In this document: positions 1 to 59,860 of the stretch, piece after piece
How positions within the stretch are numbered: the stretch's first letter is position 1
Layout: every line of letters begins with the position of its first letter
Source: Alphaproteobacteria bacterium
Lineage (GTDB): Bacteria; Pseudomonadota; Alphaproteobacteria; TMED109
DNA: 59,860 nucleotides
NCBI GenBank assembly: GCA_022819905.1
Contig: JAJEGJ010000078.1
Span: 1-59,860 of the forward strand
Reading direction: 5' to 3'
The notes under the pieces: generated by a model
What the model was told of the DNA's origin: nothing
The model's database searches: none
What the model saw: the letters and a program-made list of their open reading frames with translations, nothing else
Program-made: the position numbers and the translations under genes

Positions 1-147
1 GGTGGTTTCCCATGTCGGCAGTCTTTTGTCGGCCCAGGACCTCGGAAGGGTCTGTGGCCGTTGGGTTTCGGGAGGCCGGAGCGCCGCCTCGGGGCCAGTT
101 AGCAGGGCCGCCTGCGGTCCCGCGGTTAACCACAGGGGAACATCCTT

Positions 148-1293
148 ATGGCACAGATTCTTCGTCGGGTAGCGGTGTCAGGCCTTGGCCTCACGCTAGC
201 TGCCTTCTTCGCATTTGCAGGAACCGCGCATGCGCAGGGCGAGGTCACCGTCGGCGGCGCGATCGAGGTAATCGGCGGCACTTCCGACCACGATGATGGT
301 CAGGACGGCTTTGACCGCGGCCTCTTCAGCCGGATCAACGTCAACTACTCCAACACGCTCGACAATGGCCTGGTGATCAGCGGCAACATCGCGTACCTGC
401 TGAACCAGCGTGGTGACAACCGCACGCAGTCCGTCAACACCGACGACATCAGTGAAATGATGATGGACGACGGTTCAATGATGATGGACATGGACATCGA
501 CGTCTCGGGCGGCCAGAACCGGCAGAACTACGCTCCTGACATCCTCGCCATCAGTGTCGGCGGCGGCTTCGGTACGGTCACCATGGGTCACCACGCGATG
601 GCAGCGTGCGCGATGCTTCCGCGCCCGATCGCCTTCGTGCCCGGCGGTGTCAACGCGACCTGGCACAGCCTCTTCATGGGTGTAGGCACCATCAACGTGA
701 CGCACTCAGAGGTCAACTACTGCGGAACGCCTACCGGTATTTCGTACTCCACGCCTTCGATGGGCGGCCTGGCCGCGATGGTCAGCTACGCTCCCAACAT
801 GGATGCCGACCAGACCGGAAGCTTGGCTAACGCCAGCCGCGACGGTGAGGACTACCTCAATGCAGCGGTTACGTTCGGGTCCGACATGGGCGGGATGAGC
901 GTCAACGTCGGTGCCGCTTTCCAGACGGCGGCCGACGACTACGTCGACTCCGTGACGATCGCTGCCAGCGCCGGAATGGGCGGGGCAACTGTCGGATTCT
1001 CCTGGTACGACAACGGTGACAACACGGACGGCACCTACCGAAGTGGTACGACCGGTTGGACCATTGGCGCGAAGTATTCGCTCGGTGCCATCACGCCAGG
1101 CATCACCTACAGCAGCCTGGAATGCGACTCCTGCGACGACAATCAGGAGGAAACCGCTCTGGTCATCGGCGCGAGCTACGCTGTGGGCGGCGGCCTCAGC
1201 GCGTTCGCCGAGTACCTCGGCATGGAGACAACGGAGAACGGCGTTTCCGACGACGAGACGATCCTGATGTCAGGCGTCACCCTCGGCTTCTGA
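148..1293 (+). CDS. Outer-membrane porin, complete copy
   Basis: This is a 381-residue porin-like beta-barrel protein for the outer membrane, where it should form a diffusion channel. Residues 1-29 form a clear signal peptide with a hydrophobic core and cleavage after AGTAHA. The mature part alternates Gly-rich amphipathic strands and ends in VTLGF, a typical terminal aromatic barrel signature. An AGGGGA Shine-Dalgarno sits 8 bases before the ATG. Residues 99-119 form an unusual Met/Asp-rich loop. It is the only one of four related copies in the first 8 kb that has a normal signal peptide, so it is probably the expressed one. A rho-independent terminator follows. The substrate is unknown. Confidence 0.88.
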   Translation: MAQILRRVAVSGLGLTLAAFFAFAGTAHAQGEVTVGGAIEVIGGTSDHDDGQDGFDRGLFSRINVNYSNTLDNGLVISGNIAYLLNQRGDNRTQSVNTDDISEMMMDDGSMMMDMDIDVSGGQNRQNYAPDILAISVGGGFGTVTMGHHAMAACAMLPRPIAFVPGGVNATWHSLFMGVGTINVTHSEVNYCGTPTGISYSTPSMGGLAAMVSYAPNMDADQTGSLANASRDGEDYLNAAVTFGSDMGGMSVNVGAAFQTAADDYVDSVTIAASAGMGGATVGFSWYDNGDNTDGTYRSGTTGWTIGAKYSLGAITPGITYSSLECDSCDDNQEETALVIGASYAVGGGLSAFAEYLGMETTENGVSDDETILMSGVTLGF

Positions 1294-1341
1294 CCCGATC
1301 CAGGAGCGCCGTCATTGGGCGGCGTCTCATTGAGACATTTG

Positions 1342-1370
1342 GCGGCGACCTTCGGGTCGCCGCTTTTTTT
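1342..1370 (+). terminator. Rho-independent terminator after porin 1
   Basis: A perfect 9-bp GC stem (GCGGCGACC / GGTCGCCGC) with a TTCG tetraloop is followed by seven T residues. The same element, with a closely related stem and the same flanking GTGTGC text, follows the second porin at 6782-6810. The duplication that produced the copies therefore carried the terminator along. Confidence 0.92.
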
Positions 1371-1666
1371 GTGTGCTGAGCGTCCCAATGGCTTGGAGCT
1401 GCAAGCCCATGTTCCAGCCTGATGGCGGCGAAGGATCTGAGTGGATAGGAGTTCGACACTCACGTGCTCGCCGTTGAGCAAGTACTCAGGAGCCCACACC
1501 TGGATACGCCCAGCCCAATGGCGCGTAGCCGAAACCACACAGGGTTCTCTCGACTACGGTCTTTCAAAAAACCGCTGACTACTCATTCCGAAAGGCGGGC
1601 GGTGACCCGGAGACCGCCGCCCTGCTGCTGCTATTGGGAATGCGACGCCAGATGCCGTCGGCTTCC

Positions 1667-2205
1667 TCAGGAGTCCAGTCGCAGACCACCAATCAGAAGG
1701 GTGTCTTCGTCGCTGGCTTTCACACGACCGTCTCGCTCAATCTTCATGTATTCGAAGATCCCGAGTAGACCTCCACCTACGGCGTAGCTTGCCCCGATCA
1801 CAAGCCCCGATTCCTGAGCATGTTTGGAGTCCACAGCGTCGCATTCTTCAACCGCGTAGACGATCACTGGAGTCAAGGGCCCAAGTGAGTGCTCGGCGCC
1901 AAGGGTGTAACCAGTTGAGTTTGAGTGGTCTTGGTTGAAGTAACTGGCGCCGACGGTGATACCACCGAGCCCGATCGTCCCCACTACCGTCATAGCTCCG
2001 TTGGCTCCCGATGAGTTGTTGAGCTCGGCGCCGAGTGATATGCCCATGCCACCCATCGAACTCGACCAGGAAGCGGCAGCGTTAATCAGATCTTCTGAGA
2101 CCCTGTCGTTGTTTTGGACAGCATCCTTGAGGCTAAGTGCCTGGTTCGCATCGCGTTGGCGGCGTAGGTAACCATCGCTTCGAATCCGCCCATTGCCGGA
2201 GACGC
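1667..2205 (-). pseudogene. Porin fragment (3' half, frameshifted)
   Basis: The minus strand encodes the C-terminal half of a porin related to the neighbouring copies: it has the EDLINA, SSMGG, GLGGITVGAS and LVIGASYAVGGGL segments and ends in a barrel-like terminal strand. Near position 2148 a single missing G shifts the frame: the N-terminal part (MGGFEAMVTYAANA) is in one frame and the rest in another. Homology stops abruptly near 2205, so the first half and the signal peptide are absent. It cannot make a porin unless repaired by recombination with another copy. Confidence 0.82.
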
Positions 2206-2493
2206 ATGGGAGGGGCCGGCCAGGCCGCCATTGCTGGCGCACAGGGGGTGGCCGAATCCAAGAGCGCGTTCTTCGACCGCGTCATCACGGAGCTGCTGGT
2301 CGCCGGGGGCAGCGGAGCGATGTTCAACATCTTCACCAAGCTCAAGCTGCGCGATTCGGGCAAGCTCCCAGAGAACCCCCAGACGGCGCACGAGGAGGCT
2401 GCGGCCAGGAAGGCGCGCAGGTGGCCAAGAGGCAGGGCGGTGGAAGCGGCTGAAGTGCGTGACACCGAAGAGTCTTCCAGCCAGCGGCGGTGA
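2206..2493 (+). other. Possible gene fragment of unknown origin
   Basis: An open frame starts exactly where the porin homology ends. The first ~55 residues (for example AFFDRVITELLVAGGSGAMF) have the GC-rich third positions of a real gene in this genome, while the last ~40 residues turn Arg-rich and look like out-of-frame reading. I do not recognise the family. It may be the start of a displaced gene whose remainder was lost. Confidence 0.25.
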
Positions 2494-2835
2494 GGGTGCC
2501 CGTGCGGAGCCAGAGCCGCAAAATACGTACAGGCCGAAGTCCGTGGACCGCGATCTCGTACCATGAGGCGAGACGATGGGCCCCTCCGCGCGACGATTTC
2601 GAGGTGGAAGATTGCTTCCGGGAGGAGCGGCGCTTACCGTAAACTTTCTAGTCTGCACAGCAGTGCAGAGATGGGCCTCGAATTCGGGAATTTGAAGATG
2701 TGCTGGGAAGCAAGCTGTACGCAGCCTTCGGCGGGGCGAGGCAGGATCGTCGCGAATGGGGCCTAAGGCGTTGGTGGGTCCGGTTTGCGGGGCGTTTCCG
2801 GAGCCACGGCGGCAGTGGTTGCAGGCCATGGTCCG
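2494..2835. other. Intergenic, no gene recognised
   Basis: About 340 bases between the fragment above and the DUF6978 gene. Only short frames without coding character are visible. It may hold the promoter of the gene pair that follows, but no convincing -35/-10 was found. Confidence 0.4.
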
Positions 2836-3303
2836 ATGACTGACTTGTTGCTGTCGAACGATGCGCTCGACCGACTTCGATCGGCCTCCAAGCGGGTGAG
2901 GAATCCCGGTGCGCGTTGGCTGGAGAAGCCGGGCCGGCACAGGCAGCGGAATTTCAATGCCGTAACGGACGACGGGGCAGTCTACCGGATCTATCAGCGG
3001 CAGAATCTGGATGACGATCGGGACTTTTCGTGCGGCCTGGCACTGACGCGGCGTGGCGGGAAACCGCTGAGCCTGGTTCGCTACAACGGGGCGAACCACG
3101 TACACGGGAAGATCCGCTACGCCTGCCACATTCATCGTGCCTCGGCCGAGGCACTTGCAGCAGGGAGGAAAGTCGACAGCCACGCGGAAGGAACGGATCG
3201 GTACAAGACCGTGGAGGGAGCGCTCGCGTGCCTGATCGAAGATTGTGGCGTGGAGGGTCTTTCCGCGGATCATGACGAACGGGACTTGTTTGATGGCGCT
3301 TGA
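2836..3303 (+). CDS. DUF6978-like protein, partner of DUF1828 protein
   Basis: A 155-residue soluble protein. The pattern RNPGARWLEKPG, RQRNFNAV, YRIYQRQNLDDDRDFSCGL, LVRYNGANHVHG, CHIHRASAEA and ETD/GTDRY is what I associate with the DUF6978 family, whose function is unknown. I chose the ATG at 2836 because the preceding in-frame residues do not look coding. The stop overlaps the start of the next gene by 11 bases, which suggests coupled translation and a two-component function. The family name is from memory and was not searched. Confidence 0.65.
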   Translation: MTDLLLSNDALDRLRSASKRVRNPGARWLEKPGRHRQRNFNAVTDDGAVYRIYQRQNLDDDRDFSCGLALTRRGGKPLSLVRYNGANHVHGKIRYACHIHRASAEALAAGRKVDSHAEGTDRYKTVEGALACLIEDCGVEGLSADHDERDLFDGA

Positions 3304-4075
3304 TCAAGTGCAACTGGAAAAGCTGTTATGCGAGCGCCTGTGCGCAGACGTCACGATTCACCGGCGCGAGGACGATGTGCTGATGATGGAATCGCCGTTC
3401 ACGTTTCCGGATGGCGACCACTTTCCAATCTACTTGTCCGAAACGGCGGCCGGAGGTGTGAAGCTCAGCGATCGCGGCCACACGCTGATGCACGTCAGCT
3501 ACGAGCATGACGTGGACCTGTTCTACGAAGGCGCGCGCGCGTCTCTACGTGAGCAAATCGTGCGCGAGAGCGGCATCGAGGAAGACGAGGGCATCTTCTC
3601 CATCGAGACGCCGCCGGACCAAGTGGCGGGGGCGCTGTTCAGGTTCGGTCAGGCATTGACGAAGATCCATGACCTGACGTTCCTGAGCCGCGAGAGGATC
3701 GCCTCGACGTTCTACGAGGACCTGCGCGGGCTGGTCTTCACCATCTTGGACGAGGAAATCGTCGAGACGGACTACATTCCGCCCGACGTCCCCGACGCCA
3801 GCCACTATCCGGTCGATTACCGCTTCGAAGGGAAGGACGGGAGGTCGGTGTTCCTGTACGGAATTCCAGGCCGCGACAAGGCGCGGCTTACGACAATCAT
3901 GCTGTCGCATTTTCTGCTTCACCGCGTGCCCTTCGAGTCGGTCATCGTGTTCGCCGATCAGCAGGAGATACCAAGACTCGACCTCGCGCGGCTAACCAAT
4001 GTCGCCGGAACTGCGGTCGCTTCGCTCGAGGCGGAAGACGATCTGCGCCGAAAGATCGATCGCCTTGCCGTGTGA
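3293..4075 (+). CDS. DUF1828/DUF1829 domain protein
   Basis: A 260-residue protein whose N-terminal ~95 residues match the DUF1828 pattern (PFTFPDGDHFPIYL, VKLSDRGHTLMHVSYEHD). The second half resembles DUF1829 (YRFEGKDGRSVFLYGIPG, TTIMLSHFLLH, FADQQEIPRLDLARLTN). The ATG at 3293 lies inside the end of the upstream gene. Proteins of this type occur in phage-associated and accessory regions; the biochemical role is unknown. Together with its coupled neighbour this could be a small defence or TA-like module, but that is inferred from architecture and location only. Confidence 0.7.
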   Translation: MALDQVQLEKLLCERLCADVTIHRREDDVLMMESPFTFPDGDHFPIYLSETAAGGVKLSDRGHTLMHVSYEHDVDLFYEGARASLREQIVRESGIEEDEGIFSIETPPDQVAGALFRFGQALTKIHDLTFLSRERIASTFYEDLRGLVFTILDEEIVETDYIPPDVPDASHYPVDYRFEGKDGRSVFLYGIPGRDKARLTTIMLSHFLLHRVPFESVIVFADQQEIPRLDLARLTNVAGTAVASLEAEDDLRRKIDRLAV

Positions 4076-4262
4076 ACGCGTGCCGGTGAGCGCGCGCATC
4101 TATTGGGCTGTGATGGGTTACCGAGGGCGCGCTCGATGCGAGGATCAGTTCGGTCGCGAACAGGGAAAATTGAGCGCGGAGCGTTGAAGAGGTTTGAATC
4201 GTGGTAGGGAACCGGATTACCCCGGTCCCCCGCGCAGATCCGTACGGGCGCGCTAGCGCATA

Positions 4263-4715
4263 CTCTGTGGGACACCAGTGAAGTTCTTCACCTTCTTCCC
4301 CGAGTCGTATCCTGCCGGGCCGCCGCGCACCGTACTCTGCACGCTTTGGCTATCGATCACCCCCGCCGCCGTCGTCGAACGCTCGCCGTCCAAATCCCGC
4401 ACCGGTTCCCGCAACGCCGCCACGAGATCCCGATACAGGCCCTGGTCACACCACCGATGAAATTAATTCCGGACCGTCGAAGCAGCTGGAAAACAAGGCG
4501 GCAGCGCCCGACATTGACAGCTCGTCATCAACTGATGCAGCAGCGCATTCACCACCTCGCGCAGGTCCATCTGCCGGGGGCGGCCTGTCGACGACGGCGG
4601 CTGCGGCAACGGTGTCAGGCGAGCCCATTCCGCGTCCGTCAGATCGCTTTCGAAGCGTTTCCCCCGACGCATATACTTCGCACGAGCGGTCTTGGTCCAA
4701 GCCCTTGCATCCTCC
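4263..4715 (-). pseudogene. IS5-family transposase remnant
   Basis: Read on the minus strand, the sequence gives the N-terminal part of an IS5-type transposase: AWTKTARAKY, then FESDLTDAEWARL, then GRPRQMDLREVVNALL, then FHRWCDQGLYRDLV, then GVIDSQSVQS and DSGKKVKN. A stop codon (TAA where a Tyr codon is expected) interrupts it near 4458. The homology ends at about 4263, so the catalytic C-terminal part is gone. No terminal inverted repeat pair could be assigned. It is a dead insertion sequence marking past rearrangement near the porin copies. Confidence 0.85.
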
Positions 4716-4808
4716 AGATGTAGCGTCTAACTACATCGTAGGATCCAGAATCGGTGCCGCTCAATAGTTTGGGGATTATGTCGGAGAGTTACGATCTCCC
4801 CGTGAAAT

Positions 4809-4991
4809 TCACTCGTCGCGCTTGAACCTGAAGGGCCGGAAAAACGCCTCCCGCAACTCCTTGAACGACATCCCCGGCATGTCGAATTCTTCCTCCAGCT
4901 CGGCCTTGCTCGGCTGGTAATCGGTCGGCGGCATCGTCACTGTCTGCGGCTCGGGGATGCGCTGGCGTGGCCGATCCGTTTCACGCTTCAT
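4809..4991 (-). CDS. Small hypothetical protein (60 aa)
   Basis: A short protein with a basic start (MKRETDRPRQR), a Pro-rich middle and an acidic then aromatic/basic end (FDMPGMSFKELREAFFRPF). The ATG at 4991 has a GGGAGA Shine-Dalgarno about 6 bases upstream; an ATG at 5009 has none. It follows the membrane/coiled-coil gene with under 25 bases between them and is probably co-transcribed. No known function is recognised. Confidence 0.55.
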   Translation of the reverse strand: MKRETDRPRQRIPEPQTVTMPPTDYQPSKAELEEEFDMPGMSFKELREAFFRPFRFKRDE

Positions 4992-5014
4992 GAAGGGTCT
5001 CCCGCTCATTCAGC

Positions 5015-5287
5015 TTACGCAGCAGTGGGGATTAAATCTTGCGGTGGGACCCTCACCTCTGTGTGTTCCTGCCGTCTAGGCAACCGCTCTTCAAGGATCG
5101 TTTCGACACGGGTGACGCGCTGACTCAGATCGTTCAGATCATCGCGCACGGCGGTGATCTCGCCTCGCAGGCCGGTCTCAACTGCCCGCACTTCCTTGCC
5201 GACGTTGCCTATTGCGTTCCAGAGCACTCCAAACGCAATGATCAGCGTCCCGATTGTAGCGATTGCCGGCCAATTCCAATCAGGCAC
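5015..5287 (-). CDS. Small membrane-anchored coiled-coil protein (90 aa)
   Basis: Residues 6-26 (WPAIATIGTLIIAFGVLWNA) form one transmembrane helix. Residues ~30-70 form a heptad-like coiled coil (VRAVETGLRGEITAV, LNDLSQRVTRVETILEERL), and a charged tail follows. The shape resembles small phage or accessory anchor proteins, but no family can be named. It is probably transcribed with the 60-residue gene downstream. Confidence 0.6.
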   Translation of the reverse strand: MPDWNWPAIATIGTLIIAFGVLWNAIGNVGKEVRAVETGLRGEITAVRDDLNDLSQRVTRVETILEERLPRRQEHTEVRVPPQDLIPTAA

Positions 5288-5353
5288 GAAGGGTATCCTG
5301 CTTCATAATGAAACAGGATAGCGCATTTCGTATACCCTGACGTTGCAGATCTT

Positions 5354-6736
5354 GTGTGGTTCCGCTTGGTCGGGTCACCACCGAATACAACAGATCCTGC
5401 ACACCCTCTTACTCCGCTGGTCTGGGCGCCGGATACCTTCCACCCCTTCACCGTCGGCGAGGACCTGCCGGGCCGGGCGCCCAAGGTGGTCAATCCGGTC
5501 GGCAGGCACTGCGCACGGCCTGCGACGGGCGACCGGCTTCGCCGGTCGCCCGTCGCAGGAACCGCGAGTGCGCAAGAAACCGCCCCCATGGCAGACTCCG
5601 AGCCGATGGTCAACATGCACATGGCGGAAGAACACGCCGTGACCGTTGGCGGTCACATAGAAGTGCTTCTTGGTTCAACCGAAACCGGACGTGACGGGAT
5701 GGACCGGGGTATTTTTAGCCGCATTAACGTGAGTTACGACAAGACGCTGGATAGCGGGCTCGAAATCGGCGGTCGGATCGGTTACCACCTAGGCAATCGC
5801 AATTCGGCTGAGAAAGTCAAGTTGCGTTACCAGACCGAAAAAGAAGTGCAGGACGCGCTTGCGAAAGACCCGGAAGCTGCAGTCGGCATGGTGCGCGATG
5901 AGGTGACGGTGGCGGGAACTGCCCCTGGGGGTGCGCCGGACGTCCTGTACATGACCATCGGCGGTGGGTTCGGAACGGTAAGCATAGGTGCGCACCCTGG
6001 CGCAAATTGTGCGACGCTACCGCGACCTGTCGCTTTCACTCAATCGCTCAATTTGATCTACCATCTGCAGTTCTCGAAAATCAGATACTCGAACCTCCTC
6101 TTGCAGGAGCCTCAGTACTGCGCAACCCCGGAGAGTGTCTCCTACGCGACGCCAAACATAAGTGGCTTCAAGGCGATGGTGACCTACGCACCGAATGCAG
6201 ATGCCACTCAGTCGGCTGACCTGCAGGCTGCGACCAGCAAGGTCGAGGATCTGATCAACGCCACCGCAACATGGTCTTCCGCGATGGGCGGAGCAGACAT
6301 CTCGCTGGGCGCCGGCCTCATCACGTCTTCCGGAACCGCGCCGGAGGATACCCAAACGGTCGCCGGGACAATCGGATTTGGCGGGATTACCGTTGGCGCT
6401 TCGTGGTTTTCGAATGACAAAACCAGCCAAGACGGTTACACAGTTGGCGCCAAGTACGCGTTGGGCAACCTCACTCCCGCTATCACGTACGCAAGCCAGG
6501 ATACTGACACAGCTACGCTTATGGGCGTTGGCAAAGGCGGCTACTCGGAGGAAACGTCTCTCATTATTGGGGCGACCTACGGATTAGGTGGCGGCCTGGC
6601 GGTGTTTGCTGAGTACTGGAAGATGGAACAGACCGGTTTCGGTGTGGAATATTCAGCAAAGAATCCTGCCGGAGACGGTCAAGTTACCGACAAAGAAGAC
6701 ACCCTGCTAATCGCCGGTGTCCAACTAAGTTTTTAA
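5354..6736 (+). CDS. Porin paralogue lacking a recognisable signal peptide
   Basis: From about residue 68 onward this 460-codon frame is a porin related to the first gene: AGTASAQ cleavage-site text, VTVGGHIEVLLGS, GIFSRINVSYDKTLDSGLEIGG, and a terminal VQLSF. The first ~67 residues are Pro/Arg-rich, have no hydrophobic core and do not resemble any porin start. Homology to the other copies begins at the bases encoding AGTASAQ, near 5555, immediately beside a long perfect hairpin. As written the product could not enter the Sec pathway, so it is probably a silent copy. Residues 75-90 are Met/His-rich. A terminator follows at 6782. Confidence 0.7.
   Translation: MWFRLVGSPPNTTDPAHPLTPLVWAPDTFHPFTVGEDLPGRAPKVVNPVGRHCARPATGDRLRRSPVAGTASAQETAPMADSEPMVNMHMAEEHAVTVGGHIEVLLGSTETGRDGMDRGIFSRINVSYDKTLDSGLEIGGRIGYHLGNRNSAEKVKLRYQTEKEVQDALAKDPEAAVGMVRDEVTVAGTAPGGAPDVLYMTIGGGFGTVSIGAHPGANCATLPRPVAFTQSLNLIYHLQFSKIRYSNLLLQEPQYCATPESVSYATPNISGFKAMVTYAPNADATQSADLQAATSKVEDLINATATWSSAMGGADISLGAGLITSSGTAPEDTQTVAGTIGFGGITVGASWFSNDKTSQDGYTVGAKYALGNLTPAITYASQDTDTATLMGVGKGGYSEETSLIIGATYGLGGGLAVFAEYWKMEQTGFGVEYSAKNPAGDGQVTDKEDTLLIAGVQLSF
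5519..5559. repeat. Perfect 19-bp inverted repeat (hairpin)
   Basis: Two perfectly complementary 19-base arms (5519-5537 and 5541-5559) are separated by only TTC. The right arm overlaps the first bases of porin homology. It is not followed by T residues, so it is not a standard terminator. It may mark a fold-back rearrangement that removed the native signal-peptide region. Confidence 0.85.
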
Positions 6737-6781
6737 GAGGCGCACGGCCCTCGGCGACAGGCACGACAAGTAAATTGATCA

Positions 6782-6810
6782 GCGGCGGCCTTCGGGCCGC
6801 CGCTTTTTTT
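6782..6810 (+). terminator. Rho-independent terminator after porin 2
   Basis: A 9-bp stem (GCGGCGGCC / GGCCGCCGC) with a TTCG loop and seven T residues. It is the diverged sister of the terminator at 1342-1370. Confidence 0.92.
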
Positions 6811-7077
6811 GTGTGCCGAGCATGACCGACACCTGGGAAGTGGAAGTCCTCAGTCCGGTCTCATGGTATTGCTGTTGTCTGCACGGCACCGACCGATTCG
6901 TCTGAACCGGTCAATATCGTGGCCTTTGCCGAGCACAACTCACTGCCGGGCCAAGAACATTCCAGTGACCGAATTTGGCACACGAGAAAGGCAGTGGCAC
7001 CCTTAAGGGCACCACAAGCTTGGGGCGGGAGCGGGGCTTTACAGTTCCCATGCAAGCCTCGCCCCCACCCGATCAGG

Positions 7078-8154
7078 TTAGAAGTCGAGCCTGACCCCTG
7101 AAAGCAGGATGGTCTCATCGTCGTCTTCGACTTCGAGAGCGATGTACTCAGCAAACGCGCTGAGGCCGCCCCCGACATTGTAGCTGCTGCCGATCACGAG
7201 ATAACTTTCGTCGCCACCGTCCTTGTTCTCCATTTGGCCGTAGGCAATGGCCGGCGCGATCGCGCCGAGCGTGTACTTGGCACTGAGGGTGAAGCCTTCC
7301 GTGCTCTCGTCGCCATTGTCGTGCCAACTCGCTGCAAGGGTGGCCCCGCCAACGCCGAGAGTCCCGGTAGCAGCGACGGAATCAACCATGTCGTCTTCCG
7401 CCGTCTGCATGCCGACGCCAAAAGCGATGTCCACGCCGCCCATGTTGGCCGAGTACTTGATTGCCGCCGCCATGTAGTCCTCGGCATTGTCCTCGTCTTT
7501 TACTGCATCTGTTATTTGATTGCTTTGATTGGCTTGCGAGTGCGGGGCAAAGGTGACCATTGCTACTAGGCCGCCCATGGTGGGCGTCGAGTAGCTGATG
7601 CCGTTGGGCGTCACGCCGAAGAAGGGCCAGAGGCCCGGGCCATTCGCGGGGCTCAGTCCTGCGAACATTCCCTGATGTCCCCAATGCGGAGAATCAGGCG
7701 TCAGGATGGGGAACGGCAGGGTAGCGTGCACGGCTGTCACGTGGTTGCCCAACGCGATGGTCCCAAAGCCGCCACCAATGGTGACAAAGGATTCACCCGG
7801 ATTGTAGGACCGGACGGCGTCGTCCTCGACGAAAACGGCCAATCTGCCGCCGATCTCCAGGCCGTTTTCGAGCGTGTTTGAGTACCCGACCACAATTCGG
7901 TTGTAGAAACTCTCAATTCCATCGACGCCATCGTCGTGGTCTGATATGCCCCCGACGATATGAAGGGTACCGCCGGCAGTGACATTGCCTTGCGCGCTCG
8001 CGGTTCCTGCGAATGCGGCGCTGAAACAGCCTGGGCCTTTTCCCGTCACCTTGAGCCGGTAACGAGGATTTGATGCCGTGATTCCAGGGTGCAGGCGCCT
8101 TAACGCTCTGATGTTAGTGACGAAAACCGAATGTCTGCTTGCCTGGCCACTCAT
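7078..8154 (-). CDS. Porin paralogue with disrupted N-terminus
   Basis: Inverted relative to the other two open copies. The frame from AAFAGTASAQ onward is a porin (VTAGGTLHIVGG, DHDDGVDGIESFYNRIVVGYSNTLENG, MGGLVAMVTFAPHSQ, ILLSGVRLDF) and most resembles the first gene. Upstream of that point the ~50 encoded residues are polar and Arg-rich (RALRRLHPGITASNPRYRLK) with no hydrophobic core. The break is at almost the same place as in the 5354-6736 copy. An alternative is a genuine start missed through sequencing or assembly error, but no nearby frame supplies a signal peptide. Confidence 0.72.
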   Translation of the reverse strand: MSGQASRHSVFVTNIRALRRLHPGITASNPRYRLKVTGKGPGCFSAAFAGTASAQGNVTAGGTLHIVGGISDHDDGVDGIESFYNRIVVGYSNTLENGLEIGGRLAVFVEDDAVRSYNPGESFVTIGGGFGTIALGNHVTAVHATLPFPILTPDSPHWGHQGMFAGLSPANGPGLWPFFGVTPNGISYSTPTMGGLVAMVTFAPHSQANQSNQITDAVKDEDNAEDYMAAAIKYSANMGGVDIAFGVGMQTAEDDMVDSVAATGTLGVGGATLAASWHDNGDESTEGFTLSAKYTLGAIAPAIAYGQMENKDGGDESYLVIGSSYNVGGGLSAFAEYIALEVEDDDETILLSGVRLDF

Positions 8155-8363
8155 CCGGGTCGCCGGCGCCGTGATTGAAGCTGTCGATCATTTCACCCCT
8201 CTGACCCGGAAAACAACGCATCCAAGGCCTGATGGCGGGGCGTTTGGGCGGGGAATCATAGAATTTCTGAGCCCGCACAATCGGCCGCATGGCATGTCGG
8301 CAGCCGTACCCAGGTAATCGCCCCCAGTCGCAGGAGCCGGCCTCGTTCATGAGGACGCGCGGG

Positions 8364-10016
8364 TCATTTCGCTCTGTACCCAAGCGCGGACTGGTGGGGT
8401 TCTTGGAGGGGAAGAGAAGAACCCGGGAACTGCCGAACGTCCGCACCCCCTTGGCTGGCGCGGGTGGCGTGGTCGCCCCATGCTTCCATGAGCGTTCTCC
8501 GCCGCTCAAGCAGATCCGTCCGCGAGTAAGCACGCCTCACCTTGCTCTTTACCGCATGGCCCAATGCGCGCTCCACGATCTGCGCATCCGTCCCCTTCTC
8601 GGTCGCCCAGTCGTCGAGAGCGCTCCGAAAACCGTGCAATGTCCCGTTCGAGCCCAGGCGCTGCAGGAATCTCGACAGCGAGTACGGCGAAATCGGTTTC
8701 ATCGCGACGCGGTCGCCGATGTGCTCCGGGCACACGAATACGTGGTCGTCCTCGCTGTCCGTGCTGGAACCCAGTTCGCGTGCGCGCCGCAATACGTCCA
8801 TGGCAGCGCTCGACAGCGGGACCTTGTGGGCTTTGGTCTTTTTCTTCATGCGATGCGCGTCGATCGTCAGCACGCGCTTCGGTCCGTCGATGTCACGCCA
8901 GCGGATGCCCACGAGCTCCTGCCGCCGGAGGCCCGTCAGAATGGTCATCTCGAAGGCCAGGGCCAGCATTCCGTCACTTGGCGTCACCCTTCTCACGTGG
9001 TTCTCGAACATTCGAGCCCTGGCTACCGCCTCCGCAACATCTTCGTGGCTCATGGCTTCATGGTGTCGTTCCTCGCGTTCGATTCGCGGCAACAGGTCCT
9101 CTACGCCGTCCGTTGGCAGGTCATTGCGAAAATCGTGAGCCCGCACCCAACGAAACGTGCCACGGAGCACCCGCAACAGATCACGTCCCACCCGCCGGTA
9201 CTCCACCCAGGCAGGTTTCACCGCGGCGGCGAGGTCGGACCGCCGCACCTGATCGACGCGCCGCGCGCCGAGGCTCGGCAACACATACTTCGCGAGGCTC
9301 GCCCGGTAGGCGCGTTCCGTGTTGCGACCTACCCAGGAAGGACCGAACTCCTTGAAGAATTCTTCGACAGCCTCCGCGACGGTCGGAACTGCGGCCCGCA
9401 CCAGCAACGGATTCCTGCCATGTCGCGCCATCCGCCGATACGCCACCGCCTTCGCCTTCACCTCTTCCAATCGGAAGGCGGGCCACGATCCAAGCCCCAG
9501 TTCAATGCGCTTGCCAGTCCCGGCAATACGCAACCGCTGACCGAACGAGACCTTCCTCTTCTCCGACACGTCCACGAACAGCCCGGTCCCGTCGCCGAGG
9601 TAGTGCCGGCCGGGCTCGAGGCGCCCCAGGCCGCTGTCCGTCAATCGCCGGCCACGGTTTACGGCTTCCATCAGCAGCATCTTGAGCATGGCCGTGTCGT
9701 CCGGCAGCGCACTCACGTCCGCGGCGTTCCGCAACGAACTGTCGCCGCCGGCCGGAAGCGTTCCTGCGGCGTTCCACCGAATGACCGCTTCCACCAAGAG
9801 CATCTTGAGCAGGGCCGGGTCGTCCGGCAATCCATCCACGTCCGCGGCGTTTCGCAACCATTGATCGCCGTAGACCAGGTACGTCTCGACGCCGCTCCCA
9901 CGGCTCACCGCCTCCACCAGGAGCATCTTCAGCGCCACCGGGTCGTCCGGCAACACATGCACGTCCGCAGCCGTCCGCAAGTCCCTAATCGACGGCAGTC
10001 GCCGACGCCGAGTCAT
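8364..10016 (-). CDS. Tyrosine recombinase / integrase with N-terminal tandem repeats
   Basis: A 550-residue site-specific recombinase of the phage-integrase superfamily. The C-terminal catalytic domain shows TGLRRQE (first Arg), HGFR (His-x-x-Arg), ALGH and the nucleophile in RRAYSRT. The middle part resembles the DUF4102 and SAM-like DNA-binding regions of P4-type integrases (GKRIELGLGSWP, SWVGRNTERAYRASL). The first ~125 residues are three ~41-residue repeats not normally found in this family. I chose the ATG at 10016, just before MTRRRRLPS. No intact tRNA or attachment site is visible beside it, so its target is unknown. Confidence 0.85.
   Translation of the reverse strand: MTRRRRLPSIRDLRTAADVHVLPDDPVALKMLLVEAVSRGSGVETYLVYGDQWLRNAADVDGLPDDPALLKMLLVEAVIRWNAAGTLPAGGDSSLRNAADVSALPDDTAMLKMLLMEAVNRGRRLTDSGLGRLEPGRHYLGDGTGLFVDVSEKRKVSFGQRLRIAGTGKRIELGLGSWPAFRLEEVKAKAVAYRRMARHGRNPLLVRAAVPTVAEAVEEFFKEFGPSWVGRNTERAYRASLAKYVLPSLGARRVDQVRRSDLAAAVKPAWVEYRRVGRDLLRVLRGTFRWVRAHDFRNDLPTDGVEDLLPRIEREERHHEAMSHEDVAEAVARARMFENHVRRVTPSDGMLALAFEMTILTGLRRQELVGIRWRDIDGPKRVLTIDAHRMKKKTKAHKVPLSSAAMDVLRRARELGSSTDSEDDHVFVCPEHIGDRVAMKPISPYSLSRFLQRLGSNGTLHGFRSALDDWATEKGTDAQIVERALGHAVKSKVRRAYSRTDLLERRRTLMEAWGDHATRASQGGADVRQFPGSSLPLQEPHQSALGYRAK
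9648..9980 (-). repeat. Three 123-bp in-frame tandem repeats in integrase gene
   Basis: The encoded pattern LR-x-AADV-x-x-LPDD-x-x-x-LKMLL-x-EAV occurs three times with a period of 41 residues. The copies are diverged but clearly related, and the third is truncated at its end. Confidence 0.8.
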
Positions 10017-10661
10017 CCGGCAACCCCCAACCCCGGCAGCTCCAGCCGGCAGTGCTCGTCCCCCGGTGGATAAGCGAGGTCCACCCACTCAAGCAGACCG
10101 GAAGACTGGCACGCTTGCGACCGCTCGCGCGGCCAACTCTCCCGCGAAACCACACTTGACGCCAAGGAATGCATAAGCCTGTAAGGACCTCGGTCAGCGC
10201 TCGCCAGCAGCAGTTATCCGTTGGGCGGGCGGCCAGTCAACGCAAGGTCTCCGGGTCACACGGCCATCCGACGACAACTGGCGCCCGCGCTATGCAACAT
10301 CATTCGAACCACCGGAACACTCGGGTGCCATACCGGCAATCACGCAGCGCGCTCAATGCCCTAACGCTTGGAGGCGTTCCTGCCGGGGCCGGTCGGCATG
10401 GCCCGACCGCGATGCATCCGTGGCGTGTCCTGCGAACCGATGCTTCGCAGGAGCGCCTTACGCGTCGAGCATGGCATCTTCCAGATGCCACCTCTCATCA
10501 CTATTGTGTGCCCGCCGCAGGCGGCCAGCCGAAGACCTGCGGTCCAGTTCCGACCAGCCGCCACCGTTGTCGTCGGCGACGCCGGTCAGGAACGGCCGTC
10601 GCGTGTGCTTTCTCAATTCCGACCCTACAATGGGCCCTTCCCAACTCCGGGCCAAGATACG
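10017..10661. other. Long intergenic region before ilvB
   Basis: About 645 bases with no credible gene. A TACAAT hexamer at 10626 could be a -10 for ilvB, but no good -35 lies at the right spacing. No leader peptide with clustered branched-chain codons and no attenuator hairpin was identified. The left part may contain the upstream side of the integrated element. Confidence 0.4.
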
Positions 10662-12410
10662 ATGCAGCTCACCGGTGCAGAAATCATTGTGCGCTCGCTC
10701 GCCGACCTCGGCGTGGAGGTCGTGTTCGGGTATCCGGGCGGCGCTGTCCTGCCGATCTACGACGCGATCTTCCGGCAGAACCGGGTGCGCCACATCCTCG
10801 TGCGGCACGAGCAGGCGGCCGTGCACATGGCGGAGGGGTACGCCCGTTCGACCGGCCGCGTGGGCGTCGTCCTGGTGACTTCGGGACCCGGTGCCACGAA
10901 CACGGTCACCGGGCTTACGGACGCGCTGATGGACAGCGTCCCGGTGCTCTGCCTGACGGGCCAGGTGCCCACCCACCTGATCGGCAACGACGCCTTCCAG
11001 GAAGCGGACACGGTCGGTATCACGCGCTCGTGCACCAAGCACAACTACCTGATCAAGGACATCCGCCAGCTGGTGCCGGTAATCGCCGAGGCCTACACGG
11101 TGGCGGCCAAGGGGCGGCCCGGCCCTGTGGTCGTCGATCTACCGAAGGACGTCCAGAACGCGGAGTTCGAGTACGTCGCTCCCGCGCAGGACAGCGAGCG
11201 CTACCGGCCCAGGGAGACGCCGCCCGCTCCGCAGGTCAAGGCGGCGCTGGATCTCATCCTTCGGGCCAAGCGACCGATCATCTACGCCGGCGGCGGCGTG
11301 GTGAACTCGGGTCCGGCCGCCTGCCGGGCGCTCACGCGGCTGGTCCGCGAGACCGGGTTCCCGGTGACCACGACGCTCATGGGCCTCGGCTCCGTGCCGG
11401 CCAGCGAACCCAACTTCCTCGGCATGCTCGGCATGCACGGCACCTACGAAGCCAACATGGCCATGCACGAGTGCGACGTGATGCTCAACGTGGGCGCGCG
11501 CTTCGACGACCGGGTCACCGGCCGGCTCGACGCCTTCTCGCCGGGGTCCAAGAAGATCCACATCGACATCGACCCCTCCAGCATCAACAAGAACGTCGCC
11601 GTCGACGTGCCCGTCCAGGGCGACGCCGGGCGCTCGATCAACGCCCTGCGGCGCGGCTGGAAGGCCAATGGCCGCAATGCCCACGGCAACGGCATCGGTG
11701 CCTGGTGGAAGACGATCAAGGGCTGGCAGGCGCGCAACTGCCTCGAGTACGAGAACTCCAGCGAACGCATCAAGCCGCAGTACGCGCTCGAGCGGCTGGC
11801 GGGGGCGCTCGCCGGCCGCGACGCCTACGTCACGACCGAAGTCGGCCAGCACCAGATGTGGGCGGCGCAGTTCCTTCGCTTCGAGCGGCCCCAGCGCTGG
11901 ATGACGTCAGGCGGGCTCGGCACCATGGGCTACGGCTTCCCGGCCGCGGTCGGCACCCAGGTCGCCGACCTGGAGCGGTTGGTGATCTGCGTCGCGGGCG
12001 AAGCGTCGTTCATGATGAATCTGCAGGAACTCTCCACGGTCCAGCAGTACCGGCTGCCGGTCAAGATCTTCATCGTCAACAACGAGTACCTCGGGATGGT
12101 GCGGCAGTGGCAGGAGTTCTTTCACGGGAGCCGGTACGCCGAGAGCTACTCGGATGCGCTCCCCGACTTCGTTGAACTCGCCGAGTCCTTCGGCATCAAG
12201 GGGCTCCGCGCTGAACGTCCGGAAAAGGTGGACGACCTGATCGCCGAGATGATCGACCACGACGGCCCCGTACTGGCCGACATCCGGGTCGAGAAGGGCG
12301 AGAACGTGTTCCCGATGATTCCGGCCGGCGCGGCGCACAACGAGATGCGACTTTCGGCGGACGACGAGGACGGCGCCGAGCACACCGACGAGGGTCTGCT
12401 GCTGGTCTAG
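10662..12410 (+). CDS. ilvB: Acetolactate synthase, large subunit
   Basis: Catalyses condensation of pyruvate with pyruvate or 2-oxobutyrate, the first common step of valine, leucine and isoleucine synthesis, using thiamine diphosphate, Mg and FAD. The 582-residue length is normal. Seen: FGYPGGAVLPIYD, catalytic Glu50 in RHEQAA, GPGATN, the FAD-region GARFDDRVTG, and the C-terminal cofactor region ending in NN (473-474). The first part of that motif reads GEAS (446-449) rather than the textbook GDG. The ATG at 10662 matches the usual family start. The regulatory subunit gene ilvH is not adjacent; convergent rnhB follows by 1 base. Confidence 0.95.
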   Translation: MQLTGAEIIVRSLADLGVEVVFGYPGGAVLPIYDAIFRQNRVRHILVRHEQAAVHMAEGYARSTGRVGVVLVTSGPGATNTVTGLTDALMDSVPVLCLTGQVPTHLIGNDAFQEADTVGITRSCTKHNYLIKDIRQLVPVIAEAYTVAAKGRPGPVVVDLPKDVQNAEFEYVAPAQDSERYRPRETPPAPQVKAALDLILRAKRPIIYAGGGVVNSGPAACRALTRLVRETGFPVTTTLMGLGSVPASEPNFLGMLGMHGTYEANMAMHECDVMLNVGARFDDRVTGRLDAFSPGSKKIHIDIDPSSINKNVAVDVPVQGDAGRSINALRRGWKANGRNAHGNGIGAWWKTIKGWQARNCLEYENSSERIKPQYALERLAGALAGRDAYVTTEVGQHQMWAAQFLRFERPQRWMTSGGLGTMGYGFPAAVGTQVADLERLVICVAGEASFMMNLQELSTVQQYRLPVKIFIVNNEYLGMVRQWQEFFHGSRYAESYSDALPDFVELAESFGIKGLRAERPEKVDDLIAEMIDHDGPVLADIRVEKGENVFPMIPAGAAHNEMRLSADDEDGAEHTDEGLLLV

Positions 12411-12411
12411 A

Positions 12412-13014
12412 TCATCGGGCGCCGGCCAGGCGCCTTGCCACCGGGGCGAACGATCGACGATGGTGGGGGCTCACCCCCAACCGCTCGAGCGCCGCAGCGT
12501 GTTCGGGCGTACCGTAGCCCGCGTTCCGCTCCCAGCCGTAGCCCGGGAAATCCACGGCCAGACCGGTCATCAGCCGGTCGCGCTCGACCTTCGCGACAAT
12601 GGAGGCGGCCGCAATGCTGAGGCTTCGCGCGTCGCCGCGTGTCACGGCCGTGGCAGGGCACGGAAGGTCCGGCAACCGGTTGCCGTCGACAAGCGCGCAT
12701 TCCGGTGCTCGCGCCAGCGCCGCGACCGCCCTTCGCATGGCCAGGAGCGTGGCGTTGAGGATGTTCATCCGGTCGATCTCGTAGACCGAGGCCTGCCCTG
12801 TCCCGACCTCGGCATGCGCCTCGATCTCGCGCCGGAGCCGGGTACGGGCTGCGGCCGTCAGGCGCTTCGAATCGTCAACTCCGGCCGCGTCCCAGTCGCG
12901 GTCAAGGATGACCGCCGCGGCCACGACGGGACCCGCCCAGGGACCGCGCCCCACCTCGTCCACGCCGCATACCCGCACGCACCCGCAGGCCGCTTCCAGC
13001 GCAAAGTCAGCCAT
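12412..13014 (-). CDS. rnhB: Ribonuclease HII
   Basis: Removes RNA, including single ribonucleotides, from RNA-DNA hybrids during replication and repair. The 200-residue protein shows the metal-binding acidic residues in [19 protein letters not shown], the Asp of ALVDGN, and the family motif [17 protein letters not shown] followed by [17 protein letters not shown]. The ATG at 13014 gives the canonical length; longer upstream reading is not homologous. It is divergent from the amidotransferase gene with under 50 bases between starts, so the two promoters must overlap or face each other. Confidence 0.94.
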
Positions 13015-13061
13015 CCGGTCCCCGATTGCACACGCGAGAAAATCCTCTATAGCCTCCGCCC

Positions 13062-13757
13062 ATGCCCTTGCCAGTACTTTACGTCGTCCACCAGCGGCGC
13101 CCGGCCACCGGTCGGGTCGCCCGAATCCTCTCGGCCCTAGGATACCCGGGCGAGGTCCGCCGCCCCATTCATGGCGACGACCTTCCTCCGACGATGGACA
13201 AGCATGCGGCCGCCGTTGTCTTCGGCGGCCCGATGTCGGCCAACGACGATTCCGCCTACATTCGCGAGGAAATCCGCTGGCTGGAGCGTGTCGCGGATTC
13301 GGGCAAACCGATCCTCGGCATCTGTCTCGGGGGGCAGTTGCTCGCACGGGCGATCGGCGGTGAAGTCCATGCACATCCGCTCGGCCATTGCGAGGTGGGC
13401 TGGCACCGGGTCGACCCGGCCGGCGGCGCCCCGCCGGTCTTTCCCGAACCGATGCATTTCTACCAGTGGCATGCCGAAGGCATGTCGCTTCCTCCGGACG
13501 TTGAAGTTCTCGCGACCAGCGACAGGTTTCCCGTACAGGCGTGGCGCCGGAAGAACGCCGTGGGGCTCCAGTTCCATCCCGAGGTCACGGAAGCCGGCAT
13601 GCGGTTCTGGGTGAGCCGGAACCTGGAACGGTTCCTGCCGATGCCAGGCGCACAGCCGGCGGCCGAACAGTTCAGAAGCCATGTGCGCCACACTCCCGCG
13701 GTCGTGCGGTGGGCCCGAACGTTCCTGAAATCCTGGGTGGCCGGAAACATGCCGTAG
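13062..13757 (+). CDS. Class I glutamine amidotransferase family protein
   Basis: A 231-residue stand-alone GATase domain related to the GMP-synthase glutaminase type. The triad is visible: Cys88 in [10 protein letters not shown], and His172 and Glu174 in LQFHPEVT. The oxyanion region FGGPMSAND is present. Such proteins hydrolyse glutamine or gamma-glutamyl compounds; no synthetase partner is adjacent, so the substrate is open. Two damaged copies of this gene lie downstream in the same orientation (19070-19226 and 21018-21577), making this the parent or surviving copy of a repeated segment. Confidence 0.88.
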
Positions 13758-13831
13758 GGAGCCCGCCCCTTTCCGGCCGGTTCCGATCGCCCCAGCACGG
13801 CACGCCCCCATCGGCACGCCGATCCAGTGTG

Positions 13832-13993
13832 TGGAACAGCGGATCGGTGCAACCGGAAAGGATCCAACACCGCCAATGGAACGGGAGGTATGGGGATGGT
13901 TGGAGGGAAGGCGACGTGCGTGCTGTCGCACGGCCAGGACCGGAGCAGCCCCGCGGTTCCCTCGTTCGGGATGAGAACGGTACCGATCGAAAA
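13832..13993. repeat. Diverged copy of the segment at the 3' end of fic
   Basis: The text CGGATCGGTGCA..GGAAAGGATCC.ACACC..CAATGG and, further on, GGTTCCCTCGTTC..GAACGGTACCG.TCG.AAACGAA matches 47610-47765 in the same order. There it covers the end of the broken fic gene and the bases after it. No gene is encoded here. The rest of 13758-14230 shows nothing recognisable. Confidence 0.6.
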
Positions 13994-14230
13994 CGAAACG
14001 ATTCCATGATCACGCCGTCGGTGAGCGTCCATGAAGAGGAGAAATTCAGGGCCACGACGTTGAGATAGGCCCGGAGACCCGGTGCCTTCTTGACGAACGC
14101 GGACCTGCAACACGCTGGGAAGGAGGCGAGGGTCGCAGCCTTGACCGCCCGCGCAAACATCTCTGCCCCGGAATCCGGGTCAATTCGTCGAGCTGAAACG
14201 TCTGCGAGGTATCGCGCAGCCGTCAAGTTA

Positions 14231-14246
14231 TCGTACGAACGTACGA
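14231..14246. promoter_or_regulatory. 16-bp palindrome, candidate operator
   Basis: TCGTACGAACGTACGA is a perfect inverted repeat with a 2-base centre, and it also contains two direct CGTACGAA units. It lies about 90 bases before the inverse autotransporter start, at the head of a cassette that includes a LuxR-type regulator. No clear -35/-10 pair could be assigned around it. Confidence 0.5.
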
Positions 14247-14336
14247 AATCCGTCAATTTAGTACAAGTGTTTATTGCCGTTGCCGTCGTCATCCGCGAAC
14301 CTCACCGTCGCAGTCTGCAAACTCGGTGGCGGAATC

Positions 14337-15761
14337 ATGATCCATCGCCTGGCGGCTTCGGCATTGTTCGCGGTTCGGTGCCCGCGTCAGCGGGCTGTGT
14401 CTGCCAGGAAACCCAAGGCATCCCGACATTTCGGCGGCGTGTTCGTTGCTGCGTGGGCCGTCGCTGCGATCGTGACGCCATCCACCGCCGTGCCCGCCGA
14501 TTTGGATGGGGATGGCCTTTGGCAGTCCGGGGCGATGATATGCCTGCATGGCGGCGCGCTGGAGAATCAACCCGCACCCCAGAGCGACACATTTGCAGCC
14601 GTTTCGCACTGCCTGGTCAATCGGGTCGCGAATGCGATCCTTGGCCACGGCTTCGATGTCGGTCAGGGGCTCTTGGGAGGACACGCGAGGTTTTTTGGTC
14701 GAACAGCCTGGGATTACGGGGAGGGATTTACGGGCGAGCTGGACACGATTGTGCCGCTGACAACGTCCCCGGCATCTCCGCAGGCGCTGCGTTCTCCCAA
14801 TCCGTTTCCCCGGGCACTCTTCCTCCAGACTGGTGTCACGACATGGAGAGATGACAGCACGCGTCGTGCCGACGTGCGCTCGGGAGTCATTTATCGGTTT
14901 GGCTTGTCGAATGACCTGAAAGGCGGCGTATTGGGCGCGATGACCTTTCTGCAGGAGGATCTTCGCACCCGGCATCGTCGGTGGGTCGCGGGCCTCGACT
15001 ACCTGACGCGGCGGCTTTCCGGATCGTTTCACTACTACGTGCCAATGACAAACTGGCGCATTGGTCGAGACGGCCAAGAACAACGTCCGCTCGCAGGCAT
15101 GAAACTGGATTTCGGGGCCTACCTCCTGACCAACGTCCACGCCAGGACATCGTTTAGCCGGTGGGAGACAGAAGACGGATTGCGCTGGGACACCGGGACC
15201 AGCGTGACGCTGTCGTGGCGCCCGTTGCCGTGGGTCAGGGTGTTCAGTCGCTACGGCTGGAAGCGTGATGACGGTGACGAGATGGTCGGCGGGATAGCCG
15301 CGACCATCCCGTTGGGAGGTGCAGAGAGACGGTACGGTCGTCTCGCCGATGTGGTGCGGATGCCCCTCCAAGGAGAGAAAGCAAGCTCGGATGCGCTGTG
15401 GCGGCCCGTCGAGGCGCTGGAACCCATCCGCTATGCGGAACGATCACCAAGTGACCGGAATTGCGTGGAAGATGGCGATGGCGCCAGTCTCAGCTTTACA
15501 CAGGGCGTGGTCGCTAGCGGCGACACCATCGGGCTAGAGGCAGAACTTCCGGCGCCATCATGCCATGGCCTGACGGTGACGGCGCGGCTCATCCCGGGTG
15601 AAGGAAGCAACCCCGCTGTACCTGGGTTGGACTACGACGACAGCCACATCGCTATCACGATCTTGGAGGGCCGGCGGCGAGGTGTGACGTATGTCTCGCT
15701 TCTGGACAACGCCGCGCTGGCCGAGGAGCGCTCCTTGAGTGCAGAAATCGTAACGTTCTGA
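14337..15761 (+). CDS. Short inverse autotransporter (intimin/invasin-type barrel)
   Basis: A 474-residue outer-membrane protein. Residues ~1-52 look like a long signal peptide with a hydrophobic stretch (VFVAAWAVAAIV). Residues ~90-310 match the inverse-autotransporter barrel: GQGLLGGHARFFGRTAWDYG, GVIYRFGLSNDLKGGVLGAM, the double-Tyr region SFHYYVPMTNWR, and SRWETEDGLRWDTGTSVTLS. The remaining ~130 residues form a small passenger resembling a Calx-beta or Ig-like domain (LSFTQGVVASGDTIGLEAEL). Intimin-type proteins usually have much longer passengers. I chose the ATG at 14337 because it gives the signal peptide. The lipoprotein gene follows after 14 bases. Confidence 0.72.
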   Translation: MIHRLAASALFAVRCPRQRAVSARKPKASRHFGGVFVAAWAVAAIVTPSTAVPADLDGDGLWQSGAMICLHGGALENQPAPQSDTFAAVSHCLVNRVANAILGHGFDVGQGLLGGHARFFGRTAWDYGEGFTGELDTIVPLTTSPASPQALRSPNPFPRALFLQTGVTTWRDDSTRRADVRSGVIYRFGLSNDLKGGVLGAMTFLQEDLRTRHRRWVAGLDYLTRRLSGSFHYYVPMTNWRIGRDGQEQRPLAGMKLDFGAYLLTNVHARTSFSRWETEDGLRWDTGTSVTLSWRPLPWVRVFSRYGWKRDDGDEMVGGIAATIPLGGAERRYGRLADVVRMPLQGEKASSDALWRPVEALEPIRYAERSPSDRNCVEDGDGASLSFTQGVVASGDTIGLEAELPAPSCHGLTVTARLIPGEGSNPAVPGLDYDDSHIAITILEGRRRGVTYVSLLDNAALAEERSLSAEIVTF

Positions 15762-15775
15762 TTGGCGGAAGAGTA

Positions 15776-16069
15776 ATGAGAGCCATCCAAAAGCAAGCGG
15801 AAGCACTCTGGAACGTATTCGTCCGGCTGGTTGCTTCCGGGTTTTCATTTTTCGGTAAGACCTTGGTGGCAGTAGCAGTCGCTGCTTGCGGTTCCGGCGG
15901 GGGAGGCAAGCCGACCATGAACGCAGCGTCTGTGCCGCCGCACTTGTCGATTGTTCCTTCCGTACCCGGCGGCGATGGCGATGGGGACGGCGATGGTGAT
16001 GGCGATGGGGACGGCGATGGCGATGGTGATGGCGACGGAGATGGCGATGGTGATGACGATGACGAATAG
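15776..16069 (+). CDS. Lipoprotein with Asp-Gly repeat tail
   Basis: A 97-residue protein. A hydrophobic segment ending in VAVAAC forms a lipobox with Cys40, preceded by an unusually long N-terminal part. A Gly/Ser linker follows, then a short middle region, then about 14 consecutive Asp-Gly units ending in DDDDE. The mature product would be a lipid-anchored acidic tail able to bind Ca, metals or cationic surfaces. It sits between the inverse autotransporter and the beta-hydroxylase, spaced like an operon member. The Asp-rich tail is the obvious candidate substrate for the hydroxylase, but that is inference. Confidence 0.65.
   Translation: MRAIQKQAEALWNVFVRLVASGFSFFGKTLVAVAVAACGSGGGGKPTMNAASVPPHLSIVPSVPGGDGDGDGDGDGDGDGDGDGDGDGDGDGDDDDE
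15968..16066 (+). repeat. GGNGAY hexanucleotide tandem repeat
   Basis: About 15 imperfect 6-base units (GGCGAT, GGGGAC, GGTGAT and similar) encode the Asp-Gly tail. The synonymous third-base variation shows the repeat is held at protein level. Such tracts can also change length by slippage in steps of two residues without a frameshift. Confidence 0.85.
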
Positions 16070-16133
16070 GCGGTTCCTGCTGCATGACGGTTACGCCCAA
16101 CCGGGTGCGCGTTAGTCAATGGGAAGGCACGGC

Positions 16134-16748
16134 ATGCAGAATTTCTCACGAATTGGGGAGAACCTGGATATCGGGCCGGTCCTAGATGAGCTCGCTTCGG
16201 CGTCCGACGCTTGGGGCGCCGACACCAGCCGCCAGCGCAACGTGTGCTGTCAACGCCACACAAGGAATATCTTCTTGCGGGCGCCCGTGAAGCCGTTACC
16301 ACCCGGGGAAACGAACTCGAATAACGTTCATGAAAGCCGCCTGACACGACAGGCGCAGTACTTCCCGCAAACACTCTCCTTGTGTCAGGGGGTAGCGGAG
16401 CACCGCGGCGGGGACTTGGGGCGGGCGATGCTGGTGGCTTTGCTGCCCAAACGGAAAGTCACGCCGCATGTCGATCTTGGGGCCTACTATCGAATCAGAG
16501 ACCGGTTTCATCTGGTGTTGACGAGTATTCGCGGAAGCCCGATCACGGTTGGAAGCGAGACGGTTGTCATGCGTTCCGGAGAACTATGGGCTTTTGACAA
16601 CAAGAAGCGTCACTGGGCATTGAATCCCTCTGGGGAACCTCGGGTGCATCTGATCTTTGACGTTCTTCCTCCACCAGGACAAGGGCTCTACGTTTACCCG
16701 ATGCCGGGGCCACAAGAGGACAGTGACGGGACAGCCGCGAATGGATAG
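16134..16748 (+). CDS. Aspartyl/asparaginyl beta-hydroxylase-domain protein
   Basis: A 204-residue 2-oxoglutarate/Fe(II) oxygenase of the AspH family. The conserved core is at residues ~100-190: LLPKRKVTPHVDLGAYYR (first iron His), RFHLVLTS, GELWAFDNKKRHWALN (second iron His) and RVHLIFDV (Arg that binds 2-oxoglutarate). Family members hydroxylate Asp/Asn side chains in proteins, lipid A fatty chains or peptide natural products. No transmembrane segment is seen, so it should act in the cytoplasm. An ATG at 16119 is the alternative start. Its neighbour encodes an Asp-Gly-repeat lipoprotein, which suggests a peptide substrate. Confidence 0.8.
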   Translation: MQNFSRIGENLDIGPVLDELASASDAWGADTSRQRNVCCQRHTRNIFLRAPVKPLPPGETNSNNVHESRLTRQAQYFPQTLSLCQGVAEHRGGDLGRAMLVALLPKRKVTPHVDLGAYYRIRDRFHLVLTSIRGSPITVGSETVVMRSGELWAFDNKKRHWALNPSGEPRVHLIFDVLPPPGQGLYVYPMPGPQEDSDGTAANG

Positions 16749-16891
16749 CGGGATTGGGCAGCCCGCTGTGCGTCGGATCTGAGTTAGGATCTAGCCTTGA
16801 CGGCCCTTATGGACGCCCCTGTGATCACGGCGCCAGGCGTTCAAGGGCACAAGTCCGAGACACGGGCGCCTGAAGCAAAGGGCCGGCCCGC

Positions 16892-17434
16892 ATGAGCGCT
16901 CATTCAGAAAGGCGAGTGCGGCAACATCAGCTGGGCGTTGCCGCGCTCGGCATAGCAGTTGTGTTCTTCGTGTATGACCTCGCCGAAGACGCATTCTGGG
17001 CCAACGAGTTCGGCTCCTTTCACTTCATCATCGAAACCATCGTGTTCGTGGGCATATCGGTGGCGCTTGCAATCGGTGTGCGGGATTTGCGCCGCTTGCG
17101 GGCAGACTTGGAGCGGGAAGAGAAACGCAACGAGATGTTTTCGGAGGTGCTCGTTGACAACATCAACGCATTGATGGACGAGTGGCGCATTACCAAGAGC
17201 GAGAAGGACATAGCCTGGTTGATCATCAAGGGGTACAGGTTTGCCGAGATCGCCAGGGCCCGTGGAGTAAAGGAAACCACCGTCCGGCTGCAGGCGGCAA
17301 CACTCTATTCGAAGGCCGGTGTAAGCGGGCGCGCGGAATTCGCCGCCGAGATCATCCTGCCCCTGCTGACGGCGGCCCCAATGGACGCCGTGCTCCAGGA
17401 CCAGCAGACTACCGCTCCGTCGGGGCCGAATTGA
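16892..17434 (+). CDS. Membrane-bound LuxR-type transcription regulator
   Basis: A 180-residue protein with two N-terminal transmembrane helices (LGVAALGIAVVFFVYDLAE and FIIETIVFVGISVALAIGV) and a charged coiled-coil linker (RDLRRLRADLEREEKRNEMF). A C-terminal LuxR-like helix-turn-helix follows: SEKDIAWLIIKGYRFAEIAR then GVKETTVRLQAATLYSKAGV. There is no receiver or autoinducer domain, so the membrane part probably senses the signal. It likely controls the surrounding cassette, perhaps through the palindrome at 14231. The last codon overlaps the next gene as TTGA. Confidence 0.78.
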   Translation: MSAHSERRVRQHQLGVAALGIAVVFFVYDLAEDAFWANEFGSFHFIIETIVFVGISVALAIGVRDLRRLRADLEREEKRNEMFSEVLVDNINALMDEWRITKSEKDIAWLIIKGYRFAEIARARGVKETTVRLQAATLYSKAGVSGRAEFAAEIILPLLTAAPMDAVLQDQQTTAPSGPN

Positions 17435-19011
17435 GCCGAGGGAGCCAACCGAGTGAAGCCACGTGGTACTGCGTTCGGCGAGATGGTGTCGCGGGTCGTA
17501 GCGGCTGGATCGACTGCAGGTTACTGAGCAGTTTGCGCGATCGCGTTGGCGCCGGGCCGGGCGAGCGGGTGGAAGCCTGCGTGGTCCATGACTTCCAGGA
17601 AGTTCCGGCAGAACGATTCGCGTGCACGTTCATGCAACGTGCACGCGGGCTAACCGGAATGGAAGTCACCTACGGCGGGGAAGTGACCAGGATTTCCCCT
17701 ACCAGAATGCTTGCGGGCAATCTGCGATTCCGGCGTGCTTTGGAAAGACACCTGGCGGAAGCTTCAGTGAGTGCCGAGGATTTCTTCCGTGCTGGCCGCC
17801 TTCGAGCATTCGCTGGTCGCCAGTACCTGTTGCCCGGTAACGCCGGCTCCGGTCCGGTGAAGCTCTACCGCGGCTCCACGCTTATCAGCCCGACGCGATC
17901 GCTTGACAAGGAGAGAGCTTCGGATCTGGCCGATGGCATCGGGGGCTGGATGCTTCACAATCAGGCGGCGGACGGTTCGTTGCCCTACAAGTACTGGCCG
18001 AGCCGAGGCCGCCAGTCACCAGCGGACAATGCCATTCGGCGTTTTCTCGGGTCATTGGCGATGTTTCGCCTCGCGGAGCTGCGGAGGAATTCAGCACTCC
18101 TTGAGGCAGCCACCCGAAATCTGCGCTACAACCTGGGCCGTTACTTCCGGCCAACAGGGGAAGGCTGCGGCGTAATCGTCGAGCAGGCGGTCGCCAAATT
18201 GGGGGCTGCGGCCGTCGCGGGGCTCGCGATCCTGGCAAGCCCGGCGCGTGACCAGTTTTCCGAACAGCTGGCGATGCTGTCCGAAGCCGTCGGGTCGCTG
18301 GCGGATTCCGATTCGGGATTCAGAACGTTCTTTTTTCCCCGCCGCCGGGATGGGGACAACTGGAACTTCTATTCCGGTGAGGCCTTGCTGTTTTGGGCGG
18401 AGTCGATCCGCCTCGGCTCGCCGTACGCGCCGTCCGCAGAGCGTTGCATGGCTGCATTCCAGCGGTGCCGGGCGAGGCACCGGCTGGACCGAAATCCGGC
18501 GTTTGTGCCTTGGCACTCGCAGGCCTGCGCCTCGTTGTATGCGACGACAGGTCGGCAGGAGTTCGCAGATTTCGCGTTCGAGATCAGCGACTGGCTCTTG
18601 CCGATGCAGCAGTGGGATGATGCATTGCCCCCCGATCTTGCCGGCCGCTTCTTCAATCCGCGCCGGCCCGATTTCGGCCCGCCGCATGCGGCATCGACGG
18701 GGGCCTACTTGGAGGGACTTGCCGACGCGCTAGCGCTGGCTCGTGCGCTTGGAAACCAGGCTCGAGCGACTCGTTACGCGCGGTCCCTGGCGCGAGGGCT
18801 GCGGTCGCTCCGACAATTGCAGTTCCGTGACGACCGGGACACCTTTTACATCTCCCGAAAACGGCGGGTGCTCGGCGCACTAAGAACGGAGGCGTATGAC
18901 AACGCCATCAGGGTTGATTCCGCGGCACACGCCCTGCTCGCCGCCGTAAAGATCCTGCAGCCGCTCACGATGCCGTCGCTACGTCCTCCAGACATCTCAT
19001 CGGCCAAATAG
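17431..19011 (+). CDS. Large helical-toroid protein of unknown function
   Basis: A 526-residue protein if the TTG at 17431, which overlaps the upstream stop as TTGA, is the start. The first in-frame ATG at 17632 would remove ~67 residues. The first ~140 residues have a conserved-looking globular pattern (GLTGMEVTYGG, SPTRMLAGNLRFRRALERHL). Residues ~170 onward contain repeated helix pairs typical of six-hairpin glycosidase or epimerase toroids (WMLHNQAADGSLPYKYWP, NWNFYSGEALLFWAE, WHSQACASLYATTGRQEF, STGAYLEGLADALALA). No catalytic pair could be assigned and no signal peptide is seen. It may process a surface glycan, but this is weak inference. Confidence 0.6.
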   Translation: MSRGSQPSEATWYCVRRDGVAGRSGWIDCRLLSSLRDRVGAGPGERVEACVVHDFQEVPAERFACTFMQRARGLTGMEVTYGGEVTRISPTRMLAGNLRFRRALERHLAEASVSAEDFFRAGRLRAFAGRQYLLPGNAGSGPVKLYRGSTLISPTRSLDKERASDLADGIGGWMLHNQAADGSLPYKYWPSRGRQSPADNAIRRFLGSLAMFRLAELRRNSALLEAATRNLRYNLGRYFRPTGEGCGVIVEQAVAKLGAAAVAGLAILASPARDQFSEQLAMLSEAVGSLADSDSGFRTFFFPRRRDGDNWNFYSGEALLFWAESIRLGSPYAPSAERCMAAFQRCRARHRLDRNPAFVPWHSQACASLYATTGRQEFADFAFEISDWLLPMQQWDDALPPDLAGRFFNPRRPDFGPPHAASTGAYLEGLADALALARALGNQARATRYARSLARGLRSLRQLQFRDDRDTFYISRKRRVLGALRTEAYDNAIRVDSAAHALLAAVKILQPLTMPSLRPPDISSAK

Positions 19012-19069
19012 AGCCTTCCGGAAACAAACAAGCGCCGGCCCAGCTTGCTATTGGTCCCCGCTCAATACT

Positions 19070-19226
19070 GCGGTTCTGGCTGAGCCGGAACCCGGAACGG
19101 TTCCTGCCGATGCCCGGCGCACAGCCGGCGGCCGAACAGTTCAGAAGTCATGTGCGCCACACGCCCGCGGTCGTGCGGTGGGCCCGAACGTTCCTGGCAG
19201 CGTGGGTGGTCGGGAAACTGCCATGA
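19070..19226 (+). pseudogene. 3' remnant of the glutamine amidotransferase gene
   Basis: These 157 bases encode the last ~50 residues of the 13062-13757 protein ([19 protein letters not shown], then [14 protein letters not shown]) in frame up to a TGA, with only scattered differences. Everything upstream of the homology is unrelated. It is in the same orientation as the intact gene. The remainder of the 19012-19402 gap shows no gene. Confidence 0.88.
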
Positions 19227-19402
19227 CGGCGTGCCGGCCTCCCGGGCACCAGGCCGTACGTCCTTGAGACCGCGCCCGGGCTCCCGCCCGCGGATGATGT
19301 CAGCCAGGTATGCCGACGTCTCGTCGGGGCGCTTCTTGCTCCGCAGGTGCGTGCTTCGGGTAGGCGGCCGGCAGGACTTCCTCCTTCGCACACCGTGGCC
19401 GT

Positions 19403-20845
19403 TCAGGCTGTCGCGCGCACTATCGCAGGCTTGCGGTCGAACCAGGGGCGCGCAGCTTCGAATTGGGAAGACAGTCTGAAAAGGGTTGCCTCGTCGCCGT
19501 AGGGCGCGACCACCTGCACGGCGACGGGGAGACCGCTCGCGCTCTCGCCGAGCGGCAGCATGACAGCAGGCTGCCCGGTGAGGTTGAACCAGACCGTGAA
19601 CGGCGAGAAGTGGAAGACGCGGCGCCAGTATTCGTCCACGTCGTCCATCATCATGTCGAGCCAGCCGAGTTTCACCGCCGTGCCCGTCGCCAGCCCCGGG
19701 GTCAGCAGGACATCGTAGTCGCGATGAAAGGCGGCCATCTGCCGGCCGAGCCGATGCATGGTCTGGGTGGCCCGGACATAGTCAGCGCTGCTGGTGGCTT
19801 CGCCCAGCTTTGCGGTGAGCCAGGTGATGCGCTCGACCTCGTGTTCGTGGGCGGCCCGGCCGGCGGTCGGGTGACTCGAGAGGTTCACCACCGTGTTGAC
19901 CCCCATCACGGTGAGGAAGGTCGGCACCACCTGTTCGCCGTCGATGGCGGGATCGGCCTCCACCACGTGGTGTCCAAGGTCCGCGGCCAGGGTTGCGGTT
20001 TCCTGCAGCACCCGTAGGGCATCCGCTTCGACCGGGGCGCCGTTCGGGGTGCGCGATGTGAATGCAACGCGCAACCTGCCCGGATCGGCGCCGACCTCTT
20101 CCAGAAAAGCGCGAGCCGGCGGGGCCACGCTGTAGGGATCACCGGCGCCGGGGCCGCGCGTGGCATCAAGGATGGCGGCGCTGTCGCGCACGCTCAGCGT
20201 GACGGCGTGCTCGGTGGAAAGTCCGCCGCTACCTTCTCCGAGATACGGCGCCATGGTGTTGCGCCCACGGGTTGGCTTGAGGCCAACCAGTCCGCAGCAG
20301 GCGGCCGGCGCACGGATCGAGCCGAAGCCGTCCGAGGCGTGGGCAGCCGGCAACATGCGCGCGCCGACTGCGGCGGCCGCGCCGCCGCTCGAGCCCCCGG
20401 AAATACGCGTCGGGTCCCAGGGATTCTTCGTCGCGCCGTGCAACCGGGGCTCGCAGGTGAGGCTGAGGCCGAGTTCGCAGGTGTTGGTCCGTCCGAAGAT
20501 CACCATGCCGGCCCGCTTCAGCCGCCTGACGTGTTCGCTGTCTTCCGCCGGAACGACGTCTTCGAAGAACTTGGAGCCCCGCGTGGTCGGGCACCCGGCA
20601 AGCGAAGAGCCGAGGTCTTTCAGGAGATAGGGCACGCCCTTGAGCGGCCCGTCGGGGAGGCCGTCCGAGAGGGCCGCGCGGCCTTCGTCGTAGAGCTGGT
20701 TGGTGACCGCGTTGACGGTCCCGTTCCGCGCTTCGACCCGCTCGATAGCGGCCTCCAGAATCTCCTCCGGCGTGGCCTCGCCACGCACGACGAGCGCTGC
20801 CAGTCCGAGCGCATCGTGCTCCTCGTAGTCCGTGAAGGCTGTCAT
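19403..20845 (-). CDS. Amidase (amidase-signature family)
   Basis: A 480-residue hydrolase for carboxamides. The Ser-cisSer-Lys triad is visible: Lys in LLKDLG, the Ser pair in ISGGSSGGAAAAVGARMLP, and the nucleophile in GFGSIRAPA. The length is typical. The ATG at 20845 has a strong GGGGGA upstream; a GTG sits one codon earlier. The gene stands alone on this strand and is bracketed by two defective copies of the amidotransferase gene on the other strand. The substrate cannot be predicted; relatives include 6-aminohexanoate-cyclic-dimer hydrolases and aryl amidases. It lacks a signal peptide, so it is cytoplasmic. Confidence 0.9.
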   Translation of the reverse strand: MTAFTDYEEHDALGLAALVVRGEATPEEILEAAIERVEARNGTVNAVTNQLYDEGRAALSDGLPDGPLKGVPYLLKDLGSSLAGCPTTRGSKFFEDVVPAEDSEHVRRLKRAGMVIFGRTNTCELGLSLTCEPRLHGATKNPWDPTRISGGSSGGAAAAVGARMLPAAHASDGFGSIRAPAACCGLVGLKPTRGRNTMAPYLGEGSGGLSTEHAVTLSVRDSAAILDATRGPGAGDPYSVAPPARAFLEEVGADPGRLRVAFTSRTPNGAPVEADALRVLQETATLAADLGHHVVEADPAIDGEQVVPTFLTVMGVNTVVNLSSHPTAGRAAHEHEVERITWLTAKLGEATSSADYVRATQTMHRLGRQMAAFHRDYDVLLTPGLATGTAVKLGWLDMMMDDVDEYWRRVFHFSPFTVWFNLTGQPAVMLPLGESASGLPVAVQVVAPYGDEATLFRLSSQFEAARPWFDRKPAIVRATA

Positions 20846-21017
20846 CACGTCCCCCTTCGCTTGGGTTCTCCGGGTACCGTTCCCACGACCCGTGCCGCCT
20901 CACGTGATCCGAAGCAGTGAACGGCCCAGGCGCCCGGAATTCGATCATCTTGCCGTACCGAGGCAAGCAGCGAACCGGTCGGCGCCTCGATCCGACGGGA
21001 GGCTTACCGCTGATGGC

Positions 21018-21577
21018 ACAAGCATGCAGACGCCGTCGTCTTCGGCAGCCCGGTGCCGGCCAACGACGATTCCGCCTACATTCGCGAGGAAATCCGCTGG
21101 CTGGAGCGTGACGCGGATTTGGACAACCCGATCCCCGGCATCTGTCTCGAGGGACAGCTGCTGGCGCGAGCGATCGGCGGCGAAGTCCGCGCGCATCCAC
21201 TCGGCCATTGAGACGTGGGCTGGCATCGCGCCGATCCAGCCGACGGCGCCCCTTCGGTCTTTCCTGCACCGATCCATTTCGATCAGTGGCATGCCGAAGG
21301 CATGTCGCTTCCTCCAGACGTTGCAGTGCCCGCGACCAGCGACAGGTTTCCTGTGCAGGCATGGCGCCGGAAGAATGCCGTGGGGCTCCAGTTCCACCCG
21401 GAAGTCACGGAAGCCGGCATGCGGTGCTGGGTGAGCCGGAACCTGGAACGGATCCTGCCGACGCCCGGCACACAGCCAGCTGCCGAACAGTTCAGAAGCC
21501 ATGTGCGCCACACTCCCGAGGTTGTGCGGTGGGCCCGAACGTTCCCGGCATCGTGGTTGGCCGGAAGGCTGCCATAG
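21018..21577 (+). pseudogene. Degenerate copy of the glutamine amidotransferase gene
   Basis: The homology to 13062-13757 starts near its codon 46 (DKHA-AAVV region) and runs to the natural stop. A TGA at about 21209 replaces the Cys codon after HPLGH, and the first ~45 codons are missing or unrecognisable. The region for the nucleophile reads ICLEGQLLA, so the GLGG-type loop is also altered. From 21215 to the end the frame is open and similar ([11 protein letters not shown]), but this cannot make an active enzyme. Confidence 0.87.
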
Positions 21578-21655
21578 AGGAGCCGGCGCCGTCCCGGCGG
21601 TCTGCAAACCCCAAGGTTGGCGTAGTCGGCCGTCGCAGGGCCCCCACGCGTAGCG

Positions 21656-21940
21656 CTAGCGTTGCTCCAACGAATGCCAAACCCGTACAATCACGACTTG
21701 TTCATCCAAGAGTCGATATCGGATGACGTAACCACGCGTTCCAAATTTGACCGGGAGTTCACGAAAAGTCGGTTCCGCTTCCCACGGCCGGCCAATTTCC
21801 GGAAACTGCTGCAACCTTTCAGCCGATGTCACGAGGGTGTGGACAGCGCGGTTGGCGGCTGCCGGGCTATGCTGTTCGATGAACGCATGCAGGCGCCTCA
21901 GGTCCTCCAACGCCTCCGGCAGCCACCTCAGTGGGCGCAC
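21656..21940 (-). CDS. ParE/RelE-family toxin
   Basis: A 94-residue plasmid-stabilisation toxin. The pattern LRWLPEALEDLRRLHAFIEQ, then AANRAVHTLVTSAERLQQFPEIGRP, then RELPVKFGTRGYVIRYRL, then VVIVRVWHSLEQR is characteristic of the ParE branch, which targets DNA gyrase, although RelE-like RNases share the fold. It starts with a GTG whose G is shared with the upstream stop (TAGTG), so translation is coupled to the antitoxin. The frame is intact. Confidence 0.88.
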   Translation of the reverse strand: MRPLRWLPEALEDLRRLHAFIEQHSPAAANRAVHTLVTSAERLQQFPEIGRPWEAEPTFRELPVKFGTRGYVIRYRLLDEQVVIVRVWHSLEQR

Positions 21941-22209
21941 TACGTGACGTCGGAGTTAGCGACGGGGCGCTGACCGGATGCCCATGATTGAACGTCACTG
22001 TGGTCCAGAGCCTCGCCTGTGAGTTCAAATCGTTCCCACCTGGACTTCACTAGTTGGCGCTCGGCCTCCATGGCCTCTTCCTTCTCCAGGTAACATTCAA
22101 CCGCAGCCTTCATCAGGTAGTGCGGACTTCTGTCGCGAGCTTTGCCCAACGCCTTCAGACGATGATATGTCGCTTCGCTGAGTCGAAGACCTAATGTCCG
22201 ATTTGCCAT
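21940..22209 (-). CDS. Ribbon-helix-helix antitoxin of the ParE-type toxin
   Basis: An 89-residue protein with an N-terminal CopG/MetJ-like DNA-binding segment (RTLGLRLSEATYHRLKALGKA) and an acidic, Gln-rich C-terminal tail for toxin binding. The ATG at 22209 gives the family start MANRTLG; longer reading is not homologous. The ATG is preceded by an AT-rich stretch with two TTATAC units near 22230-22250, probably promoter and operator for autoregulation. Confidence 0.85.
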   Translation of the reverse strand: MANRTLGLRLSEATYHRLKALGKARDRSPHYLMKAAVECYLEKEEAMEAERQLVKSRWERFELTGEALDHSDVQSWASGQRPVANSDVT

Positions 22210-22523
22210 GGATGGGCACTCGCAGTTGCCTGTATAACAAAGTATAACATTTTGATCGCTGCAATGCAGTGAAGTATATTCCCATGGCACCAGCCAATGT
22301 TCAGGTTATCGCAACGTTGGATTGACCGTGCCTCGGTCAGCTATCACCCCCACGGTCTGGTCGGACAATCGGCAATAACATTCCGCTCACCGGCTGCTAA
22401 TTCGCTCGTAGTTTGCGAGCCACTCCTTGATTCGTCGCAACGGTCCTCCCTTCTACAGGGCAAACCGCAAGGCCTGCCGCATCGCCGTTCTGGCCCTCCC
22501 GGATACTTCCGCTTCTCAATACA
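22210..22523. other. Promoter region of the parDE-like locus and intergenic DNA
   Basis: The part next to the antitoxin is AT-rich with repeated TTATAC on the minus strand, which fits -10 elements or operator half-sites. The remaining ~250 bases show no gene, terminator or repeat that I can support. Confidence 0.4.
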
Positions 22524-23618
22524 TCAGTACTGAGGCTCCGGAACGTCAATGAGCGGAAACGCGCTCAGCAGACCCGGCTGCGTCACCAGGGGCGCATCCC
22601 GCAGCATGCTTCGGTCCACGTCGGCCAGACTGGTGACCCCCATGAGACCGAGGCAGGTCTGCACCTCGTCCTCCAGGAGCTCCAGCATGCGGACGACGCC
22701 GGCCGAACCGCCCGCGCCCATCCCCAGGCCCAGCAGGCGCCCCACGCCGACGGCATCGGCGCCCAGCGCCACCGCCTTCACCAGGTCCGTGCCCCGGTAG
22801 ATGCCGCCGTCCATGATGATCGTCGCCCGGCCGTCGACAGCGTCCACGATGTCCGGGAGGACATCCGCCGAGCCCAGGCCGTGGTCCAGTTGCCGGCCAC
22901 CGTGGTTGGACACGTAGATCCCCTCGACCCCCAGCTCGACACAACGGAGCGCATCGTCCACCTCCGCGATGCCCTTGATGAACAGCGGGATGTCATGCTT
23001 CGACTTGAATCGGGCCAGCCGATCCCAGTCGAACGAGGACTGGAACTCCAGGTCGCCGAGAGCGCGCCGGTTCCAGGTCTTCTCGAAGCGCTTGGCGATG
23101 TCCCGTTCACGACGGCTGTAGTGCATGACGTCGACGGTGATGGCGAACGCGTCGTAACCGGCCGCCACCGCGCGCCCGACCATGTCATCCACCCACGCGT
23201 CATCGCTCCGCACGTACAGCTGGAAGATCTTCATGTTGTCGGCCGCCGCCGCCACCTCCTCGAGCGACGGCTGCGACACGGAGCTCAACATGTGGCAAAC
23301 GCCGAATTCCGCGGCGGCCTGGGCGGCCGTGGCGCCACCACCCTCGGCAAACGACTCGAGCGAGCCGATCGGCGCGAGAATCAGGGGCAGGCGCAAACGG
23401 CGTCCCAGCAGTTCGCCCGTACAGTCCACGCTGGAAACGTCCCGCAAGACGCGCTGCCGGAGGCCCACCGAGTCGAGGGCGGCCCGGTTCCGTTTCAGGG
23501 TGGTCTCCGTCTCGGCGCCGCCCACCAGATAGTCCCACACCTGGTGGGACAGGTTGTTGCGGGCGGCGCGCACGATCTCGTGCAACGCAAAGAATTCGCG
23601 AGGCGGTTCGTTTCTCAT
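22524..23618 (-). CDS. FMN-dependent alpha-hydroxy-acid dehydrogenase/oxidase
   Basis: A 364-residue TIM-barrel flavoenzyme of the lactate dehydrogenase/glycolate oxidase/mandelate dehydrogenase family. It oxidises 2-hydroxy acids to 2-oxo acids. Seen: LPLILAPIGS (FMN phosphate region), FQLYVRSDD, FAITVDVMHYSRRERD, the catalytic His and substrate Arg in YVSNHGGRQLDHG, and the FMN site IMDGGIYRGTDLVKAVALGADAV (shortened here to its key residues D, G, G). The ATG at 23618 follows a GGAGAG. The preferred substrate is unknown. Confidence 0.9.
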   Translation of the reverse strand: MRNEPPREFFALHEIVRAARNNLSHQVWDYLVGGAETETTLKRNRAALDSVGLRQRVLRDVSSVDCTGELLGRRLRLPLILAPIGSLESFAEGGGATAAQAAAEFGVCHMLSSVSQPSLEEVAAAADNMKIFQLYVRSDDAWVDDMVGRAVAAGYDAFAITVDVMHYSRRERDIAKRFEKTWNRRALGDLEFQSSFDWDRLARFKSKHDIPLFIKGIAEVDDALRCVELGVEGIYVSNHGGRQLDHGLGSADVLPDIVDAVDGRATIIMDGGIYRGTDLVKAVALGADAVGVGRLLGLGMGAGGSAGVVRMLELLEDEVQTCLGLMGVTSLADVDRSMLRDAPLVTQPGLLSAFPLIDVPEPQY

Positions 23619-23978
23619 GGTCTCTCCAACGGGGACATTCGGCGAGCCTTCGGTGATCGCCTCATCGCGGCGACGGGCGCGGAAATTCCGGGCAGGTACT
23701 ACCGATTCGCTTCCAAGAACTTTCCAGGTACCGGCGATCCTCAGTCCGGAACAAATCGCGGGCAGATTAGTCGCCCAGGCCGGTAACCCAAGCCGGGATC
23801 GCCACCTGGCCCCCGCCAAAACTAGCGGATGCTGTCGAGGATTGTCGTCCGGCATCCGTGCAGTGATGACGCGAGGCGACCCAAGCGGTTACGAAGCCGT
23901 GCGCGTTCCATGACTGACGGTGCCCGTAGACTGCGACGTTACACCGGGGGCAAACGGTCTTGCCTAACGTGGGCGCCC
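23619..23978. other. Intergenic, no gene recognised
   Basis: Upstream of the hydroxy-acid dehydrogenase; several open but non-homologous frames only. Probably contains its promoter. Confidence 0.35.
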
Positions 23979-24190
23979 GGCGACTTCGACACCCGCCACC
24001 AGGGCACGGAAAGGATCTCGTCGGGCATCCGCTGCGTCAGGCTCCCGCTGTGGAGCAGCAGGCCACAGACAAGCCGTCCCGGTATTCCCCCGAAATGCCA
24101 GGAGGCCCCGGGAATCAGTAGGTTGAGGCCTCGTGGCAGCCTTGACTTCGACGCCGACGGCCACGCCGGCAGCAGCGCCATCCGCTGGTG
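23979..24190 (-). pseudogene. 3' remnant of a DUF4143 ATPase gene
   Basis: The minus strand encodes a diverged version of the last ~60 residues of the 26072-27307 ATPase, including GLLLHSGSLTQRMPDEIL and SVPWWRV, compared with GLLLHGGSQTQWMSDEIL and AVPWWRV there. The DNA text around CACCCGCCACCAGGG and GATCTCGTCGG is shared. The rest of the gene is missing. It lies directly downstream of hipA, so hipBA is bracketed by two copies of this 3' end in the same orientation. Confidence 0.83.
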
Positions 24191-24217
24191 GGCCCGAGCT
24201 CTGAAGCCAGGCTCTCG

Positions 24218-25465
24218 TCACAGTGCCAGTCCTTGCTTCAGGTCGTCGTGTTCGAAGGCGCCGGCCATCCGCTCGATCTCGGCGGCGCGCGCGCCCACTG
24301 CATTCGCGGTGTCGCGCCAGGTCGCGGTCACGGCCGCAACTTCTTTGATGATCGAGCGAGCCTGCCCCAGCGTGAGCGCGAAGAGCCCGGAGGCGGCCTC
24401 CAACAGATCGAGCGAACAGGTGCCCTCGTCGAGATCGATGTTGGTGGTCAGGACCCGCGCCTTGAGGTCCGGAGGTACCGGATTGAGGTCGTAGGCGGGA
24501 GAAAGCGACCATCCCGTCGTTCCAAGCCACAAGAAGCCGTGGTTGCGCAGATGATCGTCGACATTGGAGACCAGCACGTTGAAGACGACGCGGCGATAAA
24601 GGGCATGGGCGTCCGACTTTCCTCGGGCACCGTGTTCCGCGAGAACATCGACGATCTCCGGGTAGCTGCCGCGTTCGCCGTCGTTCGCGCCCATCATCGC
24701 CATGGCCGACAGGAACGGAACGCGGATTGCGCCGCGGCGATCGAAGCGCCGTGACAGCATGACCTTCTTGCCGGCGACGTCGATCAGATCATGCGTGGGC
24801 GTGGCGATGCCCGCCTGGCCCGCCAGACGCAGCGCAACTTCCTCCCAGGTTTCCATGCAGTAATCGTCGGTCTCCTTCGGAAACTTGGCGATCGAGAGGT
24901 CGCCTTGCTGGTCGACTACTGACACCTTCGGGCGCGCACCGCCCAGGGAGGAGCCGGGCGCGAAGATGAGCTGGAGATCTTCGTCGGTTTCCTCGTCGCG
25001 GAGAATCCGCTCGGTAATCCGAAGCAGGCGGCGTAGCTCAATCAGCGCCGGCACCCCAGCGCGGACCGGAGCCTGGAACACGTTGTCCCCAGCCCAGCGA
25101 AAGCGCAACGCGCCCTGCCGGGTCTCGTCCGCCACGCCGAGGAGATAGTCGCTCTCCATGAGCGTGCGAACAGCGCGACCTTCGCGTTCGGCAAGGCGGC
25201 GCCCAGCGCGCTGCATCAGCCGACGGCCCCAGGTATCGGGCACTGAATCTCCGATGGATCCGAAGGTAGCGTGGCCGGCGGGCGGCGCGAAGGCGCCCCG
25301 TCCCAGGGCAAGGGCAGGCTCCAGCGAGAACCTGTCAGGGTCTCCCAGCCAGGCGCCGTCATACCCGAACATGATGGTCTCCGCGTCACGAACACGGTTG
25401 CTCCGCGCCAGCCCGATCTGCCGGGTGCGGCCGTGAAGATCGATATGGACCTCGAAGTCAGCCAT
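24218..25465 (-). CDS. hipA: HipA-family serine/threonine kinase toxin
   Basis: A 415-residue toxin of the HipA family; the best-studied member phosphorylates glutamyl-tRNA synthetase and induces persistence. Seen: the N-terminal HipA region (GYDGAWLGDPDRFSLEPAL), GSSLGGARPKVSVV (Gly-rich loop), SIAKFPKETDDY, RRFDR, the catalytic NVDDHLRNHGFL, and the metal-binding SPAYDLNPVP. All appear intact. The ATG at 25465 overlaps the end of hipB by 8 bases. The bracketing DUF4143 fragments suggest the locus arrived or moved as a cassette. Confidence 0.9.
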   Translation of the reverse strand: MADFEVHIDLHGRTRQIGLARSNRVRDAETIMFGYDGAWLGDPDRFSLEPALALGRGAFAPPAGHATFGSIGDSVPDTWGRRLMQRAGRRLAEREGRAVRTLMESDYLLGVADETRQGALRFRWAGDNVFQAPVRAGVPALIELRRLLRITERILRDEETDEDLQLIFAPGSSLGGARPKVSVVDQQGDLSIAKFPKETDDYCMETWEEVALRLAGQAGIATPTHDLIDVAGKKVMLSRRFDRRGAIRVPFLSAMAMMGANDGERGSYPEIVDVLAEHGARGKSDAHALYRRVVFNVLVSNVDDHLRNHGFLWLGTTGWSLSPAYDLNPVPPDLKARVLTTNIDLDEGTCSLDLLEAASGLFALTLGQARSIIKEVAAVTATWRDTANAVGARAAEIERMAGAFEHDDLKQGLAL

Positions 25466-25793
25466 CGCGGGATGATCCGGCCGGCCGCTTGAGATGCACA
25501 TGCTTGGGGAGCTCGGCGCTCGCAAGGGCCTGTCCGACGCTGTCATTGCTGATGTCGGCGATCTGGCTCATGCCATCGAGCAGGCCGAGCGCCTGCAAGA
25601 CACCGGCGTAGATGCCGATGCTGACACTGGTGTCGCCAGCTTCGACCCGTTGAAGGGTGGAGCGGGACGTGAAGGCGCGCTCAGCCACGACCGCCATCGG
25701 CAACCGACGACGGCGACGGGCATCACGGATGTCCGCTCCAAGCTTTCGCAGTGCCCGCCGGACGGCGGCGGAAGGATTGTGAGGAGTCGGCAT
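25458..25793 (-). CDS. hipB: HipB-type XRE antitoxin
   Basis: A 111-residue helix-turn-helix protein (LRKLGADIRDARRRRRLPM, AFTSRSTLQRVEAGDTSVSI). It should bind HipA and repress the operon. It precedes hipA with an 8-base overlap, the usual hipBA order. A candidate operator, an inverted TATGTA/TACATA pair, lies 31 bases upstream of the start. Confidence 0.88.
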   Translation of the reverse strand: MPTPHNPSAAVRRALRKLGADIRDARRRRRLPMAVVAERAFTSRSTLQRVEAGDTSVSIGIYAGVLQALGLLDGMSQIADISNDSVGQALASAELPKHVHLKRPAGSSRDG

Positions 25794-25823
25794 ATGAAGC
25801 CTTTAAGATGCACAATGACCTGA

Positions 25824-25845
25824 TATGTAGTATGAAGCTTACATA
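25824..25845. promoter_or_regulatory. Candidate HipB operator
   Basis: TATGTA at 25824-25829 and TACATA at 25840-25845 form an inverted repeat with a 10-base spacer in an AT-rich stretch directly before hipB. Known HipB operators are palindromes of similar size. The rest of the gap to 26071 shows no gene. Confidence 0.5.
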
Positions 25846-26071
25846 CATGATACTCTGATCTTGGTGTGGCGGCCGCACCCTTTGCCCGGTCAGCATCGTC
25901 CAAGCGCCAAGGTCCCGTATGACTCGGCGCCCGCCCCTAACCCCTCGGGATCACGCCGGATTAGAGCGTGTCCGTCCTTGAGGGAATCTCGGTGGGGGGA
26001 GTTCCAATGCGATTAAGGATGTGCCTCAAAGTGGGCTGATAACGGCCTTGCCCTTCGGAGGTTCCCCGCGA

Positions 26072-27307
26072 CTACAGCACCCGCCACCAGGGAACAGCGA
26101 GGATCTCGTCGGACATCCACTGTGTCTGGCTCCCGCCATGGAGCAGCAGGCCACCAACAAACTGGTCCCGGTATTCCTCCCGAAACACCCGAAGTCCCCG
26201 GGTATCGGCAAAGCCGGGGCTCGTAGCGGCTTTGACTTCGACCGGCAAGAGACCGCCACGGGTCTCGAGAACGAAATCGACCTCGAGGTCGGCGGCGGTG
26301 CGCCAAAACAGGACCTCGGGAGCGGGAATCTGACTATCGCGCCACACCAGGAGGTCGCTCAGGACCAGATTCTCGAGATGGGCTCCGGAAGCAGTGTCGG
26401 CACCGCCCAGCCAAAGGGCGAGTCCCGGATCGCTCCAATAGAGCTTTGGGCTCTTGACCAGCCGTTTGGTGCGGCTGAGCGCATAGGGTTCAACGCGTAC
26501 CAACTGGAAGGAAGCTTCGAGCAAATTGAGGTAGCGTTGCACCGTCGCGCGCGGGACCTGGGTGTCGCGACCCAATCCGGTCTGGTTGACCACGGTTCCA
26601 AGACGCAGGCAGGCGACGCGCATGAGGCGCCGAAAATCGACCAGGTTGCTGATCGCTGCAACGGTCTGGAGGTCACGCTCAAGGTAGGTGCGAAGGTAGC
26701 CGTCGAACCACAGCGCGCGGGCGTCATTGCCCGGTAGTTCCGCTGCCGGAGTCGGATACCCGCCACGGCGCACCTCGTCCTGCCAACTCGCCGGTGCGGC
26801 CGGCCTGGATGCAACAAGTTCAGGCCACTTGGAAACGGCTGCCGAGAAGAACTCGCTCCAGATTCCGGCACGAGCATGTCCCATCCGCTCCCGGCGGGTC
26901 AGGGGCCATAGATTGACGTAGGTAGCTCGGCCGGCCAGGGACTCCGAGACACGGTGCATCAGGAGCAGGTTAGCGGAGCCCGTGAGAACAAAGCGGCCGT
27001 TCTTGCGGGGACGGTCCTCATCCACCGCGCGCTTGACCGCAAGAAGCAGGTCCGGCTCGCGCTGAACTTCATCGAGAATGATCCGATCGGTGCTCCTGAC
27101 CAGGTCATCAGGGCTCATTCGCGCGCGCTCCCGAACCCCAAGGTCGTCGAGCGTCAGGTAGAGACGATCGTCGAGAAACGGCTCGGACTGCACCAGCGTA
27201 CTCTTGCCGGTCTGACGGGCACCCATCAGGACGACGACCGGTGACGCGGCCAAAGCACGCTCAAGCAGTCGCGAGGCGACTCGAGGGAGGTACTGCTGAT
27301 CGCTCAT
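26072..27307 (-). CDS. AAA ATPase with DUF4143 C-terminal domain
   Basis: A 411-residue protein of the ATP-binding AAA_14/DUF4143 family. Walker A is GARQTGKST, Walker B is RIILDEVQ, and a sensor-like VLTGSANLLL follows. The C-terminal half carries a winged-helix-like part (VPRATVQRYLNLLEASFQL) and a nuclease-like core FWRTAADLEVDFVLE...LLPVEVKAA, whose D/E/K pattern resembles the PD-(D/E)xK fold. The role of these abundant proteins is not established; mobility and defence associations are known. The 3' end is duplicated beyond hipA. Confidence 0.85.
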   Translation of the reverse strand: MSDQQYLPRVASRLLERALAASPVVVLMGARQTGKSTLVQSEPFLDDRLYLTLDDLGVRERARMSPDDLVRSTDRIILDEVQREPDLLLAVKRAVDEDRPRKNGRFVLTGSANLLLMHRVSESLAGRATYVNLWPLTRRERMGHARAGIWSEFFSAAVSKWPELVASRPAAPASWQDEVRRGGYPTPAAELPGNDARALWFDGYLRTYLERDLQTVAAISNLVDFRRLMRVACLRLGTVVNQTGLGRDTQVPRATVQRYLNLLEASFQLVRVEPYALSRTKRLVKSPKLYWSDPGLALWLGGADTASGAHLENLVLSDLLVWRDSQIPAPEVLFWRTAADLEVDFVLETRGGLLPVEVKAATSPGFADTRGLRVFREEYRDQFVGGLLLHGGSQTQWMSDEILAVPWWRVL

Positions 27308-27553
27308 AGCGTGAGCGATTATCGCTCATACGGTGGGCGATTTACAAGCCCCTTGCGGGCGAACCATCCACATCGTGCGCGTTGTCGACCCGTGAGCCCC
27401 CCCCACGATTGCACCCGGTGCCGAAATCCCCGAAACTGCTCTTGCCTGATCTCCCCGGGAGCAAAGACCGATGCGGCCGGCCTGTCACCGACCGCCGCGC
27501 GTTTGACCGCTCGTTTGTCACTACGTACACGGGCAGCAACTGGAGGTGGCCCA

Positions 27554-27796
27554 ATGAACACGCTGAGTGCCGCAGAGGCCCGTTCAAATCTGTACCGTCT
27601 GATCGACGAGACGATCCGAACCCACAAGCCGGTCACGATCACGGGCAAGCGCGGCAACGCCGTCCTGATTTCTGAACCAGACTGGAACGCGATCAACCAA
27701 ACGCTGCATCTGCTCTCCATTCCAGGGATGCGCGAATCAATCCGCGACGGAATGGCAGGGAGTCTGGATGAGTGCGGCACCAAGCTCGATTGGTGA
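27554..27796 (+). CDS. YefM/Phd-type antitoxin
   Basis: An 80-residue antitoxin: MNTLSAAEARSNLYRLIDE is the DNA-binding Phd/YefM start, PVTITGKRGNAVLISEPDWN continues the domain, and the tail is the toxin-binding part. The ATG follows a strong GGAGGTGG. The stop overlaps the GTG of the toxin gene as GTGA. The antitoxin frame is intact although its toxin is broken. Confidence 0.88.
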   Translation: MNTLSAAEARSNLYRLIDETIRTHKPVTITGKRGNAVLISEPDWNAINQTLHLLSIPGMRESIRDGMAGSLDECGTKLDW

Positions 27797-28061
27797 CCTG
27801 GACGCTCGACTTTACCCGGCAAGCCAAGCCAAGAGAGACGCCAGCGAACTAGCGTCAGCCGGTCCCGCACGAAAGGCTCAGGAACTCCCGGCCATCCCTG
27901 AAGTGGACCCGTTTGCGCACCCGTCCCCTCACGAAAAGCTCGTCGGCGACTTAACGGGAGCGTTCTCCCGGTGAATCAACATCCAGCATAGGCTGGTGTA
28001 CCAAGTCATCGAAGGAGAACGGGCGATCAAGATCCTGCGTCTTTGGACGCATTACGGCTAA
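27793..28061 (+). pseudogene. YoeB/Txe-type toxin, inactivated
   Basis: Reading across frames restores TWTLDFTRQA, KRDASELASAG, HPSPHEKLVGDLTGAFSR, INIQHRLVYQVIEGE and ILRLWTHYG, a typical YoeB mRNA-interferase including the terminal HYG. Two lesions are visible. A 5-base tandem duplication (AAGCC twice, 27821-27830) shifts the frame. A TGA stands where Arg is expected after GAFSR. Both would have to be reversed for activity. The gene is still fully retained in length, which suggests recent inactivation. Confidence 0.9.
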
Positions 28062-28068
28062 AGCCCGG

Positions 28069-29778
28069 TTACAGCAACTTCGCCAGCTCACCCTTCTTCA
28101 CCTTGCCGGTCGCCGTCATGGGCAGCGACTCCACAATCCGCACCTCCGGACACTTGAAGGTGGCCATGGCCTCCCGGCACCACGATCGGATATCCGCCGC
28201 CGAGACCGCGGCTTCCCGTTCGGGGTCGAGCACGACGAACGCCACGGGGACCTCGCCGCGGTCGTCGTCCGGCCGACCGATGACGCCCGAACCGACGACG
28301 GCGGGATGGCGGCCGAGCATCGCCTCGATCTCGGCGGGGAAGACCGACATGCCGCTGACCTTGAGCATTTCCTTGCGCCGGCCGAGGAACTGCAGCAGTC
28401 CCCTCTCGTTGATCACGCCGATGTCGCCGGTGTGCAGCCAGCCGTCGCGGAGCGCCTCGACGGTCGCATCCGGCTTGTTCCAGTACGCCTTCAGGGTCGA
28501 CGGCGAGCGCACGCAGATCTCGCCTTCCGCTCCCAGCGGCAGCACCGCGCCCGTCTCGAAGTCGCAGACCTTGAGTTCCGTTCCGGGGACCGGAAAACCG
28601 CACATGATGGGCTGCATGCTGAGATCGAAATCACTGTCCTGCAGCCCCACCGTGAAGGTGTCGCACGTGTGGGTCTCGGTCATGCCGTACGACAGCTCCA
28701 CCATCGTCGAGCCGGTCAGCCGCCGCCAGCGCGCCCGGTATTCCGTATTGAGCTTCTTGACGAAGGAGGACACCCCGGTCGTGTCGATCGACGTGAGGTC
28801 GTAGCGCCCGACCTCGGGATGCTCCATGAGCGCCACGGCGCTGTCCACCAGCAGCACGGCGCGGTTGGGCCGTTCGGAATGGACGGCTTGCATGTAGCTG
28901 AGGGGATCCCAGCGCGCGAGCAGAATGCACGTCGCGCCGGCAAACGCGGGGAAAATCAGCCCGAGGTCCTCACCGGCAATCCAGAACAGCGGGTGGAAGT
29001 TGACCGTCGTGTCGCCAGCTTCCAGCGGACAATTGGTCGCGCACGCCGTCGCAGCCGTGTAGAGCATGTCGCGCTGGGTATGGACGCATCCCTTCGGCAG
29101 GCCCGTGGTCCCGCCGGTGTAGTTGAGGGCGGCGACGGCGTCGAGGTCGGGAAGCACTCGCCTGGGCTCCCCGGCCCGTTCCAGGGCGGCCAGGAGGTCG
29201 TCGGCATCGGACGTGCGCGCCGAACCGGCCACGGCTTCCGGCACGTGGAAGGCGGGCTCCGCCGGAATCAGGGCGCCGATGCCGGTCCCGTACACCTGCC
29301 GGATACTGGTCTCGCCCTCGACTGAACGCACGAGCGGAACCAGTGCATGGTCCGCGACGATGAACGTCGCCTTGGTGTCGTTGAGTTCGTACGTGAGCTC
29401 GTGCGCCTTGAACATCGGGTTGACGGGCACGTGAATCGCACCCGCCTTGAGGATGCCGAAGAAGGCCACTGCGAATTGCGGGCAGTTGCCGAGAAACACC
29501 GCCACGGCGTCGCCAGGGCCGACACCTTCCTGCTGGAGCAGCGCCGCGAACCGGTCGCTGAGCCGATCCATCTCGGCGAACGTCACGACCCGGCCGTAGT
29601 AGTTGTAGAGCGCCGCGTCCGGGGTCTCGGCGGCCCAGTGCCGGAGATGGTCGGTCAGCGCGATCTCGCCTAGCGGGTAGTGCGGCTCCCTGGGCACGCC
29701 GGCCGGCCAGTTGGCGGCCTGGATCGCGCGGAGGCGGTCCAGGTACTCGGCTTCGGATACGACACCGTCTTGATCCAT
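28069..29778 (-). CDS. Acyl-CoA synthetase (ANL superfamily)
   Basis: A 569-residue AMP-forming acid-CoA ligase. Seen: the phosphate loop YTGGTTGLPKGC, the adenine-binding YGMTETH, the hinge region GWLHTGDIG followed by GRRKEMLKVSG, and the catalytic Lys in TATGKVKKGEL. It is the last gene of a minus-strand run with the TRAP transporter, 28 bases after dctM, so it probably activates the acid that the transporter imports. The acid could be aromatic, alicyclic or a medium-chain fatty acid; the sequence does not decide. Confidence 0.9.
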   Translation of the reverse strand: MDQDGVVSEAEYLDRLRAIQAANWPAGVPREPHYPLGEIALTDHLRHWAAETPDAALYNYYGRVVTFAEMDRLSDRFAALLQQEGVGPGDAVAVFLGNCPQFAVAFFGILKAGAIHVPVNPMFKAHELTYELNDTKATFIVADHALVPLVRSVEGETSIRQVYGTGIGALIPAEPAFHVPEAVAGSARTSDADDLLAALERAGEPRRVLPDLDAVAALNYTGGTTGLPKGCVHTQRDMLYTAATACATNCPLEAGDTTVNFHPLFWIAGEDLGLIFPAFAGATCILLARWDPLSYMQAVHSERPNRAVLLVDSAVALMEHPEVGRYDLTSIDTTGVSSFVKKLNTEYRARWRRLTGSTMVELSYGMTETHTCDTFTVGLQDSDFDLSMQPIMCGFPVPGTELKVCDFETGAVLPLGAEGEICVRSPSTLKAYWNKPDATVEALRDGWLHTGDIGVINERGLLQFLGRRKEMLKVSGMSVFPAEIEAMLGRHPAVVGSGVIGRPDDDRGEVPVAFVVLDPEREAAVSAADIRSWCREAMATFKCPEVRIVESLPMTATGKVKKGELAKLL

Positions 29779-29806
29779 GGATGGTTCCGTCGCGGCCCGC
29801 GCAGGC

Positions 29807-31117
29807 TCAGTCGATCAGGTTCGGCCAGAACAGGATGAGGTCGGGAAACATCATGAGCAGCACGACCACCACGATGTCGGCCAGCAGGAAGTACACAATG
29901 CCCTTGAAGATCTGCGTGGTGGTGGCGAGATTGCCCACCACCCCCTTGATCACGAAGACGTTGAGCCCAATGGGCGGCGTGATCATCCCGATTTCCAGGA
30001 ACTTCGTCAGGACCACGCCGAACCAGATCAGGCTGAGCCCGGTGTCCTGAAGGATCGGCAGCAGCACCGGGATGGTGAGCAGCATCGCGCCGAGCGGCTC
30101 CAGGAACATCCCGAGGATCAGGAACATCACGGCGATACCGGCCATCAGCAGCACCGTGTCGGCGCCGAGATCGATGACCATCTGCGACAGGAACTGCGAG
30201 GCGCCGGAGAGCGCCAGGAATCGGGTCAGCAGGTTTGCGCCGATGGCGATCACGAAGATCGCGGCCGTGGTCTGAATGGTTTCGACCACCGCCTGCCGTG
30301 ACGTCGCCCAGGTCAGCGCGCCCTTCGAGCCGGCGATGACGAAGGCGAGGAAGGCGCCCACCGCGCCGGCTTCGGTCGGCGTGAACAGGCCCGCGAACAG
30401 GCCACCGAACACCCCGATGACCAGAAGAATAATCGGCCACGTATCGGCCAGCGCCAGCAGTTTCTCGCCGAGCGACGTGCGCTCGCGGACAGCCGGCGCG
30501 AGTTCCGGATTTAGCTTGGCCCGGACGATGATGACGAGCGTGTAGGCGGCCACGGTCAGCAGGCCGGCGCCGATGCCGCCGAGAAACAGCTTGGAAATCG
30601 GCACCTGCACGAAGATGCCGTAGAGGATGAGCAGGATCGACGGCGGGATCAGCGCGCCGATGGTCCCCGCCACGGCCACAGTGCCGGTCGCGAGGGTGGC
30701 GTCATACCGGTTCCGCATCATCTCGGGCACCGCGATCCGGCCCATGGCGGCGGCGCAGGCGACGGAGGACCCGGTAACGGCCGAAAACCCCGCGGCGCCG
30801 AACACCGACGCGACCGCCAGGCCGCCGGGGAGCCCGGACAGCCACTTGCGCGCAGCCTCGAACAGGCCCCGGGTGAGACCGGCGTGGTAGCAGCAGAAGC
30901 CCATGAGCAGGAACATGGGCACCGAGGTGAGGGTCCACTTGGCCCCGAAGTCGAACGGGACGGCCGTCAGAATCCCCCAGGCCGGCTTCAGCCCGACGAG
31001 CACCCAGATCCCGCCGAACGACACTGCGATCAGCGAGATCCCCACCGGAATCCGCAGCAGGATCAGGACGAGCAGGACGCCGATCCCGATCAGTCCGATT
31101 TCGGTGCGGTCGAACAC
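29807..31117 (-). CDS. dctM: TRAP transporter large membrane subunit
   Basis: A 436-residue membrane protein with about 12 hydrophobic helices and the DctM pattern (PVGISLIAVSFGGIW, FLLMGFCCYHAGLTRGLFE, ATGTVAVAGTIGALIPPSI, LFTPTEAGAVGAFLA, EIGMITPPIGLNVFVIKG). It forms the ion-coupled translocation channel with DctQ. It starts with GTG one base after the dctQ stop. Confidence 0.92.
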   Translation of the reverse strand: MFDRTEIGLIGIGVLLVLILLRIPVGISLIAVSFGGIWVLVGLKPAWGILTAVPFDFGAKWTLTSVPMFLLMGFCCYHAGLTRGLFEAARKWLSGLPGGLAVASVFGAAGFSAVTGSSVACAAAMGRIAVPEMMRNRYDATLATGTVAVAGTIGALIPPSILLILYGIFVQVPISKLFLGGIGAGLLTVAAYTLVIIVRAKLNPELAPAVRERTSLGEKLLALADTWPIILLVIGVFGGLFAGLFTPTEAGAVGAFLAFVIAGSKGALTWATSRQAVVETIQTTAAIFVIAIGANLLTRFLALSGASQFLSQMVIDLGADTVLLMAGIAVMFLILGMFLEPLGAMLLTIPVLLPILQDTGLSLIWFGVVLTKFLEIGMITPPIGLNVFVIKGVVGNLATTTQIFKGIVYFLLADIVVVVLLMMFPDLILFWPNLID

Positions 31118-31118
31118 G

Positions 31119-31664
31119 CTATTCGAGGCCGACGTGGGATTCGCGGAAGGCGTCGTGCTGGACCTCGCCCAGGCTGCTCTTCACCCCCATGACCGTCACC
31201 GCGATCCGGTAGAGCAGCACCACCACGACCAGTGCAAAGCCGACGGGCAGGAAGTAGTAGGAAGCCCAGATCGGAATCTTCCAGTCGACCTCCATCATGA
31301 ACGTCCCGACCGCCGTTTTCTCCAGTGCGTCAAGAAGGGTCTGGTAGAAGAGCAGGCTGAAGACGATGGCCGAGGTCGCCCAGCTCACCACCGCGAGCGC
31401 TTGCTGCCAGCGCCGGCGCAGCAGCTGGACGAAGACTTCCACCGTGATGTGGGCGTCGTTGCGCTCGGCCAGCGCCAGCGGCAGGAAGATGATCGGCAGC
31501 ATGTAGTAGTGCGGCACGATGGTCACCGTGGCCGGGATCGGGTGGCCGACCAGCCGCATGAACACGTCCAGCGTGATGTGCAGCATCATCAGGACGACCG
31601 CCACGCAGCCGATCACGGCGAGGATGTCCGTCAAGCGGCCGAGGATGCGCCCCAGGCGATGCAT
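31119..31664 (-). CDS. dctQ: TRAP transporter small membrane subunit
   Basis: A 181-residue protein with four hydrophobic helices (LTDILAVIGCVAVVLMMLHI, YYMLPIIFLPLALAERND, ALAVVSWATSAIVFSLLFYQ, WASYYFLPVGFALVVVVLLY) matching DctQ, including the conserved ERNDAHITVEV region. It pairs with DctM in the inner membrane. The gene lies 75 bases after dctP. Confidence 0.9.
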   Translation of the reverse strand: MHRLGRILGRLTDILAVIGCVAVVLMMLHITLDVFMRLVGHPIPATVTIVPHYYMLPIIFLPLALAERNDAHITVEVFVQLLRRRWQQALAVVSWATSAIVFSLLFYQTLLDALEKTAVGTFMMEVDWKIPIWASYYFLPVGFALVVVVLLYRIAVTVMGVKSSLGEVQHDAFRESHVGLE

Positions 31665-31739
31665 GCCGGTCCTAGTTCAGCGCCGCATTCATCGATGCGC
31701 CGCTAGGCAGCCAAACCCCGACGGCCCGGCAAAACGGGT

Positions 31740-32861
31740 TCACATCCCGTGCGTGGCGGCGTCGACACGGTCCCAGATCTCGCGCTTGTAGAGCGCCGTC
31801 ACCGCATCCACATCGGTCGCGTCGATGGCCGCCAGCAGTCCGCGCCACTTCTCGATCAGGGCGGTGAACCGCGCAATGCGGGGCTCGGCATCCGTGATGC
31901 CGTAGTTGTCCCGGGCCATGGCCTCCATGTTGGCCATGTCCTCGGCGATGAACTGTTCGGTGGCCGCCACCAGTTCCGGCGCCGGCTCCAGAACCTGGAT
32001 TCCGTCGGCGGCTCCGCCGCCGTTCAGGATGTCGTCGTTGAACGTCTGGAACTGCACCGTGGTGAGAGCCGATGCTTCGGCAAACAGGTCCAGCAGGAGG
32101 CGACGCTCGTCGGTCGTGAGATTCCGCCACGTGTCGATGTTCATGTTGAACTGATTGCCGTGGTAGGTGCCGAGCGGCAGCCGCGTGATGAACTTGGCGA
32201 CGTCCTTGAAGTTCAGGTTGTACAGCTCGGTGGCCGGATGCAGGTTCGCGTCCAGCGTCCCGCGGCTCAGGGCGTCGTAGATGTCGTTGGCCGACAGCGA
32301 CATCTTGATCCCGCCGATGAACTCGACCCACCGCCCGAACGCAGAGAAGCTGCGGATGTTCTTGCCCCTGAGGGACTCCAGCGTGGTCATCGGCTCCGTG
32401 GTGAGCAGCATGTACGGAGCGTTCGAAGTCATGGCGAGAAACACGGAACCGTTGGCCTCGGATTCCGCCAGGCACTCCGGGCAGGTGAACATGTATTCGC
32501 TGGTCGCAGCCGACAGGACCGTGGCGTTGTGCCCGAGCATCGCCAGGTCGAGAATCAGGTTGACTTGGGGCATCTCCGCCGGGTGATAACCGGGCACCAG
32601 GAGGGCGGCATCGGCCAGTCCATCGCGGACTCCGTTGAGCCCCTGCTTGAGGTTGAGGAGCGACCCGTAGAAGACCTCCGTCGAGAGCGCCCCGCCGGAC
32701 CGTTCGTCGATGTGTTCGTCGACGTAGGCCAGCGTCTTCGACCAGGTGTGAATGGGCGGCAAGCCAATGGCGAAGATCAGATCCTTGGCAGTTGCGTTGG
32801 TGGCAGTCAGGCCGCCCGCAAGGAGAACCACTGCCGTTCCGAACTTGATCACCCTCGGCAT
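31740..32861 (-). CDS. dctP: TRAP transporter substrate-binding protein
   Basis: A 373-residue periplasmic binding protein. Residues 1-24 form a signal peptide (FGTAVVLLAGGLTATNATA). The family pattern appears in HTWSKTLAYVDEHIDERSGG, LRGKNIRSFSAFGRWVEFIG and NFKDVAKFITRLPLGTYHGN. The ATG at 32861 gives the signal peptide; the longer open frame is not homologous. First gene of the dctP-dctQ-dctM-synthetase run, so the promoter should lie in 32862-33115. Confidence 0.88.
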   Translation of the reverse strand: MPRVIKFGTAVVLLAGGLTATNATAKDLIFAIGLPPIHTWSKTLAYVDEHIDERSGGALSTEVFYGSLLNLKQGLNGVRDGLADAALLVPGYHPAEMPQVNLILDLAMLGHNATVLSAATSEYMFTCPECLAESEANGSVFLAMTSNAPYMLLTTEPMTTLESLRGKNIRSFSAFGRWVEFIGGIKMSLSANDIYDALSRGTLDANLHPATELYNLNFKDVAKFITRLPLGTYHGNQFNMNIDTWRNLTTDERRLLLDLFAEASALTTVQFQTFNDDILNGGGAADGIQVLEPAPELVAATEQFIAEDMANMEAMARDNYGITDAEPRIARFTALIEKWRGLLAAIDATDVDAVTALYKREIWDRVDAATHGM

Positions 32862-33115
32862 CGACGCCTCCAATCCAATCCGCGCGGAACCGGCCATCCT
32901 AAAGCATGTTCGAATCGCCAGGTATTGCGGGACTGCACCGCGAGACTCCATATTCATGCGCACCGGTGGCCATGCAGCACCACGACTTCTCGCTGCGGTG
33001 CCGCTGCGTTGATCGGTGCCAGCCGGGATTTCGGTCAACATGGCTACTGGCCGCAGGATCCGTCCCGAAGCGGGCTTGTCCTCCCGGCGCGATACCCTGA
33101 ATCGTCCGTACGGAG

Positions 33116-33589
33116 TTGACGTTGCTGCACCTGTCGTACGGATCCAACATGTTCAGGGCGCGCATCGAGGCTCGTCTCGGCCCCTGCGAGCGGCTCGGGG
33201 CAGCCTATCTCACGGGGCACGCGCTCCGATTTCACAAGGTGGGTGGACGCGATGGCACCGGCAAATGCGATGCGTTCTACACCGGCCATCCGGACGACCG
33301 GGTATGGGGCGCGCTCGACCGCCTGACAGATGCACAGATCACCACACTGGACGGGATTGAGGGCCCTGGTTACCGACGGGAACCCGTCAGGGTGACGCTC
33401 GGCAAACAATCGATGGACGCCACGATGTATCTGGCGAAGCCAGAAGCACGCGACGCCACCCTCCAGCCGCTCGACTGGTACAAGAACCTGGTGCTCGCGG
33501 GTGCCCGGGAACTTAACCTGCCGTCGGGCTACATCGTCGCCATTGAAGCGGTTGCTTCGCTTCCGGATCTCCAGGTAACGACGGGCTAG
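33116..33589 (+). CDS. Gamma-glutamylcyclotransferase-like protein
   Basis: A ~157-residue protein of the GGCT/AIG2 fold. It begins with the hallmark HLSYGSNM (substrate loop) and contains the conserved acid region ITTLDGIEGPGYRREPV (catalytic Glu) and LDWYKNLVLAGARELNLP. Such enzymes release 5-oxoproline from gamma-glutamyl amino acids or peptides. The start is uncertain: TTG at 33116 or 33122, since no ATG lies upstream of the motif. Confidence 0.75.
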   Translation: MTLLHLSYGSNMFRARIEARLGPCERLGAAYLTGHALRFHKVGGRDGTGKCDAFYTGHPDDRVWGALDRLTDAQITTLDGIEGPGYRREPVRVTLGKQSMDATMYLAKPEARDATLQPLDWYKNLVLAGARELNLPSGYIVAIEAVASLPDLQVTTG

Positions 33590-33866
33590 TCCGTCGGCGA
33601 TCGTCCCGCATCCTTGGTGGAGACCGGCGCATAGACGTCGTTTCGTGCATTGGCCATGCAGGGCGTCGGCCAATGCCGAGGAGCCGAAACGGCCCACGGA
33701 CGACACCGCCGACATCGAAGCCGTCACTTCGATCCCCGCTCCGCGGCAACCACGATGCGATTGGTCATCGGCTTCCCCGCACCGAGGGCGGAGAAGAGAC
33801 CTCGAAGCTGACGGAATGCCGCATGGGGTCTGTGCGTGCACCGACAGCGGTCACGCCCGCCTAATG

Positions 33867-34229
33867 CTAGTGGGCGAGTTCGTATTCGCGCACGAGCAAG
33901 TCCGCGGGGAGTTTCCATTTTGACGACAACGCACGGATCATCGGAAGCGTCAGGCGACGGCGGCGGCTGAGCACTTTCGAAGCCCGAGGCTGCGACCCGA
34001 CGACGGCAGCGAGGTCCTTCTGCCCATAGCCGCGGGCCTCCATCACATGCCTAATCGAGGCGACGGGATCGGGTGCGTCTACTCGCCAGTGAGCTGCCTC
34101 ATAGGATTCGACCAGAACGATCAGCACTTCAAGTGCGTCCGCTTCCGGACTGCCGGGCGCTGCTCCCATCAGTCCGTCGATCGTCTCCAGCGCGGCGTCA
34201 TATTCGGCTTCGCTTCGGATCGGCTTCAT
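33867..34229 (-). CDS. higA: HigA-type antitoxin
   Basis: A 120-residue antitoxin. The N-terminal part (MKPIRSEAEYDAALETIDGL, then EADALEVLIVLVESYEAAH) is the toxin-neutralising half and the C-terminal helix-turn-helix (VMEARGYGQKDLAAVVGSQP, RASKVLSRRRRLTLPMIRAL) binds DNA. This order is typical of HigA partners of HigB2-like toxins. The ATG at 34229 lies 16 bases after the toxin stop, toxin first, as in most higBA operons. Confidence 0.87.
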   Translation of the reverse strand: MKPIRSEAEYDAALETIDGLMGAAPGSPEADALEVLIVLVESYEAAHWRVDAPDPVASIRHVMEARGYGQKDLAAVVGSQPRASKVLSRRRRLTLPMIRALSSKWKLPADLLVREYELAH

Positions 34230-34245
34230 CTTCACCCTGGCCCCC

Positions 34246-34539
34246 TTAAGCGTTTGAGGCGTCGATTTGGTCGTAGTCGGCATGCGTCCCTACGAACCGC
34301 ACGAAGCCGATTCGGTGTCTGAAGTCGAACCGAACAATGAGTCGATACCTGTTCCCGGCAATATTGAAGACGATTCTGTGATTACCGACGACGCTCGCAT
34401 TCCCGTAAACGGCTTTGACGTCTGCCGGGGAAGCCCAGTCGGCCGCCGTTGCAATTGCGGGCCATGACCGTAACGGTTGCTCAGCCCGGCGTTCTTTCTC
34501 CCAGTAGGTGCGGAGAGTCCGTTTCGCAACGATCCGCAC
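34246..34539 (-). CDS. higB: HigB-type mRNA interferase toxin
   Basis: A 97-residue toxin of the HigB family: VRIVAKRTLRTYWEKERRAE, WASPADVKAVYGNASVVGNH, RIVFNIAGNRYRLIVRFDF, and the terminal VRFVGTHADYDQIDA. It cleaves mRNA on the ribosome. The GTG at 34539 aligns with the family start; the longer frame upstream is unrelated. No internal stop or frameshift is seen. Confidence 0.87.
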   Translation of the reverse strand: MRIVAKRTLRTYWEKERRAEQPLRSWPAIATAADWASPADVKAVYGNASVVGNHRIVFNIAGNRYRLIVRFDFRHRIGFVRFVGTHADYDQIDASNA

Positions 34540-34645
34540 GGTTGCAGCATAAAATTCCCGGAATGGGATGACAGCATCTGAGAGCTGGTGCAGCTGGGCT
34601 CGATGATCCTGAAAGAACTCGGAGTACGCCGACCGTCCACTGCAA

Positions 34646-35938
34646 TCAGGCACCGAACCGGGGTGCCACGACGGCGGCACGACCAGCGAAGCGGGCGTCG
34701 ACACCAGCACGCCCCTCGATCCGGAGCGCCTCGTTCCACTTCGCCATGCGCTCGGAACGGGCGAAGGAACCGACCTTCATCTGGCCGGCCTGCCAGCCGA
34801 TCGCCAGGTGGGTGACCGACACGTCCTCGGTCTCCCCCGACCGCGCCGACACGATGGTGCCCCAGCCCGCGGCCCGGGCCGCGTCGAGCGCCTCCCGCGA
34901 CCGGGTAACGGTGCCCGCCTGATTGGGCTTCACGAGCAGTGCCGTGGCGGCGCGCGCCTCGGCGGCAGCGGCCGTGCGTCTGGCGTCGGTCACCAGGAAA
35001 TCGTCACCCACGACCTGGGCCCGCCCATCGACCGCCGCCACGAACCGGACCATTCCATCCCCGTCGTCTTCCGCCAGCGGATCCTCGATCGAGATCACGG
35101 GGAACTCCCGGCACCAGCCGAGCAGCTCGTCCGCGAAGGCACCGGGCTCCAGCTCACGGTCCTCGAGGCGCAGCCGGTACCGGCCGTTTTCGTGCAGCTG
35201 GTTGGCCGCGATATCCAGCGACAGCGCCATGTCGGTGCCCGGGCGGAGGCCGGCAGCCTCGATGGACCGGACGGCGAACGCGAGCGCTTCCCGGTTGGAA
35301 TCGAAGACGGGCCAGTAGCCGCCTTCATCCGCCACGCCCGCAAGCTGACCGGCGTCCGCCAGCAGCTGACCGGCGGCCCGGTACGTCTCACCGGTGATCC
35401 GGAGAGCCTCCGCGAACGAGGACGCGCCGACCGGCATCACCATGATGTCCTGCAGGTCGAGGGCCCGTGCGGCATGGGCGCCGCCGCCCAGCAGCTGGAT
35501 TTCGGGTAACGGCAGCAGCGGCGCGCTGTCGCCCGCCAGCAGTTCCCAGCGCGCGAGTCCATGGGCCCGGGCAGCAGCGTCGAGGACGGCCAGCGACACC
35601 GCCGTCGAGGTGTTGCCGCCGATCTTCGCGAACCCCTCGCCGCCCAGCTCCGCGAGGATCCGGTCTACGGCCGGCTGGTCGGCAGCGTCCACGCCCATGA
35701 GCGCATCGCGCACCGGTCCGTTGAGCGCCCGGAGCGCACCTGCCACGTCCCTGCCACCGAGCGCCGTGCCGCCGTCACGTAGGTCGATCGCCTCGCCGCC
35801 CCCGCGGCTGGCGCCCGCCGGCGCGGCGGCCCGACCCCTGGTGCCACCCGCCAGGATCACGTCGGCCTCCACGGTCGGATGACCACGTGAATCCCAGATG
35901 CGGCGTCCCTGCACGCCGCGAATGGTCGTGTCAGGCAT
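34646..35938 (-). CDS. Divergent enolase-family protein
   Basis: A 430-residue protein of enolase length and order. Kept relative to E. coli enolase: Ser44 (GAS), His155, Glu205 (DEGG), metal ligands Asp242, Glu285 and Asp312, base Lys337, Arg366-Ser367 and Lys388. Changed: the mobile loop reads AGASRG instead of SGASTG, the active-site Glu168 equivalent is Asp164, and the His370 equivalent is Ala365 (SARSGETED). These changes argue for a related substrate or a paralogue, rather than ordinary 2-phosphoglycerate chemistry. The start overlaps the upstream kinase gene by 8 bases, so the two are coupled. Confidence 0.82.
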   Translation of the reverse strand: MPDTTIRGVQGRRIWDSRGHPTVEADVILAGGTRGRAAAPAGASRGGGEAIDLRDGGTALGGRDVAGALRALNGPVRDALMGVDAADQPAVDRILAELGGEGFAKIGGNTSTAVSLAVLDAAARAHGLARWELLAGDSAPLLPLPEIQLLGGGAHAARALDLQDIMVMPVGASSFAEALRITGETYRAAGQLLADAGQLAGVADEGGYWPVFDSNREALAFAVRSIEAAGLRPGTDMALSLDIAANQLHENGRYRLRLEDRELEPGAFADELLGWCREFPVISIEDPLAEDDGDGMVRFVAAVDGRAQVVGDDFLVTDARRTAAAAEARAATALLVKPNQAGTVTRSREALDAARAAGWGTIVSARSGETEDVSVTHLAIGWQAGQMKVGSFARSERMAKWNEALRIEGRAGVDARFAGRAAVVAPRFGA

Positions 35939-36926
35939 CGAGGTTCTCCAGGAGACCGGCCCAGTCTGCGAAGAGCGAGGGCAGGGTCGACGCGGGCCGG
36001 ACCAGATGCGCGCGGGCGAAGGCGCGCACCGGGGCCCGCAACGGCTCGGTATCGAGGTACTCGACCGGCGAGCGCCCGTCGACGCGACCGAGCATCAGGC
36101 CGGGCAGCAGCCGCGCCACGCGCGTCTCGAGCGCGGCCGGTTCTTCCCAGGCCACCCGCCGGAGATAGGCCTCGCGCAGGGCAGCCGCACTGGCGAGCAG
36201 CACCGTCCCGCGGCCCGGAAACAGCCGGCCCTTGAGCAGCAGGTGATTCAGGCAGAACGCGAGGTCGAAGGCCGGATCGCCGGCGGTGGCGCATTCGGCA
36301 TCGAGAAACACGGGCGCACCCCCGGGAGACCGCAGCAGGTTCTTCGGACTGGCGTCGCCGTGGATCAGTGTCGGCGCCCGCCCGGCCAGATCGCCGGCGA
36401 TCGCTTCGAGGGGCACGCGAAGATCAATATTCCGCTCGATCGGATGCAGCAGGTATGGCTCGATGCGGATGTCGTGGAATGTCGCGGCATTGGGAAACCC
36501 CGCTGGCACGTCGCGGTCCGCCGCGGCCGCCGCATGCAGGCGTCCCAGCGTCTCCCCGACCCGAGCGGCAAACGCCGCATCCACGTGGCCGGCCATCAGC
36601 TCCGCCTTCCACAGCGGGTACCGGTCGGGCGCGAGGTACTCCATGACGAGGAGGCCCGCCCCACGGTCCTCCGCCAGCAGCGCCGGCGCCGACCCCGGCA
36701 CCGCCCGGCCGGCCCAGCGGAGCCAGTCGGCCTCCGCCGCATTGCGCCCGACCGGCGCGTACCAGTCCGCCTCGGTGCGGAGTTTCGCGAGGGCCTGCTT
36801 GATGCAGACGGTGCGGTCGGGAAACACCACTTTCCAGATGTCGGACGATACGCCCCCGGTCAGCGGGGACACCTTGAGCGGTTCTGCTCCGCGGCCCAGG
36901 TCAAGCTCCGCGAGGACGCGCAGCAA
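35931..36926 (-). CDS. Aminoglycoside-phosphotransferase-fold small-molecule kinase
   Basis: A ~331-residue kinase of the APH/choline-kinase/methylthioribose-kinase fold. Seen: a Gly-containing nucleotide loop (SPLTGGVSSDIWKVVF), catalytic LIHGDASPKNLL, and metal-binding FLDAECATAGDPAFDLAF. HDIRIEPYLL resembles methylthioribose kinase more than aminoglycoside enzymes. The start is probably TTG at 36926. It is coupled to the enolase-like gene, suggesting it phosphorylates a hydroxy acid or sugar acid that the second enzyme then dehydrates. No resistance role is implied. Confidence 0.78.
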   Translation of the reverse strand: MLRVLAELDLGRGAEPLKVSPLTGGVSSDIWKVVFPDRTVCIKQALAKLRTEADWYAPVGRNAAEADWLRWAGRAVPGSAPALLAEDRGAGLLVMEYLAPDRYPLWKAELMAGHVDAAFAARVGETLGRLHAAAAADRDVPAGFPNAATFHDIRIEPYLLHPIERNIDLRVPLEAIAGDLAGRAPTLIHGDASPKNLLRSPGGAPVFLDAECATAGDPAFDLAFCLNHLLLKGRLFPGRGTVLLASAAALREAYLRRVAWEEPAALETRVARLLPGLMLGRVDGRSPVEYLDTEPLRAPVRAFARAHLVRPASTLPSLFADWAGLLENLDA

Positions 36927-36961
36927 CGCCGCATCGGGTGCAGTGGGCCGGGGCAGCGAAC

Positions 36962-37276
36962 CTACCCGTCGTCTTGGCGCGGGTGCACCAGCACCGGCTT
37001 CATGTCGCGGAAGTCATCGGCCCGGACGAGGACTTCCGTCGGCCGGGAATCCGGCGCGTCCGAGCGCGGCCGAAAACTGACCCGGTAGGCGGGATTGCCC
37101 TCGTGCATGATCGGGGTGATCTCGACGAGGACGGAATCCAGCTCCTGGTCGACCCATTCACGGATCATGTAGTCACGCCCCACCGAGTGCACGAAGGAGG
37201 CGTCGGACGGCGCGGGTGCCAGGAGCTCGAAGCTCATCGTGATTGCCGCAGCCGACAGAAACAAGCGAAGTACCAT
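36962..37276 (-). CDS. Small secreted hypothetical protein (104 aa)
   Basis: The ATG at 37276 gives a signal peptide (LRLFLSAAAITMSFELLAPA) and a ~80-residue mature domain (YMIREWVDQELDSVLVEITP, YRVSFRPRSDAP, EVLVRADDFRDMKPVLVHPR). The family is unknown. It lies upstream of the kinase on the same strand with a 35-base gap, so it may belong to that transcript. It is divergent from the aminotransferase gene. Confidence 0.6.
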   Translation of the reverse strand: MVLRLFLSAAAITMSFELLAPAPSDASFVHSVGRDYMIREWVDQELDSVLVEITPIMHEGNPAYRVSFRPRSDAPDSRPTEVLVRADDFRDMKPVLVHPRQDDG

Positions 37277-37291
37277 ACGATTTCCAGGTGA

Positions 37292-38587
<1,296 letters not shown>

Positions 38588-38915
38588 GCTAAGGGGGCGT
38601 GGGTGCCAGCAAGTACAGAAGAGTCGATAGTTGATCGAGGCCGTCTTCAGGAAGCTGCAAGACAAACTAGCGCGCCAACTACCGCGGGCGGACGTCCGGT
38701 ACCAGTTGAACTGTTTCGCGAAATGCCGGCATCGCGGCGGGTGAGAGAATAGGGTTCTAGGACCAGCGAAACGAGATCGGCAAACTCCATGCCCAGGCAT
38801 GGCCGCAGAGGCTTTGCCGAACTGCCATAGCATGTTGATCACATTGCCACCGAGAACGAATTGCCCGACGTTCAAGAATGCGTTGGTCTGATGAACCCCG
38901 TTTGGCCGAGGGCTC
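38588..38915. other. Intergenic, no gene recognised
   Basis: Convergent space between the aminotransferase and the deoxyribosyltransferase-like gene. The minus strand has a partly coding-like stretch (NAFLNVGQFVLGGNVINMLW) without start or family match; possibly a remnant. Confidence 0.35.
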
Positions 38916-39620
38916 CTATCCTGATGCAGCCTGCTTGATGAATAAGCGCACTTCGTCCCTCGCGCGGTGTAAATCATCGATTTGGGCCTGTTCGTTTGCC
39001 TCATTCAAGCGATCAAGGATCGTTTGCGCGTGATCGACATAAGTGGTGTCCCCTGTCAATAGAAAGGCCTTCCTAGTTCGTTCGAAGGCAATGGCACAAT
39101 CCATCCGGTCTGCCTCTAGCGCAACTTCCAATTTCATCCTCTCAAAATCGGCGAAGGCGTTAATTTCATTGACTGCTTGGCCGAGCTTCGAAATAAAACC
39201 GCTTCGGTTCGTTTGGTCATAGTCGATCCAATCCGTTCTTGTAAGATCGGATGGGGCCTCAGCATTCTTCGATTTGATTATAACGAGGGGCTTGCCGCAC
39301 ATAGCTGCAAAGCCAAGCTCTAGCAAAATGTTGGCAAATGCAGTGCGACGTGTATCATTACTAAATAATGCTGCCACAAATCCAGATCCTCTTATCAAGC
39401 CTAAAATGCGTTCAAGAAAGTCTTTCCCGGCCGTGGAAGAGTTGGCATCCAAGACCGATATACCTGCGTCTTCAAATACTTGTGTGGCCAGCGCTGCCAT
39501 TGCCTGATCAATTTTCGGAGGAGCGCCGAGTTGGCGCATTAGGAATACAGTTTTTGGAAACAATTTGGCAGGCCCGGAGTCCAGTACCTCCTCAGACAAG
39601 GGCGAAAATACTAAAGGCAT
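38916..39620 (-). CDS. Nucleoside-deoxyribosyltransferase/TIR-like fold protein
   Basis: A 234-residue protein, lower in GC and richer in AT-ending codons than its neighbours. The core (FPKTVFLMRQLG, DILGL-type helix, FVAALFSNDTRRTAFANILL, ELGFAAMCGKPLVIIKS) has the strand-helix order of nucleoside 2-deoxyribosyltransferases and TIR-like proteins. The Glu of ELGFA is at the usual catalytic position. The C-terminal ~90 residues are helical (FADFERMKLEVALEADRMDC). The ATG at 39620 is chosen because the 54-residue gene occupies the upstream DNA. Related folds act as NAD- or nucleotide-cleaving effectors in phage defence; here this is inference. Confidence 0.6.
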   Translation of the reverse strand: MPLVFSPLSEEVLDSGPAKLFPKTVFLMRQLGAPPKIDQAMAALATQVFEDAGISVLDANSSTAGKDFLERILGLIRGSGFVAALFSNDTRRTAFANILLELGFAAMCGKPLVIIKSKNAEAPSDLTRTDWIDYDQTNRSGFISKLGQAVNEINAFADFERMKLEVALEADRMDCAIAFERTRKAFLLTGDTTYVDHAQTILDRLNEANEQAQIDDLHRARDEVRLFIKQAASG

Positions 39621-39630
39621 GAGTAGGAAC

Positions 39631-39795
39631 TTACTTCTTCCGAATACCTTTGTACGGTCCTTTTGTTTTCTTGTGGTCAAGAATTCGGCCGGTTCTCGTA
39701 TCTAGCTTCACGTACCGGCCGGTAACGGGATTTTTGACCTGTACACGGTCTTTGACTGTTCCTGCTCGCGATCCTGTACCGGTATTCTTGGCCAT
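39631..39795 (-). CDS. Small basic conserved-type protein (54 aa)
   Basis: The protein starts MAKNTGTGSRAGTVKDRVQV, continues NPVTGRYVKLDTRTGRILDH and ends KKTKGPYKGIRKK. This KNTG..YR.G.VK.R.Q..NP.T pattern recurs in small hypothetical proteins I have seen in many bacteria. The ATG at 39795 and TAA at 39631 are clear, and it ends 11 bases before the deoxyribosyltransferase-like gene, so the two form an operon. Function unknown; the charge suggests nucleic acid or phosphate binding. Confidence 0.68.
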   Translation of the reverse strand: MAKNTGTGSRAGTVKDRVQVKNPVTGRYVKLDTRTGRILDHKKTKGPYKGIRKK

Positions 39796-40299
39796 CGGTG
39801 TACTCACTGGCTCCCTGCCGCCAGAATCGGTCAGTGGATCGGGGCGGTCAGGAGACTCAAGTGTGTGCCCCTCCTATATCCGTTGTCAACCAAGCAGGCG
39901 CCATCTGCACCTGCCGCACACTTTGGCACGGAATCGTGCAGCCAATCCTCGTCGCCACGATTTGGTGCTCCATGCATGCCTCGATAGACGCTCCAAGTAT
40001 TCCCATGCCGGCGTTAGCCGATAGAGTTGAAGCCCTTGTCAGTCAGTGATTTCTCCACGGGTAGTACATGCGGTGCCGACGAAGCGAAGGCCAGTACAAT
40101 TCGTGCCGGACGTTCAAGCACCGACTCCAAGCTCCGTTTTCTGTCCCTCGTGCAGCCTCTCCCGCGAAGTTTCTCTGTAGTTTGCTGCGACCCCGATACG
40201 TACAGAGGCGGGGAAGCCATAGGCGGGCCCGTTGGGCTGCGGACGAAGGCATAAGTCCGAACCAAGGGTGAGGGCCGGCCGTGCGTCATACTTCATGCG
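39796..40299. other. Long intergenic region before the ECF sigma gene
   Basis: About 500 bases with no supported gene. It should contain promoters for both divergent transcripts, but no autoregulatory ECF-type promoter could be assigned by eye. Confidence 0.35.
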
Positions 40300-40845
40300 A
40301 TGTGCACGGCCGAAGGTGACCGAGAGTTGGCCCTGGCCGCCGCCAGCGGGGACCGGGCGGCATTTGCCGTTCTGCTGGCGCGCCATTACGACCGCCTCTT
40401 CGGCCTCTGCTTCCGCCTCACGGGTCGCCGGGAAACCGCCGAGGACCTGACCCAGGACATCTGCCTGGCCCTGCCGGCGAAGCTGAAGCACTTTCGCGGC
40501 GAGGCCAAACTGACGACGTGGCTCTACCGCGTGGCCGTGAATGCCGCCCTTGACCGCCGGCGCCGCGCCGCCACCCGTGCGAAATCAGCCGAGGGCTGGG
40601 GCCGCTGGGAGTCCAACCGGCGCGCGGCCATCGAGGACTCGGCCGCGAATCTCCGGTGGCTACGTCGCGCCATGACCGCGCTGCCGGAGCCGCTTCGCGA
40701 TACGGCCGCGCTCGTCCTCGGGGAGGAACTGTCCCATGCCGAGGCCGCCCTGGTACTCGGCGTCTCCGAGGGCACCGTCAGCTGGCGCCTTTCGGAAATC
40801 CGCAAGCGCCTCCGCGCCATGCGACAGGAGGAATTGAGTTCATGA
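40300..40845 (+). CDS. ECF-type RNA polymerase sigma factor
   Basis: A 181-residue sigma factor with only regions 2 and 4. Region 2: FAVLLARHYDRLFGLCFRLT, AEDLTQDICLAL, WLYRVAVNAALDRRRR. Region 4 helix-turn-helix: LVLGEELSHAEAALVLGVSE, GTVSWRLSEIRKRLRAM. It overlaps the next gene as ATGA, so sigma factor and von Willebrand protein are made together. Confidence 0.92.
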   Translation: MCTAEGDRELALAAASGDRAAFAVLLARHYDRLFGLCFRLTGRRETAEDLTQDICLALPAKLKHFRGEAKLTTWLYRVAVNAALDRRRRAATRAKSAEGWGRWESNRRAAIEDSAANLRWLRRAMTALPEPLRDTAALVLGEELSHAEAALVLGVSEGTVSWRLSEIRKRLRAMRQEELSS

Positions 40846-42839
40846 CGGATCCGCTCGACGAACTGAAACGCGCAATGGACAGCGCGACCCCGATGCCGGA
40901 CCCGGCTCGGCGCGCCGCCAATCTGGCACGCGCGCAGAAGATCTTTGAGCGTGCCCAAGGATCGGCTGCCGCGCCGCGTCCTACCCATGACCGACCCGCC
41001 GGCTGGGCGGGTTGGAAAACCGGAGTAGGACGCATGTTTGCAGCACTCGCCGCACGCCCCGTGCTGGCCGCCACCACCGGTCTCGCTGCCGTTGGCCTGA
41101 TCGCGCTGGTGCCCCTGATCCGCGAGGGCGGCTTGCCGCTTCTGCCGCCGGAAGTCCCGTTGTCCGGCACCATGGTCGCACAAGACGGAATTTCGATAGG
41201 CCCTGCAGGCGACGAAGTCGCGGAAATCGCTGCAGCGCCTGCTGCCGTCGAACCTCCGTCTGCACCCGTGACGGCCGTGGGCAGCCCGATTGACCTCGCC
41301 GAAAATGAGAGCCTGGTCGCCGTCCCGCGCGTGCGCAGCCTTCGGTCAAGCACGGCCGAGCTGGAGGTGGAGCATGCCCTTCGCTCCGAAAGCATCGCAG
41401 AAGCCGAGCCCATCGGGCAGGACGGCATGGGCAGGCCCGGTTCGGAAACCTTTGCCAACGCCGACCCACAACCACTCAGGATCGCGGCCGAAGAGCCCGT
41501 CTCGACCTTTGCCATTGACGTGGACACGGCGAGCTACGCCTTTATCCGCTCGACGCTGATGCATGGCTTCCTGCCGTCTCCTGAAGCCGTACGGATCGAG
41601 GAAATGATCAACTACTTCCCATACGGGTATGCCGAGCCGGAAGCCAGCGGGAGCCCCTTCAGGCCCACCGTCACCGTCATGGAGACACCCTGGAACCGGG
41701 ATACGCAACTGATCCACATCGCGCTCCAGGGCAGGTCGCCTGCCGTCGAGAAACGGCCGCCACTGAACCTCGTGTTCCTCGTGGACACGTCGGGATCCAT
41801 GGATGATCCCGCCAAACTGCCGCTTTTGGTCCAGTCATTCCGCCTGATGCTCGGGCAGCTGCGCCCGCAAGACCAGATCGCCATTGTTGCCTACGCCGGG
41901 AGCGCCGGCCTCGTACTGGACGCAACGCCTGCCGACGATCGCACGGCCATCCTCGCCGCGCTGGACCGGCTTCATGCCGACGGATCGACGGCCGGAGCCC
42001 AGGGCCTCCGCCTCGCCTATCAGACCGCCGAACGGATGGCGGCCGAGGGAGAAGTCACCAGGGTGGTTCTCGCCACCGATGGCGATTTCAATGTCGGGAT
42101 CGCAGACCCTGACGCCCTCGAGGAATTTATCGCCCGCAAGCGCCAAAGCGGCATCTACCTGTCCGTGCTGGGCTTCGGTCGGGGCAACCTGGACGATGCG
42201 ACCATGCAGGCGCTTGCCCAGAACGGGAACGGCCACGCCGCCTACATCGACACGCTCTCCGAAGCGCGGAAAGTGCTCGTGGACCAGCTCACCGGGGCAC
42301 TTTTTCCCATCGCCAACGATGTCAAGATCCAGGTGGAGTTCAATCCCGCTGCCGTCGCCGAATACCGCCTGATCGGTTACGAAACCCGCGCGCTCGCGCG
42401 CGAGGATTTCAACAACGACAAGGTTGACGCGGGAGAGATCGGTGCTGGCCACTCGGTGACGGCGCTTTACGAGGTCACGCCGGTCGGGTCACCGGCTGTG
42501 CTCAGCGATCCCCTGCGCTATGCCGAATCCCGCGAGGCGATGCAGGGCTTGGACGGGGAACTCGCGTACCTGCGCCTGCGGTACAAGGAGCCCGGTGAAG
42601 CGGAGAGCCGGCTGACTGAATTCCCCATCGCGCTCGGCATGGGTGCGGCCAACGCGGATACCCGTTTCGCCGCCGCCATTGCCGGCTTCGGGCAAATCCT
42701 GCGGGGTGGTCGCTACCTTGGAACGTGGTCCTATCCTGATGCGATCGCGCTGGCCGAAGCCAATACGGGCGACGATCGCTTCGGTTATCGACGAGAAGCT
42801 GTGACCATGATGCGCTTGGCAGAGGGCCTCGCGGACTGA
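40842..42839 (+). CDS. Membrane-anchored von Willebrand factor A protein (YfbK type)
   Basis: A 665-residue protein. Residues 1-~60 are cytoplasmic, followed by one transmembrane helix (VLAATTGLAAVGLIALVPLI), then a Pro/Ala/Glu linker, a YfbK-type N-terminal domain (STFAIDVDTASYAFIRSTLM) and a vWA domain whose metal site DTSGSMDD is intact. The C-terminal part (YRLIGYETRALAREDFNNDK, DAGEIGAGHSVTALYEV) matches DUF3520. The gene is translationally coupled to the ECF sigma factor; the N-terminal segment may act as its anti-sigma domain. It lacks the His/Cys zinc motif of classical ZAS anti-sigma factors. Confidence 0.88.
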   Translation: MTDPLDELKRAMDSATPMPDPARRAANLARAQKIFERAQGSAAAPRPTHDRPAGWAGWKTGVGRMFAALAARPVLAATTGLAAVGLIALVPLIREGGLPLLPPEVPLSGTMVAQDGISIGPAGDEVAEIAAAPAAVEPPSAPVTAVGSPIDLAENESLVAVPRVRSLRSSTAELEVEHALRSESIAEAEPIGQDGMGRPGSETFANADPQPLRIAAEEPVSTFAIDVDTASYAFIRSTLMHGFLPSPEAVRIEEMINYFPYGYAEPEASGSPFRPTVTVMETPWNRDTQLIHIALQGRSPAVEKRPPLNLVFLVDTSGSMDDPAKLPLLVQSFRLMLGQLRPQDQIAIVAYAGSAGLVLDATPADDRTAILAALDRLHADGSTAGAQGLRLAYQTAERMAAEGEVTRVVLATDGDFNVGIADPDALEEFIARKRQSGIYLSVLGFGRGNLDDATMQALAQNGNGHAAYIDTLSEARKVLVDQLTGALFPIANDVKIQVEFNPAAVAEYRLIGYETRALAREDFNNDKVDAGEIGAGHSVTALYEVTPVGSPAVLSDPLRYAESREAMQGLDGELAYLRLRYKEPGEAESRLTEFPIALGMGAANADTRFAAAIAGFGQILRGGRYLGTWSYPDAIALAEANTGDDRFGYRREAVTMMRLAEGLAD

Positions 42840-42905
42840 TCTCGAGGCCCCCTTGGCCCGGTTGGTGCCGCCGGTGCCCGGCACCTCAATAACGGCGTCG
42901 GCGCG

Positions 42906-43289
42906 TCAGAACATGCCATTTGTGTGTGCGCATTCCTTCGGGATCTCTTGCAGGACGTCCCAGTGCTCGACGATCTTGCCTTGCTCGTCGAGACGGAAGA
43001 TGTCGATGCCGGCGTAGTCCGGGAGACCAGGCCAGACCTGGTGGCAATGGAGTAGAACGAACGAGCCGTCCGCGAACACACGCTTGAACTCGACCGACTT
43101 GCCGGGATACCTCCGCGCCATGTCCTCGAAGTACCGAACGAATCCCGCCTTCCCTGTGGCGACATGGGGATTGTGCTGGATGTAGTCCGCGCCGACGTAC
43201 ATCGCGACGGCCTGCCTAGGGTCGCATTTGTTGAACATCAGGTCATAAAAGGCGACGACGTTCGACTTGTTCCGCTCTTGATCGCTCAT
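42906..43289 (-). CDS. SnoaL-like/NTF2-fold protein
   Basis: A 127-residue cone-shaped alpha+beta protein of the SnoaL-like polyketide-cyclase type (VVAFYDLMFNKCDPRQAVAM, YIQHNPHVATGKAGFVRYFE, DIFRLDEQGKIVEHWDVLQE). These stand-alone proteins often have unknown substrates. The ATG at 43289 gives the family start MSDQERNK. No operon partner is apparent. Confidence 0.85.
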   Translation of the reverse strand: MSDQERNKSNVVAFYDLMFNKCDPRQAVAMYVGADYIQHNPHVATGKAGFVRYFEDMARRYPGKSVEFKRVFADGSFVLLHCHQVWPGLPDYAGIDIFRLDEQGKIVEHWDVLQEIPKECAHTNGMF

Positions 43290-43464
43290 CGCATTCTTCC
43301 CTCGCGGTCCGCCGGCGTGGATATCCGACCGTAGCCGGATGTGGCGGACGGCGCCCGACCCGTCTCGAACGGCTTCATGTCCGAACCGACTGACGCTTTG
43401 AGGCGCCATAAGAATCACCCAATCGCGAGACTACCGGGCGAAGTCACGGGGGCTCTTGCGGCGC

Positions 43465-43862
43465 TCACCACACAATGGGAGCCGGATAACGGGCAATCAT
43501 CGGGTCCGGCGTGACCATCGCCATACCGTTCAGAATGGCCTGGGACACCAGACCTCGATCAAATGGATCCCCGTGATGGTTCGGCAGCAGCGCATCGTGC
43601 GCGGCACTGCTCTCGCTGAATGCGAGCGGTTCCGGTCTGAGCCAGCGGCGGCGACTGACAACATAACGCTCGGGCCGAGCCGGGAGCGGCAAACGACCAA
43701 GCCGGTACTTGACGGCGATCTCCCAACCAGACAAGGCGCTGAGGAACACTTCGTTCCCGGGGTCGCGGCAGCTCGCCAGAGCCGTCTTCGACGACTGCGG
43801 GTCGTCCGCCGCCAGCCAAAGGAAGGTAAAAGGAAGGTACAGGTATCGAGTAGTAGCTTCAC
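43465..43862 (-). pseudogene. PIN-domain toxin, frameshifted
   Basis: The start KLLLDTCTF and the remainder FLWLAADDPQSSKTALASC, VFLSALSGWEIAVKYRLGRL, HGDPFDRGLVSQAILNGMAM, VTPDP are a PIN ribonuclease of the VapC-like group with its acidic residues (Asp, Glu, Asp, Asp). A perfect 11-base tandem duplication at 43818-43839 separates the two parts into different frames. Removing one copy restores LDTCTFLWLAADDPQ exactly. The GTG start overlaps the antitoxin stop as GTGA. No other lesion is seen. Confidence 0.9.
43818..43839. repeat. 11-bp tandem duplication inside the PIN gene
   Basis: AAAGGAAGGTA occurs twice in direct succession (43818-43828 and 43829-43839). Its length is not a multiple of three, so gain or loss of one copy switches the PIN toxin frame. 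Confidence 0.95.
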
Positions 43863-44107
43863 TCCGCGTCGACCGCGCCTTCGAAGGCTGTGAACAGGTC
43901 GTCAGGGAGCGGTTCGAAGAAGCTCGCGGGCACCTCCATGCCGCGGTCGATTCCGACGGGACGCAACTCGCGCAGCGGCCGCCGCAGCGGCCGGATTTCT
44001 GCAATTGGCACGTTCCGTCGGCAGATGGTCACCGTCTCGCCGCGCTCGACCGACTCGATGTACCGCGAAAAATGCGCCCTGGCTTCGGCAATATTGATCT
44101 TGATCAT
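43859..44107 (-). CDS. Phd/YefM-type antitoxin for PIN toxin
   Basis: An 82-residue antitoxin: MIKINIAEARAHFSRYIESV, RGETVTICRRNVPIAEIRPL is the DNA-binding domain, followed by a toxin-binding tail (ASFFEPLPDDLFTAFEG). The ATG at 44107 is preferred over one six codons upstream because it matches the family start. The frame is intact, unlike its toxin. Confidence 0.85.
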   Translation of the reverse strand: MIKINIAEARAHFSRYIESVERGETVTICRRNVPIAEIRPLRRPLRELRPVGIDRGMEVPASFFEPLPDDLFTAFEGAVDAE

Positions 44108-44283
44108 GGCTGGATACTGGATCAACCATCAAGTCATCTCAATGAGCCCGTTCCGAGCCGCCGTGCATTGGCCGCAACCAGCTCGGACAATCAGAAACTT
44201 GGTGGCCCCCTCAGAGAGCGTTGGCGACATAGTTGCCACGAGGCACGGAAGCATTGGCACGCACGCGTACCGGCGTACGATTG

Positions 44284-45057
44284 TCAGAAGGTCCCGTGCT
44301 CCCGGAACCAGGCGACCATCCGGTCCCGGGAATCCGCCGCCGCGGCGGGGTTTCCGGCCACCGTGTGCCCCTTATACCGGTACGTCCCCATGGGTAGGTC
44401 GAAGCTGTGGTGTGCCGAGGGGTAGACCTTCACCTCGAAGGGAGCGCCGCGCGCATAACCCCGACCTTCGACACAGTGGAACGCCGGCGTCCAGTCGTCG
44501 AGTTCACCGATGAGTACGAGTACCGGCGTGTGCCGTTCTTCCCGCAGCTGGTTGCCGCACCAGGGGTAGTAGGCAACGGCGGCCCGAAAGCGGTCGCCAA
44601 CAGGGATGGTTCTGCTCCTCGCCAGGCGAAGCACGACCTCGCCGCCGTGGCTTTGCCCCATGACGAAAATGTTGTCGCGGTCGACAAACGGCTGGGAACG
44701 AAGAAACCTGAGAGCCGAGACGGCGTCGCGCTGCCGGTATCGGTAGGCCGCCCACATCTCGTCGCCCTCGTTGCAGACCACGTCCCCCAGTCGACGCGGC
44801 CCGAAACTGTCGAGCACCAGTGCGACGAAGCCTTCGGAAACGAGATGACGCACATGCACCTGGTTTCCCTTCCTGACTTCCGGATCAAGGCCACTGCACC
44901 CGTGCATGAGCACGACGGCGGGGAACGGCCCATGTCCTTCCGGAACGGCCAGAGAGCCAGACGCTTCGGTGTCGGGCACGGTCACCCGCTCCGACGGCGC
45001 GCAACCACTGCCTCCCAACACGGCGGCGCACCAAATTGCGGTCAACAGCACACGCAT
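44284..45057 (-). CDS. Dienelactone-hydrolase-family exported hydrolase
   Basis: A 257-residue alpha/beta hydrolase. A short signal sequence ends near Cys19 (AAVLGGSGC), possibly a lipoprotein site, although the lipobox is imperfect. Seen: VVLMHGCSGLDP (oxyanion), the nucleophile in GQSHGGEV, acid in GELDDWTP, and His in SAHHSFDLP. Relatives include dienelactone hydrolases, where the nucleophile is Cys; here it is Ser. The substrate is unknown. Confidence 0.83.
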   Translation of the reverse strand: MRVLLTAIWCAAVLGGSGCAPSERVTVPDTEASGSLAVPEGHGPFPAVVLMHGCSGLDPEVRKGNQVHVRHLVSEGFVALVLDSFGPRRLGDVVCNEGDEMWAAYRYRQRDAVSALRFLRSQPFVDRDNIFVMGQSHGGEVVLRLARSRTIPVGDRFRAAVAYYPWCGNQLREERHTPVLVLIGELDDWTPAFHCVEGRGYARGAPFEVKVYPSAHHSFDLPMGTYRYKGHTVAGNPAAAADSRDRMVAWFREHGTF

Positions 45058-45212
45058 CGACTTCTCCGGTGACGTTCACTGTAAAGCCCGCTGCCGAGAC
45101 TCGGAAACAGATACGTGGCGGCGTCGACGCCTGCCGCGCGGTTGCGTCACGCCGAAGTCGTCGTCACCATGGGGTCCCGGCCACCGCTTTTCATCGAAAC
45201 GAGGGTCTCTCC

Positions 45213-46088
45213 ATGATTCGTTTCGAACCGCTCGACGGCCCGTTCGGCCAAGCTGTCGATGGCGTGGACCTCGCGGCAGGGGTGAGTGACGACGAGTTCC
45301 TCACGCTGTCGCAGGCACTGTACCGGCATCGTCTGCTGGTCCTGAAGCAGCAGAACTGTGACAAGGACGCGTATCTCCGGTTCGGCCGCCAGTGGGGAGT
45401 CCCGATCCAGCACGTCATCGATACGGCACGGATGCCGGGCTACCCGGACCTCCTCGAAGTAGGAAACGTGACGCGACGCTGGCGGGACTACAGCCGGAAC
45501 ACCGCCGTCTTCTGGCATACGGACCAGTCCTACGAGGCCGACGTTGCCAGCGCGACCATGCTGTACGCCCAGAAGGTCCCCGACGTGGGCGGCGAGACCC
45601 GATTTCTCGACATGAAGGCCGCCTACGACGATCTCGACCCGGACACGCGCGCGCGCATCGACGGGCTGGTCGCGGTTCACTACTACGGGGCGACGGCCGG
45701 ACGCGACGGTGAACACCCGACCCAGCAACTCACCGAGGCGCAGGCCGCCACGGTCCCGCCCGTGCCGCATCCGCTGGTGCGCGCTCATTCGATCACCGGC
45801 GAGCGCACGCTGTACGCCGTGAGTGGCACCCCTCGCGCCATCGAAGGCATGCCTCGGGAGGCCTCGGATGCCCTCCTGCGGTCGCTCAAGGACCATTGCG
45901 TGCAGGACAAGTACATCTACGCGCTCAAGTACGAGGTTGGCGATATCGGCATCTGGGACACCCAGATGACCATGCACTCCGCGGCGCCGATGGGCGATCC
46001 GGACGGTCCCGGGACCGAACGTCTCCTGTGGCGGATCAGCGTGCGCGGCGCCCCGGGGCTGTACCGGCGGGAGCGCGCCGCCGCGTGA
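45213..46088 (+). CDS. TauD/TfdA-family 2-oxoglutarate dioxygenase
   Basis: A 291-residue Fe(II)/2-oxoglutarate oxygenase. Iron ligands are in FWHTDQSYE (His, Asp) and TMHSAAPM (His); the 2-oxoglutarate Arg is in RLLWRISVRG. The family degrades sulfonates, phenoxy acids and similar compounds, but the neighbourhood does not name a substrate. The ATG at 45213 gives the usual start RFEPLDGPFGQAVDGVDL. Confidence 0.88.
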   Translation: MIRFEPLDGPFGQAVDGVDLAAGVSDDEFLTLSQALYRHRLLVLKQQNCDKDAYLRFGRQWGVPIQHVIDTARMPGYPDLLEVGNVTRRWRDYSRNTAVFWHTDQSYEADVASATMLYAQKVPDVGGETRFLDMKAAYDDLDPDTRARIDGLVAVHYYGATAGRDGEHPTQQLTEAQAATVPPVPHPLVRAHSITGERTLYAVSGTPRAIEGMPREASDALLRSLKDHCVQDKYIYALKYEVGDIGIWDTQMTMHSAAPMGDPDGPGTERLLWRISVRGAPGLYRRERAAA

Positions 46089-46522
46089 ACGGCGGCCATT
46101 GCCGTCCGTTCCCGTCGGGACGCGGCCGGCCCGTGGCTTGAACATGGACAGGTGAATCCGGGACAGCCGGTGAAGCGCGCTCGGCGCCCAGTGCCCCTGA
46201 AGCGACGCGAAGGCGTGCCGGGCGCGGGCATCCCAGGCAGCCAACCGGCGTTCCCAACTCGTCTCGTCCTGAAGGTCACAGCTCTCATGCCCCCGGCATG
46301 TGCCGGCCGAGGATCGGCCAAGCGACGGAACGCGGGCGCGCCTGACGCCCTGCTTGGCCGCTGGCCCTGCCGTGCACTAACATTCCGCCAGGCCAATCGA
46401 TCGGCGCCGATCACCCATCCGGAGAGGCTGACGCCCGGACGTCGTGATCCTGCGCCGGCGGCGCGGTGCTACTTCCACAAGAGTTCGAGGACGGCTGCCG
46501 AGGCAGCTGCAAGGAGTACGCG
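46089..46522. other. Intergenic, no gene recognised
   Basis: Over 400 bases between the dioxygenase and the universal stress protein. Only non-homologous frames. An AAGGAG Shine-Dalgarno precedes the stress protein start. Confidence 0.4.
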
Positions 46523-47359
46523 ATGGCTTACAAGGACATTCTCGTGGTGGCGGACGACACGCCTGAAAGCAAGGAGCGGGTGCAGTACGCGATCCGGCTG
46601 GCCGCACGCCACGAGGCACACGCGATCGGGATGATGCTTCGAGACGACCTGTCATTCGCCGGGTACGCCGCCGCTGACGTGTTCTCGGGAGATCTGGACA
46701 CGCGGCGACAGACGGAGGACGCAGCCCATGCACGGGTCCGCGAGGGGTTCGAACGAAGCGCGCAGGCGGCGGGGGTTGCCCACGAATGGCATTCCACGGA
46801 GGGAGATCCGGTCAGGACGGCCGCCCTATTCGGCCGGCACGCGGACATTGCCGTCATCGGACAGAGCGGGCGCGAAGGCGGCGCCTTCGGGGCGTCCCGG
46901 GACCTAGCCGAGCACGTCGTCCTTGCGAGCGGGCGACCGGTCATCGTGGTTCCCCACTTCGGCACCTATCCGAAGGTGGGCGAGCGCGTGATGGTAGCGT
47001 GGGACGCGAGCCGGGAAGCCGCCAGGGCGGTAGCCGACGCACTCCCCATTCTGCAGCAGGCGGCCGACGTCGTGATCTTCTCGGTGGACCCCGAGGAGCG
47101 GGGCGACCGGCACGGTCCGGTCCCCGGCGCGGATCTCGGACGGCATCTCGCGCGGCACGGCGTCAACGTGTCCGTAGAGAAGCTGAGCGCTCCGGACGTG
47201 CCGATCTCCGACCTGATCCTCAATCGGATTTCGGACGCCGGAATCGATCTTCTCGTGATGGGTGCGTATGGCCATGCCCGCATCCGGGAGCTGTGGCTCG
47301 GCGGCGTCACGCGCGACCTGCTGAAGCGCATGACGGTCCCGGTGCTGCTGTCGCACTGA
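46523..47359 (+). CDS. Tandem universal stress protein
   Basis: A 278-residue cytoplasmic protein with two UspA-like domains. The first begins YKDILVVADDTPESKERVQY; the second begins GERVMVAWDASREAARAV and keeps the nucleotide-binding pattern in VMGAYGHARIRELWLGGVT (G-x2-G-x9-G). Such proteins aid survival under stress. Monocistronic by spacing. Confidence 0.9.
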   Translation: MAYKDILVVADDTPESKERVQYAIRLAARHEAHAIGMMLRDDLSFAGYAAADVFSGDLDTRRQTEDAAHARVREGFERSAQAAGVAHEWHSTEGDPVRTAALFGRHADIAVIGQSGREGGAFGASRDLAEHVVLASGRPVIVVPHFGTYPKVGERVMVAWDASREAARAVADALPILQQAADVVIFSVDPEERGDRHGPVPGADLGRHLARHGVNVSVEKLSAPDVPISDLILNRISDAGIDLLVMGAYGHARIRELWLGGVTRDLLKRMTVPVLLSH

Positions 47360-47609
47360 TCGCCTGGCGCCCGGCGCCCCGCGGCACGAGGACGGCGGCG
47401 CGGCGGCCGAAGCGGGGGAACTCGGGGAAAGCCTGAACGAGGATGGCGGCGTCACCGGGTCCGCAACTGGTCCTGCCGCTCCGTCAGGCTGGAATCTGTC
47501 CTGGGGGCGACCACACCTAGTTTCCATGGGAAGTCGCGTTGCGGGAACGGGATCTCGATTTCGTCCGCGTGTAGGTGACCCCGGCAGCCGACTACCGCCT
47601 CAACGGCCT

Positions 47610-47697
47610 GGAAAAACGGATCGGTGCAGCTGGAAAGGATCCGACACCAACAATGGGACAAGATTGGCGGGACGTCGTCGCGCGTGCTGCTGATCGG
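47610..47697. repeat. Segment beyond fic repeated at 13.83 kb
   Basis: This part of the 47360-47697 gap matches 13832-13900 in order (CGGATCGGTGCA, GGAAAGGATCC). The homology continues into the last codons of fic. No gene is recognised in the gap. Confidence 0.55.
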
Positions 47698-48735
47698 TCA
47701 GGACTGGGAAGGCCCCTCTGTTCCCTCGTTCAGGGTGGCAAGGTACCGGTCGTAAACGAACAGCCGGTTGCGGCGTTTGCCGGTAATTTCCCGCGCCATT
47801 CGGAGCGCGACCAGACGTTCCATGGCCAACGAGACGGTTCGAAAGGTAAGCTGGGTCTCTCGGTTTGCCACCGGAAGTGACACAATCGTTCGTTGCCTCA
47901 GCACGTCGTGAACCCGCAGCACCGAGCCTGCTTTCCGACCGCAAGAGTCCTGAATGTGGTCTCGATGGTCCTGGAACATCCTGGAGAGGCGTCGCGCCGT
48001 CGAGACGGCGCCCTCGGCGGTCAGCCGGACGCCCTCAAGAAAAAAATGCAAGCCATGCCTCCCAGTCGCCGGTTTCCCGTACGTGCGTCAGCAAGTCGTA
48101 GTAGCGGGTGCGGTGTTGCTTGAGGTACAGGCTCAGGTACAGGAGCGGATTGCGGAGCAGGCCGGCCTCGCAGAGCAGCAACGTGATCAGCAGCCGTCCG
48201 ACGCGTCCGTTTCCGTCGAGGAACGGATGGATGGTCTCGAACTGGACGTGCGCGAGCCCTGCTCGCAAGAGCACGGATAGCCCGTCGTTCTCCGCATGAA
48301 GGAATTGCTCGAGCTCTGCCATGCCATCCGGTACCACGGTGTACGGAGGTGGCACGAAGACGGCGTTGCCGGGCCTGCTGCCACCGATCCAGTTCTGCGA
48401 CCGACGGAATGCGCCAGGCGTCTTGGTGCTGGCAGGGTCGTTTGACAGCAGCACCCGGTGGATCTCGCAGATCAGTCGATTCGAGAGCGGAAGGCCTTGC
48501 CGCACGAGGCGAAGACCATGATCGAGTGCTGCCACGTGATTGGAGACTTCGTGCACGTCGTGTGGGGGCACTCCCGGCGCTTCCTCGTGCTCAAAGAGCA
48601 AGAGGTCCGACAGCGACGACTGCGTGCCCTCGATCTGCGAGGAGAGCACGGCCTCCTTGCGCACGTAGGCGTGCCGGAAGAGAGCCTCGTCCGGCAGCAG
48701 CGCACAGCAACGGGGGTTGGACGGGAAGCGGACCT
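47698..48735 (-). pseudogene. Fic-domain adenylyltransferase gene, frameshifted and 5'-truncated
   Basis: The frame ending near 48035 carries the inhibitory helix SSQIEGT and the catalytic HPFLDGNGRVGRLL, intact for AMP transfer. A run of seven A (48040-48046) then shifts the frame; with six, AFFLEGVRLTAEGA continues into the C-terminal winged-helix region (RIVSLPVANRETQ-like, RMAREITGKRRNRLFVYDRY). At the 5' end, FicA-like residues (LLPDEALFRHAYVRKEAV) run back to the upstream gene stop without a normal start and without the usual first ~60 residues. At least two defects therefore exist; the homopolymer one could be an assembly error. Confidence 0.85.
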
Positions 48736-48737
48736 CG

Positions 48738-50042
48738 TCAGGGAGCGGCGAGCGCGAGCGCGTCGTCGAGGCGGATCGGAGCCGGCGCAGACAGCACTTC
48801 GATGTTCGAAGCGGCGCGCGCCTCGCCGAGCAGCGCCTCCGACGCCCACATCTCGTCGAGCATCGACGTGTTGCGGATCCACGCGAGCCGGAGCGACGCC
48901 GGATCCTCCTCGGCGCGGAAATTGAGCAGAACCTGCAACGCCTGCAGCTCGTTCTCCACCAGCATCGGCACCTTGCAGACGGACAGGCGCTTCGCAGTGA
49001 ACGCGTTCATGTACGTGGAGTTGAGGTCGACGTGCGGAAGCAGCGAGCGCGGCATGATGTCGGCGTTTCCCAGGCCGACCGCATTGCCGTGGGTGTCCTC
49101 GGTCAGCCCGCGCAAGTAGATGGCGCCGATCCGCGGGCTCGTCATGCCGGCCTTCTTCCCGATGACGTTGGTGTCCATGCCGGCACCGCTCACGTTCTTC
49201 CCCATCTCATCGACGATGAGGCCGTCGAGATCCTCGAACGGAAGCCGGGGCAGAAGCGAGTAGGCGCGTTCGAGCAGCTTGCCTTCCGCCTCGACAAGCG
49301 CGTCGAAGCCTCCCACCGGCACGCCCTGGACGACGGCGGTCTCCTTGAATGCGTTCTCCACGAGCGCGATGGCGCCGACCAGCTGCGGGCGGGCGGAATC
49401 CACGATCATGCGGGACGCTTCGAGCACGAGCCGGCCCATGCCCAGACGCAACGCCTGGTGGTGGATCTTCGACGCGCCGGCCTGCTTGCCCATGCCGATC
49501 ACGAGCATCTTGCAGATGCCGCTCTCCACCCGCTCGGTGAAGCCGGTGTGCGGCTTGACGCGATTGACCACGAGGACGCCGTCCGCATCGTGGCAAATCC
49601 TGTCCTGGTACACCGGGAAGCCGCTGGCGGTGGTCCCGATCTGCACCACCTCCATGCTCGATTCGATGGGGCAGCCCACGCTCGCCTCGGTGATGCCGTT
49701 GATGTCGTCCAGCACCCGCGCCTGCCCGTCGGCCGTCGCACCGCCGTGGCTGCCCATCGCGGGGACGACGACGGGGCGGGCGCCCGCGTCGCGCAGCGCG
49801 CCCACGCACTCGCGCACCACGGTCGCGAGGTTCGCGATGCCCCGGCTCGAACCCGTCACCGCGATGCGCTGGCCGGGCCGCACAGCGGCCGCCGCCGGCG
49901 CCATCTCCCGCCGCACCGCCGCGACGAGATCCGGCTCGGTCGGGCGCGGGAACTGCTGGCGGAGCCGGAAGACGGACGGGATGTCGTCCGGGCCGACGCC
50001 GGCGTGGGAGTCGTCAAGCAGGAAGCGGGTGGCGTTTTGCAT
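48738..50042 (-). CDS. LarA-like (DUF2088) lactate-racemase-domain protein
   Basis: A 434-residue protein resembling the N-terminal domain family of nickel-pincer lactate racemases (VTGSSRGIANLATVVRECVG, MGSHGGATADGQARVLDD, VLVVNRVKPHTGFTERVESG, MLVIGMGKQAGASKIHHQAL). The His-rich positions of the family (SHGG, KPHTGF, IHHQAL) are present. It may racemise or epimerise a 2-hydroxy acid, which would fit the hydroxy-acid dehydrogenase elsewhere in the window, but the nickel cofactor genes are not here. Confidence 0.8.
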   Translation of the reverse strand: MQNATRFLLDDSHAGVGPDDIPSVFRLRQQFPRPTEPDLVAAVRREMAPAAAAVRPGQRIAVTGSSRGIANLATVVRECVGALRDAGARPVVVPAMGSHGGATADGQARVLDDINGITEASVGCPIESSMEVVQIGTTASGFPVYQDRICHDADGVLVVNRVKPHTGFTERVESGICKMLVIGMGKQAGASKIHHQALRLGMGRLVLEASRMIVDSARPQLVGAIALVENAFKETAVVQGVPVGGFDALVEAEGKLLERAYSLLPRLPFEDLDGLIVDEMGKNVSGAGMDTNVIGKKAGMTSPRIGAIYLRGLTEDTHGNAVGLGNADIMPRSLLPHVDLNSTYMNAFTAKRLSVCKVPMLVENELQALQVLLNFRAEEDPASLRLAWIRNTSMLDEMWASEALLGEARAASNIEVLSAPAPIRLDDALALAAP

Positions 50043-50148
50043 GGGGCAGGGCGACCTTAGCGTGAAGTCTTCACCGTTTCACGACTTCCGGCGCGAAGCG
50101 ATGACATGCTCGCGCCATGTAGCCGCATGGAGCCTGTCGCGCCGTGCT

Positions 50149-51678
50149 TCACGGGCCACGCACCCTGCTGCCGGGACCGCGTGGCCGCGTCGGCTGGATT
50201 CCCGCAATGCTCTTGAGGAACAGCACCGAAGGCGCCAGCAGCAGCATCGCCGCGCCCAGCCCCAGCATCGATTCGTTGAACGCGAGCACCATCGCCTCGC
50301 GTTCTGCAACCAGGTAGATATAGCTCGCCGTTCCCCGGACGGCCGCAAACGAGTCCGAGACCGTCGGTTCCAGGCCGCGGTAGAGCATCCGCAGCCAGTC
50401 GTGGGCCACGGCGGCCGAGTTCCGGGCAACGTCCGAGAGATGGGTGTAGTGGTGCTGGATTCTGGCTTCCAGGATGGAGTTCATCGCGCCGATTCCGACC
50501 GCCGCGCCGAGCCGCATGATCAGGTTGAACAAGCCCGACGCATTCTTGATGCGATCGGGCCCGAGATAGCCGAGCGCCAGGTTCAGGATCGGGAGAAACG
50601 TCAGCTGCGCGGCGAGCCCGCGCACGGTCTGCGCCGGAAACACGTCCCAGAAACCCGGTCCGGCGAACATGAAGCCCTGCATCAGGGTGCCCGTGCCCAT
50701 CATCAGGATGCCGACGAGAGCCACGATCCGGCGCGGCCAGATCCGGAACAGCGCGAGCGTGATGAAACCGGACAGGAACTGGCCGACCCCGAGCACGAAC
50801 ACCATCTGCCCGATGACCATGCTGTCGAGAAGGCGCACCCGTGCAATAAACACGGGGAGCAGGTACGCCGGCGCGAACAGCACGACCCCCCAGCAAAACA
50901 CGACGGCGCTCCCGAGCGCGAAATTCCGCGTCTTGAACACCGAGAGGTCGACCACCGGATTCTTGCACGTGAGTTCGCGAACGAGGAACAGCAGGAGGGC
51001 TATGGCCGACACCGCGGTCAGGGAGGTGATCAGGTCGGAGGCAAACCAGTCGGCGCGGCGACCCTCTTCCAGCACGATTAGCCCCGGGCCCAGCACCAGG
51101 ATCGCAAGCACGATCCCCGGCAGGTCCGCCCTCTTCCAGAGGCCCGTCTCCGGCGAGTCGTAACGGCCGAGCGACGCGCCGAGCACGGTCACGACGATGC
51201 CGAACGGCACGTTGGACAGAAAGATCCAACGCCACGACAGGGACTCGGCGATGAAGCCGCCGAGGATGGGGCCGAGCGCGCTCGCCGCGGTCGCGAAGAG
51301 CCCGACCAGCATGCTCACGCGATCGCGGGCCTCCGGTCGGTAATGCGTGAACATCACCGAAAAGACGCACGGCATGATGCCGCCGCCGAACAGCCCCTGG
51401 ACGGCGCGGAAGGCGACGGCGGAATTGATGTCCCAGGCGAGCGCGCAGAGGATCGACCCAACGGTGAACCCGCCCGCGCACATCGTGAACATCCAGCGGA
51501 TCGAGAGCACCCGCAGCAGCCACCCGGACATCGCGAGCATCACGACTTCCGCGATCAGGAACGACGTGATGATCCAGCTAACCTCGTCCGGTCCGGCCCC
51601 TAGGCCCGACTGGATGTGCCGGAACGCGATGGCCAGATTCTGAACCCCCATCAGGTTCAGGAACATCCCGCCGGTCAT
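50149..51678 (-). CDS. emrB: DHA2-family drug efflux permease (EmrB type)
   Basis: A 509-residue, 14-helix major facilitator (SWIITSFLIAEVVMLAMSGW, FRAVQGLFGGGIMPCVFSVM, LGPILGGFIAESLSWRWIF). It works with the adjacent EmrA-type adaptor to export hydrophobic compounds. The first ATG is at 51678, yet the 26 codons upstream (including LTPSGRLAFWAM) look like the normal EmrB N-terminus and have no ATG, GTG or TTG. The true start may be CTG or may have been mutated. The first-helix motif LDxTIVN is replaced by LMGVQNLAI. Confidence 0.88.
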   Translation of the reverse strand: MTGGMFLNLMGVQNLAIAFRHIQSGLGAGPDEVSWIITSFLIAEVVMLAMSGWLLRVLSIRWMFTMCAGGFTVGSILCALAWDINSAVAFRAVQGLFGGGIMPCVFSVMFTHYRPEARDRVSMLVGLFATAASALGPILGGFIAESLSWRWIFLSNVPFGIVVTVLGASLGRYDSPETGLWKRADLPGIVLAILVLGPGLIVLEEGRRADWFASDLITSLTAVSAIALLLFLVRELTCKNPVVDLSVFKTRNFALGSAVVFCWGVVLFAPAYLLPVFIARVRLLDSMVIGQMVFVLGVGQFLSGFITLALFRIWPRRIVALVGILMMGTGTLMQGFMFAGPGFWDVFPAQTVRGLAAQLTFLPILNLALGYLGPDRIKNASGLFNLIMRLGAAVGIGAMNSILEARIQHHYTHLSDVARNSAAVAHDWLRMLYRGLEPTVSDSFAAVRGTASYIYLVAEREAMVLAFNESMLGLGAAMLLLAPSVLFLKSIAGIQPTRPRGPGSRVRGP

Positions 51679-51752
51679 CGCCCAGAAGGCGAGACGGCCG
51701 GATGGAGTCAGTCCGCCGACATCGATTGCTGGCGGCAGGACGGAGGGCGTGC

Positions 51753-52943
51753 TTACTGTGTGCGCTCCGCTAGGGCTGCACCCTGCGGCGCCGTACGAGT
51801 GTCAACCGCGACCACGACCGACATGCCGGGCACGATCCGGTTGGTGAGGGCTTCCGGCGTCTGGAACCGGATCTTGACAGGCACTCGCTGCACGACCTTC
51901 ACGAAGTTGCCGGATGCGTTTTGCGGCGGCAGCAGCGAGAACGACGCGGCGCTCGCCGGCGCGAAACTCAGGATGTGGCCGGTGATCGGATGGTCCGGGA
52001 ACGCATCGACCTCGATTCGCACTTCCTGCCCGACGCGCAGCCGTTCCAGCTGCGTTTCCTTGAAATTGGCCGTAACCCAGATGCTGTGCAGCGGCACCAC
52101 CGCCATCATCGGCCAGCCTTCCTCGATGTAGAAGCCCGGCTCCACCGTCTGGTTAGCGATGAATCCCTCGATCGGCGCGCGCACCTCGGTCGACGCCAGA
52201 TCCAGTTCCGCCGCCTCCAGCTTGGCCTTCGCGCTTTCGAGCGCGGCAGCGGCACTCTGGTGGCGGGCATTCGCCCGGCTCAGGTTGGCTTCGCGTTCCG
52301 TGGCCTCGGCATCGAGCTCGGCGATCTCGGCATCGAGCACCAGGAGCTCGCTCCGGAGCTTGGCGGCGTCCGCGATGGCGGCCTGGAGATCGTGCTCCGC
52401 GCGCACCAGCCGGGTCCTGGCGTCATCCAGGCCGCTGCGGCTGATTGAACGCGCGTCGTACAAGGTCTCCGCCCGCTCGGCGTCCATGGCTGCGTGGTCG
52501 CGCTCGGCCTCCAGCGAAGCCGCCCGGGCTTCGGCGCTCCGCACTTCAACCTGCTTTGCCACCTTGCGGGCTTCGGTCGTAACCCGGTGACCGGCGACAG
52601 CGGCACCCGCAGCGTTGGCGGCTTCCACCTCGGCCAAGGCGGCGGACATAGCCGCCTCAGCCACCTCGACACTCGCCTGCCGCTCGTCCACGACCGCTGC
52701 CAGGGGTTCGGTCTCGAACACCGCCAGCACGTCGCCGGGATAGACGTGCGTGTGCGTCGGCGGCGGCACCTCGGTGACGTAGCCACTGATGCGGGAGGCA
52801 ATCATCGTGATGCTGCCGCGCACGTAGGCGTTGTCGGTGACCTCGAAATGGCGGCGCTCCTGCCACCAAACGGCGCCCCAAACCCCGAGCCCCGCCACGA
52901 TGACGGCGGCCATCAGCAGTGCCACGATCGCGCTTGTCTTCAC
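51753..52943 (-). CDS. emrA: EmrA/HlyD-type membrane-fusion protein
   Basis: A 396-residue periplasmic adaptor: one N-terminal transmembrane helix (AIVALLMAAVIVAGLGVWGA), lipoyl-like half (SGYVTEVPPPTHTHVYPGDV), a very Ala/Glu-rich coiled coil (residues ~85-245) and the barrel domain (VRAPIEGFIANQTVEPGFYI, ETQLERLRVGQEVRIEVDAF). It is the first gene of the emrAB operon, with 74 bases to the emrB ATG. Two palindromes upstream (53048 and 53128) are likely operators. Confidence 0.91.
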   Translation of the reverse strand: MKTSAIVALLMAAVIVAGLGVWGAVWWQERRHFEVTDNAYVRGSITMIASRISGYVTEVPPPTHTHVYPGDVLAVFETEPLAAVVDERQASVEVAEAAMSAALAEVEAANAAGAAVAGHRVTTEARKVAKQVEVRSAEARAASLEAERDHAAMDAERAETLYDARSISRSGLDDARTRLVRAEHDLQAAIADAAKLRSELLVLDAEIAELDAEATEREANLSRANARHQSAAAALESAKAKLEAAELDLASTEVRAPIEGFIANQTVEPGFYIEEGWPMMAVVPLHSIWVTANFKETQLERLRVGQEVRIEVDAFPDHPITGHILSFAPASAASFSLLPPQNASGNFVKVVQRVPVKIRFQTPEALTNRIVPGMSVVVAVDTRTAPQGAALAERTQ

Positions 52944-53047
52944 GGATCAATTCCGTCCGAGGCCGTGCCCCGTTGCCTGATCGGTCAGGTGCAGGCCTTT
53001 CCCAAGGCATACACGCTCCACCTGCGTCGAAAAGGAGTCAAGGAAGT

Positions 53048-53064
53048 CATGCAATTTCTGCATG
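53048..53064. promoter_or_regulatory. Palindrome 1 upstream of emrA
   Basis: CATGCA-ATTTC-TGCATG is an inverted repeat; its inner 15 bases ATGCAATTTCTGCAT differ from palindrome 2 by few bases. It lies ~105 bases before the emrA start. MarR- or TetR-type repressors of efflux operons bind sites of this size. Confidence 0.55.
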
Positions 53065-53127
53065 ATGAGCAATGCCCAAACCTCAGTAGATTTCAGGAAT
53101 ATCTGTGCGAACTTTTGCGAGCAAGGT

Positions 53128-53142
53128 ATGCAACAATTGCAT
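53128..53142. promoter_or_regulatory. Palindrome 2 upstream of emrA
   Basis: ATGCAACAATTGCAT is a perfect inverted repeat (ATGCAA, 3-base centre, TTGCAT), 79 bases from palindrome 1 centre to centre. No regulator gene is adjacent. The remainder of 52944-53377 shows no gene. Confidence 0.55.
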
Positions 53143-53377
53143 GGCTCAGGCCGCTCCTTCCCCGACGTCCACCGTGGGTATTCGGCTTCGTCGCCGAACA
53201 GGGCCCGGTGCCGTTCGCGAGCCCGCCCTGGCCTGCCGCACGGAAACATGCCGCGGCCGCCGGCAAACGATTTGCGGCCGGCCCATGAGTCCCGCCGGTC
53301 CCGTGCGTTGCCGGGCCGGACGTCGGTGAGCCGTGACTTTGATAAGCTGGATCGCGAACCACCATCGAAGGTCGCTT

Positions 53378-53944
53378 ATGCGAGTGTTTCTGGCCGTCCT
53401 TGGTCTTCTCGTCGTCCTCAACCCCGCGTTCGCCGATGACGACGTGGCCGCCCGCACGGCGGCCAGCCGGGATGTGATCAAGTCGTTAGTGGGTGCGCTG
53501 CAAGAGCAGCTGTCACTGGCCATGGCCGACGGCGGGCCGGTGGCCGCTATCGAAGTGTGCAATCTGGCCGCGCCCGGCATTGCGCAGGCGGAATCCTCGG
53601 CCCGCGGATGGCGCGTCGGGCGGACCAGCCTGAAGCTCAGGAACCACGACAATGCACCCGATGCGTGGGAAATGGCCGTCCTTCAGGACTTCGAAGCCCG
53701 CAAGGCGGCCGGGGCCGATCCGAAGACGCTGGATCACGCCGAAATCGTGGCAGGCGATGGCGATCGCAACTTCCGGTACATGAAGGCCATCATCACGCAA
53801 GAGGTCTGCACGACCTGCCATGGCAGCAGTATTGCGCCGGAGATCGTTGCCCAGCTTGACGCCTTGTATCCGGGCGATCAGGCGCGCGGCTTTGCGCCCG
53901 GGGACATCAGGGGAGCGTTCACGATCGTCCAGCCGCTGGAGTAG
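53378..53944 (+). CDS. Periplasmic DUF3365 (Tll0287-like) haem protein
   Basis: A 188-residue exported protein with signal peptide (MRVFLAVLGLLVVLNPAFA) and a c-type haem site EVCTTCHG. The family pattern (GPVAAIEVCNLAAPGIAQ, GRTSLKLRNHDNAPDAWE) is that of DUF3365, a PAS-like haem-binding sensory domain. Here it is free-standing, so it may be a redox or gas sensor or an electron carrier. The ATG at 53378 gives the signal peptide. Confidence 0.87.
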   Translation: MRVFLAVLGLLVVLNPAFADDDVAARTAASRDVIKSLVGALQEQLSLAMADGGPVAAIEVCNLAAPGIAQAESSARGWRVGRTSLKLRNHDNAPDAWEMAVLQDFEARKAAGADPKTLDHAEIVAGDGDRNFRYMKAIITQEVCTTCHGSSIAPEIVAQLDALYPGDQARGFAPGDIRGAFTIVQPLE

Positions 53945-54190
53945 GGGCCCCCAGTCCGTCTTGCGTTCAGTTTCGATTGTGAGACGCCGAAGCTGGTGTG
54001 GCGCACCGACCGTCGTCAGCGGTCGCGCCCCCTGTGGCCTGCTCCCCGGAACCTGGACCACTGATAACGAGAAAATTCTAGGTTGAGTTTTCATGGACCC
54101 GACTGGATGCGCCTGATCGATCCGGTGCTCCGGCCAGTGGCGGTGCCGGGACTGTCGCCGCTGGCTTCGCGGCCTGGCGCGTGCGGCCGG

Positions 54191-54628
54191 TCACTCCCCG
54201 TCGGGCTCGAGTCCCGCACCGATGGCCGACACCCGCGACGCCACGTCTCCGGCCGCCCGGACCAGCGCCTCGACCAGGTTCTCGTCAACCTCGACGGCGC
54301 CCTCGTACTCGGCGAGGTTCCTTCGGCGATGCGCCTGGTCGAGCACGCGCCATCTCTCGTTCGAGATGCCGAGCGTATGCACGAGGCACTGGAACACCAG
54401 ATAGCGGTTAGTCGGGCGGTAGCCGGAGATCCGCAACGCCGCCAGGGAGAGGGCGTGCGCTGCGTTGTAGGCGAGATCGAACCGGGACTCGAGGCTGAGG
54501 TTCCTGTTCCCGGCATCCGCGAGACGGGCGACTCCGGACCGGATCAGTCCAGATATCTCGCCGGCTGCTGGCGCCTCTGCCTTCAGCCGACCTTTCGCTA
54601 CGAGATTGTCGAGATATTCATTCGCCAT
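54191..54628 (-). CDS. HEPN-domain protein of MNT/HEPN module
   Basis: A 145-residue helical protein (EYLDNLVAKGRLKAEAP, ESRFDLAYNAAHALSLAALR, NRYLVFQCLVHTLG, RVLDQAHRRRNLAEYEG). The RRRN..EY segment is at the usual place of the HEPN R-x4-6-H motif, but the final His is Tyr, a common variant in this subgroup. It overlaps the nucleotidyltransferase gene by 11 bases, so the two are coupled. In studied pairs HEPN is an RNase toxin silenced by nucleotidylation. Confidence 0.8.
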   Translation of the reverse strand: MANEYLDNLVAKGRLKAEAPAAGEISGLIRSGVARLADAGNRNLSLESRFDLAYNAAHALSLAALRISGYRPTNRYLVFQCLVHTLGISNERWRVLDQAHRRRNLAEYEGAVEVDENLVEALVRAAGDVASRVSAIGAGLEPDGE

Positions 54629-55259
54629 CGAGGCTTCCCAAGAGGACGATGTGTGGTTCGCGCAGGACCCGCACCAAAAAGCCGTCCCTGGCCGTGCGGC
54701 GCGCCCCGAACTCGGCAGAGGTGTAGACCGTCGGGTTCACGCGCCGGCCCAGGAGGTCCTCGGCCGGCGCTATGGCGGTGTAGACCGTTTCCAACGTCAG
54801 ATCGTCGGAGACGAGCAGAAGATCGACGTCGCTCGCTGCCCGGTCCGTCCGTCTGGCGACCGAGCCGAACAGCAAGGCCAGAGCGAGCCTGTCCGCAAGG
54901 GGTTCGAGCGCACCACGGACAGACTCCTCGAGGCCGATGGTCTTGCGGACGATGCCGCAGATTTCGTTGAAGAGGGGCGACTCGCGGTTCGCCCGGTAGT
55001 GCTTGCGATTGCCGGAGTGGGAAACGACCGCAAGGCCGCTTGCAGCGAGCCGGGCCAGCTCCCGCTGCACCGCTCCCCGCCCGGAGCCGGCCAAGGTGAT
55101 GATCTCGGTGACGAAGAACTCCCTGTCCGGCTGGCCGAAGAGCAGGGCCAGCACACGCTGCTGCGTCGAGGTGAACAGCGCGTCTGCAAGTGCCGAGCCG
55201 CCCGAACTGTTGATTCGGTGCGTCGGTGCCGTAACGGCTTCCGAAGTGCGACTTCCCAT
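54618..55259 (-). CDS. Winged-helix/MNT nucleotidyltransferase
   Basis: A 213-residue protein with an N-terminal ArsR-like winged helix (FTSTQQRVLALLFGQPDREF, RGAVQRELARLAASGLAVVS) and a C-terminal minimal nucleotidyltransferase with ALLFGSVARRTDRAASDVDL (GS...DxD metal site intact). It should modify and neutralise the HEPN partner while repressing the operon. I chose the ATG at 55259, since the one at 55271 lies inside the promoter region. Confidence 0.83.
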   Translation of the reverse strand: MGSRTSEAVTAPTHRINSSGGSALADALFTSTQQRVLALLFGQPDREFFVTEIITLAGSGRGAVQRELARLAASGLAVVSHSGNRKHYRANRESPLFNEICGIVRKTIGLEESVRGALEPLADRLALALLFGSVARRTDRAASDVDLLLVSDDLTLETVYTAIAPAEDLLGRRVNPTVYTSAEFGARRTARDGFLVRVLREPHIVLLGSLDGE

Positions 55260-55264
55260 AACAG

Positions 55265-55294
55265 GTATCATTGTACCCTATTTGGGTATGTCAA
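55265..55294 (-). promoter_or_regulatory. Promoter/operator of the MNT/HEPN operon
   Basis: On the minus strand a perfect TTGACA (55289-55294) is followed by the inverted repeat TACCC-AAATA-GGGTA, and then by GGTA/TACC half-sites. The -10 is not a good match at 17-base spacing. The palindrome beside the -35 is a likely binding site for the winged-helix protein. Confidence 0.5.
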
Positions 55295-55477
55295 GCTGGC
55301 CAGCCTTCTCCGCCGCTGAACATGACGCGCCGTTGACCAGTCGGGCCGGTCGACTCGCTCACGCCCATCCCGAGACCCTTGCGGTCTTGGCCGCGTGGCG
55401 CGCCGTTGCTTTGCCCCGCCTCTCTCAACGCCCCCGCGTCATAGCGGAACCGGCGCCAACCAGCCATGCCACGCCCG

Positions 55478-56032
55478 CTACTTCTCCGGCAGCGCCGGCA
55501 GCAGTTCGGGATGAAGCGCGGTAAAGATCGAGTCGAAGCTGCCCTCCGCGCCGTCGGCCTCGGTGAAGTCGGCCCTGGCCTGGCCGGCGACAAGGCGAGG
55601 GGTGCCATCGGCAGCCGGGTGGCTGGAGAACCGACAGGACCATACCCCGTCCGGGCGCGTCACGTCGCGGTCGGGATGGGTCACGGAGACGTGCTCGCCC
55701 TCGAACCTGCCCGCCTCACCGATCGACGTCAGCGCGAAGCGGATCTCGTACCCGGCCGGCGGGTGCTCGATTTCGCCCTGGCCGCGGCGCCAGCCGAGGA
55801 TCGCGTAGAGGTGCTCGCGCTCAAGCGCGATGTCGCCGACGCAGCCGTCGACCGCGCCGGCCGCGAAGTCAGCCTGCAGCGTCATTGCCGCGGCGAACTC
55901 CTCGGCCACCAGTTCAGCGGCGCCGGCTGGCCAGCGGTGCCGAAAAACGGGCAAAAGTTGCAATGAAATAGTGGGTTGAACGCTGGCGTGGCGGCGTTCA
56001 CCACTGCTTGAGCGAAACTCTACGTTCACCAT
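55478..56032 (-). CDS. Probable C-terminal fragment of a TbpB-like barrel protein
   Basis: A 184-codon frame. MTLQADFAAGAVDGCVGDI, GYEIRFALTSIGEAGRFEGE, SCRFSSHPAADGTPRLVAGQ and ARADFTEADGAEGSFDSIF follow the pattern of alphaproteobacterial transferrin-binding-protein-like surface lipoproteins. No signal peptide or N-terminal lobe is present, so only about the last half remains. It lies next to the tRNA-Ala fragment, fitting a disrupted island edge. Family assignment is by pattern only. Confidence 0.5.
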   Translation of the reverse strand: MVNVEFRSSSGERRHASVQPTISLQLLPVFRHRWPAGAAELVAEEFAAAMTLQADFAAGAVDGCVGDIALEREHLYAILGWRRGQGEIEHPPAGYEIRFALTSIGEAGRFEGEHVSVTHPDRDVTRPDGVWSCRFSSHPAADGTPRLVAGQARADFTEADGAEGSFDSIFTALHPELLPALPEK

Positions 56033-56079
56033 AAGGTGAGAAATTCGATCATCTAATGCGAAAAATCTCAAAGCCGGGT

Positions 56080-56124
56080 GGTGGAGCCGAGGGGGGCGAA
56101 CCCCTGACCTCGTGAATGCCATTG
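56080..56124 (-). repeat. 3' fragment of tRNA-Ala(GGC), candidate attachment site
   Basis: Read on the minus strand, the sequence runs from the anticodon (AATGGC) through GAGGTC, a damaged T-arm (GGGGTTCG...) and GGCTCCACCA. The acceptor strand has U70 and A73, alanine identity features. The 5' half of the tRNA is absent and the T-loop seems to lack a base. Integrative elements that target tRNA genes leave exactly such 3' fragments at their far end. Confidence 0.78.
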
Positions 56125-56230
56125 AGGCCATCGTGTCCGCTCATATATCGGAAACTCTTCACTAAGCATCCGTCCATATTCCCTTTATGGAGAGTTCTGC
56201 TCTTCGCCATTCCTCCGCTGTTCAGTCGCT

Positions 56231-56249
56231 GGCAAACAATCGGCAAACA
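56231..56249. repeat. Direct repeats beside the tRNA fragment
   Basis: GGCAAACA occurs at 56231-56238 and 56242-56249 (11-base period), about 110 bases from the tRNA fragment. Spaced short direct repeats near an attachment site resemble integrase arm-binding sites. The rest of 56125-56326 shows no intact gene. Confidence 0.35.
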
Positions 56250-56326
56250 CTTGGGGCGTCTACTACTGCGCGCGCACGCCGCTCCGCGCTCGGGCCGGCA
56301 CGCCTGGAGGTCATTGCCCGTAGCGG

Positions 56327-57127
56327 TCACCCCAACAGCCGCAGGACTGTCTCCCTGCCGATCAGCTCGACATCCTCTGCGCGTTCGAGCAACGGCCGCA
56401 CGTCGCCCGCGACGCGATTCCAGTCCAGCCGCACCAGCCGCTCGGCAACCGCGCGGCGCCAGCTCACGGGCGTCATCTCCGTCCCCGACCAGCCGGTCTG
56501 GCGCAGCGCCGCGTTCAGGAACGCGAGGTTTGGCGACGGCCAGTCGGGGTCGCTGAGGTACCACACGAGGTCGTAGATGTCCCGACCCTTCGTGTACGGC
56601 CGTTGAAGCACCGCATGCAGCTTGCCGGCCAGCAGCGATGCACGGTCGTGGTGGAAAAGCCGCAACGTCTCGTGCCGGCGCACGAGCGTCGTGTCGGTCA
56701 CGGCGCCCGAGGGCGGACTGGTATCGACCTCGATCTTGACCGCGAGCACCTGCCCCGGATGCGGCGACAGCCCGATCTCGTAGAGCGTTCCGGGGAACCG
56801 CACGAAGGCGCTGTGGACGGCGCGGTGTTCGCGTACGCGCAGCTCGACGCGGTATCCCTCCCCCGATAGCTCGGCGCGGACGGCCCGGAGAGGGCGGCGC
56901 AGGTCGTAGCGCGAGGGCTCGCCTTCTAGTGCGAAGTCGAGGTCTTCGGAATATCGCGGCAACCCGAATAGGAACCGGAGGCCGGTTCCGCCATGGAAGG
57001 CGAGCGACGTCATGGCACCGGCGCGCTGCAGCGCACCCAGAATGCGGGCCTGGAGGTACTCGCGCGCGATGTTCCGGCCGCGGACGGGCCCGTGACTGCC
57101 GGCGAGCTGCTGAAGGTGTTCCCTCAT
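56327..57127 (-). CDS. abiEii: AbiEii-type nucleotidyltransferase toxin
   Basis: A 266-residue protein with the DUF1814/AbiEii signature FHGGTGLRFLFGLPRYSEDLDF (key residues GGT, R, SEDLDF) and the later KxHAVLQRPYTKGRDIYDLV. It is the toxin of type IV-like AbiE systems, which abort phage infection by modifying RNA. The start overlaps the antitoxin stop by 4 bases. All catalytic residues seem intact. Confidence 0.88.
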   Translation of the reverse strand: MREHLQQLAGSHGPVRGRNIAREYLQARILGALQRAGAMTSLAFHGGTGLRFLFGLPRYSEDLDFALEGEPSRYDLRRPLRAVRAELSGEGYRVELRVREHRAVHSAFVRFPGTLYEIGLSPHPGQVLAVKIEVDTSPPSGAVTDTTLVRRHETLRLFHHDRASLLAGKLHAVLQRPYTKGRDIYDLVWYLSDPDWPSPNLAFLNAALRQTGWSGTEMTPVSWRRAVAERLVRLDWNRVAGDVRPLLERAEDVELIGRETVLRLLG

Positions 57128-57759
57128 GCCACCTCGTACTCCGGCGCGTCGCCGGCGATCTCGCGCAGGATTCTTGCGGCCCGCGCGAGCTTCGGAGTCG
57201 CGGCGATTGCCGCAAGCGCCTCCAGCCGCTCGAGCCGCAGCGCGTCAAAGTCCAGACGTAACGCCTCCAGATACGCCTTTCCGTCGCCGCCGGGTTGAAG
57301 GTGAACCATGTCGAGAACCGCCTTTTCCGGTTCTGCCACGAAGGCGGATTGGCTGCGTTCGAGGTCGATGCACCGATAACCGAACATCAGCCCGGGCTTC
57401 ATGTGCCGGAAGGAGAACCGGCCGAGCGGAGTCGAGCGAAGCTGCGGCCTGCCCGCCGTGATGCTGGTGGTTTCGGGCACGTACTCCGGGATCACTCCTG
57501 CATGCGCGAGCGCCGAGAGGCCGCTGACGTACGAGCCCGGCGCCAGGCGATTCGCCACAAGAAAGGGGTGGGGGCGGCGTTTCCGCCACGGCGGCGCCAG
57601 CACGTACAACCCCCGCCGCAACTGGCGAACACGACCGCTGCGGGTCCAGCGCGAGAGCTGACGCCGAAGGTCCGCCGGATCGACGCCGCCGGCCAGCAGC
57701 AGGCCGGTTTCGAACAGCGGTTCCTCGGAAACGATATCGACAGCTTCTTCGAATTTCAT
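57124..57759 (-). CDS. abiEi: AbiEi-type antitoxin
   Basis: A 211-residue protein with an N-terminal winged-helix (DPADLRRQLSRWTRSGRVRQ, LRRGLYVLAPPWRKRR) and the AbiEi C-terminal domain (GSYVSGLSALAHAGVIPEYV, FVAEPEKAVLDMVHLQP). It represses the operon and neutralises AbiEii. The ATG at 57759 is followed immediately by coding sequence of family type; the upstream AT-rich stretch (GATAACTTACCATATC region) is a probable promoter. Confidence 0.87.
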   Translation of the reverse strand: MKFEEAVDIVSEEPLFETGLLLAGGVDPADLRRQLSRWTRSGRVRQLRRGLYVLAPPWRKRRPHPFLVANRLAPGSYVSGLSALAHAGVIPEYVPETTSITAGRPQLRSTPLGRFSFRHMKPGLMFGYRCIDLERSQSAFVAEPEKAVLDMVHLQPGGDGKAYLEALRLDFDALRLERLEALAAIAATPKLARAARILREIAGDAPEYEVA

Positions 57760-58019
57760 TGCGATAACTTACCATATCTGGCAATTTATCGCACAGAAAT
57801 GGTCGGCAGGGAGACACCCTGCCCAGGCGCTCGCCGCCGCGTATTGGCGGCGGCGCCTTCTCGCTGGAAAGCTCGACGGCAGGTTCCCGCCTGCAACCAC
57901 AGGCTCAGCATCAAGCATCCAGTGGGCTCAAGCCAATGAAGAGTTTGCTCACGTACTCTTGCCGGGGGACCTGCGCGCGCGCCGCCGCAGGGGTCCCGAT
58001 CAGCGGCCGCGCCTGCCGC

Positions 58020-59306
58020 TCACTCCACCTTCGAGGGGCCTTGCCGCGCAAGCCTCACGCCGAAGCCGCGGCCCCGAACGACGGCATCGTCGCCGAACCG
58101 GTCGCGCAGCGCGTCCACCACGTCGTCCAGATCCTCCTCGCTCGGACCGGCGTCGAAGAGGCCGGCCTGGGTATCCCGTCCGTCCGCCACCAAGTTGTAG
58201 GCGCCGACGCCGATCAGGCGGAACGCACGCCCGTCGGCCTCGCTGGCGAGCAGCGGCTCGGCCACCCGGAACATCCGGTCCGCCGACCGCGTGGCCGTTT
58301 GCAGGCGCCTGGAGCGGGTCACCGTGCGAAAGCCTGCCGTCTTCAGTTTCAGCGTGACGCCGGCGGCGGCGAGACCGGCCTTCCGCAGACGCCGCGCCAG
58401 CGTCTCCGTGAGCTGCCACAGGATCGGGCGCAGTTGCTCGGAATCCGCGATGTCCTCCTCGAGCGTGATTTCCGAGGACACGCTCTTGGTCCCGCGGTTG
58501 GGATCGACCGGACGGTCGTCTTCGCCCCGGGCGCATGCCCACAGCCGCCGCCCGATCTTGCCGTACCGGGCGGCCAGTTCATCTTCCCCGATGCCGGCCA
58601 ATTCCCCGATCCGCGTGATGCCGTCACGGGCGAGGCGCCGCTGCAGAACCGGGCCCACCCCCCACAGCAGGCCGACCGGCCTCCCCGCCAGGAATGACCC
58701 CGCCTCCGACCGGCCGATCGCGGCAAAGCCGCGCGGCTTGTCCAGGTCCGAGGCGATCTTGGCCAGAAACTTGTTGTAGCTGAGCCCGATGGAGAGCGTG
58801 ATGGCCAGTTCGGCTTCCACCCGGCGCGCCAGCGCCGCCAGCGTGGTGGCCGGGCTGGCGCGGTGCAGGGACTCCGTGCCCGAGAGGTCCATGAAGGCCT
58901 CGTCGATCGAGAGCGGTTCGACCAGTGGCGTCAGGCTCGTCATTATCGCCCGGACCTCGCGGCCAACGGCGGCGTACTTCTTCATGTCGGGCCTGACGAC
59001 GGCGGCCTCAGGACAGGCCTCCAGGGCCTTGAACATCGGCATGGCCGAGCGCACGCCGCTGGTGCGCGCCAGGTAGCAGCAGGCGGCGACCACCCCCCGG
59101 TGGTGCCCGCCCACGATGACGGGCCGGTCGCGCAGCTCCGGCCGGTCGCGCTTCTCGATGGCGGCGTAGAACGCGTCGCAGTCGAGATGGGCGATGGCGA
59201 GATCGTGGAGTTCCCGGTGTCGAACGACCCGTGACGAGCCGCAGGCCGGGCAGGCCTTGCGGGCGGCATCCGGCTGGCTGCCGCAGTCACGACACAGGGC
59301 TTCCAC
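58020..59306 (-). CDS. dinB: DNA polymerase IV (DinB) with N-terminal zinc ribbon
   Basis: A ~428-residue Y-family translesion polymerase. An N-terminal ribbon (CRDCG and CPACG, four Cys) precedes the polymerase domain: metal Asp in AHLDCDAFYAAIEKRDRPEL and PLSIDEAFMDLSG, steric/helix regions LSIGLSYNKFLAKIASDLDK and LLWGVGPVLQRRLARDGI. The ribbon is typical of an alphaproteobacterial DinB type. GTG at 59306 (VEALCRDCG) is the likely start; TTG at 59324 is the alternative. The beta-clamp motif at the C-terminus was not identified with certainty (QAGLF is a candidate). Confidence 0.92.
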   Translation of the reverse strand: MEALCRDCGSQPDAARKACPACGSSRVVRHRELHDLAIAHLDCDAFYAAIEKRDRPELRDRPVIVGGHHRGVVAACCYLARTSGVRSAMPMFKALEACPEAAVVRPDMKKYAAVGREVRAIMTSLTPLVEPLSIDEAFMDLSGTESLHRASPATTLAALARRVEAELAITLSIGLSYNKFLAKIASDLDKPRGFAAIGRSEAGSFLAGRPVGLLWGVGPVLQRRLARDGITRIGELAGIGEDELAARYGKIGRRLWACARGEDDRPVDPNRGTKSVSSEITLEEDIADSEQLRPILWQLTETLARRLRKAGLAAAGVTLKLKTAGFRTVTRSRRLQTATRSADRMFRVAEPLLASEADGRAFRLIGVGAYNLVADGRDTQAGLFDAGPSEEDLDDVVDALRDRFGDDAVVRGRGFGVRLARQGPSKVE

Positions 59307-59444
59307 GGATCGAGGATAGAACAAGGCTTCGGTTCAGGTGCAGCCGTCCGTCGGCCTGTCATTCCGAACCCGTCCCCCAGGCAGGGTACCCGCCAGTTAC
59401 CACCGCCTGTCAGATTTAATCCCGACCATTCCAGACTATTCGTC

Positions 59445-59795
59445 TCAGGCCGTATGCTCATCGCGGTCGAGATAGAAGCGCAGTGCATCGCTGACGACCG
59501 TATTGAGGTTGCTCCGCTGGCGCTTGGCATAGAGCATCGCACGACGGTGCAGATCGCGGCCCGGACGTACATTGAAGCTGCCCTTCAGCGGCACATCTGG
59601 TTTGCGGTCTTCGGCCTCGCACAACTCGAGATAATCGTCGACGGCCTCCTGAAATGCCGCCTTCAGACTCTTCGCGTCACTGCCCTCATAGGTCACCAGG
59701 TCGCGAATGAACTCCAGCCGCCCGTGCAGCACCTCGTCGTCGTCGCTGTACTCGATGGTGCCGAGGTACCCCTTGTATTCCGGCAACCTGCTCAT
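59445..59795 (-). CDS. HicB-family antitoxin-like protein
   Basis: A 116-residue protein with a HicB-like degenerate RNase-H fold (YKGYLGTIEYSDDDEVLHGR, DLVTYEGSDAKSLKAAFQEA, VDDYLELCEAEDRKPDVPLK) and a C-terminal ribbon-helix-helix (SFNVRPGRDLHRRAMLYAKR). It would bind DNA and neutralise a HicA-type toxin. The upstream gene overlaps it as ATGA. Confidence 0.86.
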   Translation of the reverse strand: MSRLPEYKGYLGTIEYSDDDEVLHGRLEFIRDLVTYEGSDAKSLKAAFQEAVDDYLELCEAEDRKPDVPLKGSFNVRPGRDLHRRAMLYAKRQRSNLNTVVSDALRFYLDRDEHTA

Positions 59796-59860
59796 ACCAG
59801 ACCCTCCTCGGTCAGTACCTGCAACACGTACTCGATGACGTACATCTTGACGATGTTGCC
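59792..59860 (-). CDS. Partial gene, C-terminal end only (window edge)
   Basis: The minus strand encodes a C-terminus GNIVKMYVIEYVLQVLTEEG-L-V and stops with TGA sharing bases with the HicB-type start (ATGA). By position a HicA toxin would be expected, but the 22 visible residues do not show the HicA His/Gly pattern. Not identified. Confidence 0.45.
   Translation of the reverse strand, partial: GNIVKMYVIEYVLQVLTEEGLV

Follow-up and report, generated by a model that had tools for sequence, protein, structure and literature searches.

In addition to their glycolytic enolase, many soil and marine bacteria carry a second one with a uniformly rebuilt leaving-group pocket, which is almost always linked to the gene of one particular sugar-kinase-like protein, and the two probably form a previously undescribed two-step route to phosphoenolpyruvate (PEP) or a related compound. 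Enolase proper is usually regarded as a single-function glycolytic family. Within the sequences currently filed as glycolytic enolase there is a large, deep-branching sister clade with changes at the leaving-group site and one kinase companion across several phyla, and this partnership looks obligate. With the pair, a proposed new entry to PEP or an analogue of it becomes open to a concrete assay with two enzymes. The open-access papers searched, on 2-phospho acids besides 2-PG and on L-glycerate routes as well as on kinase-enolase pairs, contained no description of the pair.

The gene pair and its distribution

The window, which is the whole stretch of 59,860 nucleotides analyzed here, belongs to a 3.6 Mb assembly that is 96% complete. 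Its minus strand encodes the APH-superfamily kinase P0002 (35931..36926; 331 aa, TTG start; Pfam APH PF01636) followed by the enolase paralogue P0001 (34646..35938; 430 aa, ATG start; Pfam Enolase_N and Enolase_C), a member of what we term the 'SARSGE' subfamily. The 3' end of the kinase and the start of the enolase share 8 bases (35931..35938), an overlap that suggests translational coupling. Both reading frames and their overlap agree with the initial annotation of this DNA, and alignment of P0001 to the yeast active-site residues likewise bore out its statements that the catalytic Lys and the metal ligands are kept, that Glu168 and the histidine it called His370 (yeast His373) are replaced by Asp and Ala (Asp164 and Ala365 in P0001), and that the mobile loop is altered (NGG-HA to GGGAHA). 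The AF2 model of P0001 (pLDDT 89.9) superimposes on solved enolases with a TM of 0.93. Since P0001 reaches 391 bits against TIGR01060 eno, the NCBI glycolytic enolase model with a cut-off of 300, automatic annotation would label it eno; relatives of the paralogue are named as glycolytic enolase in RefSeq, and metabolic models therefore probably misassign these paralogues.

In a scan of public genomes, at least 80 loci matched P0001 at 51-64% identity, spanning Alpha-, Beta- and Gammaproteobacteria, Streptomyces, one planctomycete and one actinobacterial MAG. Among the matches listed, the kinase was encoded within 10 kb of the paralogue in 76 of 80 loci; in 59 it immediately preceded the paralogue in the same orientation, with overlapping frames in about 48 of these 59 adjacent pairs, a count that includes enolase starts projected from the alignment. 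The kinase was located up to about 9 kb away in 17 of the listed loci (Rhizobium, Burkholderiaceae, Ramlibacter and Streptomyces) and was missing from four, two of which (L036 and L100) start at a contig edge. Closer to the window genome, 18 of 61 relatives possess the kinase and 17 of these also the variant enolase; 16 of the 17 pairs are adjacent on one contig and one is split over two contig ends. The pair, whose conservation the initial annotation had proposed to check, is thus both conserved and linked. The single exception among the relatives is G031, in which the kinase (L181:9182-10150) is an orphan and no variant enolase is encoded. About 0.8-2.7 kb downstream of it are two ORFs identified by eye, a converging one that may encode a sugar-dehydrogenase-like protein and one for an MFS-like transporter.

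The paralogue is an additional enolase wherever this was tested. The window genome encodes a canonical enolase at C74:81338-82606, as the initial annotation had suggested confirming, which scores above P0001 and is 45% identical to it, and a canonical enolase turned up in each of 19 more genomes searched that carry the pair (414-460 bits, versus 275-317 bits for the paralogue). These copies rule out P0001 as the sole enolase of its genome. A class III glycerate 2-kinase is also encoded in the window genome (C47; PF13660 match), and the idea that the pair makes up for a missing glycerate kinase and enolase was rejected for this genome, where both are present elsewhere.

Active-site residues of the enolase subfamily and its kinase

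The tree comprised 131 enolases, 103 with Ala at the His373 position and 28 canonical ones, mostly from the same organisms. All 103 Ala-bearing sequences formed a monophyletic clade (support 0.92, stem length 0.50). Every one of them, P0001 included, keeps (yeast numbers) the metal ligands Asp246, Glu295 and Asp320, the phosphate ligands Ser39, His159, Arg374 and Ser375, as well as Gln167, Glu211, Lys345 and Lys396; Glu211 and Lys345 correspond to Glu205 and Lys337 of P0001. Asp for Glu168 and Ala for His373 were found in 103/103 members of the subfamily versus 0/28 canonical enolases, and Gln148 and Gly151 (each for Asn), Trp209 (for Ala) and Val389 (for Thr) were equally invariant in the subfamily. 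The same substitutions in all 103 members, combined with a linked kinase at 76 of the 80 loci among the matches listed, place the pattern beyond chance. Compared with canonical enolase (EC 4.2.1.11), the paralogue thus has the same fold, about 40-47% identity (P0001 to bacterial canonical enolases), the same metal, phosphate and carboxylate ligands and the same Lys345 and Glu211, but differs in these six positions and in its kinase linkage.

In yeast enolase, His373 has been described as holding a water molecule together with Glu168 and Glu211, and mutating His373 lowers activity. Pocket contacts were read from the published complex of E. coli enolase with SF2312 and not from the AF2 model of P0001 (PMC6863902). 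In this structure, Glu167, Lys392 and His369 contact the hydroxyl that takes the place of the C3-OH of 2-PG. The carboxylate mimic is held by Mg1, Gln166, Asp316 and Lys392, whereas the Ala40 amide, His158, Arg370, Ser371 and Mg2 bind the phosphonate (PMC6863902). Two of the three C3-OH contacts, Glu168 and His373, are therefore the substituted positions of the subfamily, while the third, Lys396, is kept, and the side-chain contacts to carboxylate and phosphate are retained. This distribution implies that the subfamily would still accept a 2-phospho carboxylate and abstract its C2 proton, and that it would differ at C3, where a different substituent, a different leaving group or the opposite enantiomer might be accommodated. 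With the machinery for carboxylate, phosphate and C2-H kept and the C3-OH contacts changed, we infer that a 2-phospho acid enters and a PEP-like product leaves.

In the kinase alignment (n=75; 74 sequences from the scan loci plus P0002), about 70 positions were conserved at ≥95%, including Lys43, the HGDxSPKN motif (189-196) and Asp209, and the catalytic residues were invariant in 75/75, except for the first His of HGD (74/75). Judging from these sequences, the family looks like an active kinase and a single orthologous group. The model of P0002 (pLDDT 95) matched 5-methylthioribose kinase (MtnK) structures best (Z 35-37 over 307-324 residues), followed by PsiK (Z 32) and LxmK (25), after which the scores fell to about 20 or less. 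P0002 has the APH catalytic motifs in common with MtnK, its nearest solved fold, but is 16-20% identical to it, shorter, accompanied by other partner genes and, at 41.6 bits, far from the cut-off of 275 for TIGR01767 (MTR kinase). Its substrate may plausibly be a small molecule resembling a sugar. P0002 falls outside the known glycerate 2-kinase families, with no match to class II (PF02595) or class III (DUF4147, PF13660), and PF02595 (class II Gly_kinase) had no match anywhere in the window genome.

Gene neighbourhoods and the proposed route

When neighbouring genes were clustered, 33 of the 80 loci among the matches listed had a D-2-hydroxyacid dehydrogenase of one family beside the pair; FAH-family hydrolases occurred in 25 of the loci and LacI regulators in 17. 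The Roseibium and Paracoccus plasmid order was LacI, kinase, enolase, FAH hydrolase, SDRs and sugar ABC transporter; the nearest curated relatives were 2,4-didehydro-3-deoxy-L-rhamnonate hydrolase for the Roseibium FAH protein and D-xylose 1-dehydrogenase for one Paracoccus SDR, both below cut-off. These clusters resemble a non-phosphorylative L-rhamnonate-type pathway in their SDRs, related FAH hydrolase and sugar transporters, but contain the kinase and the enolase paralogue in place of an annotated sugar-acid dehydratase, none of which is present within the 18-19 genes of these stretches. Since the L038 cluster already contains a galactarate-dehydratase-like gene near the pair, the pair is not everywhere simply the missing sugar-acid dehydratase. 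Four Rhizobium plasmids (L105, L121, L122 and L123) carry genes for FAH, CMD, LacI, ABC transporter, cupin, HpaD-like VOC dioxygenase, alcohol dehydrogenase, 2-hydroxyacid dehydrogenase (CtBP-like) and PEP carboxylase (ppc) along with the kinase and the paralogue. This LacI-linked catabolic cluster is partly common to Paraburkholderia and Streptomyces.

Other neighbours included an HpcH/HpaI aldolase (L066), a methylisocitrate-lyase-like gene (L053) and L-lactate-dehydrogenase-like FMN enzymes (L059 and L133). Four loci from streamlined, AT-rich genomes of the same family (L133, L136, L183 and L184) keep their synteny across genera and include a divergent FMN enzyme resembling L-lactate dehydrogenase; in three of them, judged by eye, a short bactofilin-like ORF precedes the kinase. 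Many loci have the pair alone amid unrelated neighbours, and the pathway context is derived from a minority of loci. Where present, the neighbours, among them transporters for sugars or sugar acids, point to catabolism of sugar-acid-like compounds, with no one substrate fitting every context. A phosphatase or pyruvate-kinase-like gene to consume a substituted PEP was not recognised in the clusters, and the distant 2-hydroxyacid dehydrogenase and FAH homologues of the window genome (C82 and C35) had uninformative neighbourhoods with poor gene calls.

From the residue pattern and these associations, the reading we favour, at about even odds, is that kinase and paralogue form a module acting in two steps on a 2-hydroxy acid that differs from D-glycerate. 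In such a module, the MTR-kinase-like enzyme would transfer phosphate from ATP to the C2 hydroxyl of a (2R)-2-hydroxy acid with a leaving group at C3, which is most likely a sugar-acid-type 2,3-dihydroxy acid. The paralogue would then hold the carboxylate on two Mg ions and bind the phosphate in the usual enolase manner, Lys337 (Lys345) would take the C2 proton, and Glu205 (Glu211) would help to expel the C3 group in the reshaped pocket, giving PEP or a 3-substituted PEP by dehydration or another beta-elimination. In many relatives the D-2-hydroxyacid dehydrogenase would probably supply the (2R)-hydroxy acid by reducing the matching 2-keto acid, and the FAH-family hydrolases or aldolases may act on the same class of compound. 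The general proposal of the initial annotation, a kinase making a phospho-hydroxy acid that the second enzyme converts to a PEP-like product, is upheld in outline by the residue pattern and the evolutionary evidence; the role that it gave to an upstream secreted protein is not. The more specific version, in which a 2-hydroxy sugar acid is phosphorylated at C2 by the MTR-kinase-like enzyme and dehydrated by the paralogue to a 3-substituted phosphoenolpyruvate, is put forward tentatively, as less probable than not. Such a route would be widespread though annotated as glycolytic enolase, and we know of neither this phosphorylative dehydration nor its intermediate in catabolism. The sugar-acid context would fit a larger substrate of this kind, whereas the plasmid-borne ppc in Rhizobium fits PEP as the product and hence points to a C3 compound better than to a larger sugar acid.

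The same ppc gene, together with the adjoining D-2-hydroxyacid dehydrogenase, would also suit a plain duplication, in which the kinase, as an atypical D-glycerate 2-kinase, and the paralogue, as a second 2-PG dehydratase, would form their own branch from glycerate to PEP, supplied by a hydroxypyruvate reductase and emptied by PEP carboxylase, as in that segment of the serine cycle. The order of reactions, 2-phosphorylation followed by dehydration to PEP, would match that of class III glycerate 2-kinase and enolase in the serine cycle or glycerate assimilation, and the TIGR01060 score of P0001 agrees with it. P0002 belongs to another family, however, the window genome already has the canonical versions of both enzymes, and the loss of His373 and Glu168 throughout the subfamily is unexpected with an unchanged substrate, so that we consider this explanation rather unlikely. 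Somewhat less probable still is a route through L-glycerate, derived from L-hexonates via FAH cleavage, with the kinase forming 2-phospho-L-glycerate and the paralogue eliminating or epimerising the opposite enantiomer. A CH2OH group in swapped position could account for the substitutions on the C3-OH side, 2,4-didehydro-3-deoxy-L-rhamnonate hydrolase is the best or second-best curated match of the FAH hydrolases (below cut-off), and genes for L-specific FMN-dependent 2-hydroxyacid dehydrogenases occur near the pair in two lineages; yet the commoner partner is of the D-isomer-specific class, and the residues serving the D isomer, Lys345 and Glu211, do not vary in the subfamily.

A leaving group other than hydroxide, such as an amine, sulfite or an ether oxygen, would yield PEP from a 3-substituted 2-phospholactate. 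Among the named ligand contacts only the residues at the leaving OH have changed, and the Rhizobium ppc would again be accounted for, but the fully invariant changes include no new positively charged residue and no sulfite-, ammonia- or ether-specific genes were recognised among the annotated neighbours, which makes this reading improbable. The loss of two active-site side chains might even be taken to indicate a non-catalytic paralogue, regulatory or moonlighting and tied to the kinase; given the invariance of the remaining catalytic, metal and ligand residues across several phyla and the linkage to catabolic genes, we regard this as very improbable indeed.

Other genes of the window

The small predicted secreted protein upstream of the pair (36962-37381), which the initial annotation had tentatively included in the route, is 78-99% identical within the genus, has no Pfam or NCBIfam match and was absent beside every other copy of the pair in the loci examined; with conservation confined to the genus, it was rejected as a partner. 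The TRAP transporter, acyl-CoA ligase and aminotransferase of the window were dropped as well, their synteny being kept within the genus only; the dctM of the window is 41% identical to that of L087 and the dctP match is weak.

A HigBA-like toxin-antitoxin pair (33867-34710) lies directly downstream of the enolase. Its toxin matches HigB_toxin (PF09907), the antitoxin candidate has no Pfam match, and the toxin ORF as listed overlaps the 3' end of the enolase by 65 bases. The toxin-antitoxin pair was matched in two of four genus relatives examined but not in the other two, and may therefore be a recent insertion.
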